A stretch of DNA of 64,000 bases from Desulfosarcinaceae bacterium (GTDB lineage: Bacteria; Desulfobacterota; Desulfobacteria; Desulfobacterales; Desulfosarcinaceae): assembly GCA_030066015.1 (NCBI GenBank), contig JASJCL010000013.1, positions 1-64,000 on the forward strand, read 5' to 3'. Each line of letters opens with the position of its first letter. The first letter of the stretch is position 1. Below are positions 1-64,000 of this stretch, piece by piece. A model generated the notes under the pieces. It had not been told where the DNA came from. It was given only the letters and a program-made list of their open reading frames with translations, and did no database searches. A program made the translations under genes and the position numbers.

Positions 1-3000
1 CCCGATGCCAGAGATGTTCTGGTGAAGAATGATCATGTGCTGATAGCTGCCGGTGCTCAGGGGGTTTTGTTAATGGCGGCATCCCACGAAAGCAATACGG
101 CGCAACTGCTCGACGAAGACCCCGTACCCAACCTGGCCGCCAGTCGTTTGCTGACCGTTGAGGGGGGTGTGATTGCACTTTATAATGATCACATGATTCA
201 CTATCAATCCCCGTCAACATCCCCCCATCAGCTGACCCGAGTCGGCAGCCCATATTTCCTGACCGCTGTTTCCGACCAAATCGCCATCACCAGCCACAGC
301 AATCGCGTGTACTCACTAGAGGAGGAAGATGGACAACGCCTCCTGCGGAGTATCGCATACAGTGCTTCTGATGCGCCACAGGTTTTAGAGCGCTTTCCAG
401 TGGGCGCCTCGCGTCAGCTTGCCGCCACCGATGGTTGCTTGCTGTTAGCCGCTTCGACACCCGATCTGATCGGGCTTGCTCCTGGCCACACCGCCACAGT
501 AAATGTGTTCCGCAATGGGGATCTGGATTGTGATCCGTTGGATAGCCAACCCGTCGACCATCAGGTGGCAATCGCTGCCGGCACGTGCGGCGTCTACCTC
601 CTGGACGATCAGGGGCTGGGCCAAGCGCAGCAGATCGAGAGCGACGGTTTCGCTCGCAGTCTAGCGGTTGGTGAAAACGCCCTGTGGGTCGCCATGGGGT
701 CGGCGGGCCTTTTGCGTTTGGACCGCCAGGATCCCACCGAACCGGGCATTGCCTTCAGGCCGAACGCCTCGTATGCGGTCGACTTCCGGTGGATTCGCAT
801 CGTCGATCAGGTTGCCTATGTGATCGATGATCGGGGCGCAGCCGGCTCGCGCATCTGGGGGTTTCCGCTCTCGGCGACGCCCCCCTACCTGGATCTGGAT
901 GATGCCTTTTACGATAATATCATCTCCGGCGGGTATCCGGTGTTTCCCATTACGGACCTAGACGTGGCGCACGAGGTCATCGCCCTGGCCGACGGCTCCA
1001 GCCGCATCCATCTGATACGGCGCCGCCCATCTGACGGCAGCCTTGGCCGGCAGCGGATCTACGAACTGGATGATCGCTTTGAGCTGGTCCGGGTCGACAA
1101 GATCGCACTGGACGATGAGCGACTCTACGCCGCCTACCAGGATGATTACGATCCGATGGATTGCGGACTGCTGGAATTGGTGCTGGAGACATCTGGAGCG
1201 GATACCATCGAGGTCCCCGATTTCCATGACTTGCCCTGGCCCCACCACCGGCCCCAGGACGTTTTGATCGACGGACAAACGGCCATCTTGCCCTATCGGA
1301 GCGATTGGCTCAACGGTATCGCCGCCGTCGATTTGGGCCGGCAAGGGGAACTGTCTCTGGTGGGCCGCGTGTTGACCAAGGAGCCTGTACAGTGGGTGAC
1401 AGCTTCCGACGACTATCTGCACGCCGGCGGCGACCGCAGGGTGGGCCGCCTCCCCAAATTCCAACGCTTGGAGGTCAGCGTAGTCCCCCAGGCGCCCGAC
1501 CAACTGGTGGTGGAAACGCCCGCCACGGTGCCCGCTGCGGGCCGTTATAGTCTGTCCGCCGGTGACGACCAATCGCTTTACGCGGCGGTCCTATTTTCCG
1601 CGAACGCCGAGCTGTTCAGCACCCAAGCGGTCATCGTGGCCGGCAGCACAGCGGACTCCGACTACTTGGGTCAGGAGTTCAAAAACGTCGCCGATGCAGC
1701 CTACAACACGCTCATGGTAAACAGTTTTGGCGACCGCGTGCACTACCTCTGTGAGCTCTGGCCCTATCAGACCTACGTGCAACCGACCCTCAGCGCCCTG
1801 GAAAACGCGTTGGGGCAAGGGGTCGACGACCGCACCACCCAGCTCATCCTTTTTCTCGTGGGACACGGCACCAACGGCCGCCTGCAGTTGCGCGACAACG
1901 CCGCGGATGTGCTCACCGTCCGGCACCTGGATGCGATGCTGGACGCCCTACAGACCGAGCGCCAGGTCAAACGGATCCTGGTGGTCCTCGACGCCTGTTT
2001 CTCGGGCAGCTTTATCGACGACCTCGAGCCCCCCTCGTCAGATGTAACCCGTCTGGTGATTACCAGCAGCACCGCTGATGGCCGAGCCGCTTATGGTGAT
2101 GAGGGCAACGGCGCTTTCAGCATGCATTTCTGGCAGGCGCTCGAAGAGGCCGGCACCGGCATCGGCAGCGCCTTCGAAGCGGCGGCAGGCCAGTTCAGCG
2201 GATCGTTGCAGACGCCCCAGATCTGCGACTACGACAGCCGCCACCCAACCGTGGCGGACGTTACGGCCGCCGCCGATCAGCTGTGCATGCTGTCCGGCGG
2301 CACCCGCTACTTTCTGCGGCCGCACATCGATTTTGCCGCCGCCATCCTGGGGGACAGCTCCCAGCCGCAGTTGGCGCTGGAGGCCGGTGTTGTTCAGGCC
2401 GACCGGGTATGGTTCGACCTGCTCAGCCCCATCCATCTGCCGGAGGTCTATTTGGCCGGTGAGCATTCCGGCCATCCCCTGGCGCAGCGGCCCGGCATGC
2501 CCAATGCGTACGCCGGCAGTGTCACGCTGACTGACGGGCCGGGCACCTATGTGGTGTCGGTGAGAGCCGCCAAACGGAATCAGGCGTTTAATCTGGCCAC
2601 CGAACAGATGGACCCCATCGAGGTGTATGCGGCCCCCTGGCAGGTCCACGTGACCAGCGGCAGTGGCGAGAATGCCGCCGCCGCAGACGGTTTCGAGCCC
2701 GATGATCAGGCGCCGGCGGGCGCCATTGCCGTGATCAATACGGCTGCGCCCGCCAGGCACACCTTCCATCGGCAGGACGATGTGGATGGATACTGGTTTT
2801 ATGGGCTTGAAGGCGAAACCTATGTCCTGGAAACCCTCCTGCAGAGCACGGTCTGCGATCCCCAATTGGATCTGTTCGACGCGGATGGCACCTTTTTGCT
2901 CGACGCCACTCTCAATGCCGGGAACCTGGGCGAGATCGAGCGGCTGCAATGGGAGTGTCCGGCCGACGGGCTCTACCGGGCGGAAGTGTCCAATGCCGGA

Positions 3001-3396
3001 GAGACCTTCGGTGGTCCGGTGAACTACGCCCTGCGCATCAAAAAACCGGATGCGCCTTTGGCGGTGACGGTCACGGGACAAGTTCTGGACAGAAACCGGC
3101 AGCCCTTGTCCAGAGTGCGCATCCGCACCGACGATGAGATGACGGCCCTGTCCCATGAGGATGGGGATTTTCTCATGCTCCACCGTCCCGGTACCTTCCG
3201 CATGACCTGCGAAAGCGAGGGCTTCCCGGCGCGCACCCTCGACGTCTACTTCAGCGAAGGCAGCACCAACCATATCGAGGTGATCATGGGTGAACCCTCT
3301 GACCCTGATCCGTCCAAAAAACAACCGGGATCAGGGGGCGGTTCGGGCGGCGGCGGGTGTTTTCTAGGGTCACTGACCACAGATCATCGCTCTTAA
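1..3396 (+). CDS. Secreted beta-propeller / caspase-like (C13/C14-type) protein with CFI-box tail, 5' partial
   Basis: The reading frame is open from base 1, so the gene starts left of the window; the GTG at 22 is probably internal. Numbered from that GTG, residues 1-480 carry propeller-like repeats (blocks such as VAIAAGTCGVYLL). Residues 535-770 form a caspase-like peptidase domain with the His motif VGHGTNG (H615) and the Cys motif LDACFSGSF (C659), as in clan CD legumain/caspase relatives. About 893-1030 resembles a bacterial pre-peptidase C-terminal (PPC) domain and about 1037-1090 a carboxypeptidase-regulatory-like beta-sandwich. The chain ends in a Gly-rich linker, Cys-Phe-Leu and 10 further residues, resembling CFI-box-CTERM tails. 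It is probably exported. The substrate is unknown; both catalytic residues are present, so activity is plausible. Confidence 0.8.
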   Translation, partial: PDARDVLVKNDHVLIAAGAQGVLLMAASHESNTAQLLDEDPVPNLAASRLLTVEGGVIALYNDHMIHYQSPSTSPHQLTRVGSPYFLTAVSDQIAITSHSNRVYSLEEEDGQRLLRSIAYSASDAPQVLERFPVGASRQLAATDGCLLLAASTPDLIGLAPGHTATVNVFRNGDLDCDPLDSQPVDHQVAIAAGTCGVYLLDDQGLGQAQQIESDGFARSLAVGENALWVAMGSAGLLRLDRQDPTEPGIAFRPNASYAVDFRWIRIVDQVAYVIDDRGAAGSRIWGFPLSATPPYLDLDDAFYDNIISGGYPVFPITDLDVAHEVIALADGSSRIHLIRRRPSDGSLGRQRIYELDDRFELVRVDKIALDDERLYAAYQDDYDPMDCGLLELVLETSGADTIEVPDFHDLPWPHHRPQDVLIDGQTAILPYRSDWLNGIAAVDLGRQGELSLVGRVLTKEPVQWVTASDDYLHAGGDRRVGRLPKFQRLEVSVVPQAPDQLVVETPATVPAAGRYSLSAGDDQSLYAAVLFSANAELFSTQAVIVAGSTADSDYLGQEFKNVADAAYNTLMVNSFGDRVHYLCELWPYQTYVQPTLSALENALGQGVDDRTTQLILFLVGHGTNGRLQLRDNAADVLTVRHLDAMLDALQTERQVKRILVVLDACFSGSFIDDLEPPSSDVTRLVITSSTADGRAAYGDEGNGAFSMHFWQALEEAGTGIGSAFEAAAGQFSGSLQTPQICDYDSRHPTVADVTAAADQLCMLSGGTRYFLRPHIDFAAAILGDSSQPQLALEAGVVQADRVWFDLLSPIHLPEVYLAGEHSGHPLAQRPGMPNAYAGSVTLTDGPGTYVVSVRAAKRNQAFNLATEQMDPIEVYAAPWQVHVTSGSGENAAAADGFEPDDQAPAGAIAVINTAAPARHTFHRQDDVDGYWFYGLEGETYVLETLLQSTVCDPQLDLFDADGTFLLDATLNAGNLGEIERLQWECPADGLYRAEVSNAGETFGGPVNYALRIKKPDAPLAVTVTGQVLDRNRQPLSRVRIRTDDEMTALSHEDGDFLMLHRPGTFRMTCESEGFPARTLDVYFSEGSTNHIEVIMGEPSDPDPSKKQPGSGGGSGGGGCFLGSLTTDHRS

Positions 3397-3419
3397 TTCA
3401 AAGCAGAAAGGGAGCGCAA

Positions 3420-4661
3420 ATGGAGCGTTCAGGCAGGTGGGTCGGGGCAGTGGTTGTGGCGATCGTTTGCCTGGCGGGAGTGTGCGGCCAACAGAAGGCG
3501 GCGCTGGCCGCCACCTACTATGTGTCCGCAGTGGGTGACAATGACAATGAGGGCACATCGCCGAACCAGCCCTGGCAAACCATTGCACAAGTCAGTCACG
3601 ATGACATTCAAAGAAAGCTCAAAGCCGGCGACCGAGTGCTTTTTCGAGCAGGGGATACTTTTGCGGGCGAGCTCCGGATTTCGGCTTCCGGAGCAGTGGG
3701 CCAACCGCTGGTGTTCGGCCGCTATCCGCAGGGGACCGCCGGCGACGATCCGCAGATCAGGGGTTCCGTGCGCATTACCGGCAGCCAGGTCACCCTCGAA
3801 CACCTGGACATTCGGGCGTTTGCGGCCTGCGGCGTCCGCATCCAGGATACAGACAGCGTGACAGTGCGCCACTGCCGCATCCACGACCCCTCCTACAGTC
3901 AGAGCACCAGCGGTGTCATCGTTGACCGCTCCACTGCGGTCACCCTGGCAACCAACCGTGTGCACAGCGGTTTGGACTACGGCCTGCAGATCGATTCTAG
4001 CGATCGGGTGCGGGTGGCCGCCAATACCGTCTATGATTGCCGACAAGCGCTGCTCCGCGTGCGCGATGCCGCCAACATGGAGATCGAGGAAAATCTCTGC
4101 TTTACGTCAAACGGTGGTGCCAGTCGCGGTGAGCGCGGCCTTGCCATCCTCATCCGTTTGTCCAATGACTCTCCAGCCTACACCCCCGCGGGTGCCAATC
4201 TGTTGGTTCGCTCCAACGCCATTGCCAATTGCCGGGGAGCGTTGCGGCTGGTCAGGGAACGCGGCGCCCCCAATTCGTTTGAGGGGCTGCAGATCCTCAA
4301 CAACACCCTGGTCTCCAGCGATGTTCACTTTAACGTTATAAACCGTGCTGCCGACGGCGGTTTCGGGACGGCCAGGGTCGCCAACACTATCTCCTATTTC
4401 CCGTCCAATTGTACGGACGTGGATCAGCGGCATTTTGGCGGCAACGCCTTCACCGCCGACACGCTTAAATACCGCAGCAATCTCTACTGGCCCACTGCTC
4501 CGCCGCCGCGCGACGATACGGCGGATGAATTGACGGCTGATCCTGGACCTGGACTTGTCGGCGGTGTCGACTGGTGCCATTTGCAGGTGGACGAAATCAC
4601 GCAATGGTTCTTCCCAAAGTCTATCCCCGCTCCCGCCATCAATATCCGCGTGATCGATTAG
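3420..4661 (+). CDS. Secreted right-handed parallel beta-helix repeat protein
   Basis: The 413-residue product begins with a signal peptide (hydrophobic VGAVVVAIVCLAGVC, likely cleavage near ALAA). The segment TYYVSAVGDNDNEGTSPNQPW is typical of the start of secreted pectate-lyase-like beta-helix proteins. Residues about 80-330 are rungs rich in Asn, Val, Ile and Arg (for example VTLEHLDIRAFAACGVRIQD), matching PbH1/right-handed beta-helix repeats. The ATG at 3420 is chosen because AAAGGGAG lies just upstream and the signal peptide starts there; an in-frame ATG at 3357 overlaps the previous gene. It could bind or cleave a polysaccharide, but no catalytic signature is recognised. It sits 23 bp after the propeller/caspase gene and is probably co-transcribed. 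Confidence 0.75.
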   Translation: MERSGRWVGAVVVAIVCLAGVCGQQKAALAATYYVSAVGDNDNEGTSPNQPWQTIAQVSHDDIQRKLKAGDRVLFRAGDTFAGELRISASGAVGQPLVFGRYPQGTAGDDPQIRGSVRITGSQVTLEHLDIRAFAACGVRIQDTDSVTVRHCRIHDPSYSQSTSGVIVDRSTAVTLATNRVHSGLDYGLQIDSSDRVRVAANTVYDCRQALLRVRDAANMEIEENLCFTSNGGASRGERGLAILIRLSNDSPAYTPAGANLLVRSNAIANCRGALRLVRERGAPNSFEGLQILNNTLVSSDVHFNVINRAADGGFGTARVANTISYFPSNCTDVDQRHFGGNAFTADTLKYRSNLYWPTAPPPRDDTADELTADPGPGLVGGVDWCHLQVDEITQWFFPKSIPAPAINIRVID

Positions 4662-4785
4662 GCCAAGACATCCACCTCGATAGCATGGATATCTATCCGT
4701 TAATTGCGTTGCGGCCGCTAACGGCATGCTTTTGATGTCGCCAGGTTTTGCGGTTCATGTCACCGGCGATGCTGCGGCATCCGAC

Positions 4786-5421
4786 TCACAGTCGGGCCAC
4801 GACCCTCACTGGTGCCCCGTCCGCCTCGGTGAGGGGCAGCGGCAGGCAGGTTACCTGGAACCCGCTGACGGGCAGCTGCTCCAGGCGGCAGAGGTTTTCG
4901 ATGATCAGGATGTCGCGGCTGAGCAGCGCTATGTGGACGGGGTAGCTCTGGGTGTCCAAGCGGTCCACCGAGATGGCGTCAACGCCAATGGCCTTCATCG
5001 GCAGGTCTGCCAGCCAGACCGCCGCTGCGGGGCTCAGCACGGGATGTGGTTCGAAGTAGGCCGGTGTTCCCCAGCGATTCCCCCATCCGGTGTGCAGGAA
5101 GATAAAGGCGGCCTGGCGCAGCACCTGGGCCTGCGTTTCGAGATGGCCCACCGAGATGACGTCTCCATCGGCGGCATCCACCCTCAGGCAACATCCCGCT
5201 CCAACGAAGCTGTCCACCGGATAGCTGTCCAGATGGCGTCCGCCGGCGATCAGGTGGGAGGGGGCGTCCATGTGGGTGCCGGTGTGCGAGTAGCAGGTCA
5301 GTAATTTCTCGGCAAAGCCCTCCCTTTCGATGCGGCACGCCTGAGCGATCGTCGGCGGTTCGGTACCTGGGTAAACGGGCATGTCGGGGTGGATGGGGTG
5401 GGTCAGGTCGATCAGGGGCAT
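4786..5421 (-). CDS. Cyclase family protein (kynurenine formamidase-like metal hydrolase)
   Basis: The 211-residue protein has the cyclase/KynB signature: LIDLTHPIHPDMPVYPG near the N-terminus and the metal-binding HTGTHMDAPSH motif at about residues 46-56. Its length is normal for the family, which includes arylformamidase and related amide or lactone hydrolases. It lies 9 bp downstream of the SDR gene and is the last gene of a three-gene minus-strand operon (DUF3783, SDR, cyclase). The physiological substrate cannot be told from sequence. No tryptophan-degradation genes are nearby, so a kynurenine role is not supported. Confidence 0.85.
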   Translation of the reverse strand: MPLIDLTHPIHPDMPVYPGTEPPTIAQACRIEREGFAEKLLTCYSHTGTHMDAPSHLIAGGRHLDSYPVDSFVGAGCCLRVDAADGDVISVGHLETQAQVLRQAAFIFLHTGWGNRWGTPAYFEPHPVLSPAAAVWLADLPMKAIGVDAISVDRLDTQSYPVHIALLSRDILIIENLCRLEQLPVSGFQVTCLPLPLTEADGAPVRVVARL

Positions 5422-5430
5422 CCGCCAACC

Positions 5431-6264
5431 TCAATGGTTCTCGACGGCGCGCAAGCGCAGCACCTGCAGATCTTCAGTGATGATGCGCTCGGCGTCGGCG
5501 ATCAGGGCATCGATATCGTCGACCACGTGCAGATAGCGGCCGCTTAAGGCGTCTGCCCGCCCGCTGGCGATAGACAGGCACAGATGGGCGACACGCTTTG
5601 CCGAGAGCCACTGCCTTGCGGGGATCTGGTCATAGGTTGGCAGCTTCTGGCTGAGGTCGGTCTTGACCAGTCCGGGGCTGACCGCAAAAACCGTAACCCC
5701 GCTACCCTCCAGGTCGGCGTGCAGGGTGTCCGTCAGGCGCAACAGGGCCGCTTTGCTGATGGCATAGGGTCCCATACCAGCTATGGGGTCGATGCCGGCG
5801 TTGCTGCCGATATTGATGATGCGGCCGCTGCTCTGGGCGATCATGGTGGGCAATACGGCCTGGGTGCACTGCATGACGCCCTTGAGGTTGACGTCAAAGA
5901 CTTTCCCCCAATCCTCCGGCGCCTGCACCCACCAGGGGCCTGGGGTGCCCAGAACTCCGGCATTGTTCACCAGTAGGTCGATGTTGCCGCACGCTGCCCG
6001 CATGTCGGCTGCCATGGCCGCGACCTGCTGCCAGTCGGTGACGTCCACCACCAGGGGGATGGCGGCGCCGCCGGCCGTGCGGATATCCTCCGCCGTTTTG
6101 GCCAAGTCCGCCTGGCGGCGTCCGGCGAGACCCACGGTGGCACCGGCGGCGGCGAGCCCTCGGGCGATCTCACAGCCGATGCCTTTGCCAGCGCCGGTGA
6201 CGATGGCCGCCTGACCCTTCAACGGGTCTTTGCCCACGCCGCTTCTGGTTGTTGCGAAGGTCAT
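5431..6264 (-). CDS. Short-chain dehydrogenase/reductase (SDR)
   Basis: This classical SDR oxidoreductase has the Rossmann cofactor motif TGAGKGIG near residue 22, NNAG in mid-protein and the catalytic Ser-Tyr-Lys in SNAGIDPIAGMGPYAISK. The start is the ATG at 6264, because its ATGA overlaps the stop codon of the upstream DUF3783 gene, a sign of translational coupling; longer in-frame starts would run into that gene. The resulting product is about 277 residues, usual for the family. The arginine in TVGLAGRR after beta-2 suggests NADP(H) preference, which is inference. The substrate is unknown. Confidence 0.9.
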   Translation of the reverse strand: MTFATTRSGVGKDPLKGQAAIVTGAGKGIGCEIARGLAAAGATVGLAGRRQADLAKTAEDIRTAGGAAIPLVVDVTDWQQVAAMAADMRAACGNIDLLVNNAGVLGTPGPWWVQAPEDWGKVFDVNLKGVMQCTQAVLPTMIAQSSGRIINIGSNAGIDPIAGMGPYAISKAALLRLTDTLHADLEGSGVTVFAVSPGLVKTDLSQKLPTYDQIPARQWLSAKRVAHLCLSIASGRADALSGRYLHVVDDIDALIADAERIITEDLQVLRLRAVENH

Positions 6265-6698
6265 TTGCGCTGCCGGGCCATGGCTGCCCGTTCGGCCGCC
6301 AACTCCGTGAGCAGGGCGTTCAGTGTCCAGGTGGCGGAGGTTGGCGTGAGCACGGCCCATAGGGTCGCGGGCAGGCCCACTTGGCGGGAGAGATTCATCA
6401 GCAGGTGAAACTCCTTTTGCAGCAGGCCTCCGGCGATGACGGCCCGGGGATGGTCGGGGGCTGGTTCCTTAGGAGGGCTCGCAGGCTGCTTAAAGAGATC
6501 ATCCAAACGAACTGCGCCATCCTCCGAGCTGCTCCAGCAAAGATCCACCTCATCGATCTCAGAGACCTTCACGAGCCGGCTGAAATCTGCCTGGGCGGGC
6601 GCGTCGAAACCGCACAAGATCAGCCTGCGCGGTCCCATAAGGGGCTGTTGGGAAGCATCCAGTTTGTCAAACGTTGCGTCCGTATCCGACATTGCCAT
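6261..6698 (-). CDS. DUF3783 domain-containing protein
   Basis: The 145-residue soluble protein has a C-terminal half (RAVIAGGL, then VGLPATLWAVLTPTSATWTLNALLTEL) matching the DUF3783 pattern, in which an alanine-valine-isoleucine strand is followed by a lysine- or leucine-rich helix and the conserved AVLTPTN.xWTL block. No enzymatic function is known for the family. The N-terminal half (LILCGFDAPAQADFSRLVK) looks like a second, diverged copy of the same fold, as in other family members. It is the first gene of the SDR/cyclase operon and overlaps the SDR start by 4 bp. Confidence 0.8.
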   Translation of the reverse strand: MAMSDTDATFDKLDASQQPLMGPRRLILCGFDAPAQADFSRLVKVSEIDEVDLCWSSSEDGAVRLDDLFKQPASPPKEPAPDHPRAVIAGGLLQKEFHLLMNLSRQVGLPATLWAVLTPTSATWTLNALLTELAAERAAMARQRK

Positions 6699-6822
6699 CG
6701 CCTCCTTTCATGCAGGACGTTCCTTAGCGGGCCTGCTACCGCTGGTGGGCCCGCTGTACGAGGGAGGCATAGCACTGTCGGTGGTGACGGGTCAACGGCG
6801 CGGTTCTCAAAAAGCAGCACCC

Positions 6823-8586
6823 TCAGCGTTGATTGACGAGGTCCAAAAAGCAACCGCCACCGCCACCGCCGCCCTCACTCAGTGGTGTCGGTGGCGGCGG
6901 TGTATCCTCAAAAGACACCCCCACCGGATCGACGATGACGCCGTTGATCAGACCGTCTCCATCACCTTTGCCACCATCGCTTAGGGTGATCCTGATGACC
7001 CCTTCATCCGCGGATACCTCGCTGTGTGTGTCGTAAGGATGGTAGCCACTGGTGGGGTCGTACTTCAGGACAGCGGCCGTTGCCGGTATGCTCTGATCGA
7101 CATAGAGCGACACACTGACCGTGTCACCGGGGGCATCGGTTTCGATGCGCATGGCCAATAGACCCCAGGGCAAAGGGTCGGGTGGCGAGGTGTCCATTTC
7201 CAGATCGGCAGGGTCCACTGTGGTTGCCCTCACGAGCTGCCCATTGCCAGCGTTCAGTGCTATGCCGAAGAGCGCTTCGCCGGCCGCACTGGTCAACCGC
7301 AGCAGATCGGGCTGATTTTCGTCGGGGACCTCGTCGCCATCAAGGTCTGTGCTTTCGGTGGGCTCCAAGGTGTCGGGGACGCCATTGGCGTTGGTATCCG
7401 TGAGTGTGTTGTCGGCGGTGATGAAGGCGACTGGCTGTGACCAGGGCGAGGTAAAACCGCTGCTGTCAATGAAGCGCACGCGCCAGTAATAGGTGCTCGC
7501 CGGAAGGACGTACGGTCCAGCCAAGGGCAATTGGACCAGGTGCGTTGCACTTAATCCATCCACTACTGGCGTGGCGAAGGCGTCGTCCAGAGCCAACTGC
7601 CATTGGCTCTGGACATGCGTATCGCCCTGATCGGGGTCGCTGAAAGCGTCGACGGTCAATACAAGGGGAGACTCGGAGAGCATCTCCTGATCCAGTGGTG
7701 AGATGGGCAGCGGCCGATCCGGAGGAAAGTTGCCGCGGCCCTGAGGCAGGCGTTCGAGCGAGAAGTTAATCTCTGCAGCGCTCAGTTCGGCCAGCGTGGC
7801 CCCGCGCCGGGGCGCGCTTTGCTCATATCCTGGCGCCCCGGCGGTGATGGTAATATTGACTCCCGCGGGATGGACGATCAGGTATTTGCCGTCCGGTTGC
7901 AGGCTGACGGCCGAGCGTGTGGCGGTTGTGCCCGACTGGTCATCCTCTTCGAAAAACGACTTTACCCAGCCCCCAATAAGCGCCTCTTGCGAATCGGCAT
8001 CTGTCAGGCTACCGGTGATGAATCCGGCGAAATCCCGTGAGCGATCAACGGAAATCACATAGGTGTTGTTATCGGCGGGGGCCTGCTGCGGAAACACACG
8101 CAGGAACACAAACCCGTCGGCAGCGGCCATCAGGAGAAAGCGTAGCACTGGCTCCGTTTCTCCAGCAAATACTTCGTCCTCGGTGATCTGCAGCGAGCGG
8201 GTTACTCCGTTGTCATCGATCTGGAAGCCATCCACGCCGAGGGTCTCTGCTCCAACCTCGCCGAAAAAATTGATCTCATACTCCGCATTCTGCACAGCGT
8301 AGAATTTGACCCAATCCTCATCTCTCTCGCGATGAAAATTGTGCTCCTGGGGGAAATAGGTCGAACAGCCGTCCAGGCCAATGTCGCAGCGCTGGATCAT
8401 ACCGATGCCAATGGGTGTCGCCGCCTGGGGCGTGTCATCATTGGCCGGGGGAGTATCGAAAGCATCTGCCGGCGGCAAGGCCAGAACGCTTACTGGCAAG
8501 ATTGTCAAAAGAAAAAAGATGCATGCAAAGCCAAGCATGTATCGCCGGATGCCGGTTGTCTTGGGTAGGTCGGGGTCCGCTTTCAT
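6823..8586 (-). CDS. Secreted choice-of-anchor U domain protein with CFI-box tail
   Basis: The product is 587 residues with a basic n-region, a hydrophobic segment (MLGFACIFFLLTILPVSVLA) and cleavage near ALP. Following regions: a PPC-like sandwich at about 40-190, a carboxypeptidase-regulatory-like segment at about 190-280, and a fibronectin-like region containing STYYWRVRFID. Next comes a calcium-binding-type Asp-rich stretch (DTNANGVPD, DLDGDEVPDENQ). The C-terminal domain has the pattern LSDGGKGDGDGLINGVIVDP of choice-of-anchor U. It ends with eight glycines, Cys-Phe-Leu and six residues. The ATG at 8586 is preferred because AAGGAGG sits 8 nt upstream; a nearby ATG at 8592 is too close to it. 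Function is probably surface display or adhesion. Confidence 0.75.
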   Translation of the reverse strand: MKADPDLPKTTGIRRYMLGFACIFFLLTILPVSVLALPPADAFDTPPANDDTPQAATPIGIGMIQRCDIGLDGCSTYFPQEHNFHRERDEDWVKFYAVQNAEYEINFFGEVGAETLGVDGFQIDDNGVTRSLQITEDEVFAGETEPVLRFLLMAAADGFVFLRVFPQQAPADNNTYVISVDRSRDFAGFITGSLTDADSQEALIGGWVKSFFEEDDQSGTTATRSAVSLQPDGKYLIVHPAGVNITITAGAPGYEQSAPRRGATLAELSAAEINFSLERLPQGRGNFPPDRPLPISPLDQEMLSESPLVLTVDAFSDPDQGDTHVQSQWQLALDDAFATPVVDGLSATHLVQLPLAGPYVLPASTYYWRVRFIDSSGFTSPWSQPVAFITADNTLTDTNANGVPDTLEPTESTDLDGDEVPDENQPDLLRLTSAAGEALFGIALNAGNGQLVRATTVDPADLEMDTSPPDPLPWGLLAMRIETDAPGDTVSVSLYVDQSIPATAAVLKYDPTSGYHPYDTHSEVSADEGVIRITLSDGGKGDGDGLINGVIVDPVGVSFEDTPPPPTPLSEGGGGGGGCFLDLVNQR

Positions 8587-9238
8587 GATCATGTCCTCCT
8601 TAACATCGCTCTGTATATCGCGTCCACGGGAGCACTTGGCGCTCCAAATCGCTGACGAGCGAGGTAGAGATATTTCTTGAAATGCCGCTTGACGCTGATT
8701 CCGGGCGATGCTGGCATTCGCTTGCTCCATAAATATCCAAACTGTTGGAGACTTCAGGGTTGACTTGATCGGCCGGATGGTCCGAAACTAAAAGCCCTTA
8801 AGGACCCGGCTCAACCAGATGCTATTCACGTCAGACGGCACTATCCCTCGGTCTCCAGGTTGGCCGCAGCGACGGGCGCTGTCACCAGCCCTTGCCACCA
8901 GGATTGAGCGGCAGTCGGCGTGCAGGTGGTTCCCAAAGCTCAAGGCGAAGCGCTTGAGGCGCAAGCACCATGACGCTGGAACATTTGCGCAACATTTGTA
9001 CAGTCAAGTCGAGACGGTGGGTGAAGAGGCCTACCCGTGGGGCCTGGTGGCGAGCAGCGCAAGTTGCCTGCATTCACCAGAGTAGGTTGCAGACCAGCCG
9101 CTGAACGAGCGCATTTACATTTGGCGTCGGGCAAGGTGGTTCGCTGACATTGGTAGCGCCCTCTAACCATTCAGTATTGAAACGAATTGACGGCAGTCAA
9201 TGCCGAAGTGAAAAATACCCTCTGATCAGGAGGCAGTT
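8587..9238. other. Intergenic region, no supported gene
   Basis: This 650-bp gap separates divergently oriented genes (choice-of-anchor U protein leftward, pentapeptide protein rightward). Short reading frames here have no convincing start signal or recognisable protein. The only clear element is an AGGAGG ribosome site at about 9228-9233 serving the gene at 9239. Promoters for both neighbours should lie here, but I could not assign them. Confidence 0.5.
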
Positions 9239-10186
9239 ATGAGCCAGGAGCAAGCGCTGCGCGAAGCCATCGTCGCCGCTATCCGCGACGGCCTGCGTGA
9301 GGTCAAGGATGGTGAGAAGACGTCCGCAGGATCCAAGCAAGTGGATCCCAAATTCACCACCCTCGTGGTCAGTATCATCACAGCGATGATCGCTTTTTTG
9401 GGCGGCGTTTATCAGGTCAATCGCTCTGCCGATGTTCGCCAGGAAGAACTGATCCAACAAAACCAGTTCCAGAGCGAGCGCGACGTGAGGGCCCAGAAGG
9501 ATCTGCTTGAACTGGAGCGCCAAAAACTAATGCAGACCATTTTCTTGGATATCCTCCAGAAAGCAGACGACGAGAAGGAGTATCAGGATGTGATTCGCGC
9601 CAATATCGGCGCCCTGCGCGTCTTTGAACGCTCTGGCTTGCCCTATCTGATAATGGTGCGCGACTTCTGGAAGAAGAAGGGCCGCGGGCAGTTTGTAGAT
9701 TATGCCGACCGCGCCATCCGGGAAATTTTGTTGTCACGGATGAAAATCAGCGAAATGGTCTTCAGTCAGGTCGACCACCGCAACGAACCCACGGGACGGG
9801 CCAACCTGCGGCGGGTGGACTTCAGCAGCATCGATTTTACCAATGCCGATTTCAGAAATTGTGACCTGGATGGGGCGTCTTTTCGCAATACCGTTCTCAC
9901 CGGGGCGGATTTCACTGGGGCCAGTTTAGAGGGGGTGGCATTGCATGAGGCACTGGATGTAGCGGCGGCCCGGTTTTCAGCCGCCGACTTGTTGGAGTAC
10001 TACATTGGCGTCCCAAAAGGCATCGGCCCTTTTGCCAATCTCTCCGAGGACATTCTGCTGAAGCTGCTACAGGCTCACAAGAAGGCTTTCATCGAAAAGG
10101 CGAGCGACGATCCCGACTTCGAAGAGAAGTTCATGCAGTCCAAGGCGTGGTCGGACCTGCAGCTCAAGCCGGCCGACCTGCAATAG
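9239..10186 (+). CDS. Membrane-anchored pentapeptide-repeat protein
   Basis: The 315-residue protein has one transmembrane segment (FTTLVVSIITAMIAFLGGVY, residues about 39-58). A charged coiled-coil-like stretch (about 65-105) follows, then a helical domain. A short pentapeptide-repeat block at about 180-240 has the A(D/N)Lxx pattern (ANLRRVDFSSIDFTNADFRNC, then GASFRN, GADFTGASL), giving roughly two turns of a right-handed quadrilateral beta-helix. The start has AGGAGG 5-8 nt upstream. The cytosolic domain most likely serves as a protein-interaction scaffold. Enzymatic function cannot be inferred. It is flanked by a convergent gene at 10197. Confidence 0.7.
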   Translation: MSQEQALREAIVAAIRDGLREVKDGEKTSAGSKQVDPKFTTLVVSIITAMIAFLGGVYQVNRSADVRQEELIQQNQFQSERDVRAQKDLLELERQKLMQTIFLDILQKADDEKEYQDVIRANIGALRVFERSGLPYLIMVRDFWKKKGRGQFVDYADRAIREILLSRMKISEMVFSQVDHRNEPTGRANLRRVDFSSIDFTNADFRNCDLDGASFRNTVLTGADFTGASLEGVALHEALDVAAARFSAADLLEYYIGVPKGIGPFANLSEDILLKLLQAHKKAFIEKASDDPDFEEKFMQSKAWSDLQLKPADLQ

Positions 10187-10196
10187 GCGTCACACC

Positions 10197-11369
10197 TTAC
10201 GGTGACGAACAAAACAAGAAGCACGGCGGGAAATCGGTCCCCCCACTTTTGCGCCGTTTACGGTGCGCCAGCGGAACCAATTCGACGTCTTGCACGGTGA
10301 CCTGGAGCGCATCGATGCAGACATCGCTCAGGGTTTCGGTGCGATAGCCCTCCGCCATCAACTCCAGGGTGTAACAGCCGGCGTCGAAAACCAGTAGATA
10401 AGCGCCGCCCGCCGGCGGTTGCCCCCAGACGCTGCCGCTGGTGGTCACTTCGGCGGTAACCACGGCATCTGTATCCGCATCCCTAATCCAACCGCTGAGC
10501 AAGCCTTTGTCCGCATCTTCAGGTAATGGCGGCTCGCCTTGAGGCGAAAAGCCCAGCAGATAGGTCTGCAGATAGGTCCGTCCTTCCACACCCGTCTTTG
10601 CACCGGCATCGGCAGTATCCATGGGATCCAACCCGGCCTGCAGTTCCCAGGCATCGGGGATGCCGTCGGCGTCCGCGTCGGCTGCCGTCTCAAAGCGATA
10701 GACATCCGACCAGTCAGACGGTGCATCAGCGATATCAAACACCCGCGCCCGCCAATAGTAGCTGGTGGACGGCAGCAAGAACAGCTGGGGGCTCAGGGCA
10801 GTGAGCTGGGCATCACTCTTATGGTCTATGACCAGGTCTGCATCACCAAAGTCGATGGATGTCGACAATTGCCATTGGGTGGCGGTGTGCCGCTCCGCGT
10901 TGTCCGCATCCTCGAAGGGGCCGGTGGTCAAGGTGGCCGGCAGTTGTACGGATACGGCGCCATCCGGCGGGTTTTCAAGTTGCGGTGCATGCGGTGCCAG
11001 GTTCTGCCCTTCGGCGATCAGGTCGACATCATATTGAACAATCTCGCCTTCTAGGAGGGTCAGCCGTGCAGTCGGCGGGGCGATGTATCCGGGGGCCTGC
11101 ACGGTCACGTCGAATTCTCCGGCATCGTGCAATAGAAGATACTGCCCATCGCTCAGGCTCTGGGCTTGCAAACCGGCTGAGGTCTGGATGGTGGCGCCGG
11201 GGATGGGCGCCCCGCTGCGCCTATCAGTAATCGTGCCGGTGAGCTTGGCGCTCGGACCTGGAGCGTTGCCACTACTATCACCGCACCCATAGGCCATTAA
11301 GAGGGCCAAGAGGATGGCCAAATAAAACTGCAAAGGGCATCGGGTTGAAAGGGTCGACGGGGTCGCCAT
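10197..11369 (-). CDS. Lipoprotein with two carboxypeptidase-regulatory-like domains
   Basis: The 390-residue product has an N-terminal lipoprotein signal with lipobox LMAYGC. Residues about 40-115 and 285-370 each resemble a CarboxypepD_reg-like beta-sandwich (LTGTITDRRSGAPIPGATI; LLSGWIRDADTDAVVTAEV). Between them is a fibronectin-like segment with STSYYWRARVFD, followed by an Asp-rich ADADGIPDAWELQAGLDP motif of calcium-binding thrombospondin-3 type. The tail ends PPCFLFCSSP, which echoes the Cys-Phe-Leu tails elsewhere in the window but lacks the poly-Gly linker. It is the last gene of an operon, 12 bp after the FadL-like gene. Its probable location is the outer membrane. Confidence 0.75.
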   Translation of the reverse strand: MATPSTLSTRCPLQFYLAILLALLMAYGCGDSSGNAPGPSAKLTGTITDRRSGAPIPGATIQTSAGLQAQSLSDGQYLLLHDAGEFDVTVQAPGYIAPPTARLTLLEGEIVQYDVDLIAEGQNLAPHAPQLENPPDGAVSVQLPATLTTGPFEDADNAERHTATQWQLSTSIDFGDADLVIDHKSDAQLTALSPQLFLLPSTSYYWRARVFDIADAPSDWSDVYRFETAADADADGIPDAWELQAGLDPMDTADAGAKTGVEGRTYLQTYLLGFSPQGEPPLPEDADKGLLSGWIRDADTDAVVTAEVTTSGSVWGQPPAGGAYLLVFDAGCYTLELMAEGYRTETLSDVCIDALQVTVQDVELVPLAHRKRRKSGGTDFPPCFLFCSSP

Positions 11370-11381
11370 GCTTAGCTTTCC

Positions 11382-12794
11382 TCAGAAGCGTATGATCATC
11401 GAGGTATACAGCGTGTGCTCGGTCACATCCTGTTTGAAGCCCAAATTCTGGAGGATCGATGTGCCCACCTCGCGGGCAAAGCGCAACTGATAGGCAATGT
11501 CCAGGGCGAAGTGGCGGTCGCTCTGCCGGACCAGAACGCCGCTGCCGATGCTGCCACCGTAAAATTCGTCAGGGCTGCCCTCCGCCGGCGAGGGATCGTA
11601 GAGCGCGCCCAGGCGCAACGGCACCTGGTAGCCGTATTCATCCGGATCGAGGTAGCCGAAGATGTGCTGGAAGCCCAGGCGCACGGGATAGGTGGGGTCG
11701 ATCTCGGCCTTACCGATCGGTTTTCCGCTGATGGGCGAGGTCCGATTACCGTTTTCATCCTCGAGCACAAAATCGCCCCAATCTGTGCGGTAAATGTCCA
11801 GGGTGATCACGGTTTGTCTGGGTTGTGGTTCCCAGGCCAGCCCCATACCGATGGTGCTGGGAAACTCCAGTTGTTCATCCGTCTTGGTCACTCGGGAATT
11901 GACGGTATCGGCCGACGGTTGATCGGGGAAGCGCAAATCGGATACGAAGCGACTGCGATGGACGATATCCGCCATCAATGCGCTTTTATAAACCAAACCA
12001 AAGGCAAAATGGTGTTTCAACGCGTACTGGTTGCGCGGGTGCTGCCAGTGCAGGCCGAGGTTGATATTGACGCCCTTCAACGAAAAGCGATCCACACTAT
12101 CGACCGTGAAATTGAAGGCGTTGGCCCCCAGGGTTCCCGCACCGGTCTGGCGCGTCTGCTGCTCCCACTGGTTTTCATTAAAACCCGCATCCCAGAGATT
12201 GAAGGTGGCGCCCACGCCAACAAGCCCCCACTTGTCAGACTGGGCCACCTGCGCACCCACTGACAGGCCTAAGGCGGTCAACGCGCCGGCCTGCCGGTAA
12301 TCGATGGTCTGCGTCACTGCCAGATCACTTTCATCCTGCGCCAAGGGGAAGCGCCAAGAGCGGTGCATGTCGTACAGGCGCTGGTAATTGGCCGACAGGA
12401 CGAAACGTCTTCCGCCGAGGATGGGCGGCAGGGGATACACCGCGCTCAGGTAATTGACCGCTGGAAAGGACACCCGCTGTCTGCCGTCCGCTTCCGGATT
12501 GGTGGCGAAGCGATTGTCTTCTGTGCGGTTGACCAGAGCGCCGACGAACGACACCTCGGGATGGTCTTTAAGCTGATAAAGTCCGCCCGGATTCCAGCTG
12601 GCGGCGGTGGCATCGTCGGCCCGGGCAATAAATGCCCCGCCCACGGCCAGGGCCCGCGCGCCTGAGCCCACTGGGTTAAAAGTGCTGGGAATTTCGACAC
12701 GTCGCAACTCCTGCGCCTCGACCACCCAAGGCAGTAGAATCAGGCAGAAGCCGATCAGGAAAACACACCCGAAGCGGTTTCTTGTCCTGTGCAT
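11382..12794 (-). CDS. FadL/OmpP1-like outer-membrane beta-barrel protein
   Basis: The 470-residue protein has a signal peptide (CVFLIGFCLILLPWVVEAQ). The block GSGARALAVGGAFIARADDATAASWNPGGL just after it is the hallmark of OmpP1/FadL/PorV-like barrels. The rest is an alternation of aromatic and hydrophobic beta strands, ending with a C-terminal Phe (TSMIIRF) as expected for BAM-inserted barrels. GGAGGG is well placed before the start. It lies between a TPR lipoprotein and a regulatory-domain lipoprotein, so the three may form an outer-membrane export or assembly unit. Fatty-acid transport is possible but not shown; PorV-like secretion roles are an alternative. Confidence 0.75.
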   Translation of the reverse strand: MHRTRNRFGCVFLIGFCLILLPWVVEAQELRRVEIPSTFNPVGSGARALAVGGAFIARADDATAASWNPGGLYQLKDHPEVSFVGALVNRTEDNRFATNPEADGRQRVSFPAVNYLSAVYPLPPILGGRRFVLSANYQRLYDMHRSWRFPLAQDESDLAVTQTIDYRQAGALTALGLSVGAQVAQSDKWGLVGVGATFNLWDAGFNENQWEQQTRQTGAGTLGANAFNFTVDSVDRFSLKGVNINLGLHWQHPRNQYALKHHFAFGLVYKSALMADIVHRSRFVSDLRFPDQPSADTVNSRVTKTDEQLEFPSTIGMGLAWEPQPRQTVITLDIYRTDWGDFVLEDENGNRTSPISGKPIGKAEIDPTYPVRLGFQHIFGYLDPDEYGYQVPLRLGALYDPSPAEGSPDEFYGGSIGSGVLVRQSDRHFALDIAYQLRFAREVGTSILQNLGFKQDVTEHTLYTSMIIRF

Positions 12795-12849
12795 GTGTCG
12801 CCCTCCGTGCAGACTGCCATGCGCACCGTAGGTGCGGTGGCCATTATCA

Positions 12850-14928
12850 TCAGTAGTAGTTGCTCACGACCCAGTCATCATTGGTTATCGACCTATCTGA
12901 CTTCAGGGTGTCCAAGATTCTGATCTTCGCGGAGCTCAGGTCGATGCGCTCGATGAGCCCCAGGGCAATGGGTTCTGCGAAGACGGTGGGATCCTGCTTC
13001 GCCAGTTGCGGAAGAATGTGGAGCTTGCGGCCGGCAAGCTGACGGACGTAGGCGATGTCTGCCTCGTAGAGTTGTCCCGCTTGCTGGGTCGCCGTAATTT
13101 TGCCCTGCAGCAATGGGAACTCCAGCAGGATCCGCTGGGCGAACAGTCTCGCGGCCGAGCGGATCTCACGGGGCTTCTCTTGGGCCCCCAACATGAACAA
13201 GCTTGGACTCCCGCAACGGATGCGCACCGATCGGCCCTTGACGTGAAATCTGCCGGACAGCACGGCGGAGTACTCCGTATCGCCAGCGTAGTCGCGGAAG
13301 GTGAAGTGCGACAACTCCCAGGGGCTACTGTCCGGTCCGGTCGCTCCAGCTGGGTTGACTTCCACCAAGAAACGGCCGGTGCCGAGCAGGGCCGTCTCCA
13401 GGTGGTCGATGAATGTCGTCCGGTCGGTGCTGGTGTCGACGAGTCGAATCAGAATCCGGTCGGAGAAATCCAGGGCCTTGGGTACCCGGCTGTTCAATCG
13501 AATCCGGCGGCGCAGGGTGCGGCCACTTTCGCCAAAGACTTCAATGCTGATGTCATGACGGCCGACTTTGCAGCAGGGGGCTTTTTTCAGGCTCAGGGGA
13601 ATGTCCACGCGCCGGGTACCTGTTTTCAGCTGACCATGTACCGGCAAGGTACGCGATACGCTTTGTGTCCGGCAACTGGTGCCGATGCTGGGTTCCAGGC
13701 AGCTTTCCGTGACAGTCATCCGGGCGGATTGGATCCCCTCGCTGCCAGCCGACATCTCGATAGGCACCAGGATACGGTCCTGGTAAACCGTGAGGGTATC
13801 AGCACCGACGTCTTGCAGATAATCCACCAGTTCCATTTGGATGGCCTCGGAGGATGTGGCGGACGCAGAGGCGGACACAAGACCTGCCGCGGAGCGGCTG
13901 GCAATATAGACACGGCGCGCGGACAAAGCGGCCCGGAACGCGGGCAGGGGCACCTGCATGCGTGTCTGATTGCCGAGCCGATCTCTGGCTGTTAAGGTCA
14001 GCGGAAATGCGCCTGCGCTCAGGGTTTGTGCAATGGTTTGCCGTTCGCCAGCCAGGCGGGCGGCCAGTTGTCCATTGATATCCAGGCTGTCCAGGCCCGC
14101 AGCGTCCCTGAGGGTCGTGGTCAAGACGAACTGCTCCTGGTTGGCGCTGGGAGACGGCCGAAGGGGCTGCAGATCAATGGTCGGCCCCTGGTGGTCGACA
14201 TGAATGTTGGCTGTCATGTGGCTTTCGTGCCCGTTCAGGTTCACCGCCCGAATGGCGATGGTGTGGTGCCCCTGGGGGAGGCCGGGAAATACTTTGCGAA
14301 AGCGATGGCTGGCCGGATTGCCGAAGAGATACATGGACTCGCCGCCGATGGACAGTTGGGCGATGAAGTTTGAATCTTCAACCATCCCCTCCACGACCAC
14401 CAACATGTCGTTTGTCCATCGTGTAGCGGCACCTCCCGCCAGCCGGATGGCGGGCCCCTCACGGCTGGTGCCGCGCTCGGCGACAATGGCCTTGCGCGTT
14501 TGTTCAAGATAATACACCGCCCGGTCCGAATGGGCATTGTGCAGGGAGACCAGCAGGGCTGCTTCCGCTTGCGAATACCATCCCTTGTGATAGTAGACGA
14601 TGCCCAATTCACGGTTGGGGAAGTAATCCAGCGGCCAGTCCCCGCGAATGCGCAGGCGCCATTGGTCGGTGTTCCGGCGTTGGAGCGCTTGCTCGAAGTC
14701 ACGCGCAGCCAGATCTAGGCAGCCGCTGTGCGCGCTGTATGCCCTGCCGCGCTCATAATATTCATCGGCCTTGCCCAGGGCGATGTAGGGCGCTACCGTG
14801 ATTGGCCGGCCGTCCTGAAAACAGATGGGATTGGGCTCGACAACCGCGCAGGCCACGAGAAAGCACAACCACGGGGATACCATCGACAGATGTCGGATGT
14901 GCGCTATGAAGCTTGTCAGCGAAGGCAT
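12850..14928 (-). CDS. Large lipoprotein with TPR-like N-terminus and Ig-like domains
   Basis: The start is uncertain: the ATG at 14928 gives a 27-residue signal ending in lipobox LVAC, while GTG 14964 and ATG 14883 are alternatives and none has a strong ribosome site. After the signal, about 120 residues form TPR-like helices (KADEYYERGRAYSAHSGCLDLAARDFEQAL). Ig-like or FlgD-like beta regions follow, with phrases such as HTIAIRAVNLNGHESH and FPLTLTARDRLGNQTRMQVP. A C-terminal alpha/beta region (KALDFSDRILIRLVDTSTDRTTFIDHLETALLGTGRFLVEVN) resembles periplasmic FlgT/CsgG-like binding folds, tentatively. It starts the operon with the FadL-like barrel 55 bp downstream. Confidence 0.6.
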   Translation of the reverse strand: MPSLTSFIAHIRHLSMVSPWLCFLVACAVVEPNPICFQDGRPITVAPYIALGKADEYYERGRAYSAHSGCLDLAARDFEQALQRRNTDQWRLRIRGDWPLDYFPNRELGIVYYHKGWYSQAEAALLVSLHNAHSDRAVYYLEQTRKAIVAERGTSREGPAIRLAGGAATRWTNDMLVVVEGMVEDSNFIAQLSIGGESMYLFGNPASHRFRKVFPGLPQGHHTIAIRAVNLNGHESHMTANIHVDHQGPTIDLQPLRPSPSANQEQFVLTTTLRDAAGLDSLDINGQLAARLAGERQTIAQTLSAGAFPLTLTARDRLGNQTRMQVPLPAFRAALSARRVYIASRSAAGLVSASASATSSEAIQMELVDYLQDVGADTLTVYQDRILVPIEMSAGSEGIQSARMTVTESCLEPSIGTSCRTQSVSRTLPVHGQLKTGTRRVDIPLSLKKAPCCKVGRHDISIEVFGESGRTLRRRIRLNSRVPKALDFSDRILIRLVDTSTDRTTFIDHLETALLGTGRFLVEVNPAGATGPDSSPWELSHFTFRDYAGDTEYSAVLSGRFHVKGRSVRIRCGSPSLFMLGAQEKPREIRSAARLFAQRILLEFPLLQGKITATQQAGQLYEADIAYVRQLAGRKLHILPQLAKQDPTVFAEPIALGLIERIDLSSAKIRILDTLKSDRSITNDDWVVSNYY

Positions 14929-15158
14929 GGCTGGCAATCTCGCGATTCTGACATGCAGCGGCACTGACGCGGATTCACCTGTGGCGGAGCGCAGTCTGCG
15001 GTTGTGGGGTCGTATTTAGGGCTCGGCGGTCGCCGCTGTAAGAGGGGGTGACCCACGCGTGGCATCACCTTGTCCATAAGTGTTTAGAGGAATTGAGCGG
15101 TCAGGTCAAGCAGTGCATTGGAACCGTCTGATTCGCAAAGGAGATCTCTGGCGTCCCT

Positions 15159-15764
15159 TCAAGGGAGCAGCTGTGCCGCGAAACTGGTTTCCAGGTGCTG
15201 CCAGTTCCGGTAGCGGGTGATGTAGCCGTTGCCGGTCAACGCCTGATTCCAGGGGCGATCCAACAAAGCGACCGGAGTGGCCATCTCTTCAGACAAGTAA
15301 GTGGCCATGCTGGCACTGTCCTCCACGGCCAGGGAAAATGACATCTTCTGAAGTTCGCTTAACGGCATCGCGATACTGGGATCCATGTTGGGGCGCTGGT
15401 ATTTGTCAACGATGGTGAAGCTATCGTAGTCGACAGCGTGGTCCATGAGCCACTGCTGGGAGGTTTCCAGGGTGTGGGTCGGGCGACCGGTGACGATGTG
15501 GATCCTGTGCCCCGCTTGCTTCCACCGCTCCAATGTTTCGAGGGCGCCGGGGCATGGTGCCATGCCGAGGATCTCCTCCGGTCGGTGGGCGATCTCCACC
15601 AGGCGGCTGTATTCATTTGCAGACAGGCCAAAGGATTGCTGCAGATCAAAGGTCACCATGTCCGCCAACGACGCCGTTTTGCCAAACTCCCGCGCCACGA
15701 TGCTTAAGTAAGTACCGGCACTGTCGGTCAGGACATCATCGACATCAACATAGAGGTGGGCCAT
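15159..15764 (-). CDS. HAD-superfamily phosphatase, 5'-nucleotidase (NT5C/deoxyribonucleotidase)-like
   Basis: The 201-residue protein has HAD motif I as YVDVDDVLTD (nucleophile D7), motif II threonine in IVTGRP (about residue 97), a lysine region and motif IV as AVEDS (about residue 149). The layout and small cap match cytosolic 5'(3')-deoxyribonucleotidase-like HAD enzymes (5_nucleotid/NT5C-type). The substrate is unproven; a general phosphohydrolase role is safe. It appears monocistronic. Confidence 0.75.
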   Translation of the reverse strand: MAHLYVDVDDVLTDSAGTYLSIVAREFGKTASLADMVTFDLQQSFGLSANEYSRLVEIAHRPEEILGMAPCPGALETLERWKQAGHRIHIVTGRPTHTLETSQQWLMDHAVDYDSFTIVDKYQRPNMDPSIAMPLSELQKMSFSLAVEDSASMATYLSEEMATPVALLDRPWNQALTGNGYITRYRNWQHLETSFAAQLLP

Positions 15765-15947
15765 GGCTGGATCCTATGCAGGTGTTGCAGATGGGCGGAT
15801 ATGGGGCTGGTCTTACCATGGGGCGGGACCTGCGGCAAGGGAGGAGTCAGGGCCTTGGTTGGAGGGTGCCCTTGCCGCAGGTATCTTCGGGGGCGAAGCG
15901 GGGCTGGTGGCTGGACAGCCCCTGGCGGAGTATGGGTGAATTCCTGG

Positions 15948-16907
15948 CTAAATCGGGGATGATGCACGCCGCAATTCTAGATGCGCGTTCTCAGGGATAC
16001 TGCTCTGAACCAGGAGATGTGCGTGAAAAGCGGTGATCAATTTCATCACCAGATAAGCGGCCCCCATTATGGGCAGAAAGGTGTGCGCGTATTCGAGCCC
16101 ATTGGCGAAGTCAAGGCAGGTGATGACATAGAGACCCATGAGGAGGATCTCAATTCCGGCACTGACCATGCCAGGAAGCGGATTGCGGCTGTAAAAATAC
16201 CCCCCGCCGGGCAAGAGGAGGGACCGCAGGCGTGCCTTAAAACCGGTCTTAAAAGCGAGCTGGCACGCGGGACACAGCTCGCTGCCGTCGGACAGCAGGT
16301 TGTGACAGTTCGGGCACAAGGCCGTGCGATGGGGATTCTGACTCGATTTTCCGCTACCGATGGGCAGGCGGGTCAAAATCTTCTGAAGCTTGCGCAGTTC
16401 TGGAGCGCCCATGTAGGGGAAGCTCTCACGCTGCCCATTCTGGTAGGTTACCACCAGCGCTCTTCCATTGAAGTGGATCCGTTGGCAGTCGGCGTATAGG
16501 ATCTGGGACAGTGCCCGCCGGTGGCCTCTGTTGAAGCGGGTCGGAACATGGATGATACGTTTGTCGGTGAAGATGAAGATGGCCCGTTTGAAAAATAGGA
16601 AGAGGGGGCCGGTCAGCATCTGTTCTAAGATGCCGATGGGCGAATACCCGGTGGAGAGAAAGAGAAGTTTCTCGCCGTAGTGCATAAAGTAGCGCAGGAA
16701 GGCCACCCGTGAGATCAGTTTGCGCTGACGTTTCTCCATGCTTTTCTTGTAGTAGCCACCAGCATTGGTGAAGATCAACTGGCGATCGACGGGAAAGCCA
16801 AATATTGTCAGTGGCTTGCAGCAGATGTTGTGGTATTCTATCTCCTGATGGCGGATTTTTTTATTCGCCTTTTTCCGGTTGGCGTTTCTTCTGAGCAATC
16901 CCAGCAT
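15948..16907 (-). CDS. Membrane protein with PH-like domain and zinc ribbon
   Basis: The product is 319 residues. The ATG at 16907 is chosen because GAGGAGG stands 8 nt upstream; longer in-frame starts would overlap the divergent WYL regulator region and have no ribosome site. The N-terminus is very basic (RRNANRKKANKKIRHQ). The central region AIFIFTDKRIIHVPTR resembles bacterial PH-domain proteins. A two-CxxC zinc ribbon (CPNC ... CPAC, about residues 206-223) follows, and two hydrophobic segments near the C-terminus probably anchor it in the membrane. Function is unknown. Confidence 0.65.
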   Translation of the reverse strand: MLGLLRRNANRKKANKKIRHQEIEYHNICCKPLTIFGFPVDRQLIFTNAGGYYKKSMEKRQRKLISRVAFLRYFMHYGEKLLFLSTGYSPIGILEQMLTGPLFLFFKRAIFIFTDKRIIHVPTRFNRGHRRALSQILYADCQRIHFNGRALVVTYQNGQRESFPYMGAPELRKLQKILTRLPIGSGKSSQNPHRTALCPNCHNLLSDGSELCPACQLAFKTGFKARLRSLLLPGGGYFYSRNPLPGMVSAGIEILLMGLYVITCLDFANGLEYAHTFLPIMGAAYLVMKLITAFHAHLLVQSSIPENAHLELRRASSPI

Positions 16908-17235
16908 TCGTCGGTCCTCCTCGTTGATACCAATGGTGAAACAGTGATCCGGGCGGGGGAAAGCCTTGCGTCTCATCGCAGCGGGGGCAGCGTCCAACAA
17001 ACGCCGATCTTGCCTGTACTTTTCGCAAGGTGCGTGCCAGCCTTTCAAGGCCGCGCGATGGGAATCCATTAATTTTATTATGCTATTTATTTCAGGTGGA
17101 TAAAGGTTTTGTTGGGCCCCATTTTCCGGCAGGTTGATGATATTCTGCTCCCATCTGTAATTGCACATTCGTGCACGATATGGTTTCAATTGCAGGGTGT
17201 TTCCTAATCCATCAGTGATGAAAGGTTCGGCTTCG
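16908..17235. other. Divergent intergenic region (PH/zinc-ribbon gene and WYL regulator)
   Basis: This 328-bp region separates two divergent genes. It is relatively AT-rich at 17060-17150. That is consistent with promoters, but I found no clear -35/-10 pair or operator palindrome. In-frame extensions of both neighbours enter it but lack ribosome sites, so I read it as non-coding. Confidence 0.45.
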
Positions 17236-18198
17236 ATGAATCGCCTCAACCGCCTTACGGCCCTCTTACTGCTGCTCCAGACCCGACGGGTGGTGACTTC
17301 CAAGCAATTGGCCGAGCGGTTCTCCGTCAGCCGGCGAACCGTTTACCGGGACATCCGCGTATTGGAGGAGGCCGGTGTGCCCATTTTGTCCGAGGCGGGA
17401 ATTGGTTATTCACTCGCACATGGATACCACCTGCCGCCGGTGATGTTTACGCGCGAGCAGGCGGGTGCGCTGATAACCGGAGCCAAGCTGATGGATCTTT
17501 ACGGCGACGCGGCCACCCGTGAAAACTGCCAAGCCGCTTTAGACAAGATTCGGGCCGTTCTCGAACGGCCCGATCAGCGCTATCTGGAGCGTCTCGAGGA
17601 CCGTATGGCGATCTGGCGACCGTCGATTGGAATGCCCGCTCGAGGAGACGGCCGAATGTTGACCCGCCTGCAGGCCATTTTAGGAGATCACCGTGTCGTG
17701 TCCATGACCTATCACGCCGGCCACAAGGATGAAGTCACCCACCGACGGGTTGAACCGCTGGTTCTCTGCTTTTACGGTGCCCACTGGCATTTGTTCGCTT
17801 ATTGCCGGTTGCGCAGCGCCTATCGTGATTTCCGTGTGGATCGGATCTGTAACTTGACACGGGCCGAGGAGCGCTTCGATGCGGAACGCCATGGTGCCAT
17901 CGATCAGCTCGTCGAACGGATGGTGGCGCCCACCGACCTAAAACCCGCCCGCATTCGGTTCAGCAAGCGGGCGGCCGACGAAATCCGCGAGAATCGCTAT
18001 TACTGGGGCTTTGTGAACGAGTCCATTGACCCGGAGGGTGTGGAGATGCAATTTCTCACCCCAGACTACGCCTATCTGGCCAGGTGGCTGGTAGGGTTGT
18101 GCGACCAGGTGGTGGTCTTGGCCCCGCTGGAGTTGCAGGAGCATCTCCAGCGGTTTGCACGGCGCCTCTATCGTCATTACCTTAACTTCCAACGGTGA
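17236..18198 (+). CDS. WYL-domain transcriptional regulator (YafY/DeoR-like)
   Basis: The 320-residue protein opens with an HTH_11 winged helix (RLTALLLLLQTRRVVTSKQLAERFSVSRRTVYRDI). A WYL ligand-binding domain follows at about 140-215 (VSMTYHAGHKDEVTHRRVEPLVLCFYGAHWHLFAYC), in which the W-Y-L triad is replaced by LCFYGAHWHLFAYC. A WCX-type C-terminal extension is present. The ATG at 17236 gives the typical MNRLNRL start, with an AAAGG about 10 nt upstream. WYL proteins bind nucleotides or nucleic acids and control stress or defence genes. No defence genes are nearby, and the divergent PH/zinc-ribbon gene is a possible target. Confidence 0.8.
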   Translation: MNRLNRLTALLLLLQTRRVVTSKQLAERFSVSRRTVYRDIRVLEEAGVPILSEAGIGYSLAHGYHLPPVMFTREQAGALITGAKLMDLYGDAATRENCQAALDKIRAVLERPDQRYLERLEDRMAIWRPSIGMPARGDGRMLTRLQAILGDHRVVSMTYHAGHKDEVTHRRVEPLVLCFYGAHWHLFAYCRLRSAYRDFRVDRICNLTRAEERFDAERHGAIDQLVERMVAPTDLKPARIRFSKRAADEIRENRYYWGFVNESIDPEGVEMQFLTPDYAYLARWLVGLCDQVVVLAPLELQEHLQRFARRLYRHYLNFQR

Positions 18199-18342
18199 AT
18201 TCGGGTCGCCCCACCCATTCCCCATGGCCCGGTGTCCTACCCTGCTGACAAACAGCTGTCACAGAATTTTGCTATAACCCGCCCTCACCCAACATATCGA
18301 TCCCTTCGTAATTTTCTTGCAACCCTGTGAGAGGAGGAACTC

Positions 18343-18729
18343 ATGGACGAAAAGATGAAGCAGCACGGCGCCTTCAGCTGGATGGAGTTGATGACAACGG
18401 ACGTGGCCAAAGCCAAATCGTTTTATAGTTCGGTTTTTGGATGGGAGACCGCCGAATATGAGGGCGGGCCCATGCCGTATACCATGGTCAAGGTCGGCGG
18501 CGACGAGGTCGGCGGCATGATGAGCATGCCGCCCCATTCGGAGGGGATGCATCCCGCCTGGAGCATCTACGTCACGGTGGATGATGTGGACGCCACCGCC
18601 AGCAAGGTGACTGAGCTGGGAGGGCAAGTGGTCATGGGGCCCCAGGATATCCCCGATGTGGGGCGCTTCTGCCTGATTCAGGACCCTCAAGGCGCCTTCA
18701 TCTGTGCCATCACCTACAAAGCGATGTAA
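18343..18729 (+). CDS. VOC (glyoxalase/bleomycin-resistance) family protein
   Basis: The 128-residue single-domain VOC protein has HGAFSWMELMTTDVAKAKSFY at the first beta-alpha unit and WSIYVTVDDVDATASKVTELGG at the second, ending IQDPQGAFICAI. This matches the paired beta-alpha-beta-beta-beta modules of the superfamily (YciE/27-kDa antigen-like members). Metal ligands are not obvious, so it may be a binding protein rather than an enzyme. GAGGAGG precedes the ATG. It sits alone, 95 bp before uvrA. Confidence 0.8.
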   Translation: MDEKMKQHGAFSWMELMTTDVAKAKSFYSSVFGWETAEYEGGPMPYTMVKVGGDEVGGMMSMPPHSEGMHPAWSIYVTVDDVDATASKVTELGGQVVMGPQDIPDVGRFCLIQDPQGAFICAITYKAM

Positions 18730-18824
18730 GCATCCGAACCAATGATCCTGTGGCGGGGGCGGCATCTGGCCCGTCCCTGCTGCTTCAGGACCGCATTTGC
18801 ATTTTTCAAGGATAGACAGGCTCC

Positions 18825-21755
18825 ATGCCAAAAAGATCGCCAGTGGAATCATTTCCTCCGGTCCAGCTGCCCCGGTCGCCCCGGAAGCGAAAACGCCAAA
18901 GTGAGCTGGACACCATCTCCATCAAGGGCGCTCGGGAACACAACCTCAAGAACGTCGACATCGAACTGCCCAAAAAGAAGCTGATCGTTTTCACCGGTGT
19001 GTCGGGATCCGGCAAGTCCAGCCTGGCCTTCGATACCATCTTCGCCGAGGGACAGCGACGTTACGTAGAATCGCTTTCCGCCTACGCCCGTCAGTTTATT
19101 GGGCAGATGGAAAAACCGCGTTACGACTATATCCGCGGCCTTTCACCAACCATCTCCATCGAGCAGAAGGCCGCCAGCAAAAATCCCCGCTCCACCGTAG
19201 GCACCATTACTGAGATCTACGATTATCTGCGCGTTCTCTTCGCGCGCGTGGGGGAGCAGTTCTGTGTCAAGTGCGGCCGTGCCGTGGGCAGTGGTGACGC
19301 ACAAAGCATGGTGGATCAGATCCTGACGCTGCCCTCCGGCACAAAGTTTCTGCTGCTGGCGCCGATTGTGGAGAACCGCAAGGGCGAACACCGCGAACTC
19401 CTGCAAGGTTTGATGGGGGATGGTTTTGCGCGGGTGCGTGTTGACGGCATTGTTCAAGAGATCACCGCGGTGCAGAATCTTGGCAAGCATAAGAAACACA
19501 CAATTGAGGTGGTCGTAGACCGACTCGTTCGAAAGACCGGCAAGGGATTCCGGAAACGCCTCACCGATTCGGTTGAAATCGCCCTGCGGCGTGGCCAGGG
19601 GCGCCTTGTCGTGCACGTCATCGACCGCGAGGACCTACCCATGAGTGAAGCACGCTCTTGCTGTGGGATTGCCTACCCGCAGCTGGAGCCTTCACTCTTC
19701 TCCTTCAACTCTCCTCTGGGGATGTGTCCAGCCTGCAACGGAATTGGAAACCAACTTTCCATGGATGTGGATAAGCTGGTGCCCGATAAAGATCTTTCTA
19801 TTCGCCAAGGCGCCGTTGTACCGTGGCGCAATTACTTCCTCAAGGGGAATGGTGACAGCAACGCTTGGGGTCTTCGCAAACTGCTGGCCATGGAGGCCCA
19901 GTGGGGTTTAGACTACGACCGACCGTGGCGAAAGCTGCCAAAGAAGCAAAAGAATCTTCTGCTCTACGGCGCCGATGGAAGGTCGGTTCAGGTGCGCTGG
20001 GATTCAGAGCGGATCCATGGTGAGTTTCAGACTGGATGGGAAGGGCTGGTGCCGATGCTGATGCGGCGCTACGGCCAAACCCAATCCGAAGGTCAGAAAA
20101 AATACTATGCCAGCTTCATGTCGGCCACGGCCTGTCCTCAGTGCCGAGGGCGGCGCCTCAAAGATGAAGTTCTCCACGTTCATATTGAGGGTCGCAGTAT
20201 TATTGACCTCACCGAGCTTACCATCGGCGAGGCGCATCGTTTTTTCGACACCCTCAACCTGACGGGCAATCGGCGCCTCATTGCTGCTGAACTGATCAAG
20301 GAGATCGCTGGGCGCTTGCGCTTCCTCATCAATGTAGGCCTTGACTACCTGACCCTCTCTCGCCAGGGCCCGACCCTGTCGGGAGGTGAGTCTCAGCGCA
20401 TTCGACTGGCTTCCCAAGTGGGGTCCGAGCTCACCGGGGTGCTGTACATCCTCGATGAACCCTCCATCGGCCTGCACTCGCGCGACAACGCGAAGCTGCT
20501 GGAAACCCTTCGTCACCTGCGCGATATTGGTAATAGCCTCATCGTCATCGAACATGACGCGGAGACCATGCGCTCGGCCGATTGTCTTGTCGATATTGGC
20601 CCCGGTGCGGGGTTGCTGGGCGGACAGATCGTGGCCATGGGCACGCCGAAGCAGCTGTGCCGCAACCGCCGCTCCTTGACGGGTAAATATCTTAGCGGCA
20701 AACGCACGATTGAAACGCCTGAGCGCCGCCGATCCCCCGGCGAAGCCGGTAAGCGATGGGTGTCGATTCTGGGTGCCGCGGAGAACAACCTGGCCGGGAT
20801 CGATGTCAAAATGCCGTTGGGGCTATTGGTAGCGGTAACGGGAGTCTCCGGTGCCGGAAAGTCAACCCTGGTCAACCAGATTCTCTACCCGGCACTGGCC
20901 CGACAGCTACACGGTGCCAGCATCTCAGTCGGTCGCCATCGCCAGGTACGCGGACTGCAGTACATCGACAAGGTGATCAACATCGATCAGAAACCCATTG
21001 GACGAACACCACGCAGTAATCCAGCAACCTACACCAAGGTGTTCGACCCGATTCGTGACCTCTTCGCACTCTTGCCCGAATCCAAGGCCCGCGGCTATCG
21101 CAAAGGTCGCTTCTCTTTCAACGTTAAGGGGGGGCGTTGTGAAACGTGTCGCGGCGACGGCTACATCCGCGTGGAGATGCATTTTTTGGCGGACGTATAT
21201 GTGCCCTGCGAGGTGTGCCGCGGCAAACGCTTTAATGCGGCTACCCTGGAGGTGCTATACAAGGATCATTCCGTTGCCGATGTCCTCGATCTGTCGGTTC
21301 GCCAGGCCGGGGAACTCTTCTCCAACCAGCCTCGCATTCGACCGATCTTGGAAACCCTGATGGCGGTTGGGCTGGGGTATATCAAGCTGGGGCAGGCCGC
21401 CACCACCCTTTCCGGTGGAGAGGCGCAGCGCATCAAACTGGCCCGTGAGCTGGCCAAACGCGACACCGGTAAGACCCTCTATATTCTCGATGAACCGACG
21501 ACGGGGCTCCATTTTCAGGATATTGAAATGCTGCTGAATGTCCTCCAGCGTCTGGTGGACGGCGGAAACACGGTCGTCATCATAGAGCACAATTTGGACG
21601 TTATTAAAACTGCCGACTGGGTCATCGACCTTGGGCCGGAGGGGGGTAGCGGTGGCGGACACGTGGTCGCCGCAGGAACGCCCGAAGCAGTGGCGGCGGC
21701 CGATGCCAGCTACACGGGCGGTTTCCTCAAGCGGCTACTTGCCGCACAAGTGTAG
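18825..21755 (+). CDS. uvrA: Excinuclease ABC subunit A
   Basis: UvrA recognises DNA damage with UvrB in nucleotide excision repair. The 976-residue protein has two ABC ATPase modules: Walker A motifs GVSGSGKSSL (about residue 64) and GVSGAGKSTL, signatures LSGGESQRI and LSGGEAQRI, and Walker B ILDEPSIGLHSRD and ILDEPTTGLHFQD. The C-terminal zinc finger (CETCRGDG ... CEVCRGKRF) is complete. The first finger position reads SCCGIAYPQLEPSLFSFN before CPAC, lacking the usual leading CxxC, a variant rather than a break. A basic N-terminal extension of about 30 residues precedes ISIKGAREHNLKN. No LexA box was recognised upstream. Confidence 0.97.
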   Translation: MPKRSPVESFPPVQLPRSPRKRKRQSELDTISIKGAREHNLKNVDIELPKKKLIVFTGVSGSGKSSLAFDTIFAEGQRRYVESLSAYARQFIGQMEKPRYDYIRGLSPTISIEQKAASKNPRSTVGTITEIYDYLRVLFARVGEQFCVKCGRAVGSGDAQSMVDQILTLPSGTKFLLLAPIVENRKGEHRELLQGLMGDGFARVRVDGIVQEITAVQNLGKHKKHTIEVVVDRLVRKTGKGFRKRLTDSVEIALRRGQGRLVVHVIDREDLPMSEARSCCGIAYPQLEPSLFSFNSPLGMCPACNGIGNQLSMDVDKLVPDKDLSIRQGAVVPWRNYFLKGNGDSNAWGLRKLLAMEAQWGLDYDRPWRKLPKKQKNLLLYGADGRSVQVRWDSERIHGEFQTGWEGLVPMLMRRYGQTQSEGQKKYYASFMSATACPQCRGRRLKDEVLHVHIEGRSIIDLTELTIGEAHRFFDTLNLTGNRRLIAAELIKEIAGRLRFLINVGLDYLTLSRQGPTLSGGESQRIRLASQVGSELTGVLYILDEPSIGLHSRDNAKLLETLRHLRDIGNSLIVIEHDAETMRSADCLVDIGPGAGLLGGQIVAMGTPKQLCRNRRSLTGKYLSGKRTIETPERRRSPGEAGKRWVSILGAAENNLAGIDVKMPLGLLVAVTGVSGAGKSTLVNQILYPALARQLHGASISVGRHRQVRGLQYIDKVINIDQKPIGRTPRSNPATYTKVFDPIRDLFALLPESKARGYRKGRFSFNVKGGRCETCRGDGYIRVEMHFLADVYVPCEVCRGKRFNAATLEVLYKDHSVADVLDLSVRQAGELFSNQPRIRPILETLMAVGLGYIKLGQAATTLSGGEAQRIKLARELAKRDTGKTLYILDEPTTGLHFQDIEMLLNVLQRLVDGGNTVVIIEHNLDVIKTADWVIDLGPEGGSGGGHVVAAGTPEAVAAADASYTGGFLKRLLAAQV

Positions 21756-21824
21756 TCGCGGCTTTCCCCACTGGAAGGCCCACCGGCCGTCACCGATGGG
21801 GCCTCCATTGGACTGGGTAGTGCC

Positions 21825-23006
21825 TTAGTTGTGGGTGGCTGTACTCTTTCGCTCTGACCAGAAGGGGGACATCTGCCGCAAGCGCTCCACAATTGGGGGC
21901 AGGGTCTCGAGGATGGTGTCGATCTCAGCCTCGGTGTTGTAAACGCTGAGACTGAAGCGGATCGTGCCATGGGCAGCGGTGAAGGGTACCCCCATGGCAC
22001 GTAGGACATGGGAAGGTTCCAGCGAGCCCGAGGTGCAGGCCGACCCTGAAGAGGCGCATATTCCATGCTGATCCATGAGCAACAGGATGGACTCGCCCTC
22101 GATGAACTCGAAGGCGATTGAACTGGTGTTCGGCAGACGCTCATCTGGCACACCGTTGACCATGGCGTTGGGTATGGTGGCCAGAAGACCATTTTCCAGT
22201 TTATCCCGCAAGGCCCGTACCCGGGAGTTCTCCTCCGCCATCATTTCCTGGGCCAGTTGACAGGCGCGTCCCAGGCCGATGATGGAGGCCACGTTTTCGG
22301 TGCCCCCCCGTCGACCATGCTCTTGGTGACCGCCCAGAAGGAAGGGTGCGAATTTGGTGCCTTTGCGCACATAGAGGGCCCCGATTCCTTTGGGCGCATG
22401 CAGCTTATGGCCCGAGAGGGCCAACATGTCGATGGCCGAATCATGCATATCGATGGGTATCTTCCCAACCGCTTGAACGGCGTCGGTATGAAAGAGGATG
22501 CCGCGCGAGTTCACTTCACGGGCGATCTCTTCCACCGGGAAAATCATACCGGTTTCGTTATTGGCCCACATGAGGCTCACAATGGCGGTATCGTCACTGA
22601 GGCTGCCGTAAAGATGATCCAAGTCCAGACGGCCCTGCTTGTCCACCGGTACAAAGGTGACGCGGTAGCCTTGACTGGTAAGATTTTCGCAGAGATTCTT
22701 GACCGCCGGATGCTCCACCCGGGAGGTCACCACATGGCGTTTATCGGGGTTGGAGCGCAATGCCGCCCATATGGCAGTGCTATCGCTCTCCGTCCCACAG
22801 CTGGTGAAGACGATCTCCTCAGCGCTTGCCCCTAAAAGAGCGGCCACCTGTTCACGGGCGTTTTTGAGAGTTTGCCCAACGTTGCCGCCGAAGGAGTGCA
22901 TGCTGGACGGATTGCCATATTGGTTGCTGAAATAGGGCAGCATTGCCTCCACAACCTCTGGGGCCACCCGCGTGGTGGCATTGTTATCCACATAGATGGG
23001 CGTCAT
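21825..23006 (-). CDS. nifS: Cysteine desulfurase, NifS type
   Basis: This PLP enzyme takes sulfur from cysteine for Fe-S cluster assembly. The 393-residue protein has the PLP lysine in LSGHKLHAPKG (K201) and the active cysteine C324 in the short loop SSGSACTSGSLEPSHVL typical of group I (NifS/IscS) enzymes. It begins 3 bp after the nifU stop, with its GGAGG ribosome site inside the end of nifU, so the pair is co-translated. No nitrogenase genes are present in the window, so the pair probably serves as the housekeeping Fe-S system, as in many anaerobes. Confidence 0.93.
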   Translation of the reverse strand: MTPIYVDNNATTRVAPEVVEAMLPYFSNQYGNPSSMHSFGGNVGQTLKNAREQVAALLGASAEEIVFTSCGTESDSTAIWAALRSNPDKRHVVTSRVEHPAVKNLCENLTSQGYRVTFVPVDKQGRLDLDHLYGSLSDDTAIVSLMWANNETGMIFPVEEIAREVNSRGILFHTDAVQAVGKIPIDMHDSAIDMLALSGHKLHAPKGIGALYVRKGTKFAPFLLGGHQEHGRRGGTENVASIIGLGRACQLAQEMMAEENSRVRALRDKLENGLLATIPNAMVNGVPDERLPNTSSIAFEFIEGESILLLMDQHGICASSGSACTSGSLEPSHVLRAMGVPFTAAHGTIRFSLSVYNTEAEIDTILETLPPIVERLRQMSPFWSERKSTATHN

Positions 23007-23009
23007 CGA

Positions 23010-23840
23010 TTACACCTCCTCCACGACGAGTTCAGGTGCCACCAACTCTTTCAGCTTTGCCTCCACGTAGCCCTTTAGGGTCACCTGTGATTTGGAGCAG
23101 GACGCGCAGGCACCGCGCAGTTTGACGAAGACTGTGTCACCGTCCACATCGACCAACTCGATGTCGCCACCATCCTGCTTGAGCGCCGGTTTGACCTCGC
23201 GATCCAACGTTTCGTCGATGAGTTTGATTTTTTGGATATTGGTGAGCCGTTTGGGTTTGGGCCGGATCTGCACGAGGGTTTCTCTGCCGAGGGCTTCGTC
23301 GATGATCATTTGGATGCTCTCGTGGCAGTTCCCACAGCCGCCACCAGCCTTTATGTAGTCGGTGACATCTTCGATGCTTTTGAGATGGTTTTCAGTGACC
23401 GTGCGGCGAATCTGCACGTCGGTAACCCCAAAGCATTCGCAGACGACTTCCCCCTCTACCTCTTTGGGCGCATCGCCGCGATAGCAGACGATGGCTTTCT
23501 CCAGCGCGTCCTGACCCATGACAGAGCAATGCATCTTCTCCTTGGGCAGACCTCCTAGGAATTCGGCGATGTCGTCATTCGTAATCTGTTCCGCCTCCTC
23601 CAACGTCTTGCCGATGAGCATTTCGGTCAGGGCCGATGAGGAGGCAATGGCGCTTGCGCATCCGAAGGTCTGAAACTTGGCCTCCGAAATTCGCTTCTCG
23701 CCGTCAAGTTTGAAGGTCAACTTAAGGGCATCGCCGCAGGCCATCGAGCCCACCTCGCCGACACCATCGGGATCCTCCACCTCGCCGACGTTGCGCGGGT
23801 TGAGAAAGTGATCCTTCACCTTGTCCGTGTATTCCCACAT
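23010..23840 (-). CDS. nifU: Fe-S cluster scaffold NifU (three-domain)
   Basis: The 276-residue scaffold has all three NifU domains. The IscU-like N-terminal domain has cluster ligands C35, C61 and C105. The central BFD-like [2Fe-2S] domain has C134, C136, C169 and C172. The C-terminal Nfu domain has the CASC motif (C245, C248). All ligands are intact, so it should build and pass on clusters with NifS. GGAGG precedes the ATG. It leads the nifU-nifS operon, and the upstream region holds a GTGAT-N8-ATCAC palindrome at 23951. Confidence 0.93.
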   Translation of the reverse strand: MWEYTDKVKDHFLNPRNVGEVEDPDGVGEVGSMACGDALKLTFKLDGEKRISEAKFQTFGCASAIASSSALTEMLIGKTLEEAEQITNDDIAEFLGGLPKEKMHCSVMGQDALEKAIVCYRGDAPKEVEGEVVCECFGVTDVQIRRTVTENHLKSIEDVTDYIKAGGGCGNCHESIQMIIDEALGRETLVQIRPKPKRLTNIQKIKLIDETLDREVKPALKQDGGDIELVDVDGDTVFVKLRGACASCSKSQVTLKGYVEAKLKELVAPELVVEEV

Positions 23841-23950
23841 AGTTTCCTCCTCGATAGCGATTTCCGCAGTGAACCAAATATTAGAACATCGGGGATCACC
23901 GGCCGCGTGTCAACGACTGGGGAGCCGGATGTGTAGACCCATTACCAACT

Positions 23951-23968
23951 GTGATCAATGTTAATCAC
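23951..23968. promoter_or_regulatory. CRP/FNR-type palindrome between nifU and the Memo-family gene
   Basis: The site reads GTGAT-N8-ATCAC, with further matching AA/TT positions inside (14 of 18 bases symmetric). It lies 111 bp upstream of nifU and 171 bp upstream of the Memo-family gene. The shape fits a CRP/FNR-superfamily dimer site, but the regulator is unknown and the site could be chance. Confidence 0.35.
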
Positions 23969-24138
23969 GAAACATTGTTTGAAAAGCCACCAGATGCCAA
24001 TTATCGGGCGATGCGTTGCTTAGAACGAGATGCTTACCCGCATTGTGGGTCCCCCTATCAAAAACATTGCGAGGTTGTGACGGTCCGGGTAGAGTGAACC
24101 CAAGGCTTCCCGTTGTCGACACCGAGAGGAGGTAAGCT

Positions 24139-24990
24139 ATGCAGCTGCGCAAAGCGATGTTTGCCGGCAGTTGGTATCCGGACCGGGCTGAAATCTGCCA
24201 GCGTGAAATTGACGGCTTTCTGGCAGAAGGCCGTGATTGGGCATCTCCCGAAGGGGCTCTGGTGGGCGGCGTGGTGCCCCACGCCGGTTGGTACTATTCT
24301 GGCAGCCTGGCGTGCAATGTGATCCAGCGCCTCGCTGCGAGTACCGATACGGATCTCGTCGCTATCTTTGGGATGCACCTGCCGAGAGGCGCCGCCAATG
24401 TCATGATGGCGGATGGGGCCTGGGAAACGCCTTTTGGGCCTTTGGCGATCGCCACTGAAATAGCCGCTGATCTCAAAGCCCAATTTCGATTTGATATCGA
24501 AACCGCCATTGCCTTCCAACCAGACAACACCATCGAGCTGCAGTTGCCCTTCATCAAGTATTTCCTACCGGACGCCCGAATTTTACCCATCGGCATCCCA
24601 CCGCAAACCGCCTCATTGCCGATAGGCACGGCGGTGGTGAAAGCCGCCCAAAAACGAGGCTTGTCCCTCAAGGTGATCGGCTCCACCGATCTGACCCATT
24701 ACGGGCGCAATTATGGGATGCGGTCCCACGGAAGCGGTGCCGAAGCGCTAACCTGGGTGCGCGATCGCAATGATCGCCGTATCATCGAGGCGATGCTGGC
24801 GCTCGACGGCCCCCGGATCATTGATGAAGCCCGCGACCATCAGAACGCTTGTTGTGCAGGCGCTGCCGCCACTGCCGTCACCGCCGCCGCCGCTCTGGGT
24901 GCCACCAATCCTGTGGCGCTGCACTACACCACCAGCCACGAGAAGAGCCCAGGAGACAGTTTTGTTGGCTATGTGGGCATCCTCATGTAG
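24139..24990 (+). CDS. Memo-family protein (AmmeMemoRadiSam system protein B type)
   Basis: The 283-residue protein has the Memo/AMMECR-partner signature. AGSWYP is at the start, HAGW contains H48, FGMHLPRG contains H80, and STDLTHYG contains D184 and H187. A conserved cysteine lies in NACCAGA (about C244). These residues correspond to the iron/copper-binding pocket described for human MEMO1 and extradiol-dioxygenase-like folds. Bacterial homologues usually sit beside an AMMECR1 protein and a radical SAM enzyme; neither is adjacent here. GAGGAGG precedes the ATG. The biochemical role is unresolved. Confidence 0.88.
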   Translation: MQLRKAMFAGSWYPDRAEICQREIDGFLAEGRDWASPEGALVGGVVPHAGWYYSGSLACNVIQRLAASTDTDLVAIFGMHLPRGAANVMMADGAWETPFGPLAIATEIAADLKAQFRFDIETAIAFQPDNTIELQLPFIKYFLPDARILPIGIPPQTASLPIGTAVVKAAQKRGLSLKVIGSTDLTHYGRNYGMRSHGSGAEALTWVRDRNDRRIIEAMLALDGPRIIDEARDHQNACCAGAAATAVTAAAALGATNPVALHYTTSHEKSPGDSFVGYVGILM

Positions 24991-25393
24991 CGCAGACCAC
25001 GTCGCCGTTATTGCCGGAAATTGAATTCTCCGCCGATCAAGGTCCGGGTCATCAACCTGTCAAATCGACGGCCCCATGTGACGTTCAATTGCCGCCTTGT
25101 CGCTGAAACTCTGCGATTGTCTCGTTTTACAACCACTTGCTATCATTAAAAAAATTTGAATAAATCAGCGGGCTCCGATCGCCTCGCGTTTGTGGCCAGT
25201 AATATGCATATGTCCGTACTGGCGCCACGTTCAGGGGCCCCTTGTGCAGCCATCGAAGCGGCGTCCGTATCCGCCGCCGTCTGACCCTTGGGCCCACCGC
25301 ATGGTTTGCTTGCGAGTCTGGTTGGTCATGCTTAGTTTAAAGTAGGATGCGTCGTGATGCGGATTTGCATCGTGATGCGTGATTGGGGGTTAG
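24991..25393. other. Non-coding region with a stem-loop and short direct repeats
   Basis: No gene is supported. At about 25193-25229 the sequence can fold into a bulged hairpin (GTGGC-CAGTA ... TACTG-GCGCCAC) whose loop contains ATATGCATAT. Just before the next gene, CGTGATGCG occurs twice, at 25353-25361 and 25371-25379, 18 bp apart; these could be operator half-sites. An AT-rich patch at 25143-25165 could carry a promoter. Confidence 0.4.
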
Positions 25394-25690
25394 ATGAGCT
25401 TTGTTAAAGTAAACAATGTCGATCGTTTAACTCGGGTACGCGCTTTACGCCCGGATGACGTGGAAATGGAAACTCGGGGGGCAGTGACCACAACGGGTGG
25501 CTGCGCAACCTCCGCGTTTGAGGAGACGGCCTTTACCCGGCAGTCGGATCTTCATTCCTACGTAAGGGGCCTGTCCATTTCTCCTGAAGTTATCGAAAAA
25601 TGGATCTCGGCGGGCTTGCTGTTTCCGGATGAGATCCGGATGGCAGAGAAGATCATCAAAATATTGAGAGAAAAAATTAAAGTTTCCTGA
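25394..25690 (+). CDS. Small hypothetical protein
   Basis: The 98-residue product is not recognised. The first half is polar and of low complexity; the second half (SPEVIEKWISAGLLFPDEIRMAEKIIKILREKIKV) is predicted to be helical and amphipathic. Support for it being real: a ribosome-like GGGGG just upstream, codon use like the neighbours, and a strong intrinsic terminator about 90 bp after its stop. It contains a single cysteine and no signal peptide, so it is probably cytosolic. Confidence 0.5.
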   Translation: MSFVKVNNVDRLTRVRALRPDDVEMETRGAVTTTGGCATSAFEETAFTRQSDLHSYVRGLSISPEVIEKWISAGLLFPDEIRMAEKIIKILREKIKVS

Positions 25691-25778
25691 CCCTGTCGGC
25701 GATTATCAGTACCAGCGGAGGCTTCGCGGGGGAGCCTCTCTGGAAGGTTCGGGGTCTCCCGGTCTTCCTTTAGCCGAC

Positions 25779-25809
25779 GGGGTGGTTTTCGGACCACCCC
25801 ATCTTTTTT
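25779..25809 (+). terminator. Rho-independent terminator
   Basis: A perfect 8-bp stem GGGGTGGT/ACCACCCC encloses the 6-nt loop TTTCGG and is followed by ATCTTTTTT. It ends the transcript of the small gene at 25394. The minus-strand side has no T-run, so it is one-directional. Confidence 0.85.
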
Positions 25810-25837
25810 GGTGAATACCTACCTTCCCAAGTGCGGC

Positions 25838-26182
25838 TCACATCTTCCGCCCCATCCGATAGATCGTATACATCAACTCCATCCGGTCCTTTCCGTGGGT
25901 GGATTTTTTATCGATAAGCACCTCCCAACTCGAATTGGCGCCCAGCACCTGCAGGGCATTGGTGATGCGGGCGATAATCTCGGCCGGTTGGGCGCCCTGA
26001 AGCTCAACCGCTTCATATTCCTGAAAGGAGACGTGATCCTCCTTATGTGTACCGGGCCCAAGCCCAACCAGGCTGGATCCCTCCCCAATCTCCACCAGGG
26101 CCCGGTTCAATGCAGCCGCCAGTTTTGGTACCAGCGGCGCCAATTCTCGATGAAGCGTTTTGGCAACTTCGTAAGGTGTCAT
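25838..26182 (-). CDS. Small conserved-looking hypothetical protein
   Basis: The 114-residue soluble protein is not recognised. The ATG at 26182 is preferred because AAGGGAG lies 9 nt upstream; an ATG at 26227 is in frame but unsupported. The N-terminal part is helical (YEVAKTLHRELAPLVPKLAAALNRALVEIG). The C-terminal part alternates strand and helix (EIIARITNALQVLGANSSWEVLIDK). No membrane segment or metal motif is visible. Convergent with the terminator-ended gene at 25394. Confidence 0.5.
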   Translation of the reverse strand: MTPYEVAKTLHRELAPLVPKLAAALNRALVEIGEGSSLVGLGPGTHKEDHVSFQEYEAVELQGAQPAEIIARITNALQVLGANSSWEVLIDKKSTHGKDRMELMYTIYRMGRKM

Positions 26183-26357
26183 GATGAAGCGCTCCCTTGA
26201 AGGTCGATTCCATTCACGGATGAACATCCTTACCTTAGTCGCTCAATTGCTACAATCCCCATTTGGGATTGTGCCTCCCGGGAATCCATGTTAGAGATAT
26301 AAGGGTCTGTAACGCTTTAAGAACTCGAGTGAAACAGCTCGAGAGGGTCAACAATCC

Positions 26358-26645
26358 ATGGATCGCATAGTGCACCACCCATCATCGCAGTGGCGACGTT
26401 TTGTTCAGCCGGTTGAGCGCGCAACCCCCCTCAAGCCGCTCAACGCTGAAGATGGTGGTCGATCTATCCAGGCGCCCTATGGCGTGGTAGATCGTGTCAC
26501 CCTATCCCCTGAAGGTCGCGCCATGGCCAGCCGGCAACGCGCGGACCGAGTCATCCACACCGCCAAAGCGTCCCTGACCTACGGTCCCACCAAAGTGCTG
26601 ACGCCTGGCACATCGCTGCTACCCTACACACCAACGCCTGAGTAA
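26358..26645 (+). CDS. Small hypothetical protein with FlgM-like motif
   Basis: The 95-residue polar protein contains VDRVTLSPEGRAMASRQRADRV, which resembles the (D)xVxLSPEAR block at the N-terminus of FlgM-like anti-sigma-28 proteins and related small Desulfobacterota proteins. The rest is low in hydrophobics and probably disordered. GAGAGGG stands 10 nt before the ATG. Two CTCGAG hexamers 14 bp apart lie just upstream (26324-26343). No flagellar genes are nearby, so an anti-sigma role is only a guess, and it might not be a gene. Confidence 0.35.
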   Translation: MDRIVHHPSSQWRRFVQPVERATPLKPLNAEDGGRSIQAPYGVVDRVTLSPEGRAMASRQRADRVIHTAKASLTYGPTKVLTPGTSLLPYTPTPE

Positions 26646-26830
26646 CCAAACACGTTCCTCCCTGGACCACACCCATAGTCCGCCTCCCAGCAACACCACC
26701 GAACGAATCGACAGGGGCCGCAACGGCACCACTCAAGGTTTCATCCGTTTATGACGATACTGCACCAGCGACGGGCACCTTCCAATGGCGCAAGCCGTGT
26801 GCCCGATGATCTAATGCTGGTGAGGGACAA

Positions 26831-28786
26831 ATGGTCTGCCAAAAGAGGGTTGTTCGATGTCTCTGCTTCTCGGTGGCGCTGCTCTTGGGCCTACTCCACG
26901 CCGCGCTGTCCACGGCGGCCGAGGTCGATTTGGCAGTCGCGCAGCAGGTGGCTTCTGCCGAGATACGTCGTCACATCGACCTATATGGCGCGTGGGGGGC
27001 GGGCGATGCGGCCCATATTGCGTCGGGTGAGACGGTTTGGCGCGAAGGTGTAGCCCTGGCCCACAGCTTCGGTGTCTGGCCATCCGGCCATATCCTGGTA
27101 GCAGCAGACGATCGCTTCAGCCCGGTTCTCTTATACTCACCCGATTCCGCCTTTATTCCAGAGCGGGTTGACGATCCTGCCAGCATCGAGGCGTGGATTC
27201 TGCCTGAGATCCTGCGAACGCTCAGACGCATCTCTTCCGACCCCACCACTGGCCTGCGGTCCCTGGGCAGGCCGAATCCGGCTGCCGAACGCATCCTATC
27301 CGCATGGTCGCATTACCGCACACCTCAAGCCACCGTGGCCCGCACCCTCAATGGGGGTGGAGACGCCTTGGCACGATCGAACGAGGACCACAGCGTGGGG
27401 CCGATGATGGACTCCCGTTGGGGGCAGGGTGACCATTACAATGCGCAGATCCCGGGTATCGACGGCGCTTGCCAACACGCGTTGACCGGATGCGTGGCCA
27501 CCGCTTTCGCTCAGGTAATGCGCTACTGGCAGTGGCCCTACAAAGGCATGGGGGCGCACAGCTATCTGTGGGCAGGGCAAACCATTGGCGCCGAGTTTGA
27601 TACCCCTTATGACTGGGATTTCATGCCCGATCGCCTGTCAGGCAGCAGCACGCCGGCGCAAGTGGAAGCAGTGGCCCATCTCATATCCGACGTGGCCGTG
27701 GCCGTGGAGACCGACTTCGGCTGCAGCGGTTCCAGCAGCACCCGCTACGGCGACGAGATTTTGGACCGCTTTTTCCGATACAAATCGCAGATGATGCGAC
27801 ATTCACGTTCCCGTTACAGCGCCACGGGCTGGTTTGGGCTGATTCAGGACGAACTTGATGCCGATCCACCTCGACCCATGCTGTTCTCCATCTTCACATC
27901 GGATTGGAGTGGTCATGAGGTGGTCATTGATGGCTATCAAACCGGGCCAACCGACAAAGTTCACATCAATATGGGGTGGTCTGGCGCCTATAACGGGTAT
28001 TATGATATCACCCATAATTTTACCGCCGCGTATGAATGGCAGGCAGATTATCAAGTACTCGTAACCGGTATCGAGCCAGATAATACCGCTCCCTGGGTGG
28101 ATGCCGGGACCGATCAGGTCGTTGTCATGGGAGCGGTTGTTACCTTGCCTGGCAGCGCTTTGGATCCAGATGGGTTCTCCCTGGCTCGGGTAGGATGGAT
28201 TCAGCACCAGGGGCCACAGGTGGAATTGTCCGATCCCCAGGCGGTGCAGACCACCTTCACAGCCCCTCTGGTGAGTTCGGATACGGTGTTGGCGTTCGAA
28301 CTGCAGGTAACCGACCAACAAGGTGCCCGAAGCAGCGATACCCTTACCATCACCATCTATCCGCCTTCAGAACACCCGGTTGCCGAGGCGGGGAACGACC
28401 AGGTGGTCAGTGCCGGAAGCAGGGTCTCCCTGACGGGCAGCGCCATGGCCTCCGAAGGGCATGAGATCCAAACCTATACTTGGATGCCGCTTACGGATTC
28501 GGAGCAGCGCGCCGTTCAACTGACGGCTGAAAACGCACAGCAGACCAGTTTCATCGCCCCCGATGTCCTCGTAGACACCGATCTGGCCTTCACCTTTCAG
28601 GTGACCGACACTTCGGGTCAAATGGCCGAGGATGTGTGTGTGGTGACGGTCAGGGCGGCAGTCGCCCCACCGCCGGAGGCCGATGCCAACGTAGAGCCCG
28701 TCGTTACCAGCCCGGCGGACAACGTCAACGCGGGCCGCTCCTCCAGTGGCGGTGGCCCCTGCTTCATCTCCAGTATTACCTTTTGA
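26831..28786 (+). CDS. Secreted C10-family (streptopain-like) cysteine protease with CFI-box tail
   Basis: The 651-residue protein has a signal peptide (to about residue 30). A SpeB-type propeptide region (about 31-185) follows. The C10 peptidase domain has catalytic C221 in ALTGCVATAFAQVMRYWQWP, H362 in GHEVVIDGYQ and the Asn/Trp block HINMGWSGAYNGYY. Two PKD/Ig-like domains follow (about 400-490 and 500-590). The chain ends SSGGGPC-FISSITF, a Gly-rich Cys-Phe-Ile tail like those at 3396 and 6823. All catalytic residues are present, so I expect an active extracellular protease. GAGGGAC precedes the ATG. Confidence 0.87.
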   Translation: MVCQKRVVRCLCFSVALLLGLLHAALSTAAEVDLAVAQQVASAEIRRHIDLYGAWGAGDAAHIASGETVWREGVALAHSFGVWPSGHILVAADDRFSPVLLYSPDSAFIPERVDDPASIEAWILPEILRTLRRISSDPTTGLRSLGRPNPAAERILSAWSHYRTPQATVARTLNGGGDALARSNEDHSVGPMMDSRWGQGDHYNAQIPGIDGACQHALTGCVATAFAQVMRYWQWPYKGMGAHSYLWAGQTIGAEFDTPYDWDFMPDRLSGSSTPAQVEAVAHLISDVAVAVETDFGCSGSSSTRYGDEILDRFFRYKSQMMRHSRSRYSATGWFGLIQDELDADPPRPMLFSIFTSDWSGHEVVIDGYQTGPTDKVHINMGWSGAYNGYYDITHNFTAAYEWQADYQVLVTGIEPDNTAPWVDAGTDQVVVMGAVVTLPGSALDPDGFSLARVGWIQHQGPQVELSDPQAVQTTFTAPLVSSDTVLAFELQVTDQQGARSSDTLTITIYPPSEHPVAEAGNDQVVSAGSRVSLTGSAMASEGHEIQTYTWMPLTDSEQRAVQLTAENAQQTSFIAPDVLVDTDLAFTFQVTDTSGQMAEDVCVVTVRAAVAPPPEADANVEPVVTSPADNVNAGRSSSGGGPCFISSITF

Positions 28787-28790
28787 ATCA

Positions 28791-29558
28791 TCACCACATC
28801 GTCGCTTTCAGACCCTCCACATCGATTCCACCCACCAGACGCGTGATGAACTCGGGAAGGGGATCCGCGCTGAGCGTTACACCGCCAAGCTGGGACCGGT
28901 CCGGTGGTTGGAAGCGCAATTGCCAGGCGTGCAGCGCCAAACGTGTGTCGACGTAGGTACTTTCCAGGTAGGTTAGGGCGCGTTTCGACCCGTAACGGCG
29001 ATCACCGACAACCGGATGCCCGCTGAGTTTGGCATGGCGACGGATCTGGTGTTTGCGACCGCTAACCGGTTCACATGAGATCAGTGTATAGCGTTCGGCG
29101 TTTTGTTCAACCCGATAGCGCGTTCGGCAGGGCAGCCGTTTACCGCCGCCGGCTGGTCGACGGCGACCACCGGCCTCAACGCTCAGCGGCCAGACCCACT
29201 CACCCAGGGTGCGATCGAATGGCTTTCGCGCCAGGGATCCGTGCACAACGGCAAGGTAGCGCTTTGCCACCATCCGATTGGCGAAGCGCTTGCTCAAGGC
29301 AGTGAAAGCATCCGCCTGGGTGGCCAGGAGCAGGATCCCCGAGGTGTCCTTGTCGAGCCGGTGAACGGCGTGCACCCCCCATGAAGCATCCAGGGCCACC
29401 GTCCGTCTCAACACCTTGTCCGCTTCGATTCGTTCACGCACCAGTGCGCAGATATCCTTGCGGGGGGCGTTGTGGACACTGAGTCCCGCTGGCTTGTTAA
29501 CGGCCAACCAGCCAGAAGCGGCGTCAACTATCCTGAGTTCAGCGGCATTTCGTTGCAT
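28791..29558 (-). CDS. RluA-family pseudouridine synthase
   Basis: The 255-residue enzyme converts uridine to pseudouridine in rRNA or tRNA. It has the RluA motif HRLDKDTSGILLLA with catalytic D69, the upstream NKPAGLSVHN block, and the C-terminal GRKHQIRRHAKLSGHPVVGDRRYG motif. There is no S4 domain, as in RluA/TruC/RluC-short types, so the exact site cannot be assigned. It converges with the C10 protease gene, with only 4 bp between the stops. Confidence 0.9.
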   Translation of the reverse strand: MQRNAAELRIVDAASGWLAVNKPAGLSVHNAPRKDICALVRERIEADKVLRRTVALDASWGVHAVHRLDKDTSGILLLATQADAFTALSKRFANRMVAKRYLAVVHGSLARKPFDRTLGEWVWPLSVEAGGRRRPAGGGKRLPCRTRYRVEQNAERYTLISCEPVSGRKHQIRRHAKLSGHPVVGDRRYGSKRALTYLESTYVDTRLALHAWQLRFQPPDRSQLGGVTLSADPLPEFITRLVGGIDVEGLKATMW

Positions 29559-29845
29559 ACGGCTTGATCTCGTCTACCCTTTTCTCGCTTTGCGGAACCA
29601 ACGCGCAGGCCATTGGAGACCACCATCGATCCGGTTGCCGGTAGCCTTGCAATCCCGCCTGGGTTGGATTATGAACTTAAGTACACCGGGACCCCGCATC
29701 TTTGGAGGGTCACCCGAGCCTGACACCTTCAAAACCCCCCGGGGCAGAGCGTCTACCTCCGTGGAAACGCGGTGAGCGCATTGATCTCGTGATCCGCTTC
29801 CGCCACCTGATTCGCCAACGCCGCCAAGGATGAAAGGCAGGTCTC

Positions 29846-30775
29846 ATGGACAAGACCGTAAAAGTGGTTGTCGCCCTCGTTGTCCTCTTCGCCGTCGGTT
29901 TCCTGGCCTATTCCCAACTCAACAAGTGGCATCGCAAGCAAATGGCAATCCAGAAAGCGGAGCAGGAAGCCCGCTGCGCCGAGGAGGTGGCCGTTCTTCA
30001 GGCAGCGCTGGCCGATTGTGAGGCGGCTTTAGAGGCCCAGATCCAACCCCAGGCGGCGCTAACGGAAGGTCGCATGGAGGAGGTGTTCGGCAACGGCGAG
30101 GGGCTCTTCAAATCGGCTGAGGTGCCCGTTGATTGTCGCCAGATCGAACAGCAGGTCACGGCCATCTTCGCCTACCTGGATAAGAAGGGCTATCTCGCCG
30201 CTCGCGCCGTTAAGGGAAACACGGCCAGCTTTGTCAAAGAGAACCTGGAACGGCTCGCAGGAACCCAGCCCATCGTTATCGACGAGATGGGCACCATCTT
30301 CCGCCTTCTTCAGAACGTGACCCATTTTTACCGGGTGCTGGGAAAAGAGCGCATCGGTGCCGCGCTGGACATGATTTCCAATGAGAATGAGATTGTCGAG
30401 CCGGCCATGGCCGTGCTCTACGCCTGGCTGACAACCTGCCGCAAAGGGGCGGACGATGGTTACCATCGCCCCGAGATAGAGATCCTCTACACCTACGCCG
30501 GATTTTTTCTGGACACTCTGGGCGGGCGCTCCTATCTGATGCGCCGCGATTCGAAAGTCCGCATGCTGGTCAACTACTATAGTCTATTGCTGCTGGATCA
30601 GGCCAATCGCCAGGAGCAGAACCGTTTCGGCATCGACATCCGACCCTACATCGATTTTCTCTTCTACGACATCACCAATCAGAAGGGCATCATGTATCGG
30701 GAGCGCTATCTCTCCGTCCTGGCCGAATTACAGAACCGCTACCAGCAGTCCGAAGATACGGCCGCCAAGCAATAG
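29846..30775 (+). CDS. Single-pass membrane protein of unknown function
   Basis: The 309-residue protein has one N-terminal transmembrane helix (VVVALVVLFAVGFLAYSQL), then a short coiled-coil-like stretch (residues about 28-68) and an all-helical domain of about 230 residues with many charged residues. No family is recognised. A periplasmic or peripheral scaffold is possible. The start has AAAGGCAGG upstream. It converges with the ABC-F gene. A 287-bp gap before it holds nothing I can identify. Confidence 0.6.
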   Translation: MDKTVKVVVALVVLFAVGFLAYSQLNKWHRKQMAIQKAEQEARCAEEVAVLQAALADCEAALEAQIQPQAALTEGRMEEVFGNGEGLFKSAEVPVDCRQIEQQVTAIFAYLDKKGYLAARAVKGNTASFVKENLERLAGTQPIVIDEMGTIFRLLQNVTHFYRVLGKERIGAALDMISNENEIVEPAMAVLYAWLTTCRKGADDGYHRPEIEILYTYAGFFLDTLGGRSYLMRRDSKVRMLVNYYSLLLLDQANRQEQNRFGIDIRPYIDFLFYDITNQKGIMYRERYLSVLAELQNRYQQSEDTAAKQ

Positions 30776-30835
30776 ACTCAGCCCCCTTTTGTCTGCCGGC
30801 CACCCTGCGGTAGGAAGTCGTTACGGGTCCAATGA

Positions 30836-32701
30836 CTATTGGAACTCCCGCAATTGTTTATCGAAGCGGCGCTCGTGCGCCTCTTTTTGGTCGTAGAGAC
30901 CTTCCAACTCTTCGAAGCGCTCCTCGATCCGGGACTGGCAGAGGTGAATCTGGCGGGAAAGATCGGCAATGCGCTCACCGTCCTGCGTTTCAGCGGCAGT
31001 CAGCATGTCATCGTTGAGTTGTTCCAACCGCTCTTCCTGCGCTTCGATATCGCGCTCAGCGGCAGCAATCCCGCTCTCCATCGGTTTCAACACCTTGGCG
31101 CGTTGGGTGAGGATCTCCGAGCGCAGGCGGCGGGCCTCCTTCTTGGTTCGGCGTGGCGCCTGATCGCTTCGGGTGCCTTTGCCACGTGCGGATAGCGCAC
31201 CGCTCTCAGGCGGCGGCGCATCCTCCCAGCCCCCCTGGTCCAGAAAATGCTGATAGCTGCCTTCGACCACTTCGATCCCCGTTCCACGCAAGACCACCAA
31301 ACGGGTCGCCAACGCATGCAGGAACATTTCGTTGTGGGTCACCATGACGACGGTGCCGTCGAAGTTGTCGATGGCGGCCAGGAGGGCATCGCAGGCCTCC
31401 ATATCCAGGTGGTTGGTGGGTTCGTCGAGGAGGAGCAGGTTGTAGGGTTTGGCCAGGAGCTTGCCCAGCATCACCCGGGCTTTTTCACCGCCACTAATGA
31501 CGGCGATCTTCTTTAGGGCGGCATCCCCTTCGAACATCATGGCGCCGCAGATATTGCGTGCCATCTGCCGATCCACGTCAGTGTGGGCGGCGAGCATCTC
31601 CTCTTCGATGGTGCGGCTTTCCACCAGGCTCTGGACGTTGGTCTGTTCGTAGAAACCCCGCTCCACCGCCGGGTGGTAGGTGACACCGCCGGCGGTGGGG
31701 TGGAGCACGCCGGCCAACAGCTTGAGGAGCGTTGTCTTGCCCATGCCGTTTTTGCCCACCACACAGACCCGATCGCCGGTGGAGATGGTCAGATCGAAGT
31801 CCTGGATCAGCGGTATCTCCTTTTCGTAGCCGAAGCTGAGACCACTGGCGGTGAGGATGTGTTTGCTGCGGTGAGCCTTGCTGCGGAAGGAGAAGTCAAG
31901 GTTTTTAAGCTGGATCAGCTTCTCCTTTTTCTCCATCTTTGCCAGGGTTTTTATACGCGATTGCACCATGTTGGCCAGGCGCGCCTTGGCACGAAAACGT
32001 GAGATGAACAGTCGGATCTCTTTCTCCCGGCGCTCATCGTTGAGGCGGGTCTTCTCATAGATCTCCTCGTCCTGGGCGATCTGGGTGTAGTATTTCCCGG
32101 TGTCGCCCTGTATTTTGCGGGCCTTCCCCCTGTGAAGTCCCACCACATGGGTGACGATGCGGTCCATGAAGCCGCGGTCGTGGGTAATCAGCATGATCTC
32201 CCGCGGCCATTGGAGCAGGAAGCGCTCAATCCAGCGGATGCTGGTGATGTCCAGGTAGTTGGTGGGCTCGTCCAGGAGGAGCAGATCAGGCTCTGACACC
32301 AGAACCTTGGCCAGATTGAGACGCACCTGGTATCCGCCGCTGAATTCATGGGGGCTCCGGTAGAGGTCCACCTGGGAGAAGCCCAGTCCAAAGAGAATCT
32401 TCTCCACCTTCCAGTGCTGATGCTGATCCGCCGGCGGAAGGCCACGAATGCCCTCGTCAAGGATGGTGCTGGCCCGGAAGTCCAGGTGTTGTGCCACGTG
32501 GCCGATGCGGTAATTTTTCGGGGCCGAAATAGTGCCGGTGTCGTAGTCGGTCTCCCCAATCAGCATGCGAAACAGGGTCGTCTTGCCATGACCGTTGCGC
32601 GCCACCAGACCAACGCGCTCGCGCGAGCTGATCTTGAAGCTGACACCATCGAAAAGGGTATGTCCCCCGTAGCTCTTCGTGAGGTTGTCGATGCTGAACA
32701 T
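30836..32701 (-). CDS. ABC-F family ATPase (Uup/YdiF-like)
   Basis: The 621-residue soluble protein has two tandem ABC modules. Walker A is ARNGHGKTTL (about residue 34) and GKNGMGKTTL (about 327); signatures are FSGGYQVRLNLAKVL and ISGGEKARVMLGKLL; Walker B is LLLLDEPTNYLD and LLLLDEPTNHLD. A linker helix region (about 230-275) joins them and a C-terminal coiled coil (about 525-621) follows, as in Uup. There is no membrane domain, so it acts on ribosomes or DNA rather than in transport. The exact subfamily needs a tree. Confidence 0.88.
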   Translation of the reverse strand: MFSIDNLTKSYGGHTLFDGVSFKISSRERVGLVARNGHGKTTLFRMLIGETDYDTGTISAPKNYRIGHVAQHLDFRASTILDEGIRGLPPADQHQHWKVEKILFGLGFSQVDLYRSPHEFSGGYQVRLNLAKVLVSEPDLLLLDEPTNYLDITSIRWIERFLLQWPREIMLITHDRGFMDRIVTHVVGLHRGKARKIQGDTGKYYTQIAQDEEIYEKTRLNDERREKEIRLFISRFRAKARLANMVQSRIKTLAKMEKKEKLIQLKNLDFSFRSKAHRSKHILTASGLSFGYEKEIPLIQDFDLTISTGDRVCVVGKNGMGKTTLLKLLAGVLHPTAGGVTYHPAVERGFYEQTNVQSLVESRTIEEEMLAAHTDVDRQMARNICGAMMFEGDAALKKIAVISGGEKARVMLGKLLAKPYNLLLLDEPTNHLDMEACDALLAAIDNFDGTVVMVTHNEMFLHALATRLVVLRGTGIEVVEGSYQHFLDQGGWEDAPPPESGALSARGKGTRSDQAPRRTKKEARRLRSEILTQRAKVLKPMESGIAAAERDIEAQEERLEQLNDDMLTAAETQDGERIADLSRQIHLCQSRIEERFEELEGLYDQKEAHERRFDKQLREFQ

Positions 32702-32811
32702 CGTGACTCTGCTCGGTTCTGTGCACCGCTTTACAGTGCCGCTGGTTGAAAGACTGCAGGCTGTATAGGAGATCTGCCGAAGCCTGTCAAACAGCAGGTG
32801 TCTGTCGATGC

Positions 32812-33771
32812 CTACCGGTCAATTCCTTGTGATGCTTCCTCCCCTCGGTGCCGGGCCAGTTGCCGGCGGGCCCAGGCCAGGCCAAGTTTTCCCCGCAGAT
32901 TGAACAGCCGCAGACTGAGCGGTAAAAACCGCTCCGTCAAGGGCGAGAGGTAGCACAGTCGCACCAGCTGGCGATAGAGGTCGCTATAGGTTTCCGACGC
33001 GATCATGACCGTGGCGCCGCGGCGACTGAATCCCCATGGGGCGGCGTGGCGCCGCGCTGCATCGTGGCCATCCCGGAAGGTGACGCTTGCCGTAAAAGGG
33101 CCTTGGGGAGAATAGGGGCGCGGGATGCCGGGCCGGTTGAGGGCGGATACCGCTGCCGCAGCGAGACCTTTTCGCCAAGCCACGGAATTGAAGACCGCCC
33201 GGCCGCCCTCTTTGGAGATGGGGTGGGTCGTGATGCCCGGCAGGCACTCGGCGGCCTGGTCGCAGGCCACGGGGCAGCCTGAAAAGAAGAGGGGACGGAT
33301 GCCCAGGGGTGCCAGGGCGGCGGCAAAGAGTTCCAGCTCGGCGGTGCGCTTGCTATTGATCCGCAGGTCACTAATCCGCGAGGTGAGCGTGTGGGCGAGG
33401 AATCCCCGGCTGCCGGAGGCAGCATGCATGCCCAAAAAAAGGGCCGCCTGGGCCGGACCGGGATCCCCCAACCCCGGGAAAGGTCCCGCATGGTAGCCAC
33501 TCACCAGAGTGGCGCGCGGATCGATGCCTTCGCGCATCAGATTGTAGCCGGTGCGGTGAAAGTCCTTGATCCGAATGGATTTCACGCCGCTGTCGAAAAG
33601 CGCCCTCACCACGGCATTCACATCGGCCGTCATGGCGGCACATGCCTGCGGCCAGGTGGGGCTCAGAAAAACGCCGTCAGCATACTGCCAGCAGCCGGAG
33701 CTGCCCTCGATATCGGCGATGATGAGCAGATGCGCCGGCGTGTTGGGCCCATTTCGGCCGTCCGCCGTCAC
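32812..33771 (-). CDS. M55-family peptidase (DppA-like D-aminopeptidase)
   Basis: The 319-residue protein has the M55 start LLIIADIEGSSGCWQ, whose Asp and Glu are zinc ligands in DppA. H-containing and E-containing blocks further on include RIKDFHRTGYNLMREGIDPR and ALFLGMHAASG (a His of the metal site). It lacks an export signal. A GTG start at 33771 overlaps the stop of the upstream DUF4405 gene (GTGA), so it is translationally coupled to the cytochrome operon. Family members release D-amino acids from peptides; its link to respiration is unexplained. Confidence 0.82.
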   Translation of the reverse strand: MTADGRNGPNTPAHLLIIADIEGSSGCWQYADGVFLSPTWPQACAAMTADVNAVVRALFDSGVKSIRIKDFHRTGYNLMREGIDPRATLVSGYHAGPFPGLGDPGPAQAALFLGMHAASGSRGFLAHTLTSRISDLRINSKRTAELELFAAALAPLGIRPLFFSGCPVACDQAAECLPGITTHPISKEGGRAVFNSVAWRKGLAAAAVSALNRPGIPRPYSPQGPFTASVTFRDGHDAARRHAAPWGFSRRGATVMIASETYSDLYRQLVRLCYLSPLTERFLPLSLRLFNLRGKLGLAWARRQLARHRGEEASQGIDR

Positions 33772-34598
33772 TGCAACTCGCGGATGGCATCGTAGACGTC
33801 GTGGGGGCTGAGATTGTTCGAAGCGGCGATCTCCTTCATCGTCGCCGTCAAGCTGGCCTGGATTCCTTTGATGGCCAGTTGGTCGACAATGGTGTTTCCC
33901 TCCAATCCGTAAGTCGTCAGCACTTCGGCGAGTTGGCGCTTGCCCAAACCGGGGGCTGGCGATTCGGGCATCGTTTTGGCCGACGCGGCGGCCTGGACCG
34001 GCGCTGCCTTCTGCATCTCCTCAAACAGCCGCTGCGGGGAGACGCCATTGGCGTTGGCGATCGACTTCAGAGGCACCAAGGGATCCGGTACGGTGAAGCC
34101 CGCGCTTTCCAACTGGGCCAAGCTGGCCGTATAGTCCAGTTTCATCTTTTTGGCGAAGCTCTTCAGGTTGGAGAGCTCGGCATGTCCATAGGGCGGCTCG
34201 CCATATTTGACGGCGGCAGCTTCCTTGATCCCCTCGCTGATGCCCAGAATCGTACTGAAAGGAGGGAGTTGGAAAAGGGTGCCCACGACGACCACCAGGA
34301 TGACGATGAGGGCGGCGTTGAAATTGGGCGTGAGTATTCGGAATTCTTTGGCCGTGTTTTTAAGGTAGGCCACGATGGACTTCCAATTGTAATAGGTGTG
34401 CAGACCTATGGCCAGCAGGAAGAGAATGCCCGTGTTGATGTGGATGTCGCCCCACTGCGTCTTGTCCAGGCCCCAGAGATGCCAGTCGGCCCAGTACGCC
34501 ACCCGGCCCTGGGGGACGATGTAGAGGATAATGCTGGTGAGCAGCATCACGACGAAGGCCAGCATGGCCGTTAAAGAGGTGACCTTACGAAGACTCAT
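33768..34598 (-). CDS. DUF4405 membrane protein (cytochrome b561-like)
   Basis: The 276-residue protein has three N-terminal transmembrane helices (about 9-31, 50-70, 92-112). Histidines H40, H53 and H67 lie in HLWGLDKTQWGDIHINTGILF and IGLHTYYNWK, the DUF4405/FrnD-like pattern likely to bind heme b. A 150-residue helical, non-membrane domain follows. It sits 140 bp after the b-type cytochrome gene and overlaps the M55 gene. A membrane electron-transfer partner of the octaheme cytochrome is the natural reading, by context only. Confidence 0.72.
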   Translation of the reverse strand: MSLRKVTSLTAMLAFVVMLLTSIILYIVPQGRVAYWADWHLWGLDKTQWGDIHINTGILFLLAIGLHTYYNWKSIVAYLKNTAKEFRILTPNFNAALIVILVVVVGTLFQLPPFSTILGISEGIKEAAAVKYGEPPYGHAELSNLKSFAKKMKLDYTASLAQLESAGFTVPDPLVPLKSIANANGVSPQRLFEEMQKAAPVQAAASAKTMPESPAPGLGKRQLAEVLTTYGLEGNTIVDQLAIKGIQASLTATMKEIAASNNLSPHDVYDAIRELQ

Positions 34599-34738
34599 GT
34601 GTCGCTATCCTTATATACTTCTGGTTTATCCAAACGCCGTTGACGCCTTCCCATCCCTCTGCCCATAGCGAGAAAAAGGCCGCCCGTGTATCTTACGAAC
34701 GACCTTCGCCGCAGTGACGATGTATCAGAAGCGCAGGA

Positions 34739-35401
34739 TCATGTCACGGGGGCTTGACGCTCCCTGGCCTTCTCCCACTCCTCAACGGGCTCCTGCTCAT
34801 CGACCGCCTCCCAGCCGGTGATCATCGCCTTGATATGGGCGAAGAGACTGTGGCCGGTGGTGGTCATGTAAACATGCACGATCAGAAAGGTCAGGATGGC
34901 AAAGGCCCCGGCCATGTGGACGATGGCGATCAGCTGGAGGCTGAGGTCGCTCAGCCCCCAAGCCGCCCAGGAGTTGTACCCCCAATAGAGAAAGCCGGTG
35001 ATCATCTGCATGGGCAGCAGCAGCGCTGCCAGGGAAAGATAGGTCAGTCGCTGGAGAGGGTTGTGCTTGGCCTCCTTGCGCTTGGGCACCGGGTGGCTCT
35101 CTCCGCGGAATATGCCGTAGCTATAGTAACGGATCACCTCAAACATCTTCTTGGTGGTGGGGACGTATTGCTTCCATTCACCCGTGGTGAACACCCAGAA
35201 GACAAAGAAGGCGAAGGCGATCAGCCAGGTGAGGCCCACGAAGTTGTGCACCGCTACGGCGGTCTCATATCCCAATAGGGTGATCTGGTCATGGACTTCG
35301 AAGCCAGTGATCAGCAGGATCAGGATCAACGCCATCTGAAGCCAGTGCCAGAATCGCTCATAGCGGGTATAGAGGTAGATATTTTTCAGCTTGGATGCCA
35401 T
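34739..35401 (-). CDS. b-type cytochrome membrane subunit (cytochrome b/b6-like, PhsC/HydC-type)
   Basis: The 220-residue protein has four or five transmembrane helices. Histidines suited to bind two heme b are in YERFWHWLQMALILI, VAVHNFVGLTW and VHMAGAFAILTFLIVHVYM. The layout matches the Ni-Fe hydrogenase 1 / thiosulfate reductase cytochrome b family. It starts 2 bp after the octaheme gene's stop, so it is the likely quinone-linked partner of that cytochrome. The C-terminal tail is charged and cytosolic. Confidence 0.82.
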   Translation of the reverse strand: MASKLKNIYLYTRYERFWHWLQMALILILLITGFEVHDQITLLGYETAVAVHNFVGLTWLIAFAFFVFWVFTTGEWKQYVPTTKKMFEVIRYYSYGIFRGESHPVPKRKEAKHNPLQRLTYLSLAALLLPMQMITGFLYWGYNSWAAWGLSDLSLQLIAIVHMAGAFAILTFLIVHVYMTTTGHSLFAHIKAMITGWEAVDEQEPVEEWEKARERQAPVT

Positions 35402-35403
35402 CT

Positions 35404-37038
35404 CTACGTCTCCTTTTTACCGTTGCCATTCGTGAAGATTCGCCCCAGCCCGTGCAGACAGACACCCAGGAGGGCGCCCAGCACCATGATCCAGCCAAAG
35501 GCATCGACTACGCCGGCGCCGTCGCGTCCCGGCATATAGAGGCCGCTGATGGCGGCCAAGCGGCTTCCCTCGCCGGTATGGCATTCACCGCAGGACACCA
35601 CGTTCTCCTTGGGGGCCACCATATGGGTCGTGGGGAAGACATAGGTGGTATCGACGAAGTCGAACTCTCCCGAGTAGGGTACATCCAGGGCCGCCTGCCC
35701 CTTGCGCAAGGCACGATCCCAGTCCAGGTGATTCCAGAACCCTTCCTTACCGGACAGCAGCGGTGCCAGGAGGGTTTTGTGGACCTTGTCGTAGGGCTGC
35801 CGGCCGCGGTGGACCTTGAAGGGATAGATGCGCGACATGCCGTCACCGGCATCCCCCCGAGGTGCGGAGACCGCTACGACCTGCGTGGGATCGACGACGT
35901 CTTTGACGGTGGTGCTTTTGATGGAACCGTTCCACCAGGCGTACTCGGGTTTGACATTTTTTTCCCAGCGCATCTGGCCCTTGATCGTCATATAGTCAAC
36001 GGTGCCAAGTTCGCCCTTCTCCTTGTACTTCTTGCCATCCTTCAGCTTGCCGGCTTTTGACCAGTCCCACGACATCTTGGTGGGCAGGGCGCGCGCCATC
36101 GTCGGGATGTGGCAGGTTTGACAGGCAACCTTATCGGTGTGGTCGTTGGCTTTCGAGCCTTTCTTGTGGGGGGTGGCGCTGTGGCAGGATTCGCACGTGA
36201 TCTTGGAGGTCAGATCATCTTCGATGAGGCTCTTGCGCTCCAGTGCTGCCGGTTGGGTGTAGATTCGGCCGGCCACATTGTGGAGCACGGTGGTGTGGCA
36301 GCGCGTGCAGGTGAAATTCTGCCCATCGGTCCCCATGTGAACGTCCAGGCTTTTGCTGGGCTTCGTGATGGAGGAGTCCAGGTCGCCGTGTTTGACCCCG
36401 TCCCCGCCGCCGCCATAAAAGTGGCAGGAGCCGCAATTCTGACGGGTGGGGCGTCCCACGCTTTGAACGGCGGTCTGGATGGAGGACTGCAGTTCCGCGG
36501 CGATCTCCAATTCCTCTGGGTCATCTGATTCAGCAAAGGCTTGGTAGTCTTCGAAGGACTCGCCCCAGTTGATCTCCGTTTGACCGTGGCAAACTAGGCA
36601 GTTGATGGCGCCCGATTGTCCTTCCCAGCCGGGATGACAGGAGAAGCAGCCCTTATCGGTACCATTGTTGGTGGAGATGCAGAAGTTGTTGATGCTGTCA
36701 CCCGCCTTGCCGTATCGCTTCGGTGCATCAGCGGCGCTGGCCATCCAGGACCAGTGAATGGTTTCATGGAACTGACCGGCGGCTTCGGAGTGACAGGAGA
36801 GACAGGCCGCGGTGACCTCATCACCGCTGGAGAAGGTTTTCTGCAGCTTCTCGATCTTGGTGTGATCCGTGGTGATCCACAGCGCTTTGCTCTTGGTCGC
36901 CTGTTGGGCCATGGTGCGCCCCGGTGCTTGATCGGGACTCGGCGTATCCGCACCCGATACCAGCGTGGTGCCTAAAAATGCGGCGCTCAGCACCACCAAG
37001 GCCCCCATAAGGACGGGCTTCCAATGGATTCCTAACAT
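35404..37038 (-). CDS. Octaheme c-type cytochrome, tetrathionate reductase (OTR) family
   Basis: The 544-residue exported protein has eight CxxCH motifs at residues 79, 131, 147, 202, 244, 282, 306 and 483. A signal peptide (MGALVVLSAAFLGTTLVSGA) precedes them, and a C-terminal hydrophobic helix (AFGWIMVLGALLGVCLHGLG, about 513-532) probably anchors it to the membrane, facing the periplasm. Motif spacing and the block GRPTRQNCGSCHFYGGGG fit the OTR family; the Shewanella member reduces tetrathionate, nitrite and hydroxylamine in vitro and has a lysine-ligated active heme. The true substrate here is unknown. It lies between rhodanese and b-cytochrome genes in a sigma-54-controlled operon. Confidence 0.9.
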   Translation of the reverse strand: MLGIHWKPVLMGALVVLSAAFLGTTLVSGADTPSPDQAPGRTMAQQATKSKALWITTDHTKIEKLQKTFSSGDEVTAACLSCHSEAAGQFHETIHWSWMASAADAPKRYGKAGDSINNFCISTNNGTDKGCFSCHPGWEGQSGAINCLVCHGQTEINWGESFEDYQAFAESDDPEELEIAAELQSSIQTAVQSVGRPTRQNCGSCHFYGGGGDGVKHGDLDSSITKPSKSLDVHMGTDGQNFTCTRCHTTVLHNVAGRIYTQPAALERKSLIEDDLTSKITCESCHSATPHKKGSKANDHTDKVACQTCHIPTMARALPTKMSWDWSKAGKLKDGKKYKEKGELGTVDYMTIKGQMRWEKNVKPEYAWWNGSIKSTTVKDVVDPTQVVAVSAPRGDAGDGMSRIYPFKVHRGRQPYDKVHKTLLAPLLSGKEGFWNHLDWDRALRKGQAALDVPYSGEFDFVDTTYVFPTTHMVAPKENVVSCGECHTGEGSRLAAISGLYMPGRDGAGVVDAFGWIMVLGALLGVCLHGLGRIFTNGNGKKET

Positions 37039-37150
37039 AATTCCCCCTCGTCGGTGTGCTCCCCAATTAAAGGTGCGATGGCCTTTACGCCCACTCCGCC
37101 CGCCTGCGATTTGGCGCCGCCGCCGTTGGCAGGCGGGCGGGCATGCTTGG

Positions 37151-38293
37151 CTAGACCGGCTCCTTGAGGGTGTAGGAGCCGTCGCTGTTAAATATCAGCT
37201 CCGCTTCCAGATAGTAGACGTTTTTCAGCTCGGGCCGCAGATCCTGGACCATATAGTAGGACTCGCCACTGCGGGCCCCGGTGCCGCATACGAAAACGAT
37301 GGGTTTGTTCGCCGGCAGGCTCTTGATCTTGCCCTCGAGGGTGTCCACCGGGATGTTGACGGCGGTCTTGAAGCTGCCTTTTTTAAACTCATCGGGGTCG
37401 CGCACATCGATCAGCATAACGCTCTCGGGTTTGCTGGTGACAATCTCCTTGAACTGGACGATGTCGATGCTGCCCTCTTCGCTGCCGGCCTTGAGTTGGG
37501 CGGGCGCTGCGGTTGCCTGCATTCCGGCTGTGCCGCCAGCCTTCTTCCAGGCCGGATAACCGGCGGCAAAGACCTTTACGTTGGTGTAACCCATGGCCAT
37601 CGCCTTGGCGGCCGACTTGTGGCTAAGCTTGCAGTGCAGGCCGCCGCAATAGAAGACCAGGGGTTTGCTTTTATCTGCAGGCAACTGGTCCTTCTGCTTG
37701 TCGAAATAGGTGTCGGGAATGCTGATGGCGCCGGGGATGTGACCCTTGTCGTATTTGGCGCGCTTGGGGCGGGAATCCACCAGGGCCAGCTCCTTTTGGC
37801 CAGTCACCTGCTTTTTCACCCAATCCACGTCCACTGCCGCATAGTTGCCCGGCATCTTCATCCACTTGGGAAAGCCTTCGGCGAAGACCTTCACATTGGT
37901 GTATCCTAAGGCCTCGGCTTTGGCGGCCGACTTGTGGCTGAGCTTGCAGTGCAGGCCGCCGCAGTAGAAGATCAGCAGGGCGTTCTTGTCTTCGGGCAGC
38001 TGATCTTTCTGCTTGTCGAAATAAGTGTCGGGGATGCTGATGGCGCCGGGGATGTGACCCTTGTCGTATTTGGCGCGCTTGGGGCGGGAGTCGATCAGGA
38101 CCACATCGTTGGCCATGGGAACGGTGACGTGGGCTTTGACGAATTCGACATCTACGATATCGTGAAAGCGCCACTCCTCTTCGGCCTTGGCCACGGTCGG
38201 CGCCGCCGCTTGCTTGGATCCGGCACAACCGGCGAAGAGGGCCATGACCAGCGCTGCCAGGGTGATAAGGGTAAAGATACGGGTTCGCGTCAT
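37151..38293 (-). CDS. Triple-rhodanese lipoprotein
   Basis: The 380-residue protein has a lipoprotein signal with lipobox LFAGC (C23). It carries three rhodanese-like domains. Domains 1 and 2 (about 45-145 and 150-250) are near-identical copies 105 residues apart, each with the loop YCGGLHCKLSHK (catalytic-position C111 and C216, plus a second Cys five residues on). Domain 3 (about 275-370) has C336 in the CGTGARSG loop. Rhodaneses carry sulfane sulfur as a persulfide. It probably works in the periplasm, delivering or handling sulfur for the octaheme cytochrome encoded 112 bp downstream. Confidence 0.87.
   Translation of the reverse strand: MTRTRIFTLITLAALVMALFAGCAGSKQAAAPTVAKAEEEWRFHDIVDVEFVKAHVTVPMANDVVLIDSRPKRAKYDKGHIPGAISIPDTYFDKQKDQLPEDKNALLIFYCGGLHCKLSHKSAAKAEALGYTNVKVFAEGFPKWMKMPGNYAAVDVDWVKKQVTGQKELALVDSRPKRAKYDKGHIPGAISIPDTYFDKQKDQLPADKSKPLVFYCGGLHCKLSHKSAAKAMAMGYTNVKVFAAGYPAWKKAGGTAGMQATAAPAQLKAGSEEGSIDIVQFKEIVTSKPESVMLIDVRDPDEFKKGSFKTAVNIPVDTLEGKIKSLPANKPIVFVCGTGARSGESYYMVQDLRPELKNVYYLEAELIFNSDGSYTLKEPV
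37547..38098 (-). repeat. Tandem duplication of a rhodanese domain (315-bp unit)
   Basis: Two near-identical DNA copies, offset by 315 bp, encode rhodanese domains 1 and 2 of the lipoprotein gene at 37151. Long runs such as the DSRPKRAKYDKGHIPGAIS and CGGLHCKLSHKSAAKA coding stretches are conserved even at DNA level, which points to a recent duplication or gene conversion. Confidence 0.85.
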
Positions 38294-38345
38294 CTCCTAC
38301 CTCCTTTTAGAGTTGTTCTTCCGAGCGAAATAATCGGTGTTAAGC

Positions 38346-38690
38346 CTATTTACACTTGGCCGGCGTGGGTGAATCAGACGCGTGAGCGTGCAGGTAGCTG
38401 TAGATATCCAACAGCTCCTTATCGGAGAGTTGTGACCACTCTTCCTGACAACCGAACTCAGCGAATTCCTTGTTCTCGAATACCGATGTCCACTGTGCTT
38501 GGGTTTTGGCATCGGGATTAAGGGTCGGCTTGGCGATATCGACCTCACCCCGCGCATTGCAGGCCTTGTATACTTTGCGATAGGTGTATTTGCCTTTGCG
38601 CTTGTTGCCGTCTTCGCCGGCGACGGCAACGCCACTGAGACTAAGTGTGACCAAGAGGGTGACCGCTATCAGGGTAATTCTTTTCAGCAT
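38346..38690 (-). CDS. Small periplasmic cytochrome-c-like protein lacking a heme-binding motif
   Basis: The 114-residue protein has a signal peptide (ITLIAVTLLVTLSLSGVAVAG). The rest resembles small class I cytochromes of sulfate reducers (YRKVYKAC, then QAQWTSVF, then WSQLSDKELLDIYSYLHAHASDSPTPAKC), but at the heme site the sequence is KACNARG, not CxxCH. Three cysteines remain. The ATG at 38690 is chosen because AAGGAG lies 10 nt upstream; an ATG at 38714 has no ribosome site. It is the first gene after the sigma-54 promoter at 38763. It may have become a sulfur-binding or structural subunit. Confidence 0.65.
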   Translation of the reverse strand: MLKRITLIAVTLLVTLSLSGVAVAGEDGNKRKGKYTYRKVYKACNARGEVDIAKPTLNPDAKTQAQWTSVFENKEFAEFGCQEEWSQLSDKELLDIYSYLHAHASDSPTPAKCK

Positions 38691-38762
38691 GGTGTTACAT
38701 CTCCTTATCTGCATTTGGGGGTTGTATGCCGTTTGGTTCCTTGATGGGTCAATAGATGGATC

Positions 38763-38779
38763 AGCAAGCTGTGTGCCAA
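38763..38779 (-). promoter_or_regulatory. Sigma-54 (-24/-12) promoter of the OTR/rhodanese operon
   Basis: On the minus strand the sequence is TTGGCAC-ACAGC-TTGCT, a full match to the RpoN consensus TTGGCACRNNNNTTGCW. It directs transcription leftward, with a start expected near 38752 and a leader of about 60 nt before the gene at 38690. Confidence 0.88.
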
Positions 38780-38846
38780 GCCGATGGGCCCATAATCCGT
38801 TTAAATTACTTATAAAAAATATTGGTGGCTGGGACGAATGGTCTGG

Positions 38847-38877
38847 GGTTAACAGTGAGGGTTAACACTCCTTAACG
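38847..38877. promoter_or_regulatory. Upstream activator array: three TTAAC boxes
   Basis: Three TTAAC(A/G) boxes start at 38849, 38862 and 38872 (spacing 13 and 10). Read on the minus strand they are (T/C)GTTAA, TGTTAAC, TGTTAACC. The array lies about 100-125 bp upstream of the predicted sigma-54 start site, the usual position of enhancer sites. It is near-identical in layout to the array at 39618. Confidence 0.75.
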
Positions 38878-38896
38878 CTTGCTCCTGTGACCGGGC

Positions 38897-39253
38897 TCAG
38901 AAGATTATCACCCGATGGCTGTTTTTAATGAGATCCACTTCGTAGCCTGGCGCCACCAGGATAGCTGCTGTTTCGTCCGCCAGGATTTCCGCCGCAGCGG
39001 TCGTATCGCTGTCGTGCAGGTTGCGATAGCTCTCCAGGCAGATGGTGACACGCGCCCAGCGTCTCAAATGTGGCAGCTGAACCCGTTCCAATAGCTGAAC
39101 GCCTTGGTGGGTGAAATGGATGCAGACCTGTTTACCTTGTTGGGCTGCCGCCTGGGCCAATGGCAGGCAATAGGCGGCATGGCGGTCGGATTCCACGAGG
39201 ATGGCCAGATCCGTGGGGGAGCTGGCGATGCAGGTCTGATCAACCTTGGGCAT
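38897..39253 (-). CDS. DsrE-like small protein
   Basis: The 118-residue cytosolic protein has the DsrE/F-like pattern: an N-terminal strand (LAILVESDRHAAYCLPLAQAAAQQGKQVCIHFTHQGVQLLE), then a beta-alpha repeat ending ILVAPGYEVDLIKNSHRVIIF. DsrE-family proteins carry sulfur in relay systems. Cysteines C8, C29, C44 and C72 are present; which one, if any, is catalytic is unclear. It starts 4 bp after the upstream DsrH-like gene and shares its sigma-54 promoter. Confidence 0.6.
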   Translation of the reverse strand: MPKVDQTCIASSPTDLAILVESDRHAAYCLPLAQAAAQQGKQVCIHFTHQGVQLLERVQLPHLRRWARVTICLESYRNLHDSDTTAAAEILADETAAILVAPGYEVDLIKNSHRVIIF

Positions 39254-39257
39254 AAGG

Positions 39258-39446
39258 TCACCAGCAGATCACGCGGTCATGATTGAAAATGTCCCTGACC
39301 AATCGCTGCCAGTCCACTGGACAGGGGTTGATGCCGTCGGGATAGAGGGCTACTACAGTGGCGGATCCGTCCGCCGATAGGCGCTGGATCAGTGCCGCCG
39401 TGATCTCATCGGGCTCATCCCGCAGAATGTGGAGGGTGGTTTTCAT
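39258..39446 (-). CDS. Very small DsrH/TusB-like protein
   Basis: The product is 62 residues starting at the ATG at 39446 (GGAG about 8 nt upstream), chosen over an unsupported longer frame that would cover the promoter. TTLHILRDEPDEITAALIQRL, then ATVVALYPDG, then VDWQRLVRDIFNHDRVICW resembles the TusB/DsrH fold, but it is about two-thirds of normal length. A C-terminal-region Cys in GINPCPVDW could carry sulfur. It is first in the two-gene operon under the sigma-54 promoter at 39518. Confidence 0.5.
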   Translation of the reverse strand: MKTTLHILRDEPDEITAALIQRLSADGSATVVALYPDGINPCPVDWQRLVRDIFNHDRVICW

Positions 39447-39517
39447 CGCGAGTGTCTCCGGCACGTCGACCAACTGACCGGGATCGGCGTCGGCTCTAAG
39501 GCGCCGCAATATCTCTG

Positions 39518-39534
39518 AGCAACCTGTGTGCCAT
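39518..39534 (-). promoter_or_regulatory. Sigma-54 (-24/-12) promoter of the DsrH/DsrE-like operon
   Basis: On the minus strand the sequence is ATGGCAC-ACAGG-TTGCT, matching the RpoN consensus and differing at only two bases from the promoter at 38763. The leader to the start at 39446 is about 60 nt. Confidence 0.88.
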
Positions 39535-39617
39535 CTAGACTCTGTTCGTAAGTATATGAATAACGGTAGGTTGCTAATTTCAACCATAAGACTTGCAGCC
39601 GAATTCATACCAGGGTA

Positions 39618-39648
39618 TGTTAACAAGTGTTAAGGGTGAGTGTTAACC
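39618..39648. promoter_or_regulatory. Upstream activator array: three TGTTAA boxes
   Basis: TGTTAA boxes start at 39618, 39628 and 39641 (spacing 10 and 13). Ungapped alignment with the reverse complement of the array at 38847 gives 23 identities over 35 positions, concentrated in the boxes. It lies about 112-142 bp upstream of the predicted start of the DsrH/DsrE operon and 28 bp before the regulator gene at 39676, so it may also control that gene. Confidence 0.75.
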
Positions 39649-39675
39649 AATAGGCCTTGCTATCGGTGGGTTCGC

Positions 39676-41058
39676 ATGGATCTCTCCCCATATTGGAAAA
39701 CCATCGTCGATACCTTACAGGACGGTGTAATGGTCGTGGACCCTTCGGGCCGCGTGCTGGCGGTGAACCCAGCCGCAGAGCGCCTCACGGGATACAGCGA
39801 AGCGGAACTTGTGGGCAAGTCCTGCCGTATCCTGGACTGCACCGGTTGCCACATTATCGGGGAAGGGCCCGGCGAGCGCTGGTGCGGCCTTTACGCCAAA
39901 GGTGAGGTGCGCGCCAAGAAGTGCTTCATCACCAACAAGGCCCACAATCCGGTCAATGTCATTAAAAATGCCCGTGTGCTGCGGGATGATAATGGCGAGA
40001 TCATCGGCGCGGTGGAAACCTTGACGGACATGTCGGAAATTGTGCGCCAACAGCAGGAGATCAATGCGTTAAAACGCACCCTGAATCTGGATGAGGATTT
40101 CCAGGGGATTGTGGGGCAGGCGCCCGCCATGCAGCGGCTCTTCGAATTGATCGACAACGTGGCCCAGACTTTGGCACCGGTGATGATCCGCGGCGAGAGC
40201 GGGACGGGTAAGGAGCTTGTGGCCCGAGCGATCCATGAGCGCAGTCGTCGCCGCAAGCAGCCCTTTATCAAGGTCAATTGTGCCGCCCTCAATGAAAACC
40301 TTCTCGAAAGCGAATTGTTCGGCCATGCCAAGGGTGCCTATACCGGGGCGGATCGGGCCCGGATGGGACGCTTTCAAGCGGCCCACGGCGGCACCATTTT
40401 TCTGGATGAGATCGGCGATATCCCGCCGCAGACTCAGGTAAAATTGTTGCGGGTGCTGGAGGAGAAAGAGATCGAACGGGTGGGCGAGAATCGCTCCATA
40501 TCCGTCGATGTGCGGGTCATCACGGCCACCAACCGCGACCTGGAAAGTTTGATTGCCCAAGGGCGGTTTCGAGAGGATCTCTATTTTCGCATCAATGTGT
40601 TTCCGCTGGGCGTGCCCGCTCTTCGGGAACGCCGCGAAGATGTCCCCATCATTGTTCAGCACTTCTTGCGGCTGAACAACTCAAAAACGGGCAAGCGCAT
40701 TCTCGGCTTGACGCCCGAGGCCATGGAAAGGATGTCCGCCTACGACTGGCCGGGCAACGTGCGTGAACTTCGCAACGCCATCGAATATGCTTTCGTTCTA
40801 TGCCATAGCGGCGCCATCAGCAGTCAGCACCTGCCGCCCAAAGTGGTTTACGACAACCAGTGCGCCCCTGTGCCCCTTGCCGTATCGGATCCACCACCAG
40901 CGCAGGCGACGGTGGATCAGAAGCAGGCCTTGCTGGCAGCGTTACGAAAAGCGGGCGGCAATCAGAGCGCGGCGGCCCGGATGCTGGGCGTGAGCCGTGT
41001 GACGGTGTGGAAGCGGATGAAGAAGTGGGGCATCGATCCGAAGCAGGGATATGGTTGA
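39676..41058 (+). CDS. PAS sigma-54-dependent transcriptional activator
   Basis: The 460-residue NtrC-type enhancer-binding protein has three parts. The N-terminal PAS domain (about 5-120) carries cysteines C50, C55, C58, C70 and C83. The AAA+ domain (about 140-380) has Walker A GESGTGKEL, the sigma-54-contacting GAYTGA loop and Walker B FLDEIGD. A Fis-type HTH (QSAAARMLGVSRVTVWKRM) ends the protein. The ATG at 39676 has GGTGGG upstream and begins at the PAS domain. It is divergent from the DsrH/DsrE operon, and two TGTTAA arrays plus two sigma-54 promoters nearby suggest it is the local activator. The Cys cluster may sense redox or sulfane sulfur. Confidence 0.88.
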   Translation: MDLSPYWKTIVDTLQDGVMVVDPSGRVLAVNPAAERLTGYSEAELVGKSCRILDCTGCHIIGEGPGERWCGLYAKGEVRAKKCFITNKAHNPVNVIKNARVLRDDNGEIIGAVETLTDMSEIVRQQQEINALKRTLNLDEDFQGIVGQAPAMQRLFELIDNVAQTLAPVMIRGESGTGKELVARAIHERSRRRKQPFIKVNCAALNENLLESELFGHAKGAYTGADRARMGRFQAAHGGTIFLDEIGDIPPQTQVKLLRVLEEKEIERVGENRSISVDVRVITATNRDLESLIAQGRFREDLYFRINVFPLGVPALRERREDVPIIVQHFLRLNNSKTGKRILGLTPEAMERMSAYDWPGNVRELRNAIEYAFVLCHSGAISSQHLPPKVVYDNQCAPVPLAVSDPPPAQATVDQKQALLAALRKAGGNQSAAARMLGVSRVTVWKRMKKWGIDPKQGYG

Positions 41059-41171
41059 ACGAATCGATGGAGAGACAAGGACCGATGCGGACAACGCGGC
41101 ATATTCTATGCCATGTTTTTGGGTAATATTCACTATCGACAATTTGCTGAATGTTTTCTAATAAATAGCAC

Positions 41172-41627
41172 ATGCGCTCAAGTTCTACCAGATCAGCCCC
41201 TCCGGGACATCCCCCCACTTCCGATACGCCGGTAATGGACAACGCGGTTTTCCAACGCTGTCGTGAAAAACTGGGCAAAACCCAGAAGGAGCTGGCCCAA
41301 ATTCTATGCACCTCGCTCAAGTCGGTGCACGGCTATGAGCAGGGCTGGCGCAAGATCCCTGCCCATATCCAGCGCCTGCTGATGTTCCTGGTCATGCGGA
41401 AGCAATTCGGCCGGCGCAAACTGAAACCCTGCTGGGAGATCAATCACTGCCCCGCCAAGCTGCGCGAGCGCTGCCCCGCCAATGAGTTCAAAGCCGGCGA
41501 CCTGTGCTGGTTCATCAGCGGTACGCTCTGCGATTGCAGTCCCCACGAATCCTGGGAAGCGAAGATCGCCATCTGCTGGCGGTGCAAAGCGTTCGCGCGG
41601 ATTCGCAAACAACTCGAGGCGGACTAG
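41172..41627 (+). CDS. HTH protein with C-terminal two-CW cysteine domain
   Basis: The 151-residue protein has a Cro/phage-repressor-like HTH (KLGKTQKELAQILCTSLKSVHGYEQGWRKIP) and a C-terminal Cys/Trp-rich domain (KPCWEINHCPAKLRERCPANE, then DLCWFISGTLC, then ICWRCKAF). This matches the two-CW domain architecture common in Desulfobacterota. The cysteines may bind a metal or Fe-S cluster. Start uncertain: ATG 41172 or ATG 41235, neither with a clear ribosome site. It follows the sigma-54 activator and may be a DNA-binding sensor. Confidence 0.75.
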   Translation: MRSSSTRSAPPGHPPTSDTPVMDNAVFQRCREKLGKTQKELAQILCTSLKSVHGYEQGWRKIPAHIQRLLMFLVMRKQFGRRKLKPCWEINHCPAKLRERCPANEFKAGDLCWFISGTLCDCSPHESWEAKIAICWRCKAFARIRKQLEAD

Positions 41628-41745
41628 CGCGCCCTTCGACCCCTCCTCCGGTTGACTTTTTTCCATGGAATGCGCAGATTTGGGAGTTCCGTATCGTATA
41701 TGCCATCGGACCTCTCGATCCGTCCCTGCCTGAAAGGAGCGCGCC

Positions 41746-43041
41746 ATGGAATCCCGCACCCGCTTCGAAACCCTCTGCGTCCACGCCGGACAGCAACCCG
41801 ATCCCGCTTCCACCGCCTGCGCGGTGCCCGTGCATCGCACCTCCTCCTATGTATTCAGGGATGCCGATCATGCCGCCGACCTGTTTGCGCTCAAGACCCC
41901 TGGCTACATCTACACGCGCCTGATGAACCCCACCCAGGATGTGCTGGAAAAGCGCATCGCTGCCCTAGAGGGGGGCGCCGCCGCCCTGGCCCTGGCATCG
42001 GGCACGGCCGCCATTCACTATGCCATCATCAACATCTGCGGTGTTGGCGACGAGGTGGTTTCTTCGAGCAACCTCTACGGCGGCACCTACACCATGTTTG
42101 ACACCATTTTACCCCAATTTGGGATTCGCACTCGCTTCGCCGACGCCGGCAAACCAGAGCAGTTGGCAGCGGCGATCAACGCCAAGACGCGGGCTATCTT
42201 CGTGGAGACCATCGGCAATCCGGCCCTGGACGTCACCGACCTGGACGCCGTCAGCCGTGTCGCTCACGACCACCATCTGCCCCTCATCGTGGACGGCACC
42301 TTCACCACGCCCTATCTGCTGCGGGCCATCGACCATGGTGCCGACATCGTGGTCAACTCGGTGACCAAGTGGATGGGGGGGCACGGCACCGGTATCGGGG
42401 GCGTCGTGGTGGACGCCGGCCGCTTCGACTGGACCGATCCCAAGTTCACGCTCTACAACGAGCCGGACCCCGGCTATCATGGCCTGCGCTACGCCCACGA
42501 CCTGGGCGAACAGAACTCGCTGGCCTACATTCTGCGCATGCGGCTGGTACCTCTGCGCAACCTGGGCGCCTGTATTTCACCGGACAACGCCTGGATTTTT
42601 CTTCAAGGGCTCGAAACCCTTCACCTGCGGATGGAGCGCCACAGTCAGAATGCGATGGCGGTTGCGCGCTTTCTCAGCAAGCACCCTCAGGTAGACTGGG
42701 TGCGGTATCCGGGTCTTCCCGAGGATCCCACCCACGAGACCGCCTGCCGTTTCCTCAAGCGCGGCTTCGGCGCCATGGTCGTCTTCGGGGTCAAAGGGGG
42801 GAAGGCCGCCGGGCAGCGTTTCATCGAAAGCCTGCAGTTGTTTACCCACCAGGCCAACGTGGGGGATGCGAAAAGCCTGGCCATCCATCCGGCTTCCACC
42901 ACCCACTCCCAGCTCGACGAAGAGCAGCAGCGGGCCGCCGGCGCCTCGCCGGACCTGGTGCGGCTCTCCGTGGGGATCGAGGCCGAGGCGGACATCCTGG
43001 CCGACCTCAATCAGGCGCTCAACGCCTGCTGCACCCTGTAA
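41746..43041 (+). CDS. metY: O-acetylhomoserine aminocarboxypropyltransferase (MetY-type)
   Basis: The enzyme makes homocysteine from O-acetylhomoserine and sulfide. The 431-residue PLP protein has the start [13 protein letters not shown], the PLP lysine K208 in [13 protein letters not shown], and the C-terminal [18 protein letters not shown] block of the Cys/Met metabolism PLP family. Length (about 430) fits O-acetylhomoserine sulfhydrylase rather than cystathionine synthase (about 390). GAAAGGAG precedes the ATG. It is first in a metY-metX-metW cluster. No SAM riboswitch was recognised upstream. Confidence 0.92.
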
Positions 43042-43065
43042 AGGCGCGCCGTCGAGGAAGCTGTC

Positions 43066-44235
43066 ATGAGTGAATACGCCGCCCGCCACAAGGATGACCG
43101 CAGTGTCGGTATTGTGGTGCCCCGGTTTTACACCTTCGGGGAACCGCCGCAGGAGATGCGCCTCGCCTCCGGCGCCACCCTGGGCCCCATCACGCTGGCT
43201 TACGAAACCTACGGCCGGTTAAACGATCGCCGGAATAACGCCATCTTGATCCTGCACGCTTTCTCCGGCGACGCGCACGTGGCGGGCGTGCACCAGGAGA
43301 GCGACGAGAAGCCGGGTTGGTGGGAGTACATGGTCGGCCCGGGGAAGGGGATCGACACGGAGCGCTTTTTCGTCATCTGCATCAACATCCTGGGCAGCTG
43401 TATGGGCTCCACCGGGCCGGCGTCCACCAATCCCGCAACGGATCAGCCCTACGCCCTGGACTTTCCCATGGTGACCATCGGCGATATGGTGCGCGCCCAG
43501 AAGGTGCTTCTCGACCACCTCGGTATCGGCCGGCTGCATGCCGTCATCGGCGGTTCGGTGGGGGGGATGCAGGCGCTGGAGTGGTGCGTTCGCTATCCCC
43601 AGCGGGTCAAGGCCGCTGTGCTGCTGGCCACCACCACGCGCCACTCCGCCCTGGCCATTGCGTTCAATGAGGTGGCCCGTCAGGCCATCATGGCCGATCC
43701 CAACTGGTGCCAGGGGCAGTACTACGGACAGACCAAACCCGACATGGGGCTGGCCGTGGCGCGCATGATCGGTCATGTCACCTATCTCAGCGATGCCGCC
43801 ATGCGCCTCAAGTTCGGGCGGCGTCTCAAGGATAAGACCGACTTCAGCTTCAACTTCGATGCGGATTTCCAGGTGGAGAGCTATCTGCGCTATCAGGGCG
43901 CCAAGTTCGTCGAACGTTTCGATGCCAACTCACTGCTGTTCATCACCAAGGCGGCCGATTACTTCGACCTGGAGCGTGAGTACGGCGAGGGCTCTCTGGT
44001 CAGCGCCTTCGCCCGCGCCCAATGCCGGTTCCTGGTGGTCTCCTTCTCTTCGGATTGGCTCTACCCCACCTATCAATCCCGCAATATGGTCCAGGCCATG
44101 AAAAAAAACGGCCTTGATGTGAGCTTCTGCGAGGTCGAGGCCCAATGGGGGCATGACGCTTTTTTGATCCCCAATCCCCGCCTTTCCAATCTCATGCGAG
44201 GGTTTCTGACCAATGGTGCAAGCCCCCAAAGCTGA
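43066..44235 (+). CDS. metX: Homoserine O-acetyltransferase
   Basis: MetX acetylates homoserine, supplying MetY. The 389-residue alpha/beta hydrolase has nucleophile S164 in GGSVGGMQALEW, an oxyanion-region LILHAFSGDAH block, and the catalytic Asp and His in SSDWLYPT and WGHDAFL. It follows metY by 24 bp, and metW starts inside its last 23 bp. Some members use succinyl-CoA instead of acetyl-CoA, so specificity is inferred. Confidence 0.92.
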   Translation: MSEYAARHKDDRSVGIVVPRFYTFGEPPQEMRLASGATLGPITLAYETYGRLNDRRNNAILILHAFSGDAHVAGVHQESDEKPGWWEYMVGPGKGIDTERFFVICINILGSCMGSTGPASTNPATDQPYALDFPMVTIGDMVRAQKVLLDHLGIGRLHAVIGGSVGGMQALEWCVRYPQRVKAAVLLATTTRHSALAIAFNEVARQAIMADPNWCQGQYYGQTKPDMGLAVARMIGHVTYLSDAAMRLKFGRRLKDKTDFSFNFDADFQVESYLRYQGAKFVERFDANSLLFITKAADYFDLEREYGEGSLVSAFARAQCRFLVVSFSSDWLYPTYQSRNMVQAMKKNGLDVSFCEVEAQWGHDAFLIPNPRLSNLMRGFLTNGASPQS

Positions 44236-44863
44236 TACCCCGGCCGTCGCCCGGGCCACCATCCGCTATGACCTCCAGATGGTCGCCGGCTGGGTGCCCC
44301 ACGGTGCCCGCGTCCTTGGCCTGGGATGTGGGGAGGGGGAGCTCCTGGCCTACCTCAAACATTACAAGGCGGTGCGTTGCACCGGTATCGAGATCGACGA
44401 AGCACGGGTGGCCACCTGTATCGAAAAGGGGCTCAGCGTTCTCCAGGGAGATATCAATACCGAGGTGCTGGATTATCCCGACGAGAGCTTCGACGTGGTC
44501 ATACTGGCCCAGACCCTTCAGCAGATCTATGCGCCTGACCAGCTGATCCACCAGATGCTGCGCATCGGCAAGCGCTGTGTGGTGAGTTTTCCCAACTTCA
44601 GCCACTGGCGGGTACGGCTGCAGCTGCTGATGAAGGGCCGCGCGCCGGTCACCAAACAGCTGCCCTACCAATGGTACGATACGCCCAATATCCGCGTCAT
44701 CTCTCTCAAGGATTTTCGGCGCTTCGCCCGCCAGGTGGGCTTTCGGATTTACAAAGAGGTCGCCATCGCCATGAACCAGGATGGCACCTATGGTCAAAAT
44801 ATTCGGCTGTGGCCCGACCTGCGCGCCTCCTACGGTCTTTTTCTCATTGGGCGCGCCTACTGA
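44213..44863 (+). CDS. metW: MetW, methionine biosynthesis methyltransferase-like protein
   Basis: The 216-residue protein has a SAM-binding Rossmann motif VLGLGCGEGELLAYL and the MetW block CTGIEIDEARVATCIEKGLSVLQGD. Further conserved text is SFDVVILAQTLQQIYAPDQLI and VSFPNFSHWRVRLQLLMKGRAPVT. MetW assists MetX; its own methyltransferase activity is uncertain. The start overlaps the end of metX by 23 bp. Confidence 0.92.
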   Translation: MVQAPKADTPAVARATIRYDLQMVAGWVPHGARVLGLGCGEGELLAYLKHYKAVRCTGIEIDEARVATCIEKGLSVLQGDINTEVLDYPDESFDVVILAQTLQQIYAPDQLIHQMLRIGKRCVVSFPNFSHWRVRLQLLMKGRAPVTKQLPYQWYDTPNIRVISLKDFRRFARQVGFRIYKEVAIAMNQDGTYGQNIRLWPDLRASYGLFLIGRAY

Positions 44864-44930
44864 GGCCCCAGCTGGCTGAGGCCTCTGCTGAGGTTAGCCC
44901 TCAGCTGGGCTTAGGCCTAAGCAGGGCAAT
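44864..44930. repeat. Cluster of palindromes after metW
   Basis: The gap between metW and the rhodanese gene contains several inverted repeats: CTGAGG-TTAGC-CCTCAG, the 14-base perfect palindrome GCTTAGGCCTAAGC (44908-44921) and the outer pair CCAGCTGGCTGAGG / CCTCAGCTGG. No T-run follows, so it is not a standard terminator; an attenuating hairpin cluster or an operator is possible. Confidence 0.6.
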
Positions 44931-44945
44931 TGGAGGAAACCTGCC

Positions 44946-45425
44946 ATGCACCGGATAACCGATACGATCACCTTCGCGCGCTCGGCAGTGGTCCGCAGTG
45001 CGCTCCTCGCCGTGATGCTGGTCAGTTTCGGGATCAATCCGCCGGCCACCTTGGCGGCCGAAGAGAGCGTTCACCTGAATCCGGATGCCGCCATGCGTCA
45101 GATTGCGGCCCAGCTGGGTGATCCCAACTTCGTGCTGTTGGATGTCCGAACCCCCGGAGAGTTCGCCAAGGGCCATATCCAGGGGGCCAAGCTGCTCGAC
45201 TTCTACCACCGCGCTTTTCTCAGCCGCCTCAAAACCCTCGATCGCGGCAAGACCTATCTGCTCTATTGCCGCACAGGGAACCGCAGCGGGCGCACCCTCG
45301 ACACCATGGCCAAGCTGGGATTTACAGAGGTGGCCCATCTGGCCGGGGGAATCGTTGCCTGGCAAGGCAAGGGCTATTCGTTGATCAAGTCGACGGTGGT
45401 CGATCCCGATCTGCTGGCGCCCTGA
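44946..45425 (+). CDS. Exported rhodanese-like sulfurtransferase
   Basis: The 159-residue protein has a signal peptide (VVRSALLAVMLVSFGINPPATLA) and one rhodanese domain with LLDVRTPGEFAKGHIQGA and the active-site loop YCRTGNRSG, with its cysteine intact. It should act in the periplasm. Length fits a single-domain family member. GGAGG lies 9 nt before the ATG. It is downstream of metYXW, though the palindrome cluster separates them, so co-transcription is unsure. Confidence 0.85.
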   Translation: MHRITDTITFARSAVVRSALLAVMLVSFGINPPATLAAEESVHLNPDAAMRQIAAQLGDPNFVLLDVRTPGEFAKGHIQGAKLLDFYHRAFLSRLKTLDRGKTYLLYCRTGNRSGRTLDTMAKLGFTEVAHLAGGIVAWQGKGYSLIKSTVVDPDLLAP

Positions 45426-45500
45426 TGCCTGCGCGGCCCATCTGGCTGTGGCCCATGGCCGGTCACGAATCGAAAAATTTCCCACCGAAACGGAGTGCAT

Positions 45501-46277
45501 ATGCGTTTTCGTCCCTGCATCGATCTGCATCAAGGAGTGGTCAAGCAGATCGTCGGCGCCACCCTCGACGATGACGACAGCGCTGCCGTCACCACCAATT
45601 TCGAAGCCCGCCGGCCGGCGGGCTGGTTTGCCGAGCGCTACCGCCGGGATGGCCTCACCGGGGGCCATGTGATCTGCCTGGGGCAAGGCAACACCACGGC
45701 TGCTCGCGACGCCCTGGCCGCCTGGCCGGGGGGGCTGCAGATCGGCGGTGGCGTAAACCTGGAGAATGCAGCGGCATGGCTCGATGCCGGCGCAGCGGCG
45801 GTGATCGTCACCTCATGGGTATTCCACGACGGCCTCCTGGATCGCCGACGACTGACCCAACTCTCCCAGAGAGTGGGGCCCCAGCGGCTGGTGCTCGATT
45901 TGAGCTGCCGCCTGAAAGATGGGGCCTATTACATCGTCACAGACCGCTGGCAGCGCTTCACCCAGGAGAAAATCTCCGCGGCCCTGCTGGCCGACCTTTC
46001 CACCTATTGTTCCGAATACCTGGTACACGCCGTGGATGTGGAGGGCAAGTGCAGCGGGATCGAAGCCGATCTGGTGGCCCTGCTGGCCGGTTGCTCCGAG
46101 CGGCCCATCACCTATGCCGGGGGGATTCACCACCAGGACGATCTGGACCTTATCGAAACGATGGGACAGGGCCGCATCGATTTTACCGTCGGCAGCGCCC
46201 TGGACCTGTTCGGTGGCAGCGGGTTCGCCTACACCGATCTGGCCGCCCGTTACGGACCCGGCCGCAAAATCGGCTGA
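45501..46277 (+). CDS. hisA: HisA-type isomerase, eukaryotic-like subfamily
   Basis: The 258-residue TIM barrel corresponds to 1-(5-phosphoribosyl)-5-[(5-phosphoribosylamino)methylideneamino]imidazole-4-carboxamide isomerase of histidine synthesis. It begins MRFRPCIDLHQGVVKQIVG and has LQIGGGVNLENAAAWLDAGAAAVIV and ITYAGGIHHQDDLDLI. This matches the HIS6/eukaryotic-type HisA rather than the common bacterial form. The ATG at 45501 has CGGAG 5 nt upstream. No other his gene is in the window, and the location beside methionine genes is odd. Confidence 0.82.
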   Translation: MRFRPCIDLHQGVVKQIVGATLDDDDSAAVTTNFEARRPAGWFAERYRRDGLTGGHVICLGQGNTTAARDALAAWPGGLQIGGGVNLENAAAWLDAGAAAVIVTSWVFHDGLLDRRRLTQLSQRVGPQRLVLDLSCRLKDGAYYIVTDRWQRFTQEKISAALLADLSTYCSEYLVHAVDVEGKCSGIEADLVALLAGCSERPITYAGGIHHQDDLDLIETMGQGRIDFTVGSALDLFGGSGFAYTDLAARYGPGRKIG

Positions 46278-46385
46278 ACATCGACGGGATCGACATTCGA
46301 ATTGCCGTTCAGGCGGGGCGCCGCCGCACCGCTAAGGCAACCCTGGAGAGTGGTTTGGCACGTCGGATCTCCCGACGGCGCCCCA

Positions 46386-47198
46386 CTATTGTGCCAAGAC
46401 GTAGACGCCCATTCCCGCCGGTAGGATCAACCCCAGGTTGCTCATGTTCGAGGCCACCAGGGCGTCGAGACCCTGTTGCGCGTCATCAATGCGGTGGAGT
46501 CGCCCGCGCTGTTTCTCCAGGCGGAAAATTTCGAAAAAGGAGACCGCCTCCGGAAGTGAGGTGATAAAGCCCAGCACCCAGCCGACGATCCAGGAGGGCA
46601 TCTTCAACTCCACGATCAGCGCGTGGGCGCTGCTGCCCAGGAAACGACCCGCTACCAGTACGATCAGCACCCCCACCAGGATCGCCGCCATGCCCCGCAA
46701 GGGCCCCTCCCCCGACGGTTCGGCGGCCGCCTCCGGCACCCGAACTGGCCGGTTCAACCGCAGATCGATCAGCTTGTACAGGCCGAAAAACGCCAGCAGC
46801 AGGAGGGCGACGCCACCATTGATGGTGACCGCCAGGGCATGCATGGCGAGGGGTACGGCGATGGAGAGCACACCGAAACCCACCTCGTCCAGTAGCTGCA
46901 GGGACAGCAGGTCGCGATGCTGCCCATAGGCGAACAAGGCGATCAGAAAGAGACCAAAATTGATGATGTTGGAGGATGCGATGTTCCAGAAGCCGGCATC
47001 GAAGACACCGCTCAAGCCGGCGGCGACCACGATGGTGAACTCGGGCACGCTGGTCACATAACCGACCAGCTGGCCGCGGGTCTTGTTGGAGAGCTGGAGG
47101 GCAAGGCAGACCCGGTCAATGCCGCGCATCAACAAGAAACGAACGGCGAGCACCGTTACCGCGGCGCTCACGGTCAAGATCATACACGCGAAAATCAT
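46386..47198 (-). CDS. CaCA-family (sodium/calcium exchanger-like) membrane protein
   Basis: The 270-residue protein has about nine hydrophobic helices. Two inverted alpha-repeats of the Ca2+/cation antiporter superfamily are visible: YVTSVPEFTIVVAAGLSGVFDAGFWNIASSNIINFGL near the N-terminus, and GFITSLPEAVSFFEIF with NMSNLGLIL near the C-terminus. Each carries the S(x)PE acidic residue. The length is short for the family (usually about 320), yet both repeats are present. It is probably an ion antiporter; the ion is unknown. Confidence 0.8.
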   Translation of the reverse strand: MIFACMILTVSAAVTVLAVRFLLMRGIDRVCLALQLSNKTRGQLVGYVTSVPEFTIVVAAGLSGVFDAGFWNIASSNIINFGLFLIALFAYGQHRDLLSLQLLDEVGFGVLSIAVPLAMHALAVTINGGVALLLLAFFGLYKLIDLRLNRPVRVPEAAAEPSGEGPLRGMAAILVGVLIVLVAGRFLGSSAHALIVELKMPSWIVGWVLGFITSLPEAVSFFEIFRLEKQRGRLHRIDDAQQGLDALVASNMSNLGLILPAGMGVYVLAQ

Positions 47199-47320
47199 GC
47201 TCGCTGCTTTTCCTATCTCGGAGTGGGAGGGGGACGGGGCACCACCAGGCCCGTTTTATGGCACGCGGATCAGGGCGTGTCAAAAGCGATGCGGCCGTAA
47301 CAGTCCATGCGGAGGGGGGC

Positions 47321-48409
47321 CTAATCGCCTGCTTCGGCGGCGGCCGCCTCCGCCATGGTGCGTTGCCGGTTGAACCAGGATTTGATCACCGCGTTGATAA
47401 GGGTGGCCAGGGGGATGGCAAAGAACAGGCCCCATAGCCCCCACAGGCCGCCGAAGACCAGTACGGCGATGATGATGGCGATGGGGTGCAGGTTGATCAC
47501 CTCCGACAGCAGCAGGGGCGCCAAGAGGTTGCCGTCCAGGAGCTGAATGATGGTATAGGCCACGATGGCCCAGAGCGCCTTGGGATCCCATCCCCACTGA
47601 AAATAGGCGATCAGCGCGACCGGCAGAAACATTACCGTTACGCCGATATAGGGGAAAATCACCGAGAGCCCCACAAATAGGGATAGCAGGAGGGAAAACT
47701 GCATATCCATAAGGGTGAAGGTCATGAAGCTGATGCCCCAGATGATCAGAATTTCCCAACCCTTGCCGCGCACGTAGTTGGCGATCTGGGCGTTGACCTC
47801 CCGCCACACCGAGGAGGCCAAACTCAGGTTGTCCGGCAGGAAACTGGCCAGCCAGGTCAGTATCATCTCCTTGTCCTTGAGGAAGAAGAAGACCAGTATG
47901 GGCACCAATATCAGGTAGACGACCACTGAAATCAGGCCGATCACCGACGCAACTGAGAGGGAAAGCATCCGTCTGGCGAAACCGGTCAACCCGGCATTGA
48001 TGAATTGGAAAATCTGCTCGATCTGGTTCTCGGAGATCAACTCGGGATAGCGCACCGGCAGCTGCATCAACTGGTTACGCCCGAAGGTCAGCATGGTGGG
48101 CAGCTGCTGAACCAATTGGCTGATCTGGCGCGACAGCAGCGGCAAAAGCCAAAGGATCAGGATGAACAAGATGGCGATGAAGAGCAGGAAGACGAGGCCG
48201 ACCGCCAGCCGCTGTGGAAAGCGTCGCTTCTGCAGAAAGCCAACCAGACCGTCGAGCAGATAGGCGATGACGAGCGCTACCAGCACGGGCATCAACAGGT
48301 TGCCCAGAAAGAAGACAAAGGCAAATCCCGCGATGAGCAGGATCCCCAGGACGATCACCTGCGGGTCCGAAAGATAGCGTTTCGACCAATCGCGAACCAG
48401 TTGTAGCAT
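47321..48409 (-). CDS. AI-2E family transporter (UPF0118 permease)
   Basis: The 362-residue protein has about eight transmembrane helices and the family block YPELISENQIEQIFQF. Later hydrophobic segments are ILVFFFLKDKEMILTWLASFLPD and IGVTVMFLPVALIAYFQWGW. The ATG at 48409 is chosen because GAGGAAG lies 6 nt upstream; a start at 48529 lacks one. The family exports various small molecules or ions (TqsA, PerM, Na+/Li+ antiporters), so 'AI-2' need not apply. Confidence 0.85.
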   Translation of the reverse strand: MLQLVRDWSKRYLSDPQVIVLGILLIAGFAFVFFLGNLLMPVLVALVIAYLLDGLVGFLQKRRFPQRLAVGLVFLLFIAILFILILWLLPLLSRQISQLVQQLPTMLTFGRNQLMQLPVRYPELISENQIEQIFQFINAGLTGFARRMLSLSVASVIGLISVVVYLILVPILVFFFLKDKEMILTWLASFLPDNLSLASSVWREVNAQIANYVRGKGWEILIIWGISFMTFTLMDMQFSLLLSLFVGLSVIFPYIGVTVMFLPVALIAYFQWGWDPKALWAIVAYTIIQLLDGNLLAPLLLSEVINLHPIAIIIAVLVFGGLWGLWGLFFAIPLATLINAVIKSWFNRQRTMAEAAAAEAGD

Positions 48410-48655
48410 GTGTGGCTTCCTCTGGGTGGGGAACTGATTTGCTGGAATCAGCCGATCACCGATCAATCCCGGCGCGCTCAGCCAGCCCTTCAAGCGACCC
48501 AGCCAGAGCGGTGTCGGGTATCGTCGCATCGGACCTGGGTCTGGGGTGCATGGCCCCTCATTGCGCCCGGGGGGGTGATGGCCGACTATTGCAAGATTAT
48601 GGGCGTCCTTCCCGAAAAATCAAGAGCATGGCGGAGAAGACGCATCAGCGGGGCC
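48410..48655. other. Intergenic region
   Basis: The stretch between the AI-2E permease start and the HAO terminator carries the permease ribosome site and presumably its promoter. I see no gene and no clear operator. Confidence 0.4.
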
Positions 48656-48694
48656 AAAAAAAAAACGCCCCGGGGCTTGCCCGGAGCGTTTTTG
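48656..48694 (-). terminator. Rho-independent terminator of the HAO-like operon
   Basis: On the minus strand a 10-bp stem (ACGCTCCGGG paired with CCCGGGGCGT-type bases, one G-T pair, short loop) is followed by about ten T residues. It lies just after the stop of the octaheme gene at 48721. Confidence 0.9.
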
Positions 48695-48720
48695 CGGTCC
48701 TATTGCCGAACTGGCGGGGC

Positions 48721-50130
48721 CTATTCTTTGCCGAAGATCGCCTCCGGCCGCGTGGTGTCACCAGTGGCGTTGGGGAAGTCGGGATAGACGTATGCCTTCT
48801 CGCCGGTCTTTAAGAGGTGGTCGGCCTCCTCCTTGTATTGGTTGAAGCGGTTCTTGACCTCGTAAAATCCGTGCCACCAGGCGTAGTCGGGGGCCATCAT
48901 CATCGCACCCATGCGGGCCCGGCGACCTTCGTGGTGCCAGAGCTCGTAAAACTGCAACTCCAGATGCTCGTCAAAAAACTTGGTTTTGTCCAGCAGCCCC
49001 TTGGCGTAGAGGTCGTCGAGGATCTTCTTGGCTGGTTTATAGTAGACCTCGTTATACTCCTCGACCGCCTTGTCGAAGCCATCATAAAAATCGTCGATCC
49101 ATGAGTTGCCGTGACACTGCTGGCAGATGGCCTTCATCTTGGCCCGCTCCTCCTGCCAGGTGCTCTGGGCGGGGAACGGTTTGAAATTCTCGGGACGCAC
49201 CGTCAGGGGCGCCTGGGTTTCCCAGGAGAGCCGCTCGGTGACATCGTGGGTGGTCATCACCTTGCCACTGCCGGACATGTGGCAGCCCGCACAGGTGGGC
49301 GCGCGGTAATCCACACCGGCCGTCCAGGTGCCGCCGGCGGAATCAAAATTATACTCGTCCTGGTAGGCATGGTAGATGGTGCCGTGCTTGGACTCCTCGT
49401 AGATCTCGATCTGGGGGTGGTCGGGACCCAGGTGGCACTGGTCGCAGGCTTCGGGTTTACGCGCTTCGCCCACTGAGAATCTGTGGCGCGTGTGGCAGCT
49501 CGTGCAGGCGCCCTTGCTGCCGTCGGCGTTGAGCCGGCCCACGCCGGCGTTGGGCCAGGTGTTGGGGTCGATCTTGCCGTTTTCATCGATCTTGATCACC
49601 GTTCCGTGGCAGTTAAAGCAGCCGGTCTTGCGCTCGTTGTCCGAGTTCATCCCCTTGTTGAGCCAGGGGTCCAGCTTCCACATGATCTCGATGGTGTTGG
49701 CGTGTTTGCTGCGGCTGTACTGGGTGACCTCGTCGGGATGACAGCGGGAGCAATCCTTGGGCGTCACGATGGAGGCGATGGGCATCTTGTACTTGGCCTC
49801 ACCCGAGGGCATGTCGGAGCGGCTGTAGTACTTCTCGTGATCCTTGGCGATGTCGGTGTCTCCCGGCTGAACCAGATGGCAATCCAGGCAGGTGATGTTG
49901 GCGTTGGCGTGACGGCTCTTGGCCCAGTCGGCGAACACCCCCGGTGTGGTCGCCCGATGGCAGTCGATGCAGGCGGCCGCCTCCGGCGGGATGCTGCGTT
50001 CGATGCGGTACTCCTTCACCTTGGGGTAGTTGATCTGTTCGGCGATACCCGTGAAGGGCACCAACCCGAGCAGGCCGATGAGGATTGCGACTCCCAGCAG
50101 TGTTTTGGTTTTTGCCGGCACCTTCGTCAT
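48721..50130 (-). CDS. Octaheme c-type cytochrome, hydroxylamine oxidoreductase-like
   Basis: The 469-residue protein has a signal peptide and eight CxxCH motifs at residues 54, 81, 127, 171, 209, 229, 280 and 336, followed by a helical C-terminus with YELWHHEGRRARMGAMMM and YAWWHGFYEVKNRF typical of the HAO family. Related proteins in Campylobacterota reduce nitrite or hydroxylamine rather than oxidise hydroxylamine. The NapC/NrfH-type partner encoded just upstream supports reduction, drawing electrons from quinol. Y416 is the only obvious candidate for the HAO cross-link tyrosine and needs alignment. Start ATG 50130 has AAGGAGG. Terminated at 48694. Confidence 0.88.
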   Translation of the reverse strand: MTKVPAKTKTLLGVAILIGLLGLVPFTGIAEQINYPKVKEYRIERSIPPEAAACIDCHRATTPGVFADWAKSRHANANITCLDCHLVQPGDTDIAKDHEKYYSRSDMPSGEAKYKMPIASIVTPKDCSRCHPDEVTQYSRSKHANTIEIMWKLDPWLNKGMNSDNERKTGCFNCHGTVIKIDENGKIDPNTWPNAGVGRLNADGSKGACTSCHTRHRFSVGEARKPEACDQCHLGPDHPQIEIYEESKHGTIYHAYQDEYNFDSAGGTWTAGVDYRAPTCAGCHMSGSGKVMTTHDVTERLSWETQAPLTVRPENFKPFPAQSTWQEERAKMKAICQQCHGNSWIDDFYDGFDKAVEEYNEVYYKPAKKILDDLYAKGLLDKTKFFDEHLELQFYELWHHEGRRARMGAMMMAPDYAWWHGFYEVKNRFNQYKEEADHLLKTGEKAYVYPDFPNATGDTTRPEAIFGKE

Positions 50131-50180
50131 TGCCCAGCCTCCTTCGTTTAATACCGATCTATCGGTGGTGAAATCCCCTA

Positions 50181-50750
50181 TCACAGCTTGTTTATCCGCA
50201 GGCCTTTGGCCTGGTAGGGAACCGGACGATACTGGCGAAACATCACCTGGGCCTTGTCCTTGTGGACCAGGTCGTAGTGGCAGTCGATACACTTTTTCGC
50301 ATACCCCTCGCGGGCATGTACCACGCTGCGATGGGCCAGCATGGCCCCCCGCTTCTGGGGCATGTAGAGCACGTTGCGATGGCATTTCTGGCACTGACTG
50401 TTCTCGAAGTTTTCATAGGCGGATTCGCGGGCGCGCTGGCGATCGTACTCGCCGGCCAGAAAGTGAATCGCCACATCCTTGATGCCGTGATAGGTCTTGG
50501 CGAAAAAGAACTCGAAGGTATTTTGGGGCGCCGGCAGATGGCAATCCATGCAGTCCACCATCACCCCCGCCGCGTTGTTCACGTGGGTGGAGGCCCGCCA
50601 GGCCCTCACCGCGGGTTTGATTTCGTGGCAGCTGGCGCAAAATCCCGGTGTGGAGGTCCGCACCATGGTGTAGTAGCTGATGCTGAAGATCGGGAAGGCG
50701 ATGACGATGCCAATGGCGACCAGGCCCAGCGCTATGAGGGTTTTCTTCAT
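50181..50750 (-). CDS. NapC/NirT (NrfH-like) tetraheme cytochrome c
   Basis: The 189-residue protein has an N-terminal anchor helix (TLIALGLVAIGIVIAFPIFSISYYTMV) and four CxxCH motifs: CASCH, CMDCH, CQKCH and CIDCH. Quinol-oxidising members of this family pass electrons from the menaquinone pool to periplasmic multiheme reductases. It is transcribed first, 50 bp before the HAO-like gene, so the two form a quinol-to-octaheme module. ATG 50750 has AAGGAC 9 nt upstream. Confidence 0.9.
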   Translation of the reverse strand: MKKTLIALGLVAIGIVIAFPIFSISYYTMVRTSTPGFCASCHEIKPAVRAWRASTHVNNAAGVMVDCMDCHLPAPQNTFEFFFAKTYHGIKDVAIHFLAGEYDRQRARESAYENFENSQCQKCHRNVLYMPQKRGAMLAHRSVVHAREGYAKKCIDCHYDLVHKDKAQVMFRQYRPVPYQAKGLRINKL

Positions 50751-50845
50751 CCGTTTCGGGTCCTTGTTCCCGTCGGGTCCGTTGATATCCGGGCGGCATT
50801 TGTCAGGAGGGGCTTTTAAACTGGCTTTAAAATTACCAAAGTGTG

Positions 50846-50884
50846 GTGTAAACAGGGTGTAAAAAGGCGTAAAGAACGTGTAAA
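50846..50884. promoter_or_regulatory. Four phased GTGTAAA direct repeats (putative response-regulator binding site)
   Basis: G(T/C)GTAAA boxes start at 50846, 50857, 50867 and 50878, spaced 11, 10 and 11 bp, so all lie on the same DNA face. Such tandem arrays are typical of OmpR-family regulators. The array lies 96 bp upstream of the NapC gene and 88 bp upstream of the sensor-kinase gene, in the divergent gap. Confidence 0.75.
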
Positions 50885-50971
50885 ATTTACCGGTCGAATC
50901 ATCCCGCGGCTGCCTGCTGCCCTGGGCGGTCACCGGTCCGGGCAACCTCTCCCAACCCATGGAGTGGCTCC

Positions 50972-52666
50972 ATGCGGAATTTGCTCAAAAAGCGCGTCTC
51001 CCTCAAACACCTGCTCATTACGGCGTTGACCATCGCCCTGGTGTTTATTCCGCTTTACTTCTGGTTGGCCACCAAGCAACGGGCCCTGATAATGGCCCAG
51101 GTGGAGAAACAGGCCGTCATCCTCCACCGTCAGATCGTCCTCACCCGCCAATGGGTGGCCGATCACAGTTATGTGCTCATCAGTGGCAAAGCGGCCCAGG
51201 CATCGCCGAAGTTGGTCGATCCTGCCCCCAGCGATGCCATCGACGGCAAGGCCTACACCCGCATCACGCCGGCGGGCCTCACCCGACGCCTATCGGAGTA
51301 CGCCGCCCGCAACGATCTCTACGCCTTTAACCTGACCAACTTCAACGCCCTCAACCCCAGCAACGTGCCCGACCCCTTTGAGGCCGAGGCCCTCGAGGCA
51401 TTCCGCTCCGGCCAGGCCGAAGCGCTGAGCCGGGTCGAACATCGCGGGGCGCAGCGCCTCTTCCGCTACGCCGCGCCCTTGATTATCGGCGAGAGCTGTC
51501 TCACCTGCCACAAGGGCCCCCAATACCGCCTGGGCGCCATCGGGGGGTGCATCAGCGTGTTGATTCCCTTTGACGAAACCTATGCGGCGATCCGCGAGGA
51601 AAACCTGACCCTCTTTTACAGTATGGCGGGATTGACGCTGGGCGTGATCCTTATTCTCTATCTGGCCACCCAAATTTTTGTTTTCCGGCCCATCAAGGAT
51701 ATCCGTCGGTTCACGGCTCGCCTGGGTAAGACCCCGCTCGTATCGGCAGCGGACCTGAGCGAGGGCGATGAACTGGAGCGGGTGGCCGGCCTTTGCTATC
51801 TCATGGATGAGAAGCTCAAAGATCAGCATCGGGATTTGGAGGCCCGGATCGCCACGGCCACCGAGGATCTCAACAATACCAACGCTCAACTGGCGGATGC
51901 CAACCGGGAGCTGGCCCAGCTCAATCAGGCCAAGACCGAATTTTTTTCCGAAATTTCCCATGAGCTGCGCACCCCGCTGACCTCCATCAAAGGTGCCATC
52001 GATTTTCTCAAGCGAAGGGGGGGCGCCGCGGGCGATACCCCCTATCTGGGGATCATTCAACGCAATACCCAGACGCTGATCCGCACCATCTCCGATTTTC
52101 TGGATTACTCCAAGATCGAAGCCGGCCGTCTGGAACTCTCCTGTGAAGCCGTGGAGCTGGACAGCGTGGCGGCCGAGGTGGTGACCAACATGGGGCCCAA
52201 TCTGGAGCGTAAGCAGCTGCGCGTGCAATTTGCGCCAACTGAGATCGGCCCGATCCCGGGGGATCGGCACCGTATCGGTCAGGTCTACTCCAACCTGCTT
52301 GCCAATGCGGTCAAGTTTTCACCAGCCGGCGGTCGTATCGACATCACCATCGCCCAGGCCGGGGCCGAGGTGGTGACCCGCATCGAGGACCAGGGACCGG
52401 GAATTCCAGCCCGCCATCACGAGGCGATATTCCGCAAATTCTACCAACTGCCTGTGGATGGCGAGCATACCACCCTGCACGCGGGATCCGCCGGCATTGG
52501 TCTGGCGATCTGCAAAGGTGTCGTGGCGGCCCATGGGGGTCGGATCTGGGTGGAGAGTGAGCCGGGAGCGGGCAGCTGCTTTTGTGTGGCCCTCCCAGTG
52601 GAGGGACACGCGGCGGATTGTGTGGAGATGCTTGCCGGGGAACCGACGGAAACAGGAGCGCCATGA
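50972..52666 (+). CDS. Heme-containing (Tll0287-like) sensor histidine kinase
   Basis: The 564-residue protein has a membrane helix (LLITALTIALVFIPLYFWLA) and a periplasmic DUF3365/Tll0287-like domain (about 45-205) with a c-type heme motif CLTCH (C176-H180). A second helix (about 213-237) and HAMP-like/coiled-coil region follow. The HisKA domain has H330 in FFSEISHELRTPL. HATPase motifs are DQGPGIP and GSAGIGLAI. The periplasmic heme suggests sensing of redox state or a small ligand such as NO or nitrite. It is divergent from the NapC/HAO operon and overlaps its response regulator by 4 bp. Confidence 0.87.
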   Translation: MRNLLKKRVSLKHLLITALTIALVFIPLYFWLATKQRALIMAQVEKQAVILHRQIVLTRQWVADHSYVLISGKAAQASPKLVDPAPSDAIDGKAYTRITPAGLTRRLSEYAARNDLYAFNLTNFNALNPSNVPDPFEAEALEAFRSGQAEALSRVEHRGAQRLFRYAAPLIIGESCLTCHKGPQYRLGAIGGCISVLIPFDETYAAIREENLTLFYSMAGLTLGVILILYLATQIFVFRPIKDIRRFTARLGKTPLVSAADLSEGDELERVAGLCYLMDEKLKDQHRDLEARIATATEDLNNTNAQLADANRELAQLNQAKTEFFSEISHELRTPLTSIKGAIDFLKRRGGAAGDTPYLGIIQRNTQTLIRTISDFLDYSKIEAGRLELSCEAVELDSVAAEVVTNMGPNLERKQLRVQFAPTEIGPIPGDRHRIGQVYSNLLANAVKFSPAGGRIDITIAQAGAEVVTRIEDQGPGIPARHHEAIFRKFYQLPVDGEHTTLHAGSAGIGLAICKGVVAAHGGRIWVESEPGAGSCFCVALPVEGHAADCVEMLAGEPTETGAP

Positions 52667-53379
52667 CGGCCTTTCACGTGCTGGTGGTGGACGACGATCC
52701 CGATATCCTCACCATCATCAGGGACAATCTCGATTTGGACGGCTACACGGTCACCACTGCCGCGACGGGAAGGGAGGCCTTGGCCCGTTTCGCCGAAGTA
52801 CGGCCCGATCTTCTCGTGCTGGATCTCATGCTGCCCGACTTGGACGGTCTGCAGATCTGCCGCCGCATCCGCCGGGAATCCCAGGTGCCCATCATCCTGC
52901 TCACCGCCAAAGATGCGGTTAGCGATAAGGTGCTGGGGCTGGAGAGCGGGGCCGACGACTATCTGGTAAAGCCTTTCGACTATCTGGAACTGGCCGCCCG
53001 CATCAAAGCCCGTCTGCGGCGGGGCGGCAACTATCGTAAATTGTCGGAGATGACGGCGGTGGGAGATTGGGAGCTGGTGCCCGATCGACGGGAGGTGGCC
53101 ATTAACGGGCGCTTCGTACGGCTCACCAAAAAGGAGTTTGATCTTCTCAGTCTCCTCTTCAAGCATGCGGGTCAAGCCCTGGATCGAGAGACAATCCGGC
53201 GCAGCCTTTGGCCGGATGCCAAGATCTATCATTGGAGCCGCACCATAGACGTCCATATCCAGCACCTGCGCGCCAAATTGGAACAAACCCCCGATCAGCC
53301 CACCTATATCACCACCGTTCCGGGGGTCGGTTATTTGCTGAAACCGCCGGCCCCCTCTGCCGACCTGCGGCGCAGGTGA
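52663..53379 (+). CDS. OmpR/PhoB-family response regulator
   Basis: The 238-residue protein has a receiver domain with acidic D10-D12, phospho-acceptor D54, T81 and K103, and a winged-helix DNA-binding domain (VRLTKKEFDLLSLLFKHAG, then HIQHLRAKLEQTPDQPTYITTVPGVGYLL). The ATG at 52663 forms an ATGA overlap with the kinase stop and has AGGAG upstream. It is the natural candidate to bind the GTGTAAA array at 50846. Confidence 0.93.
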   Translation: MTAFHVLVVDDDPDILTIIRDNLDLDGYTVTTAATGREALARFAEVRPDLLVLDLMLPDLDGLQICRRIRRESQVPIILLTAKDAVSDKVLGLESGADDYLVKPFDYLELAARIKARLRRGGNYRKLSEMTAVGDWELVPDRREVAINGRFVRLTKKEFDLLSLLFKHAGQALDRETIRRSLWPDAKIYHWSRTIDVHIQHLRAKLEQTPDQPTYITTVPGVGYLLKPPAPSADLRRR

Positions 53380-53405
53380 ATTCCCCCGAATGTGAGATAG
53401 CCGGT

Positions 53406-54374
53406 TCAGCAGGTGGTCGATGCCCCTGGTACATCGACGCAGGGCTCGCCCGGGGCCGCGTTGATCTCGACCGTCACGTGGCGGATGCGGGGGTAGTCGG
53501 CCAGCAGCGCGCGGTAATGGGCGGCGGGCTGGGGGTAGTGGGTCACCAGCGTGATCAGGGCGGCGTAGTGGTCGCTGTCGATTTTCCAGAGATGGAGGTC
53601 GGTTACCCGATTGTCGCGGTCGGCCTCGATGGCAGCCTGGATCTCGCCCAGCAGGGTTTCGCTGACATCGCTGTCCAGGAGGATCCGGCTGGTGGTGCGA
53701 ATCAGCCCCCGCGCCCAATTGGCGATGAGCACCGCCCCCACAATGCCCATGAGGGGATCGAACCACTCCAAGCCCCAAAATTTGCCCACCAGCAGCGCCA
53801 GGATGGCCAGAAATGAGGTCAGGGCATCGGCCAGCACGTGGAGAAAGGCGGCCTTCAGATTGTGATCCGCGTGGGGATGATCGTGCTCCCCGTCGTGATC
53901 ATGGGCATGAGCGTGCCCGCCTCCGCGATGCAGCATCAGCGCGCTCACCAGGTTGACCACGAGCCCGACGCCGGCCACCAGGATGGCTTCGTTGAAGTCG
54001 ATCCGAACTGGCGACACCAATCGCTCCACCGATTCCACCACCATGAAAAGGGCCACCACTGCCAGGGCCACGGCGCTGGCGAAACCGCCCAATACCCCCA
54101 CCTTACCGGTGCCGAAGGTGAAGGCCAAGTTGTTGCGATGTTTCCGAGCGTACCAGTAGGCGAAGACGGTGATTCCCAGGGCGGCTGCGTGGGTGCCCAT
54201 ATGCCAGCCATCGGCCAGCAGGGCCATCGAACCAAACCGATACCCAGCGGCGATTTCCACCACCATCATGACGGTTGTCAGCGCGATAACGCGCCAGGTC
54301 TGTCGCTCCGCGTGGCGATCGGCATCGTTGTAGCGATGCTCATGGGTCCACTGTTTCAGGTGATGGATATGCAT
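53406..54374 (-). CDS. dmeF: Cation diffusion facilitator, DmeF-like Co/Ni exporter
   Basis: The 322-residue protein starts MHIHHLKQWTHEHRY and has TVMMVVEIAAGYRFGSMALLADGWHMGTHAAALGI, the DmeF hallmark with metal-binding H and D residues. A His-rich loop (HAHAHDHDGEHDHPHADH) lies between helices 4 and 5. A cytosolic C-terminal domain follows. Related proteins export Co2+ or Ni2+ (Zn2+ is possible). It converges with the response-regulator gene. Confidence 0.88.
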   Translation of the reverse strand: MHIHHLKQWTHEHRYNDADRHAERQTWRVIALTTVMMVVEIAAGYRFGSMALLADGWHMGTHAAALGITVFAYWYARKHRNNLAFTFGTGKVGVLGGFASAVALAVVALFMVVESVERLVSPVRIDFNEAILVAGVGLVVNLVSALMLHRGGGHAHAHDHDGEHDHPHADHNLKAAFLHVLADALTSFLAILALLVGKFWGLEWFDPLMGIVGAVLIANWARGLIRTTSRILLDSDVSETLLGEIQAAIEADRDNRVTDLHLWKIDSDHYAALITLVTHYPQPAAHYRALLADYPRIRHVTVEINAAPGEPCVDVPGASTTC

Positions 54375-54667
54375 GACGCTGTCAAGTCCTCCCTATGGCG
54401 GTGGCGGCCACCTGCGATACTTGGCGGCCAGTTGCTTCTCAAAGAGTATAATTTCGTTGCGCCGCGGTGCAATCCCCGGCTCCGCCTCCGGCAGGCCGTC
54501 GCAATGGCTGGGGACCAGGCGTTGCGTGGTTGAATGAATTGCGCGTTGTGGGCCGAGATACCATCCGATCGGCATCAGATGCCACACTCCCGAGACGGGC
54601 CTGCCAACGGGGACTGGGACGACCATCAGCGGCAGAATGGGGCGGCGGGCGGCTTCGGTCTGCGCTT
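54375..54667. other. Intergenic region upstream of cysE
   Basis: The stretch holds no convincing gene. Short frames here lack starts or family features. It separates the divergent dmeF and cysE genes and probably contains the dmeF promoter. Confidence 0.4.
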
Positions 54668-54695
54668 TTGACAATCAGGCCCCACTGTTTATGGT
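54668..54695 (+). promoter_or_regulatory. Sigma-70-type promoter for cysE
   Basis: TTGACA at 54668 and TATGGT at 54690 are separated by 16 bp, a good -35/-10 pair, ending about 88 bp before the cysE start. Confidence 0.6.
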
Positions 54696-54783
54696 AAGAA
54701 GATTAGGGGTATTGATCCAGCGGCCTTGACCACCGTTGATCCGCTCCGAGGACCGAATCCTCCCACATCAAGGAAAAATTGCC

Positions 54784-55758
54784 ATGGATACAGATGATCT
54801 CCTTGACCGAGCTTGTCGTCTCGACGTCACTTTCTGTGACGATCTTAAAGCGCGCCTACCGGCCATCGCCGAGGACATCATCGATAGCTGCAGTGATGGT
54901 GTTTGTTACACCCACATCGATGCCGAGCCGATCCACTCCGAAGGGTATGTGGTGGATATGGTGGGCAAATTCCGCGAACTGCTCTTCCCTGGATACTACA
55001 CCCGCGAAAAGTTGGATCCCGTCAATTTGCGCTACACACTGGGGCGGACGGTGACCGAGCTCTACGATCTTTTGGCCGAGCAGGTATCCCACACCATTCG
55101 TCATGACTGCCTGCGCTACGACCAACCATGCAGCGACTGCGACGAGCGCGGTCAGAAGATCGCCCTTGAAGTGATGGAGACGATCCCGGAAATCCGTCGG
55201 ATCCTGGCCACCGATGTCCAGGCGGCCTTCGAAGGAGATCCGGCCGCCAAGAGCCACGATGAGATTATCTTTAGTTACCCTGGTATTTACGCGCTGACCA
55301 TCTACCGGATGGCGCACAAGCTCTATGAACTGGGGGTGCCGCTGCTGCCGCGCAGCATGACCGAGCATGCCCACAGCGTCACCGGGATCGACATCCATCC
55401 GGGCGCCACCATCGGCGAACGCTTCGTCATCGACCACGGGACCGGCGTGGTGATCGGTGAAACCACCGAGATCGGACACAACGTGCGCATCTACCAGGGC
55501 GTCACCCTGGGCGCTCTGTCATTGCCCAAAGGCGCCGGCGAGAAACTGCGCGGCCGCAAACGCCACCCCACCATCGAGGATGATGTGATCATTTACTCCG
55601 GCGCCACCATCCTGGGGGGGGATACCCTTATCGGTACCCGGTCGGTCATCGGCGGCAACGTCTGGATCACCCACAGCGTCCCGCCCGACACCACTGTCCT
55701 ATTGGAGGAGCCTCGTCTGGTATACAAACAGGCCGTCACCACCGCGTCGGCCGATTGA
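54784..55758 (+). CDS. cysE: Serine O-acetyltransferase (EpsC/CysE type)
   Basis: The enzyme acetylates serine for cysteine synthesis. The 324-residue protein has an N-terminal helical domain and a C-terminal left-handed beta-helix of hexapeptide repeats ([27 protein letters not shown], then [12 protein letters not shown]). The ATG at 54784 has AAGGA upstream. It is about 50 residues longer than E. coli CysE, as expected of the EpsC-like group. cysK follows 11 bp later. Confidence 0.9.
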
Positions 55759-55769
55759 GGGAGGGAGCC

Positions 55770-56690
55770 ATGCGTCTTCACACCGCCATCGACGCCACCA
55801 TCGGCCGAACGCCGCTGGTGCGTATGTTCCGCAACGCGACTGAAATCGGCGCAGAGATCTACGCCAAACTCGAGTTCTTCAATCCTCTGGGGAGCGTCAA
55901 GGACCGCATCGCCCGCAGCATGCTCGACGCCGCCGAAGCGGACGGCAAGGTGGGGCCGGGCACCCTCATCGTGGAACCCACCAGCGGGAACACCGGCATC
56001 GGACTGGCCTTCATCTGTGCGGCGCGGGGACACCGCCTCTGCTTGACCATGCCCGACACCATGAGTGAGGAGCGGCGGAAACTGCTGACCCACATGGGGG
56101 CCGAGTTGGTGCTCACACCGGGTGCCGAGGGAATGGCCGGTGCCATCGCCAAAGCCCAGGAGATCGCCGCAAAAGCAGACAGCAGCTTCATCCCCGATCA
56201 ATTCGGCAATCCGGCCAACCCACAGGTCCATCGCGAAACCACCGCCGAGGAGATTTGGGCAGACACCCAAGGCGAGGTCGACCTACTCATCTCCGGCGTG
56301 GGCACTGGCGGCACCATCACCGGCGTGGCCCAGGTGCTCAAACAGCGCAATCCCAATTTCAAGGCGGTCGCCGTTGAACCGGCCGATTCACCCGTGCTCT
56401 CCGGCGGCCAAAAGGGGCCGCACAAGATCCAGGGGATTGGTGCGGGGTTTATCCCGGCCATTCTCGATCAAGAAGTGATCGACGAGGTGGTCACCGTCAC
56501 CAACGACGATGCCTTTGCCACTGCCCGACATCTGGCCAACGCCGAAGGCATTCTCTGCGGCATCTCTTCCGGTGCCGCTGCCTGGGCCGCCATGGCGGTG
56601 GCCAAGCGTCCCGAGAATCAGGGCAAACGCATGGTCGTCATTCTGCCAAGCACGGGAGAGCGTTATATCAGCACACCGCTGTTCGCATGA
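55770..56690 (+). CDS. cysK: Cysteine synthase A
   Basis: The PLP enzyme makes cysteine from O-acetylserine and sulfide. The 306-residue protein has IGRTPLVRM, the PLP lysine in [11 protein letters not shown], the TSGNTG substrate loop and the [10 protein letters not shown] phosphate loop. The ATG at 55770 with GGGAGGGAG is preferred to an upstream TTG. It forms the pathway with CysE and shares an ATGA overlap with the PIN gene. Confidence 0.93.
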
Positions 56691-57226
56691 AGCGGCGGGT
56701 GATGGGGGGGATGGTTTTGAAGAACGTGCTTGTGGATGCCTCCTCCGTCATCCTGCTCCACAAGGCCGATCTGCTTGCACAGATGCAGGCTTCCTTCCAT
56801 ATTCGGATTGCTGCCGCCGTTTACGATGAACTCACCCGCCATCAGCGTCCGGGCGCCACGGCCATCGCCCGCGAACGCCGGCACCGTCGCATCACGGTCG
56901 TAACGCCCAAGGTGAACGCCGGATCACGGCCGCTGCCCGCGGGTCTCCATCGGGGAGAGCGCGACACCCTGCTCTGTTTTCTGGACGGTGGTGCCGACTT
57001 TGTCATCATCGACGATGGTCCCGGCGCCGGCTTCTGCCGCCGGCAAGCCATTCCCTTCGTCAACGCCCTGCTCTGCCCCCGCCTCCTGGCGGCTGTCGGA
57101 CGACTCGCCCACACCGAGGCCCGCTCTGCCATGGACTGCATCTCGCGGCTGGGGCACTATAGTGCCGCTATCAAGCGCTACGCCGCCACCTGCAGCGATG
57201 CTGCTTTGACGGCTTTTTTGCCCTAA
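56687..57226 (+). CDS. PIN-domain-like protein
   Basis: The 179-residue protein has [16 protein letters not shown] at the start (acidic D) and [24 protein letters not shown], the conserved E and D residues of PIN-type RNases. A predicted helical tail follows. No antitoxin gene is adjacent, so it is probably not a standard toxin. It overlaps the cysK stop by 4 bp (ATGA) and is therefore translationally coupled to cysteine synthesis, which is unusual. It may be a solitary RNase. Confidence 0.65.
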
Positions 57227-57238
57227 CGCTTCATCAGC

Positions 57239-58270
57239 TCATCCCCCGATCCAGACCCCATAGCGCAGACGCCAGAGGAGCACCGGTCCGCCCCCTACCA
57301 GCCAGAAAACGGCCAGGGCCAGTAACAATCTGCGGCCGGTTGCGGCGGCCCGGCGGCTGGCGGCGGCGGTGCACGCTGGGTAGCGCTGGGCCAATTGTCG
57401 CGCCAGCAGGGGGAGGGGCGCCTCCATCCCCATCACCAGAAAGGCTGCCAGTAGGGGGTAGCCCACCAGCCCGTGCTCCGGCAGAAAGAGGCACCAGGGA
57501 CACTGGTGGGCGAGGACCTGGAAATGATAGGGGGCGAAGCGGGTCAACAGGATGGCGGCGGCCAGCGGCAGCCACATCGCCGTGGCCAGGAGCAGCGGCA
57601 GCGCCCGCTGGTGTCCAATGCCATAGCCGGCGCATCCCAGGATGAGGAGGCTCATCATGGCCAGGAGGCCCACCTGGAGGGGGCGCGGCAGAAAGTCGGG
57701 CAGTCCCAGCAGATCGACGGATCCCGCCGCGGGCAGCGCCCGATCATAGACGACGGCACAGCAACTGACCGGGTCATGGGTGTTCAGAACCAGAAAGGCG
57801 CCGGCGGTATCCCAAAAGGTCCAGCCGCAGATCGGCAGGGCCAGGAGCAGGGTTTTGACCAGCGGTGTCGCCAGTGGGGCGGTGAGGGTGTCCTGGTTGA
57901 GGTCACTGATGAGCTTGGCTGCGCCGAGAAGCAGCAGCGCCAGCAGGCGCAGGGCCAACGCACGCCAGCCGGGCAAACCGGCCGCCTCCAGGACGCCGGT
58001 ACCGCACATGGCACCGGGCACCAGGGCGGGCAGATCGTTGCAGATGGCCACCACCAGCAGCAGGCCGCCCAGCGCAAAACATCCCAAGGTCAGGCCGTTA
58101 TAGAGGCCGGCCATCTCCACGTGGCGTTCCAGCAGCAACTGGCGGCGGTGGTTGCTGGCCGGCCGCCAATGGTCCAAAACACCGACGGTCTGTACGACGG
58201 CCGTCAGCAACAGCAGCAATCCCACGAGATCGCAGAGGAGGATGGCCAGCAGAAGAGGGGCTATAATCAC
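57239..58270 (-). CDS. Polytopic membrane protein with CPWC motif (NosL/ABC cluster)
   Basis: The 343-residue protein has about nine hydrophobic helices. A QCPWCLFLPEHGLVGYPLL segment near residue 265 contains a thioredoxin-like CPWC, and a second cysteine pair (CC) lies near residue 165. The family name is not recognised. A GTG start at 58270 lies 4 bp after the ABC ATPase stop, so it is in the operon. It may act as a redox or metal-handling partner of the NosL/ABC system, by context. Confidence 0.6.
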   Translation of the reverse strand: MIIAPLLLAILLCDLVGLLLLLTAVVQTVGVLDHWRPASNHRRQLLLERHVEMAGLYNGLTLGCFALGGLLLVVAICNDLPALVPGAMCGTGVLEAAGLPGWRALALRLLALLLLGAAKLISDLNQDTLTAPLATPLVKTLLLALPICGWTFWDTAGAFLVLNTHDPVSCCAVVYDRALPAAGSVDLLGLPDFLPRPLQVGLLAMMSLLILGCAGYGIGHQRALPLLLATAMWLPLAAAILLTRFAPYHFQVLAHQCPWCLFLPEHGLVGYPLLAAFLVMGMEAPLPLLARQLAQRYPACTAAASRRAAATGRRLLLALAVFWLVGGGPVLLWRLRYGVWIGG

Positions 58271-58274
58271 AGCA

Positions 58275-58958
58275 TTATTCCATTGTCACCAGACGTCCTT
58301 GGTGCAGTCGATGGCGGTGGTCGATACCATCGGCCCTGCGCAGCCGGGGATCGTGGGAGCAGACAATCACGACGGCACCGCGCTGCTTCTCCGCCATCAA
58401 TACCTGCAGGAGGCCCGCCGTCTGGGCATCATCCTGAAATGCCGACGGTTCATCGGCCAGCAGGAGGGCTGGCCGCGGCGCGATGGCCCTTGCCAGCGAG
58501 AGCCGCTGGCGCTCGCCGCCAGAGAGGCGCGCCGCCGGAGAGGCGGCTTTGGTGGCCAGGTCGACGCGCCCAAGGGCATCCGCCACGGCGGTGTACTGCG
58601 CCCGAATCGGCATGCGCCTTGGGATCAGCGGCAGCAGCACGTTTTCGCCGGCGGTGAGGTCGCCCAGCAGCCGCTGGTGCTGGAAGACGATGCCCACCTG
58701 GCGTCGCCACCGGTCCTTGTGGCTGCTGTGCCAGCGAGAGACGGTCTGGCCCAGCCATTGCACCTCCCCGGCCGTCGGGCGCAGGAGGCCCGCCAGCAAG
58801 TGTAGCAGGGTGGACTTGCCAGCCCCGGTGGGACCGCTGACAAGACTCAGGGTGCCCGGTTTGAAGCGTGCGTCAATCCCACTGAGCACATCGGCGGCGT
58901 CGCCGGCGGAGGAATCCGGGCGGCGGTAGCGCAGCTGATGGCACCGCAGACCGGTCAC
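58275..58958 (-). CDS. ABC transporter ATP-binding protein (LolD/MacB-like)
   Basis: The 227-residue ATPase has Walker A GPTGAGKSTL (about residue 42), signature LSGGERQRLSLARAI and Walker B ALLLADEPSAF, in the LolD/MacB type that pairs with FtsX-like permeases. A GTGA overlap joins it to the permease. The unit may work on lipoproteins or export factors rather than small solutes. Confidence 0.88.
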   Translation of the reverse strand: MTGLRCHQLRYRRPDSSAGDAADVLSGIDARFKPGTLSLVSGPTGAGKSTLLHLLAGLLRPTAGEVQWLGQTVSRWHSSHKDRWRRQVGIVFQHQRLLGDLTAGENVLLPLIPRRMPIRAQYTAVADALGRVDLATKAASPAARLSGGERQRLSLARAIAPRPALLLADEPSAFQDDAQTAGLLQVLMAEKQRGAVVIVCSHDPRLRRADGIDHRHRLHQGRLVTME

Positions 58959-60100
58959 CGAAGGCCCTCCTCCATGAGCATGTGCGGGTCACTGCTGCTG
59001 TGGCGCAGACCGGTGAGGACGACGATGGCCAGATAGGGCAGGGCCACCAGGGCGGCGGCCTGCAGGAGGACCGCTGCGCTGCCTGCGGCGCTCAGGTAGA
59101 AAGGCGGCGGTGTCGCTGTCCAGCCGAACAGCAGGGGCCCCGGCCAGCGCACGCCAGGGGCGAAGGCCACTAGGTAGGCGGACGCCAGACCCAAGCCAAC
59201 GCTGGGAAGACAAACGACGGCCCAGCGCCAGAGGTGAAGCCGCATGAAGTCGCGGCCCGTCCATCCCAAGGCGCGCAGCAGACCCGATTGGGCGCTGGCT
59301 CTTTCAGAACTCACGGCGCTCGTCAAGCCCAGTGCCACCAATGCCAGCAATGCCGGCGCATAGATCATGGTGGCCAGGGTCGCGCGGCGTTCCCAGCCGG
59401 CCAGGGTCCGGCCGACCTCCGTCGTCCGGTGGCGGATCTGGACCGGCCACGGGAAAGCCCCGGCCAGGTCATTGGCGAGCGCTTCGATCGCCGTCTCATG
59501 GAAGACCTCGATGGCCAGGTCCGAGGCGTGTCCCGGGGGAATGTCGAGCAGGGCGCGGGCATCGTCGGGATGCATCAGCACGAGGTCGTGGGCGGCGGCG
59601 GCTGTTTCAGCCGGTAGCTGCCCAACCACTGCTAAGCTGCGCTGGGGGTGGCCATCAAACACCAGACGATCACCCGTCTTCACGGCGGCCACACCATTGC
59701 CGGTGATCACCGTTCCGGGCGCGGGGCCCTTGCGGCCCCTCGCCGGTTCGGCCGCTGGCGGGGAGGCCATGACGACCACGGTCTGGCCGGCTATCCGCGC
59801 CAATCCCCAGAGGCGGGGATGTGGGGTGAGGGCGCCGGGAACCTTTGCGGCCGCTCGCTCGGCAGCCGTGATGGGGATGGGCACCCAGCCGGTGGGGGCT
59901 GCGCGGCGGATGACGATGGCGGGCGCCTTGGCCAATAGATGGGCACTCGTCTCAACAAAGGCCAGGCGAACCAGCTGGGTGCCCCCCAAGAGGAGGGCCA
60001 GGGCAAATAGGGTCAGCGCCGTCGCCAAGTGTCGCCAGGGGTGTCGGGCCAGATCGCGGGCGGCCCATATCAGCATGGGGGGACACCAGCGGTGGATCAC
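58955..60100 (-). CDS. FtsX-like ABC transporter permease
   Basis: The 381-residue protein has an N-terminal helix (HLATALTLFALALLLGG), a large periplasmic domain (about 45-240) and three C-terminal helices, as in FtsX/MacB-type permeases. GTG start 60100 overlaps the upstream stop (GTGA); an ATG at 60076 is an alternative. It pairs with the ATPase next to it. Confidence 0.8.
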   Translation of the reverse strand: MIHRWCPPMLIWAARDLARHPWRHLATALTLFALALLLGGTQLVRLAFVETSAHLLAKAPAIVIRRAAPTGWVPIPITAAERAAAKVPGALTPHPRLWGLARIAGQTVVVMASPPAAEPARGRKGPAPGTVITGNGVAAVKTGDRLVFDGHPQRSLAVVGQLPAETAAAAHDLVLMHPDDARALLDIPPGHASDLAIEVFHETAIEALANDLAGAFPWPVQIRHRTTEVGRTLAGWERRATLATMIYAPALLALVALGLTSAVSSERASAQSGLLRALGWTGRDFMRLHLWRWAVVCLPSVGLGLASAYLVAFAPGVRWPGPLLFGWTATPPPFYLSAAGSAAVLLQAAALVALPYLAIVVLTGLRHSSSDPHMLMEEGLR

Positions 60101-60480
60101 GGCAGTTGCTCCCAGCGGACGCCCTCAACCATAAACCACTCCCATCGATCGCTGACCAGGGCGAGGGGCATGAGGGGGGTGTAGTGGGACGGAATGCCGC
60201 GGGACTGATGCCCGGGGTGCCGCAAGGGATGGCCGGCCGGATAGAAGGCCGGCGCGGTCAGATGGAGCTGATGGATCAGGTCGGCGGCGGCCCGATCTTG
60301 ATGGGCGGCGCGAACCACCCCATCCGCGACCATTGCCAGTCCGAACAGCAGCGTGCCGATCCACAGGAGGAGAATGCCCATCAGCCCCTTTGTCTGGAGC
60401 CAGGCGGGCGGCACGGCCGCGGCCGTAAGCTGGTCGGGCGCGCTCACGGGTGGGCCGGCCGGCCTTTGATCGTTTGCCAC
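60097..60480 (-). CDS. Small membrane protein of the NosL/ABC cluster
   Basis: The 127-residue protein has one hydrophobic helix (GILLLWIGTLLFGLAMVADGV) and a probable periplasmic C-terminus with YPAGHPLRHPGHQSRGIPSHY, rich in His, which might bind metal. It overlaps the end of nosL by 37 bp and the permease start by 4 bp. The family is not recognised. Confidence 0.55.
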   Translation of the reverse strand: MANDQRPAGPPVSAPDQLTAAAVPPAWLQTKGLMGILLLWIGTLLFGLAMVADGVVRAAHQDRAAADLIHQLHLTAPAFYPAGHPLRHPGHQSRGIPSHYTPLMPLALVSDRWEWFMVEGVRWEQLP

Positions 60481-61004
60481 AACGCGTCCGTCATCTCATC
60501 CAACTTGAATTGAAGCCGCCCCCCGTGACGCTCTTGAAAGGCATTGGCCATCCCCGGACTCTCCAGGGCGACAATGGCCGGTCCCATGGGGCCCATCACT
60601 TCCGAACCGGCCACCCAGATCACTTCTCGCCCGTCCATGGAGCGACCGCTGAAAAAGGTCTGTGCGATCGGCCGAAGGCGGTCCTTCGGCGCCGCGTTGA
60701 GGAATCGTTCGGGGTGCCGCCAGGCGCGCAGCATACACCCATTGCTGCAGAAGTAGTAGGTCCGCTCGTCGGTCAGCTCTATGGCGGCGGCGAATTTGGC
60801 CCACTTGGCCGGTCGCATGGCGCAGACGGGGCAGGTGTCGTCGCCATGAAGCCGCAGTTGCCCCTGGGGTGAGAGACCCTGCCGGGCCGGCGGTGGCACG
60901 GCCGTTTCACCGGCCGACAGCGCCGTTGGCACGGCGAGGCTGATCAGCAGGCCGAGCGTGAGGCTCAGGGCCAGATGGCGTTCTCGGTAACGACGTAGAC
61001 GCAT
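60444..61004 (-). CDS. nosL: NosL-family copper-binding protein
   Basis: The 186-residue protein has a signal (LALSLTLGLLISLAVPTALSAG) and the NosL pattern: DTCPVCAM (Cys and Met for metal) and YYFCSNGCM. NosL binds copper(I) for nitrous-oxide reductase. No nosZ is in the window, so the cluster may serve another copper or export process. It is first in the five-gene operon, with no lipobox Cys seen. Confidence 0.85.
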   Translation of the reverse strand: MRLRRYRERHLALSLTLGLLISLAVPTALSAGETAVPPPARQGLSPQGQLRLHGDDTCPVCAMRPAKWAKFAAAIELTDERTYYFCSNGCMLRAWRHPERFLNAAPKDRLRPIAQTFFSGRSMDGREVIWVAGSEVMGPMGPAIVALESPGMANAFQERHGGRLQFKLDEMTDALWQTIKGRPAHP

Positions 61005-61267
61005 GGCAACCCCCGGTAGGATGTCGAGAGGGATCGATGTGGCAAGGCCGTTTTAAATCGAGCGGGTCCGGCTGTCAATCGCTGTCTCGCGCCATCCATC
61101 TCTCCTGTCGTGCGGCGTCGCCCCTGCCGCGGAACGAGCGCCGTGCCCACCGCGTGGACGGCCGTCGCCCGTCGCTGGCGGCGCGGATCCTTTCCGCCAC
61201 GTTGCGGTTGCAGGTCGAAACCGCAGCGCGGTTGATCCGCTCCCCGATACCCTTTGGTCCGGCGGAT

Positions 61268-62251
61268 CTATTGGCCAGGCGTCGTCGCATCGGCCGTCAA
61301 TTTGGCCTGGTCTGTATCGCCGGTGTCCGGATGCCGGATGAACAACAGGAGACCCGTGAACACCAGGAGGATGCCCACGCCGGCGATCGGGGTGGGCAAT
61401 GGTGCTCCCAGCAGTAGCCACTCGCCCGCCATGGCAAAGATCACCTCGCTGGACTGGGTGGCATCCACGGCCGCCAGTTGGCTGGGGTGTCGGGCCTTGC
61501 TGCGTGCCAACAAAAACAGACTGGTAGCGATGATGCCCGATGATAGCGCCACTAATGCGGTGTTGATCAACTGCCCCTTGGACGGCGGCGGTGGATGGAG
61601 AACCACCAGCAGGAGGAGCCAGAAAGGGACCGACCCCAAGGAGAGCAGCAGGACTTTGTTGAAGGCATCGTCCACCAGGGGGTGGGTGATGTCGGGCAGG
61701 CGCCGGTTCCCGTTGCGCGCCTCCCACACCAGCTGATTTCCGATAGGGTAACAAAACGCGGCGACTACAACGGGCAAGGCCCCCAAGAGCAGCTCGCCGA
61801 GTTGGATGCGGTCACCCCGCTGGATGTTGACCAGTACCACCCCCACGAAGACGAGGGCGGAAAAGCACCAGATCCGCTTTGGAAAACGTCTGCCGAAGCC
61901 CACCAATACTACCAGGGAGGCGATGATGGTGAGCTGCCAGGTCGCGGCGACCACCCACCCCGGGGCGTGATCGGCACTAAAGCAGATCAGGGCGTAAAAA
62001 CCGCCGAAACCGATGCTGCCGGCGGTGATCCAGAAGCCGAGGTGGGCAACAAAGAGCCGCAACAAGCGGGCCAAGGACCGCCCGCCGCGAAACAGGAGCG
62101 TCAGTCCCACCAGAAAGGCGATCATGTAGGCGTATCGCAGGCAGGCCGACCAGAGCCAGTGCCCGCCGGCAAGGCTCATGACGCGGTTGAGGATGAAGGT
62201 CGCGCTGAAGAAGAGGCCCGCCAGCAGACCCATGGCGATCAGCATTGGCAT
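61268..62251 (-). CDS. EmrE-family multidrug/drug-metabolite exporter
   Basis: The 327-residue protein has about ten transmembrane helices in two repeats, matching the 'multidrug resistance efflux transporter' (PF13536, EmrE) family: MGLLAGLFFSATFILNRVMSL at the start and EWLLLGAPLPTPIAGVGILLVFTGLLLF at the end. Substrate unknown. It stands alone, and the 263-bp gap before nosL holds nothing recognised. Confidence 0.75.
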   Translation of the reverse strand: MPMLIAMGLLAGLFFSATFILNRVMSLAGGHWLWSACLRYAYMIAFLVGLTLLFRGGRSLARLLRLFVAHLGFWITAGSIGFGGFYALICFSADHAPGWVVAATWQLTIIASLVVLVGFGRRFPKRIWCFSALVFVGVVLVNIQRGDRIQLGELLLGALPVVVAAFCYPIGNQLVWEARNGNRRLPDITHPLVDDAFNKVLLLSLGSVPFWLLLLVVLHPPPPSKGQLINTALVALSSGIIATSLFLLARSKARHPSQLAAVDATQSSEVIFAMAGEWLLLGAPLPTPIAGVGILLVFTGLLLFIRHPDTGDTDQAKLTADATTPGQ

Positions 62252-62594
62252 GCTTGAAGCATCTCCGCTGCTCCGGTCGCCGGGTGAGTGCGGCCTCCTC
62301 CAGCTACCAGTGATTTGTCCATGTGGCAGTTTCCATCGTCACGCTTCTTGGGGTAGGCCTGCCAGAGCGAGGGGGGCACCGTCAACCCCATTTTCACCGA
62401 TCGCCAAAATGCGCAAAGGGCACACGGTTTTCGCGATGACCCTGCCCAATCATGGCGTCCCGCTCGGCGATCTCCTGATTTGGGATGCCGGCACCCCTGT
62501 CACAATGTGATATACCACTCCTGGATGTCGCCATGTCGAGGCCGGTGCCTCGATCACCCACGACGAACTTGCCCGTTGAGACCATGATGGACCC
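62252..62594. other. Divergent intergenic region
   Basis: No gene is supported in this 343-bp gap between divergent membrane-protein genes. Short frames have no recognisable product. I see no clear promoter pair or operator. Confidence 0.4.
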
Positions 62595-63275
62595 ATGATG
62601 ACCCCCATCGACCTGATCCCGCTTTTCCTGCTCGGCTTTCTCGGTAGCGGTCACTGCATCGGCATGTGCGGACCGCTGGCGGTGGCTTTTCCCGGCCAGG
62701 CAGGTCGCTTCAGCGCGCACGTTTACTACCACGGCGGGCGCGTGCTGACCTATGTCATTGTCGGCGTGGTGATGGGTGCCCTGGGCGGCGGCTGGGGCGC
62801 AATGGCGCAGGCGACCGGGCTGCCCGCCGGGCTGGCCCGAATCCAGGTCTGGCTCTCTCTCCTGGTGTCCCTGGTGCTGCTCTTGCTGGGGCTCATCCGG
62901 TTGGGCATTCTGCCCGAACCCAAGTGGCTTTGGCCCGACCCTGCCCCAACCGCCGGCCGGCGGGCGGCCCTTTTCCGGGGTGCCCGAGCGGGCCGTTCAA
63001 CAGCCCTCTTTTTCACCGGTCTCCTCATGGGCACCCTGCCCTGCGGCCTCTCCTACGCCGCTTTTATCCGCGCCCTGGCCGCCGGCGGGTGGGTTCAGGG
63101 GGGGATCCAGACCCTGGCCTTCGGGCTCGGGACGGTGCCCGGCCTGCTTCTGGTCGGCACCGCTGCTCAGGGCTTGCTGCGGCGCCACCGGCGCCTCTCC
63201 GATGCCGTTGCCGGCGTGTTGATGGTGGTCATGGCGGTGGATGTGGCCGCGGAGGCCGTCGGACGCCTGCTGTGA
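62595..63275 (+). CDS. UreH/CcdA-like membrane protein (sulfite exporter TauE/SafE-type family)
   Basis: The 226-residue protein has six transmembrane helices in two repeats. Each begins with a proline/glycine-cysteine block: GSGHCIGMCGPLAVAF (residues about 18-33) and GTLPCGLSYAAF (about 150-161). This matches the UreH_2/DsbD-like family. In similar proteins the cysteine pairs transfer reducing power or copper. Start ATG 62595. The second GxxPC cysteine pairs with those in the first repeat. Role unclear. Confidence 0.8.
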   Translation: MMTPIDLIPLFLLGFLGSGHCIGMCGPLAVAFPGQAGRFSAHVYYHGGRVLTYVIVGVVMGALGGGWGAMAQATGLPAGLARIQVWLSLLVSLVLLLLGLIRLGILPEPKWLWPDPAPTAGRRAALFRGARAGRSTALFFTGLLMGTLPCGLSYAAFIRALAAGGWVQGGIQTLAFGLGTVPGLLLVGTAAQGLLRRHRRLSDAVAGVLMVVMAVDVAAEAVGRLL

Positions 63276-63348
63276 CGCTTCCGCCTTGTCACGGCCCTAA
63301 AAAGGGCGCCCCGACGGCGGTTGACGCTGAACCGCAGCCCATGCTACC

Positions 63349-63413
63349 TTCACGGAAACCATTTAGAATCAATAGTGAAAATCGCTTTTTAGCCCCAATT
63401 CGGTTTCCATGAA
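63349..63413. repeat. Imperfect 12-bp inverted repeat before the UbiA gene
   Basis: TTCACGGAAACC (63349-63360) and GGTTTCCATGAA (63402-63413) are complementary at 11 of 12 positions, with a 41-nt AT-rich spacer. It could be an operator or a leader hairpin near the ribosome site. Confidence 0.5.
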
Positions 63414-63426
63414 GGAGAGGTCGCTC

Positions 63427-64000
63427 TTGCCTGCCATACCGCTCCAACTGCTCTCCCCGCAGACGCGGGCCCAACTGCGCCCCTATTGGGCCCTCTCGCG
63501 AACGCCCCATGCCGTTGTGGATATGGCCACGCCCGCTCTGGCGGCACTGCTCTGCCTGGGGGGCTTCCCCTCCTTCGGAGTGGTGATACTGGGGTTGATC
63601 ACGGTGTTTGCCGGCTACACCTCGGTTTATGCCCTCAACGATCTGGTGGATTACCGCACCGACCAGCGTAAAATGGTGGATGGCCTCTACAGCGATAGCG
63701 AGGCCTATCTGGACGGCGTACTGCCCCGTCACCCCATGGCCCAGGGGCTGCTCTCCTTCCAACAGGGGCTGATCTGGACCCTCGCATGGGGCGTCATTGC
63801 GCTGGGCGGTGCATATCTGCTCAATCCCGTCTGTGTGGTTATTTTTCTGGCGGGCTGCCTGCTGGAGGCGCTTTACTGCTGGTTGTGGCAAATGACGCCC
63901 TATCGGGCCGTGGTGAACGGGCTGGTCAAGACCAGCGGGGCCATAGCCGCTGTTTTTGCCGTGCAGCCCCATCCCTCAGCGCTTTTTTTGGTGGTGTTGT
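63427..64000 (+). CDS. UbiA-family prenyltransferase, 3' partial
   Basis: The frame is open to the window end. The TTG at 63427 has AAGGAGAGG about 6 nt upstream, better than an in-frame ATG at 63409 that itself overlaps the ribosome site. The protein has the aspartate-rich prenyl-diphosphate motif NDLVDYRTDQ (NDxxDxxxD) after SVYAL, followed by several hydrophobic helices, in line with UbiA-type enzymes. A second DxxxD motif would lie beyond the edge. The acceptor (quinone, heme or lipid) is unknown; its neighbour is a CcdA-like gene. Confidence 0.8.
   Translation, partial: MPAIPLQLLSPQTRAQLRPYWALSRTPHAVVDMATPALAALLCLGGFPSFGVVILGLITVFAGYTSVYALNDLVDYRTDQRKMVDGLYSDSEAYLDGVLPRHPMAQGLLSFQQGLIWTLAWGVIALGGAYLLNPVCVVIFLAGCLLEALYCWLWQMTPYRAVVNGLVKTSGAIAAVFAVQPHPSALFLVVL

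What the first reader, a model, noticed from the sequence alone, without database searches (positions are those of the whole stretch)
33768..38690. A sulfur-handling octaheme respiratory module, possibly undescribed
One operon combines a heme-less cytochrome-like protein, a lipoprotein with three rhodanese domains, an OTR-family octaheme cytochrome with a C-terminal membrane anchor, a two-heme b-type cytochrome, a DUF4405 heme-b protein and an M55 peptidase. OTR proteins reduce tetrathionate, nitrite and hydroxylamine in vitro; rhodaneses carry sulfane sulfur. The pairing suggests a membrane complex that passes quinone electrons to a sulfur compound presented by the lipoprotein. The function is inference.
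Basis: partly seen in the sequence, partly recalled or inferred. Interest (0 to 1): 0.8.

Follow-up and report, generated by a model that had tools for sequence, protein, structure and literature searches.

The report
Sulfur-linked octaheme respiratory operon
A conserved gene cluster of sulfate-reducing bacteria joins an eight-heme reductase to sulfur-carrying proteins, probably to breathe sulfur compounds; in relatives, key cysteines of two of its proteins appear to be replaced by selenocysteine.

Summary
On the minus strand lie a cytochrome-like protein without heme motif, a lipoprotein with three rhodanese domains, an OTR-family octaheme cytochrome with a C-terminal anchor, and a b561. DUF4405 and M55 genes follow here but are not conserved. 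In the window and its 80 closest named loci the core recurs: b561 in 68 of 71, the small protein in 48 of 54, the activator in 49 of 54, rhodanese in 33 of 54. Sigma-54 motifs precede the operon in 52 of 58.

In relatives an in-frame TGA with a SECIS-like hairpin replaces the OTR cysteine that aligns with Cys64 of the solved Shewanella enzyme, and the second cysteine of CGGxxC in rhodanese domains 1 and 2: both are probably redox-active. The rhodanese also sits beside a PhsA-like molybdoenzyme in sister operons.

Best reading: a menaquinol-fed, membrane-bound reductase of sulfane-sulfur compounds (polysulfide, thiosulfate or tetrathionate). The substrate is unproven; nitrite is the main rival, and enrichment of NapA speaks for it. 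The components are known; the assembly is a new variant.

The parts
39640..41058 (+). Divergent sigma-54 (NifA/NtrC-like) activator with a PAS domain and a cysteine-rich stretch
   Evidence: PF00158 249.7 bits, PAS, Fis HTH; upstream on the opposite strand in 49 of 54 loci with >=5 kb upstream
39519..39533 (-). Sigma-54 -24/-12 motif TGGCACACAGGTTGC before the 62-aa gene
   Evidence: exact match; forward motifs (at most one mismatch) in 52 of 58 loci with a regulator, window included
39258..39446 (-). 62-aa protein ending in CW, TusB/DsrH-like only by eye
   Evidence: related gene in 19 of 54 loci; L-H near the start and C-terminal Cys-Trp invariant in 14 aligned; hhalign to E. coli TusB prob 0.45%, no PDB fold match at E<=0.001
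38897..39253 (-). DsrE-like protein with an invariant Cys72
   Evidence: window protein under the Pfam cut-off (12.3 of 22.7 bits); relatives L115 28.3 and L187 26.9 bits over it, L127 15.9 under; in 16 of 54 loci; Cys72 invariant in 17 aligned
38764..38778 (-). Sigma-54 motif TGGCACACAGCTTGC before the small-protein gene
   Evidence: exact match
38346..38690 (-). Exported class I cytochrome c-like protein that has lost its heme motif; keeps Cys52, Cys89, Cys121 (numbered from the ATG at 38714)
   Evidence: heme-bearing relatives hit PF13442 at 30-43 bits (six scanned); 56 of 65 loci lack CXXCH and 65 of 65 keep Cys52, Cys89 and Cys121
37151..38293 (-). Lipoprotein with three rhodanese domains; C111GGLHC116, C216GGLHC221, C336GTGARSG
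   Evidence: PF00581 x3; Cys116 and Cys221 are the TGA positions in relatives
35404..37038 (-). OTR-family octaheme cytochrome c with C-terminal membrane anchor; N117, C120, D213 and K216 align with N61, C64, D150 and K153 of 1SP3
   Evidence: TIGR04315 514.8 bits; 1sp3_A 331 bits with alignment; numbering checked
34739..35401 (-). Cytochrome b561-type membrane partner (likely menaquinol dehydrogenase)
   Evidence: PF01292 99.4 bits; best NCBIfam relative is the thiosulfate reductase cytochrome b subunit, 106.3 bits, under its cut-off of 204; downstream in 68 of 71 loci
33768..34598 (-). DUF4405 membrane protein; same strand, not core
   Evidence: PF14358 70.1 bits; same-strand downstream in 3 of 51 loci: window, L142 and a 35-bit hit in L131
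32812..33771 (-). M55 D-aminopeptidase; same strand, not core
   Evidence: PF04951 136.1 bits; window and L168 only, 2 of 51 loci

Best explanation
A sigma-54-controlled anaerobic respiratory operon of Desulfobacterales. The b561 protein oxidises menaquinol and passes electrons to the membrane-anchored OTR in the periplasm; OTR reduces a sulfur compound with S-S bonds (polysulfide, thiosulfate or tetrathionate) at its Lys-ligated heme, with the Cys64-equivalent (Sec in relatives) as the sulfur-attacking nucleophile. The triple-rhodanese lipoprotein binds sulfane sulfur on the CGGxxC/U loops and delivers it to, or takes it from, OTR; a DUF3373 porin, where present, lets substrate or product cross the outer membrane; DsrE-like proteins handle sulfur in the cytoplasm. 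Shown here: gene content, its conservation, the promoter motifs, conserved active-site letters, TGA at exactly these cysteines in relatives with hairpins after them. Inferred: electron path, substrate, direction, sulfur transfer, complex formation.
For: Core genes recur in 81 loci; rhodanese and OTR in 291 genomes: both 52, rhodanese only 8, OTR only 65, neither 166, Fisher p 9.5e-17 without correction for kinship. Sigma-54 motifs: 57 forward, 2 reverse, 1.7 in letter shuffles, 9 in downstream control stretches. N61, C64, D150 and K153 positions of 1SP3 all kept. TGA at the OTR Cys64 position in 28 of 80 OTRs of the phylum set and at rhodanese Cys116/Cys221 (8 of 52 hits; 9 of 15 further loci), with stronger hairpins than at Cys codons (p 1e-8 and 1e-5). 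The same rhodanese stands with a PhsA-like molybdoenzyme (560 bits to PhsA, cut-off 694): 10 of 11 loci with that enzyme above 300 bits have it. DsrE-like gene. Of 52 OTR+rhodanese genomes, 33 have neither NapA nor NrfA at the thresholds used, nor has the window's genome.
Against: No substrate evidence; OTR is reported to reduce nitrite and hydroxylamine too (PMC4484225 passages). NapA is enriched in OTR+rhodanese genomes (14 of 52 against 15 of 239, p 6.5e-5 uncorrected) and weakly in OTR genomes at large (17 of 117 against 12 of 174, p 0.045). Rhodanese is missing in 21 of 54 loci and needs 4 changes on the tree, so OTR does not need it. Some rhodanese genes stand without an OTR nearby (L197, L202). 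The DsrE-like and 62-aa genes are detected in only 16 and 19 of 54. The window's own proteins carry Cys, not Sec.
Confidence: 0.58

Rival explanations
1. A nitrite/hydroxylamine (or NO) reductase for ammonification or for protection of sulfate reducers from nitrite; the sulfur proteins merely repair or protect it.
For: OTR of Shewanella reduces nitrite and hydroxylamine (PMC4484225 passages); NapA enriched in OTR+rhodanese genomes; NrfA more frequent in OTR genomes at large (27 of 117 against 22 of 174, p 0.025); OTR proposed as nitrite reductase in T. dismutans (PMC5276818 passages). Among OTR genomes NrfA is rarer with rhodanese (6 of 52) than without (21 of 65), which would fit OTR replacing NrfA.
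Against: 33 of 52 OTR+rhodanese genomes have neither NapA nor NrfA; rhodanese and PhsA-like partners are sulfur proteins.
Confidence: 0.17
2. The module runs in the oxidising direction: sulfane sulfur or thiosulfate is oxidised and electrons enter the quinone pool, as in disproportionation or sulfide oxidation by sulfate reducers.
For: DsrE-like neighbours; a DsrEFH type II sulfurtransferase has been proposed to give sulfate reducers a sulfur-oxidising capacity (PMC13293266 abstract and passages).
Against: Anchored OTR with b561 has the layout of a quinol-fed terminal reductase; the sister setting carries a PhsA-like reductase. Direction was not tested.
Confidence: 0.13
3. A selenite/tellurite or other metalloid-oxyanion reduction system, working like Ext of Geobacter.
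For: Ext also joins a rhodanese-like protein, a porin, a proposed Sec-bearing cytochrome and a b-type cytochrome (PMC5877670 passages).
Against: ExtH model 29.3 bits against a cut-off of 200; Sec in an enzyme does not name its substrate.
Confidence: 0.07

Closest known systems
Octaheme tetrathionate reductase (OTR, SO4144; PDB 1SP3)
   Same: Eight CXXCH, 331-bit match over residues 65-494; N61, C64, D150 and K153 positions conserved
   Different: C-terminal membrane anchor and dedicated b561; Sec at C64 in some relatives; stands in a sulfur operon
OTR + cytochrome b pair of Thermosulfurimonas dismutans (TDIS_1882/1883)
   Same: Periplasmic OTR linked to the membrane by a neighbouring cytochrome b (PMC4911364 passages)
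   Different: No rhodanese, degenerate cytochrome, DsrE-like gene, porin or sigma-54 activator is mentioned in the passages seen
Psr operon of Desulfurivibrio dismutans with triple-rhodanese lipoprotein RS06465
   Same: Secreted lipoprotein with three rhodanese domains in a sulfur reductase operon (PMC12142623 passages)
   Different: Catalyst is polysulfide reductase Psr; its rhodanese sequence was not compared here
Ext (extHIJKLMNOPQS) selenite/tellurite operon of Geobacter
   Same: Rhodanese-like protein, porin, proposed Sec cytochrome and b-type cytochrome together (PMC5877670 passages)
   Different: Other cytochromes, a Rieske protein; ExtH model not met
TsoB rhodanese/DsbD-fusion selenoprotein (NF045694)
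   Same: Rhodanese-like protein whose UxxxxU motif (PMC13188914 table) has the spacing of CGGxxC/U here
   Different: 121.6 bits against a cut-off of 805; three rhodanese domains here
DsrEFH type II sulfurtransferase of cable bacteria and sulfate reducers
   Same: DsrE-like subunit with one conserved cysteine, in sulfate reducers (PMC13293266)
   Different: One DsrE-like and one tiny protein here; its models were not available for a test

Membership tests
OTR family (TIGR04315) | Model score over cut-off | tested here: met
   514.8 bits, cut-off 375
OTR family (TIGR04315) | Eight c-type heme motifs | tested here: met
   8 CXXCH in 35404-37038
OTR family (TIGR04315) | Active-site Asn61, Cys64, Asp150, Lys153 of 1SP3 (roles recalled from Mowat 2004, not read) | tested here: met
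   N117, C120, D213, K216 aligned
OTR family (TIGR04315) | Reduces tetrathionate, nitrite, hydroxylamine in vitro | not testable with these tools
   needs protein
Psr/Phs molybdenum sulfur reductases | Molybdopterin catalytic subunit in the operon | tested here: not met
   none among the operon genes scanned; a PhsA-like query gave no window hit at E<=1e-20. Sister loci have one
Ext selenite/tellurite system | ExtH rhodanese model | tested here: not met
   29.3 bits, cut-off 200
TsoB | TsoB model | tested here: not met
   121.6 bits, cut-off 805
DsrE/TusD | Pfam DsrE score over cut-off | tested here: inconclusive
   window 12.3 bits under 22.7; L115 28.3 and L187 26.9 over it, L127 15.9 under
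DsrH/TusB | Profile or fold match to TusB | tested here: inconclusive
   hhalign prob 0.45%; no fold match at E<=0.001
DsrEFH type II | Published type II models | not tested
   models not on hand
Class I cytochrome c (small protein) | CXXCH heme site | tested here: not met
   absent in the window; 56 of 65 loci, window included, lack it; heme-bearing relatives hit PF13442
Selenoprotein (window OTR and rhodanese) | In-frame TGA | tested here: not met
   window genes have Cys codons; TGA only in relatives

The most novel reading that the evidence does not exclude
A selenol/thiol sulfur relay feeding a heme enzyme: sulfane sulfur is caught on Cys111/Cys216 of rhodanese domains 1 and 2, resolved by Cys/Sec116 and 221, passed on through a cytochrome c that gave up its heme but kept one heme-anchoring cysteine as a sulfur carrier, and reduced at the OTR Cys/Sec64 position beside the catalytic heme. 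This would be a molybdenum-free sulfur respiration with covalent sulfur delivery to a multiheme cytochrome.
Probability: 0.2. Interest if true: 0.88.

Novelty: new variant of a known kind. Interest (0 to 1): 0.66.

Why it matters
What OTR enzymes do in cells is still called unclear in print (PMC10949509 passages). A conserved operon in cultured sulfate reducers (Desulfosarcina widdelii, D. alkanivorans; also Desulfospira and Desulfocicer) that ties OTR to a sulfane-sulfur lipoprotein gives a defined system to test. Probable Sec at the OTR active-site cysteine and at the rhodanese loop cysteines, in different relatives, marks the residues to mutate. If the sulfur reading is right, many sulfate reducers (117 of 291 genomes of this order have the OTR) hold an overlooked, molybdenum-free route for reducing sulfur intermediates.

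Tried and rejected
DUF4405 and M55 as core members: rejected by neighbourhood counts. TsoA/TsoB as the name for this pair: the review lists TsoA as an LULAXC protein, not an OTR, and the TsoB model is not met. TusB/DsrH identity of the 62-aa gene: profile comparison and fold search did not support it. DsrE-like against TusD and TusC: hhalign prob 0.8% and 1.9%, though Cys72 falls on the cysteine of TusD's ICVAA stretch. Fold search of the small protein: no match at E<=0.001; the first five of 24 weak hits are cytochromes c or a cytochrome complex. selB as a test for Sec: uninformative, over cut-off in 65 of 68 genomes and in 26 of 28 with TGA-OTR. 'Heme-bearing small protein never with rhodanese': of the loci with over 3.5 kb upstream, 6 of 6 heme-bearing lack rhodanese and 35 of 47 heme-less have it, but the tree needs only one change of heme state, so it is one event, not a statistic; and in PhsA-type loci a heme-bearing small protein does sit with rhodanese (L080, L084). 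Porin and rhodanese as alternatives: of 54 loci 16 have porin alone, 27 rhodanese alone, 6 both, 5 neither, but there are only 2 independent pairs on supported branches. The third TGA in the L194 rhodanese stands where relatives have Trp, perhaps a sequence error. The TGA at 348 in L165 ends a broken frame. Terminator scan: no more sites than in shuffles. Shuffles keep letters, not dinucleotides. In one search sites were found by motif in six frames, so a few may be chance.
Full report
WHAT IS THERE. The window is contig 150 of a 5.7 Mb genome of 155 contigs. Reading on the minus strand from 39446 down: a 62-residue gene, a DsrE-like gene, a small exported cytochrome-like gene without CXXCH, a triple-rhodanese lipoprotein, the OTR octaheme cytochrome, a b561, then DUF4405 and M55. 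A sigma-54 activator with PAS domain is transcribed divergently (39640-41058). Exact TGGCACN5TTGC sites lie 73 bases before the 62-residue gene and 74 before the small-protein gene. Window-wide counts of this motif with one mismatch are not unusual (10 against 6.8 in shuffles); the support comes from relatives.

CONSERVATION. A profile of six OTRs found 265 relatives in one scan, of which the best 80 were kept; most titles name Desulfobacterales or Deltaproteobacteria, among them Desulfosarcina widdelii, D. alkanivorans, Desulfospira joergensenii and Desulfocicer vacuolatum; single bins bear other names (Lentisphaeria L125, nearly identical in OTR to L124; Thiocapsa L182). With the window that makes 81. 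Of the 54 with at least 5 kb upstream, the same strand upstream holds the small protein in 48, the rhodanese in 33, a DUF3373 porin (412 bits in L122) in 22, the 62-residue gene in 19 and the DsrE-like gene in 16; the activator is on the opposite strand in 49 and on the same strand in 0. b561 follows OTR in 68 of 71 with at least 1.2 kb downstream. DUF4405 follows in 3 of 51 (one a 35-bit hit) and M55 in 2 of 51: passengers. Three loci, L115, L118 and L168, carry all eight genes from activator to b561. Between activator and OTR, 52 of 58 loci have a forward sigma-54 motif (at most one mismatch; 57 hits, 2 on the reverse strand, 1.7 expected from letter shuffles, 9 in downstream control stretches of similar total length).

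SURVEY. In 291 genomes of the order, 117 have the window-type OTR at E<=1e-150, 60 the triple rhodanese at E<=1e-60, 52 both; in 47 of 60 the rhodanese is directly upstream on the same strand. I fetched 15 stretches, mostly exceptions. OTR-like cytochromes are in 8 of the 15; of the 7 without, some end at contig edges, but L197 and L202 have rhodanese and small protein with no OTR in over 6 kb downstream. In L194, L195, L196, L198 and L206 the OTR is of a second type (301-368 bits). In L084 that setting reads: iron-sulfur protein, NrfD-multiheme-OTR fusion, monoheme cytochrome c, PhsA-like molybdoenzyme, rhodanese. Eleven loci hold the PhsA-like enzyme above 300 bits; ten of them have the rhodanese (L104 lacks it). 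The fusion was seen where the stretch allowed it: L080, L081, L084, L104, L198, L206.

SELENOCYSTEINE. A genome search showed OTR genes with one in-frame TGA (the family is over its cut-off in 69 of 395 genomes of the phylum). In 28 of 80 OTRs examined the TGA stands in N[NS][FY]U, the position of Cys64 in the solved Shewanella protein 1SP3; the window has NNFC there. The tree needs 4 changes between the Cys and Sec states. The rhodanese gene has an in-frame TGA in 22 of 60 genomes; in my loci it falls on Cys116 (8 of 52 hits) and Cys221 (4 of these 8), the second cysteine of CGGxxC in domains 1 and 2, and on the same motif in 9 of 15 further loci. The 48 bases from the TGA fold better than at Cys codons (OTR z -1.31, n 28, against 0.01, n 83; rhodanese z -2.62, n 11, against -0.35, n 81), as a SECIS hairpin would. 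A 2026 review lists a selenoprotein form of TIGR04315 as 'GenBank annotated' in a table (PMC13188914 passages), so Sec-OTR as such is known; that the Sec is Cys64, and Sec forms of the triple rhodanese beside OTR, I did not find in the passages seen. The window's own proteins have Cys. L208 (the same contig as L119 by length) holds a Cys-OTR + b561 and a TGA-OTR + b561 in tandem.

THE HEME-LESS CYTOCHROME. Nine of 65 loci keep CXXCH; six heme-bearing relatives scanned (four of these nine and two from other loci) hit PF13442 at 30-43 bits. The other 56, window included, lost the first cysteine; 56 of 56 keep the second (Cys52) and Cys89 and Cys121; only 16 of 56 keep the histidine. Retention of one heme-anchoring cysteine without heme suggests a new thiol role, but it could be structural. 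The model (pLDDT 83.5) is helical; fold search gave only weak cytochrome c matches.

HOW IT PROBABLY WORKS. Menaquinol to b561 to the OTR heme chain to the Lys-ligated heme, where Cys/Sec64 attacks an S-S bond; rhodanese holds sulfane sulfur on CGGxxC/U loops. The shown parts are sequence facts; the flow is inference from families. b561's closest NCBIfam model is the thiosulfate reductase cytochrome b subunit, under its cut-off.

AGAINST. OTR reduces nitrite and hydroxylamine in vitro (PMC4484225 passages). Genomes with OTR and rhodanese have NapA more often than others (14 of 52 against 15 of 239), though 33 of 52, and the window's genome, have neither NapA nor NrfA at my thresholds. NrfA is somewhat more frequent in OTR genomes (27 of 117 against 22 of 174) but less in those with rhodanese (6 of 52 against 21 of 65 of the OTR genomes). 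Draft genomes may hide genes and kinship was not corrected. Rhodanese is absent from 21 of 54 loci, with 4 changes on the tree: OTR can do without it. Direction of electron flow was not tested.

NOVELTY. OTR + cytochrome b (T. dismutans, PMC4911364 passages) and triple rhodanese with Psr (PMC12142623 passages) are in print. In Dethiobacter, rhodanese genes in clusters with SirA/OTR-like cytochromes are reported and one such cytochrome rises on thiosulfate (PMC10376724 passages). I did not find the whole module in searches of the open PMC library, of which I saw listings and, for 15 papers, passages or (one, PMC10553843) a search of its text without a match; the library lacks most subscription papers. 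Hence: a new variant of a known kind. Roles of N61, C64, D150 and K153 are recalled from Mowat 2004, which I did not read; the numbers are.

Noticed in passing
L084 6293-13818; also L080, L081, L198, L206 (fusion seen) and L194, L195, L196, L199, L204 (PhsA-like enzyme and rhodanese, fusion not shown): A second operon type: TAT iron-sulfur protein, NrfD-c7-OTR fusion (1090 aa, 12 hemes in L084), monoheme cytochrome c, PhsA-like molybdoenzyme, triple rhodanese, with TGA in several. Perhaps a two-headed sulfur reductase.
   Followed up: partly
L208 6612-11790 (same contig as L119 by length): A Cys-OTR + b561 and a TGA-OTR + b561 stand in tandem: paralogues with thiol and probable selenol active sites in one genome.
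   Followed up: no
G000 contig 135, 8300-9553 (L103): The window's genome has a second, distant OTR-like cytochrome (713 aa, 10 CXXCH, 317 bits, under the TIGR04315 cut-off) next to frames with 15 and 5 CXXCH.
   Followed up: no
window 44946-45425 (+): Another rhodanese-like gene by eye (YCRTGNRSG loop) 4 kb past the regulator; not linked to the operon in what I saw.
   Followed up: no
window 37541-37795 and 37856-38110: Rhodanese domains 1 and 2 are a recent-looking duplication: 255 bases, 83% identical.
   Followed up: partly
L167 9214-10848; frames of 544 aa at the same place in L169, L173, L187: A FmdE/molybdopterin-binding-domain protein (Pfam for L167 only) follows b561; the others are alike in length and place, not scanned.
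   Followed up: no
L154 12522-14893; frames of like length in L166, L174: Genes that look like cytochrome bd oxidase subunits (name by eye, L154 only read) follow b561 in Desulfobacula-like loci.
   Followed up: no
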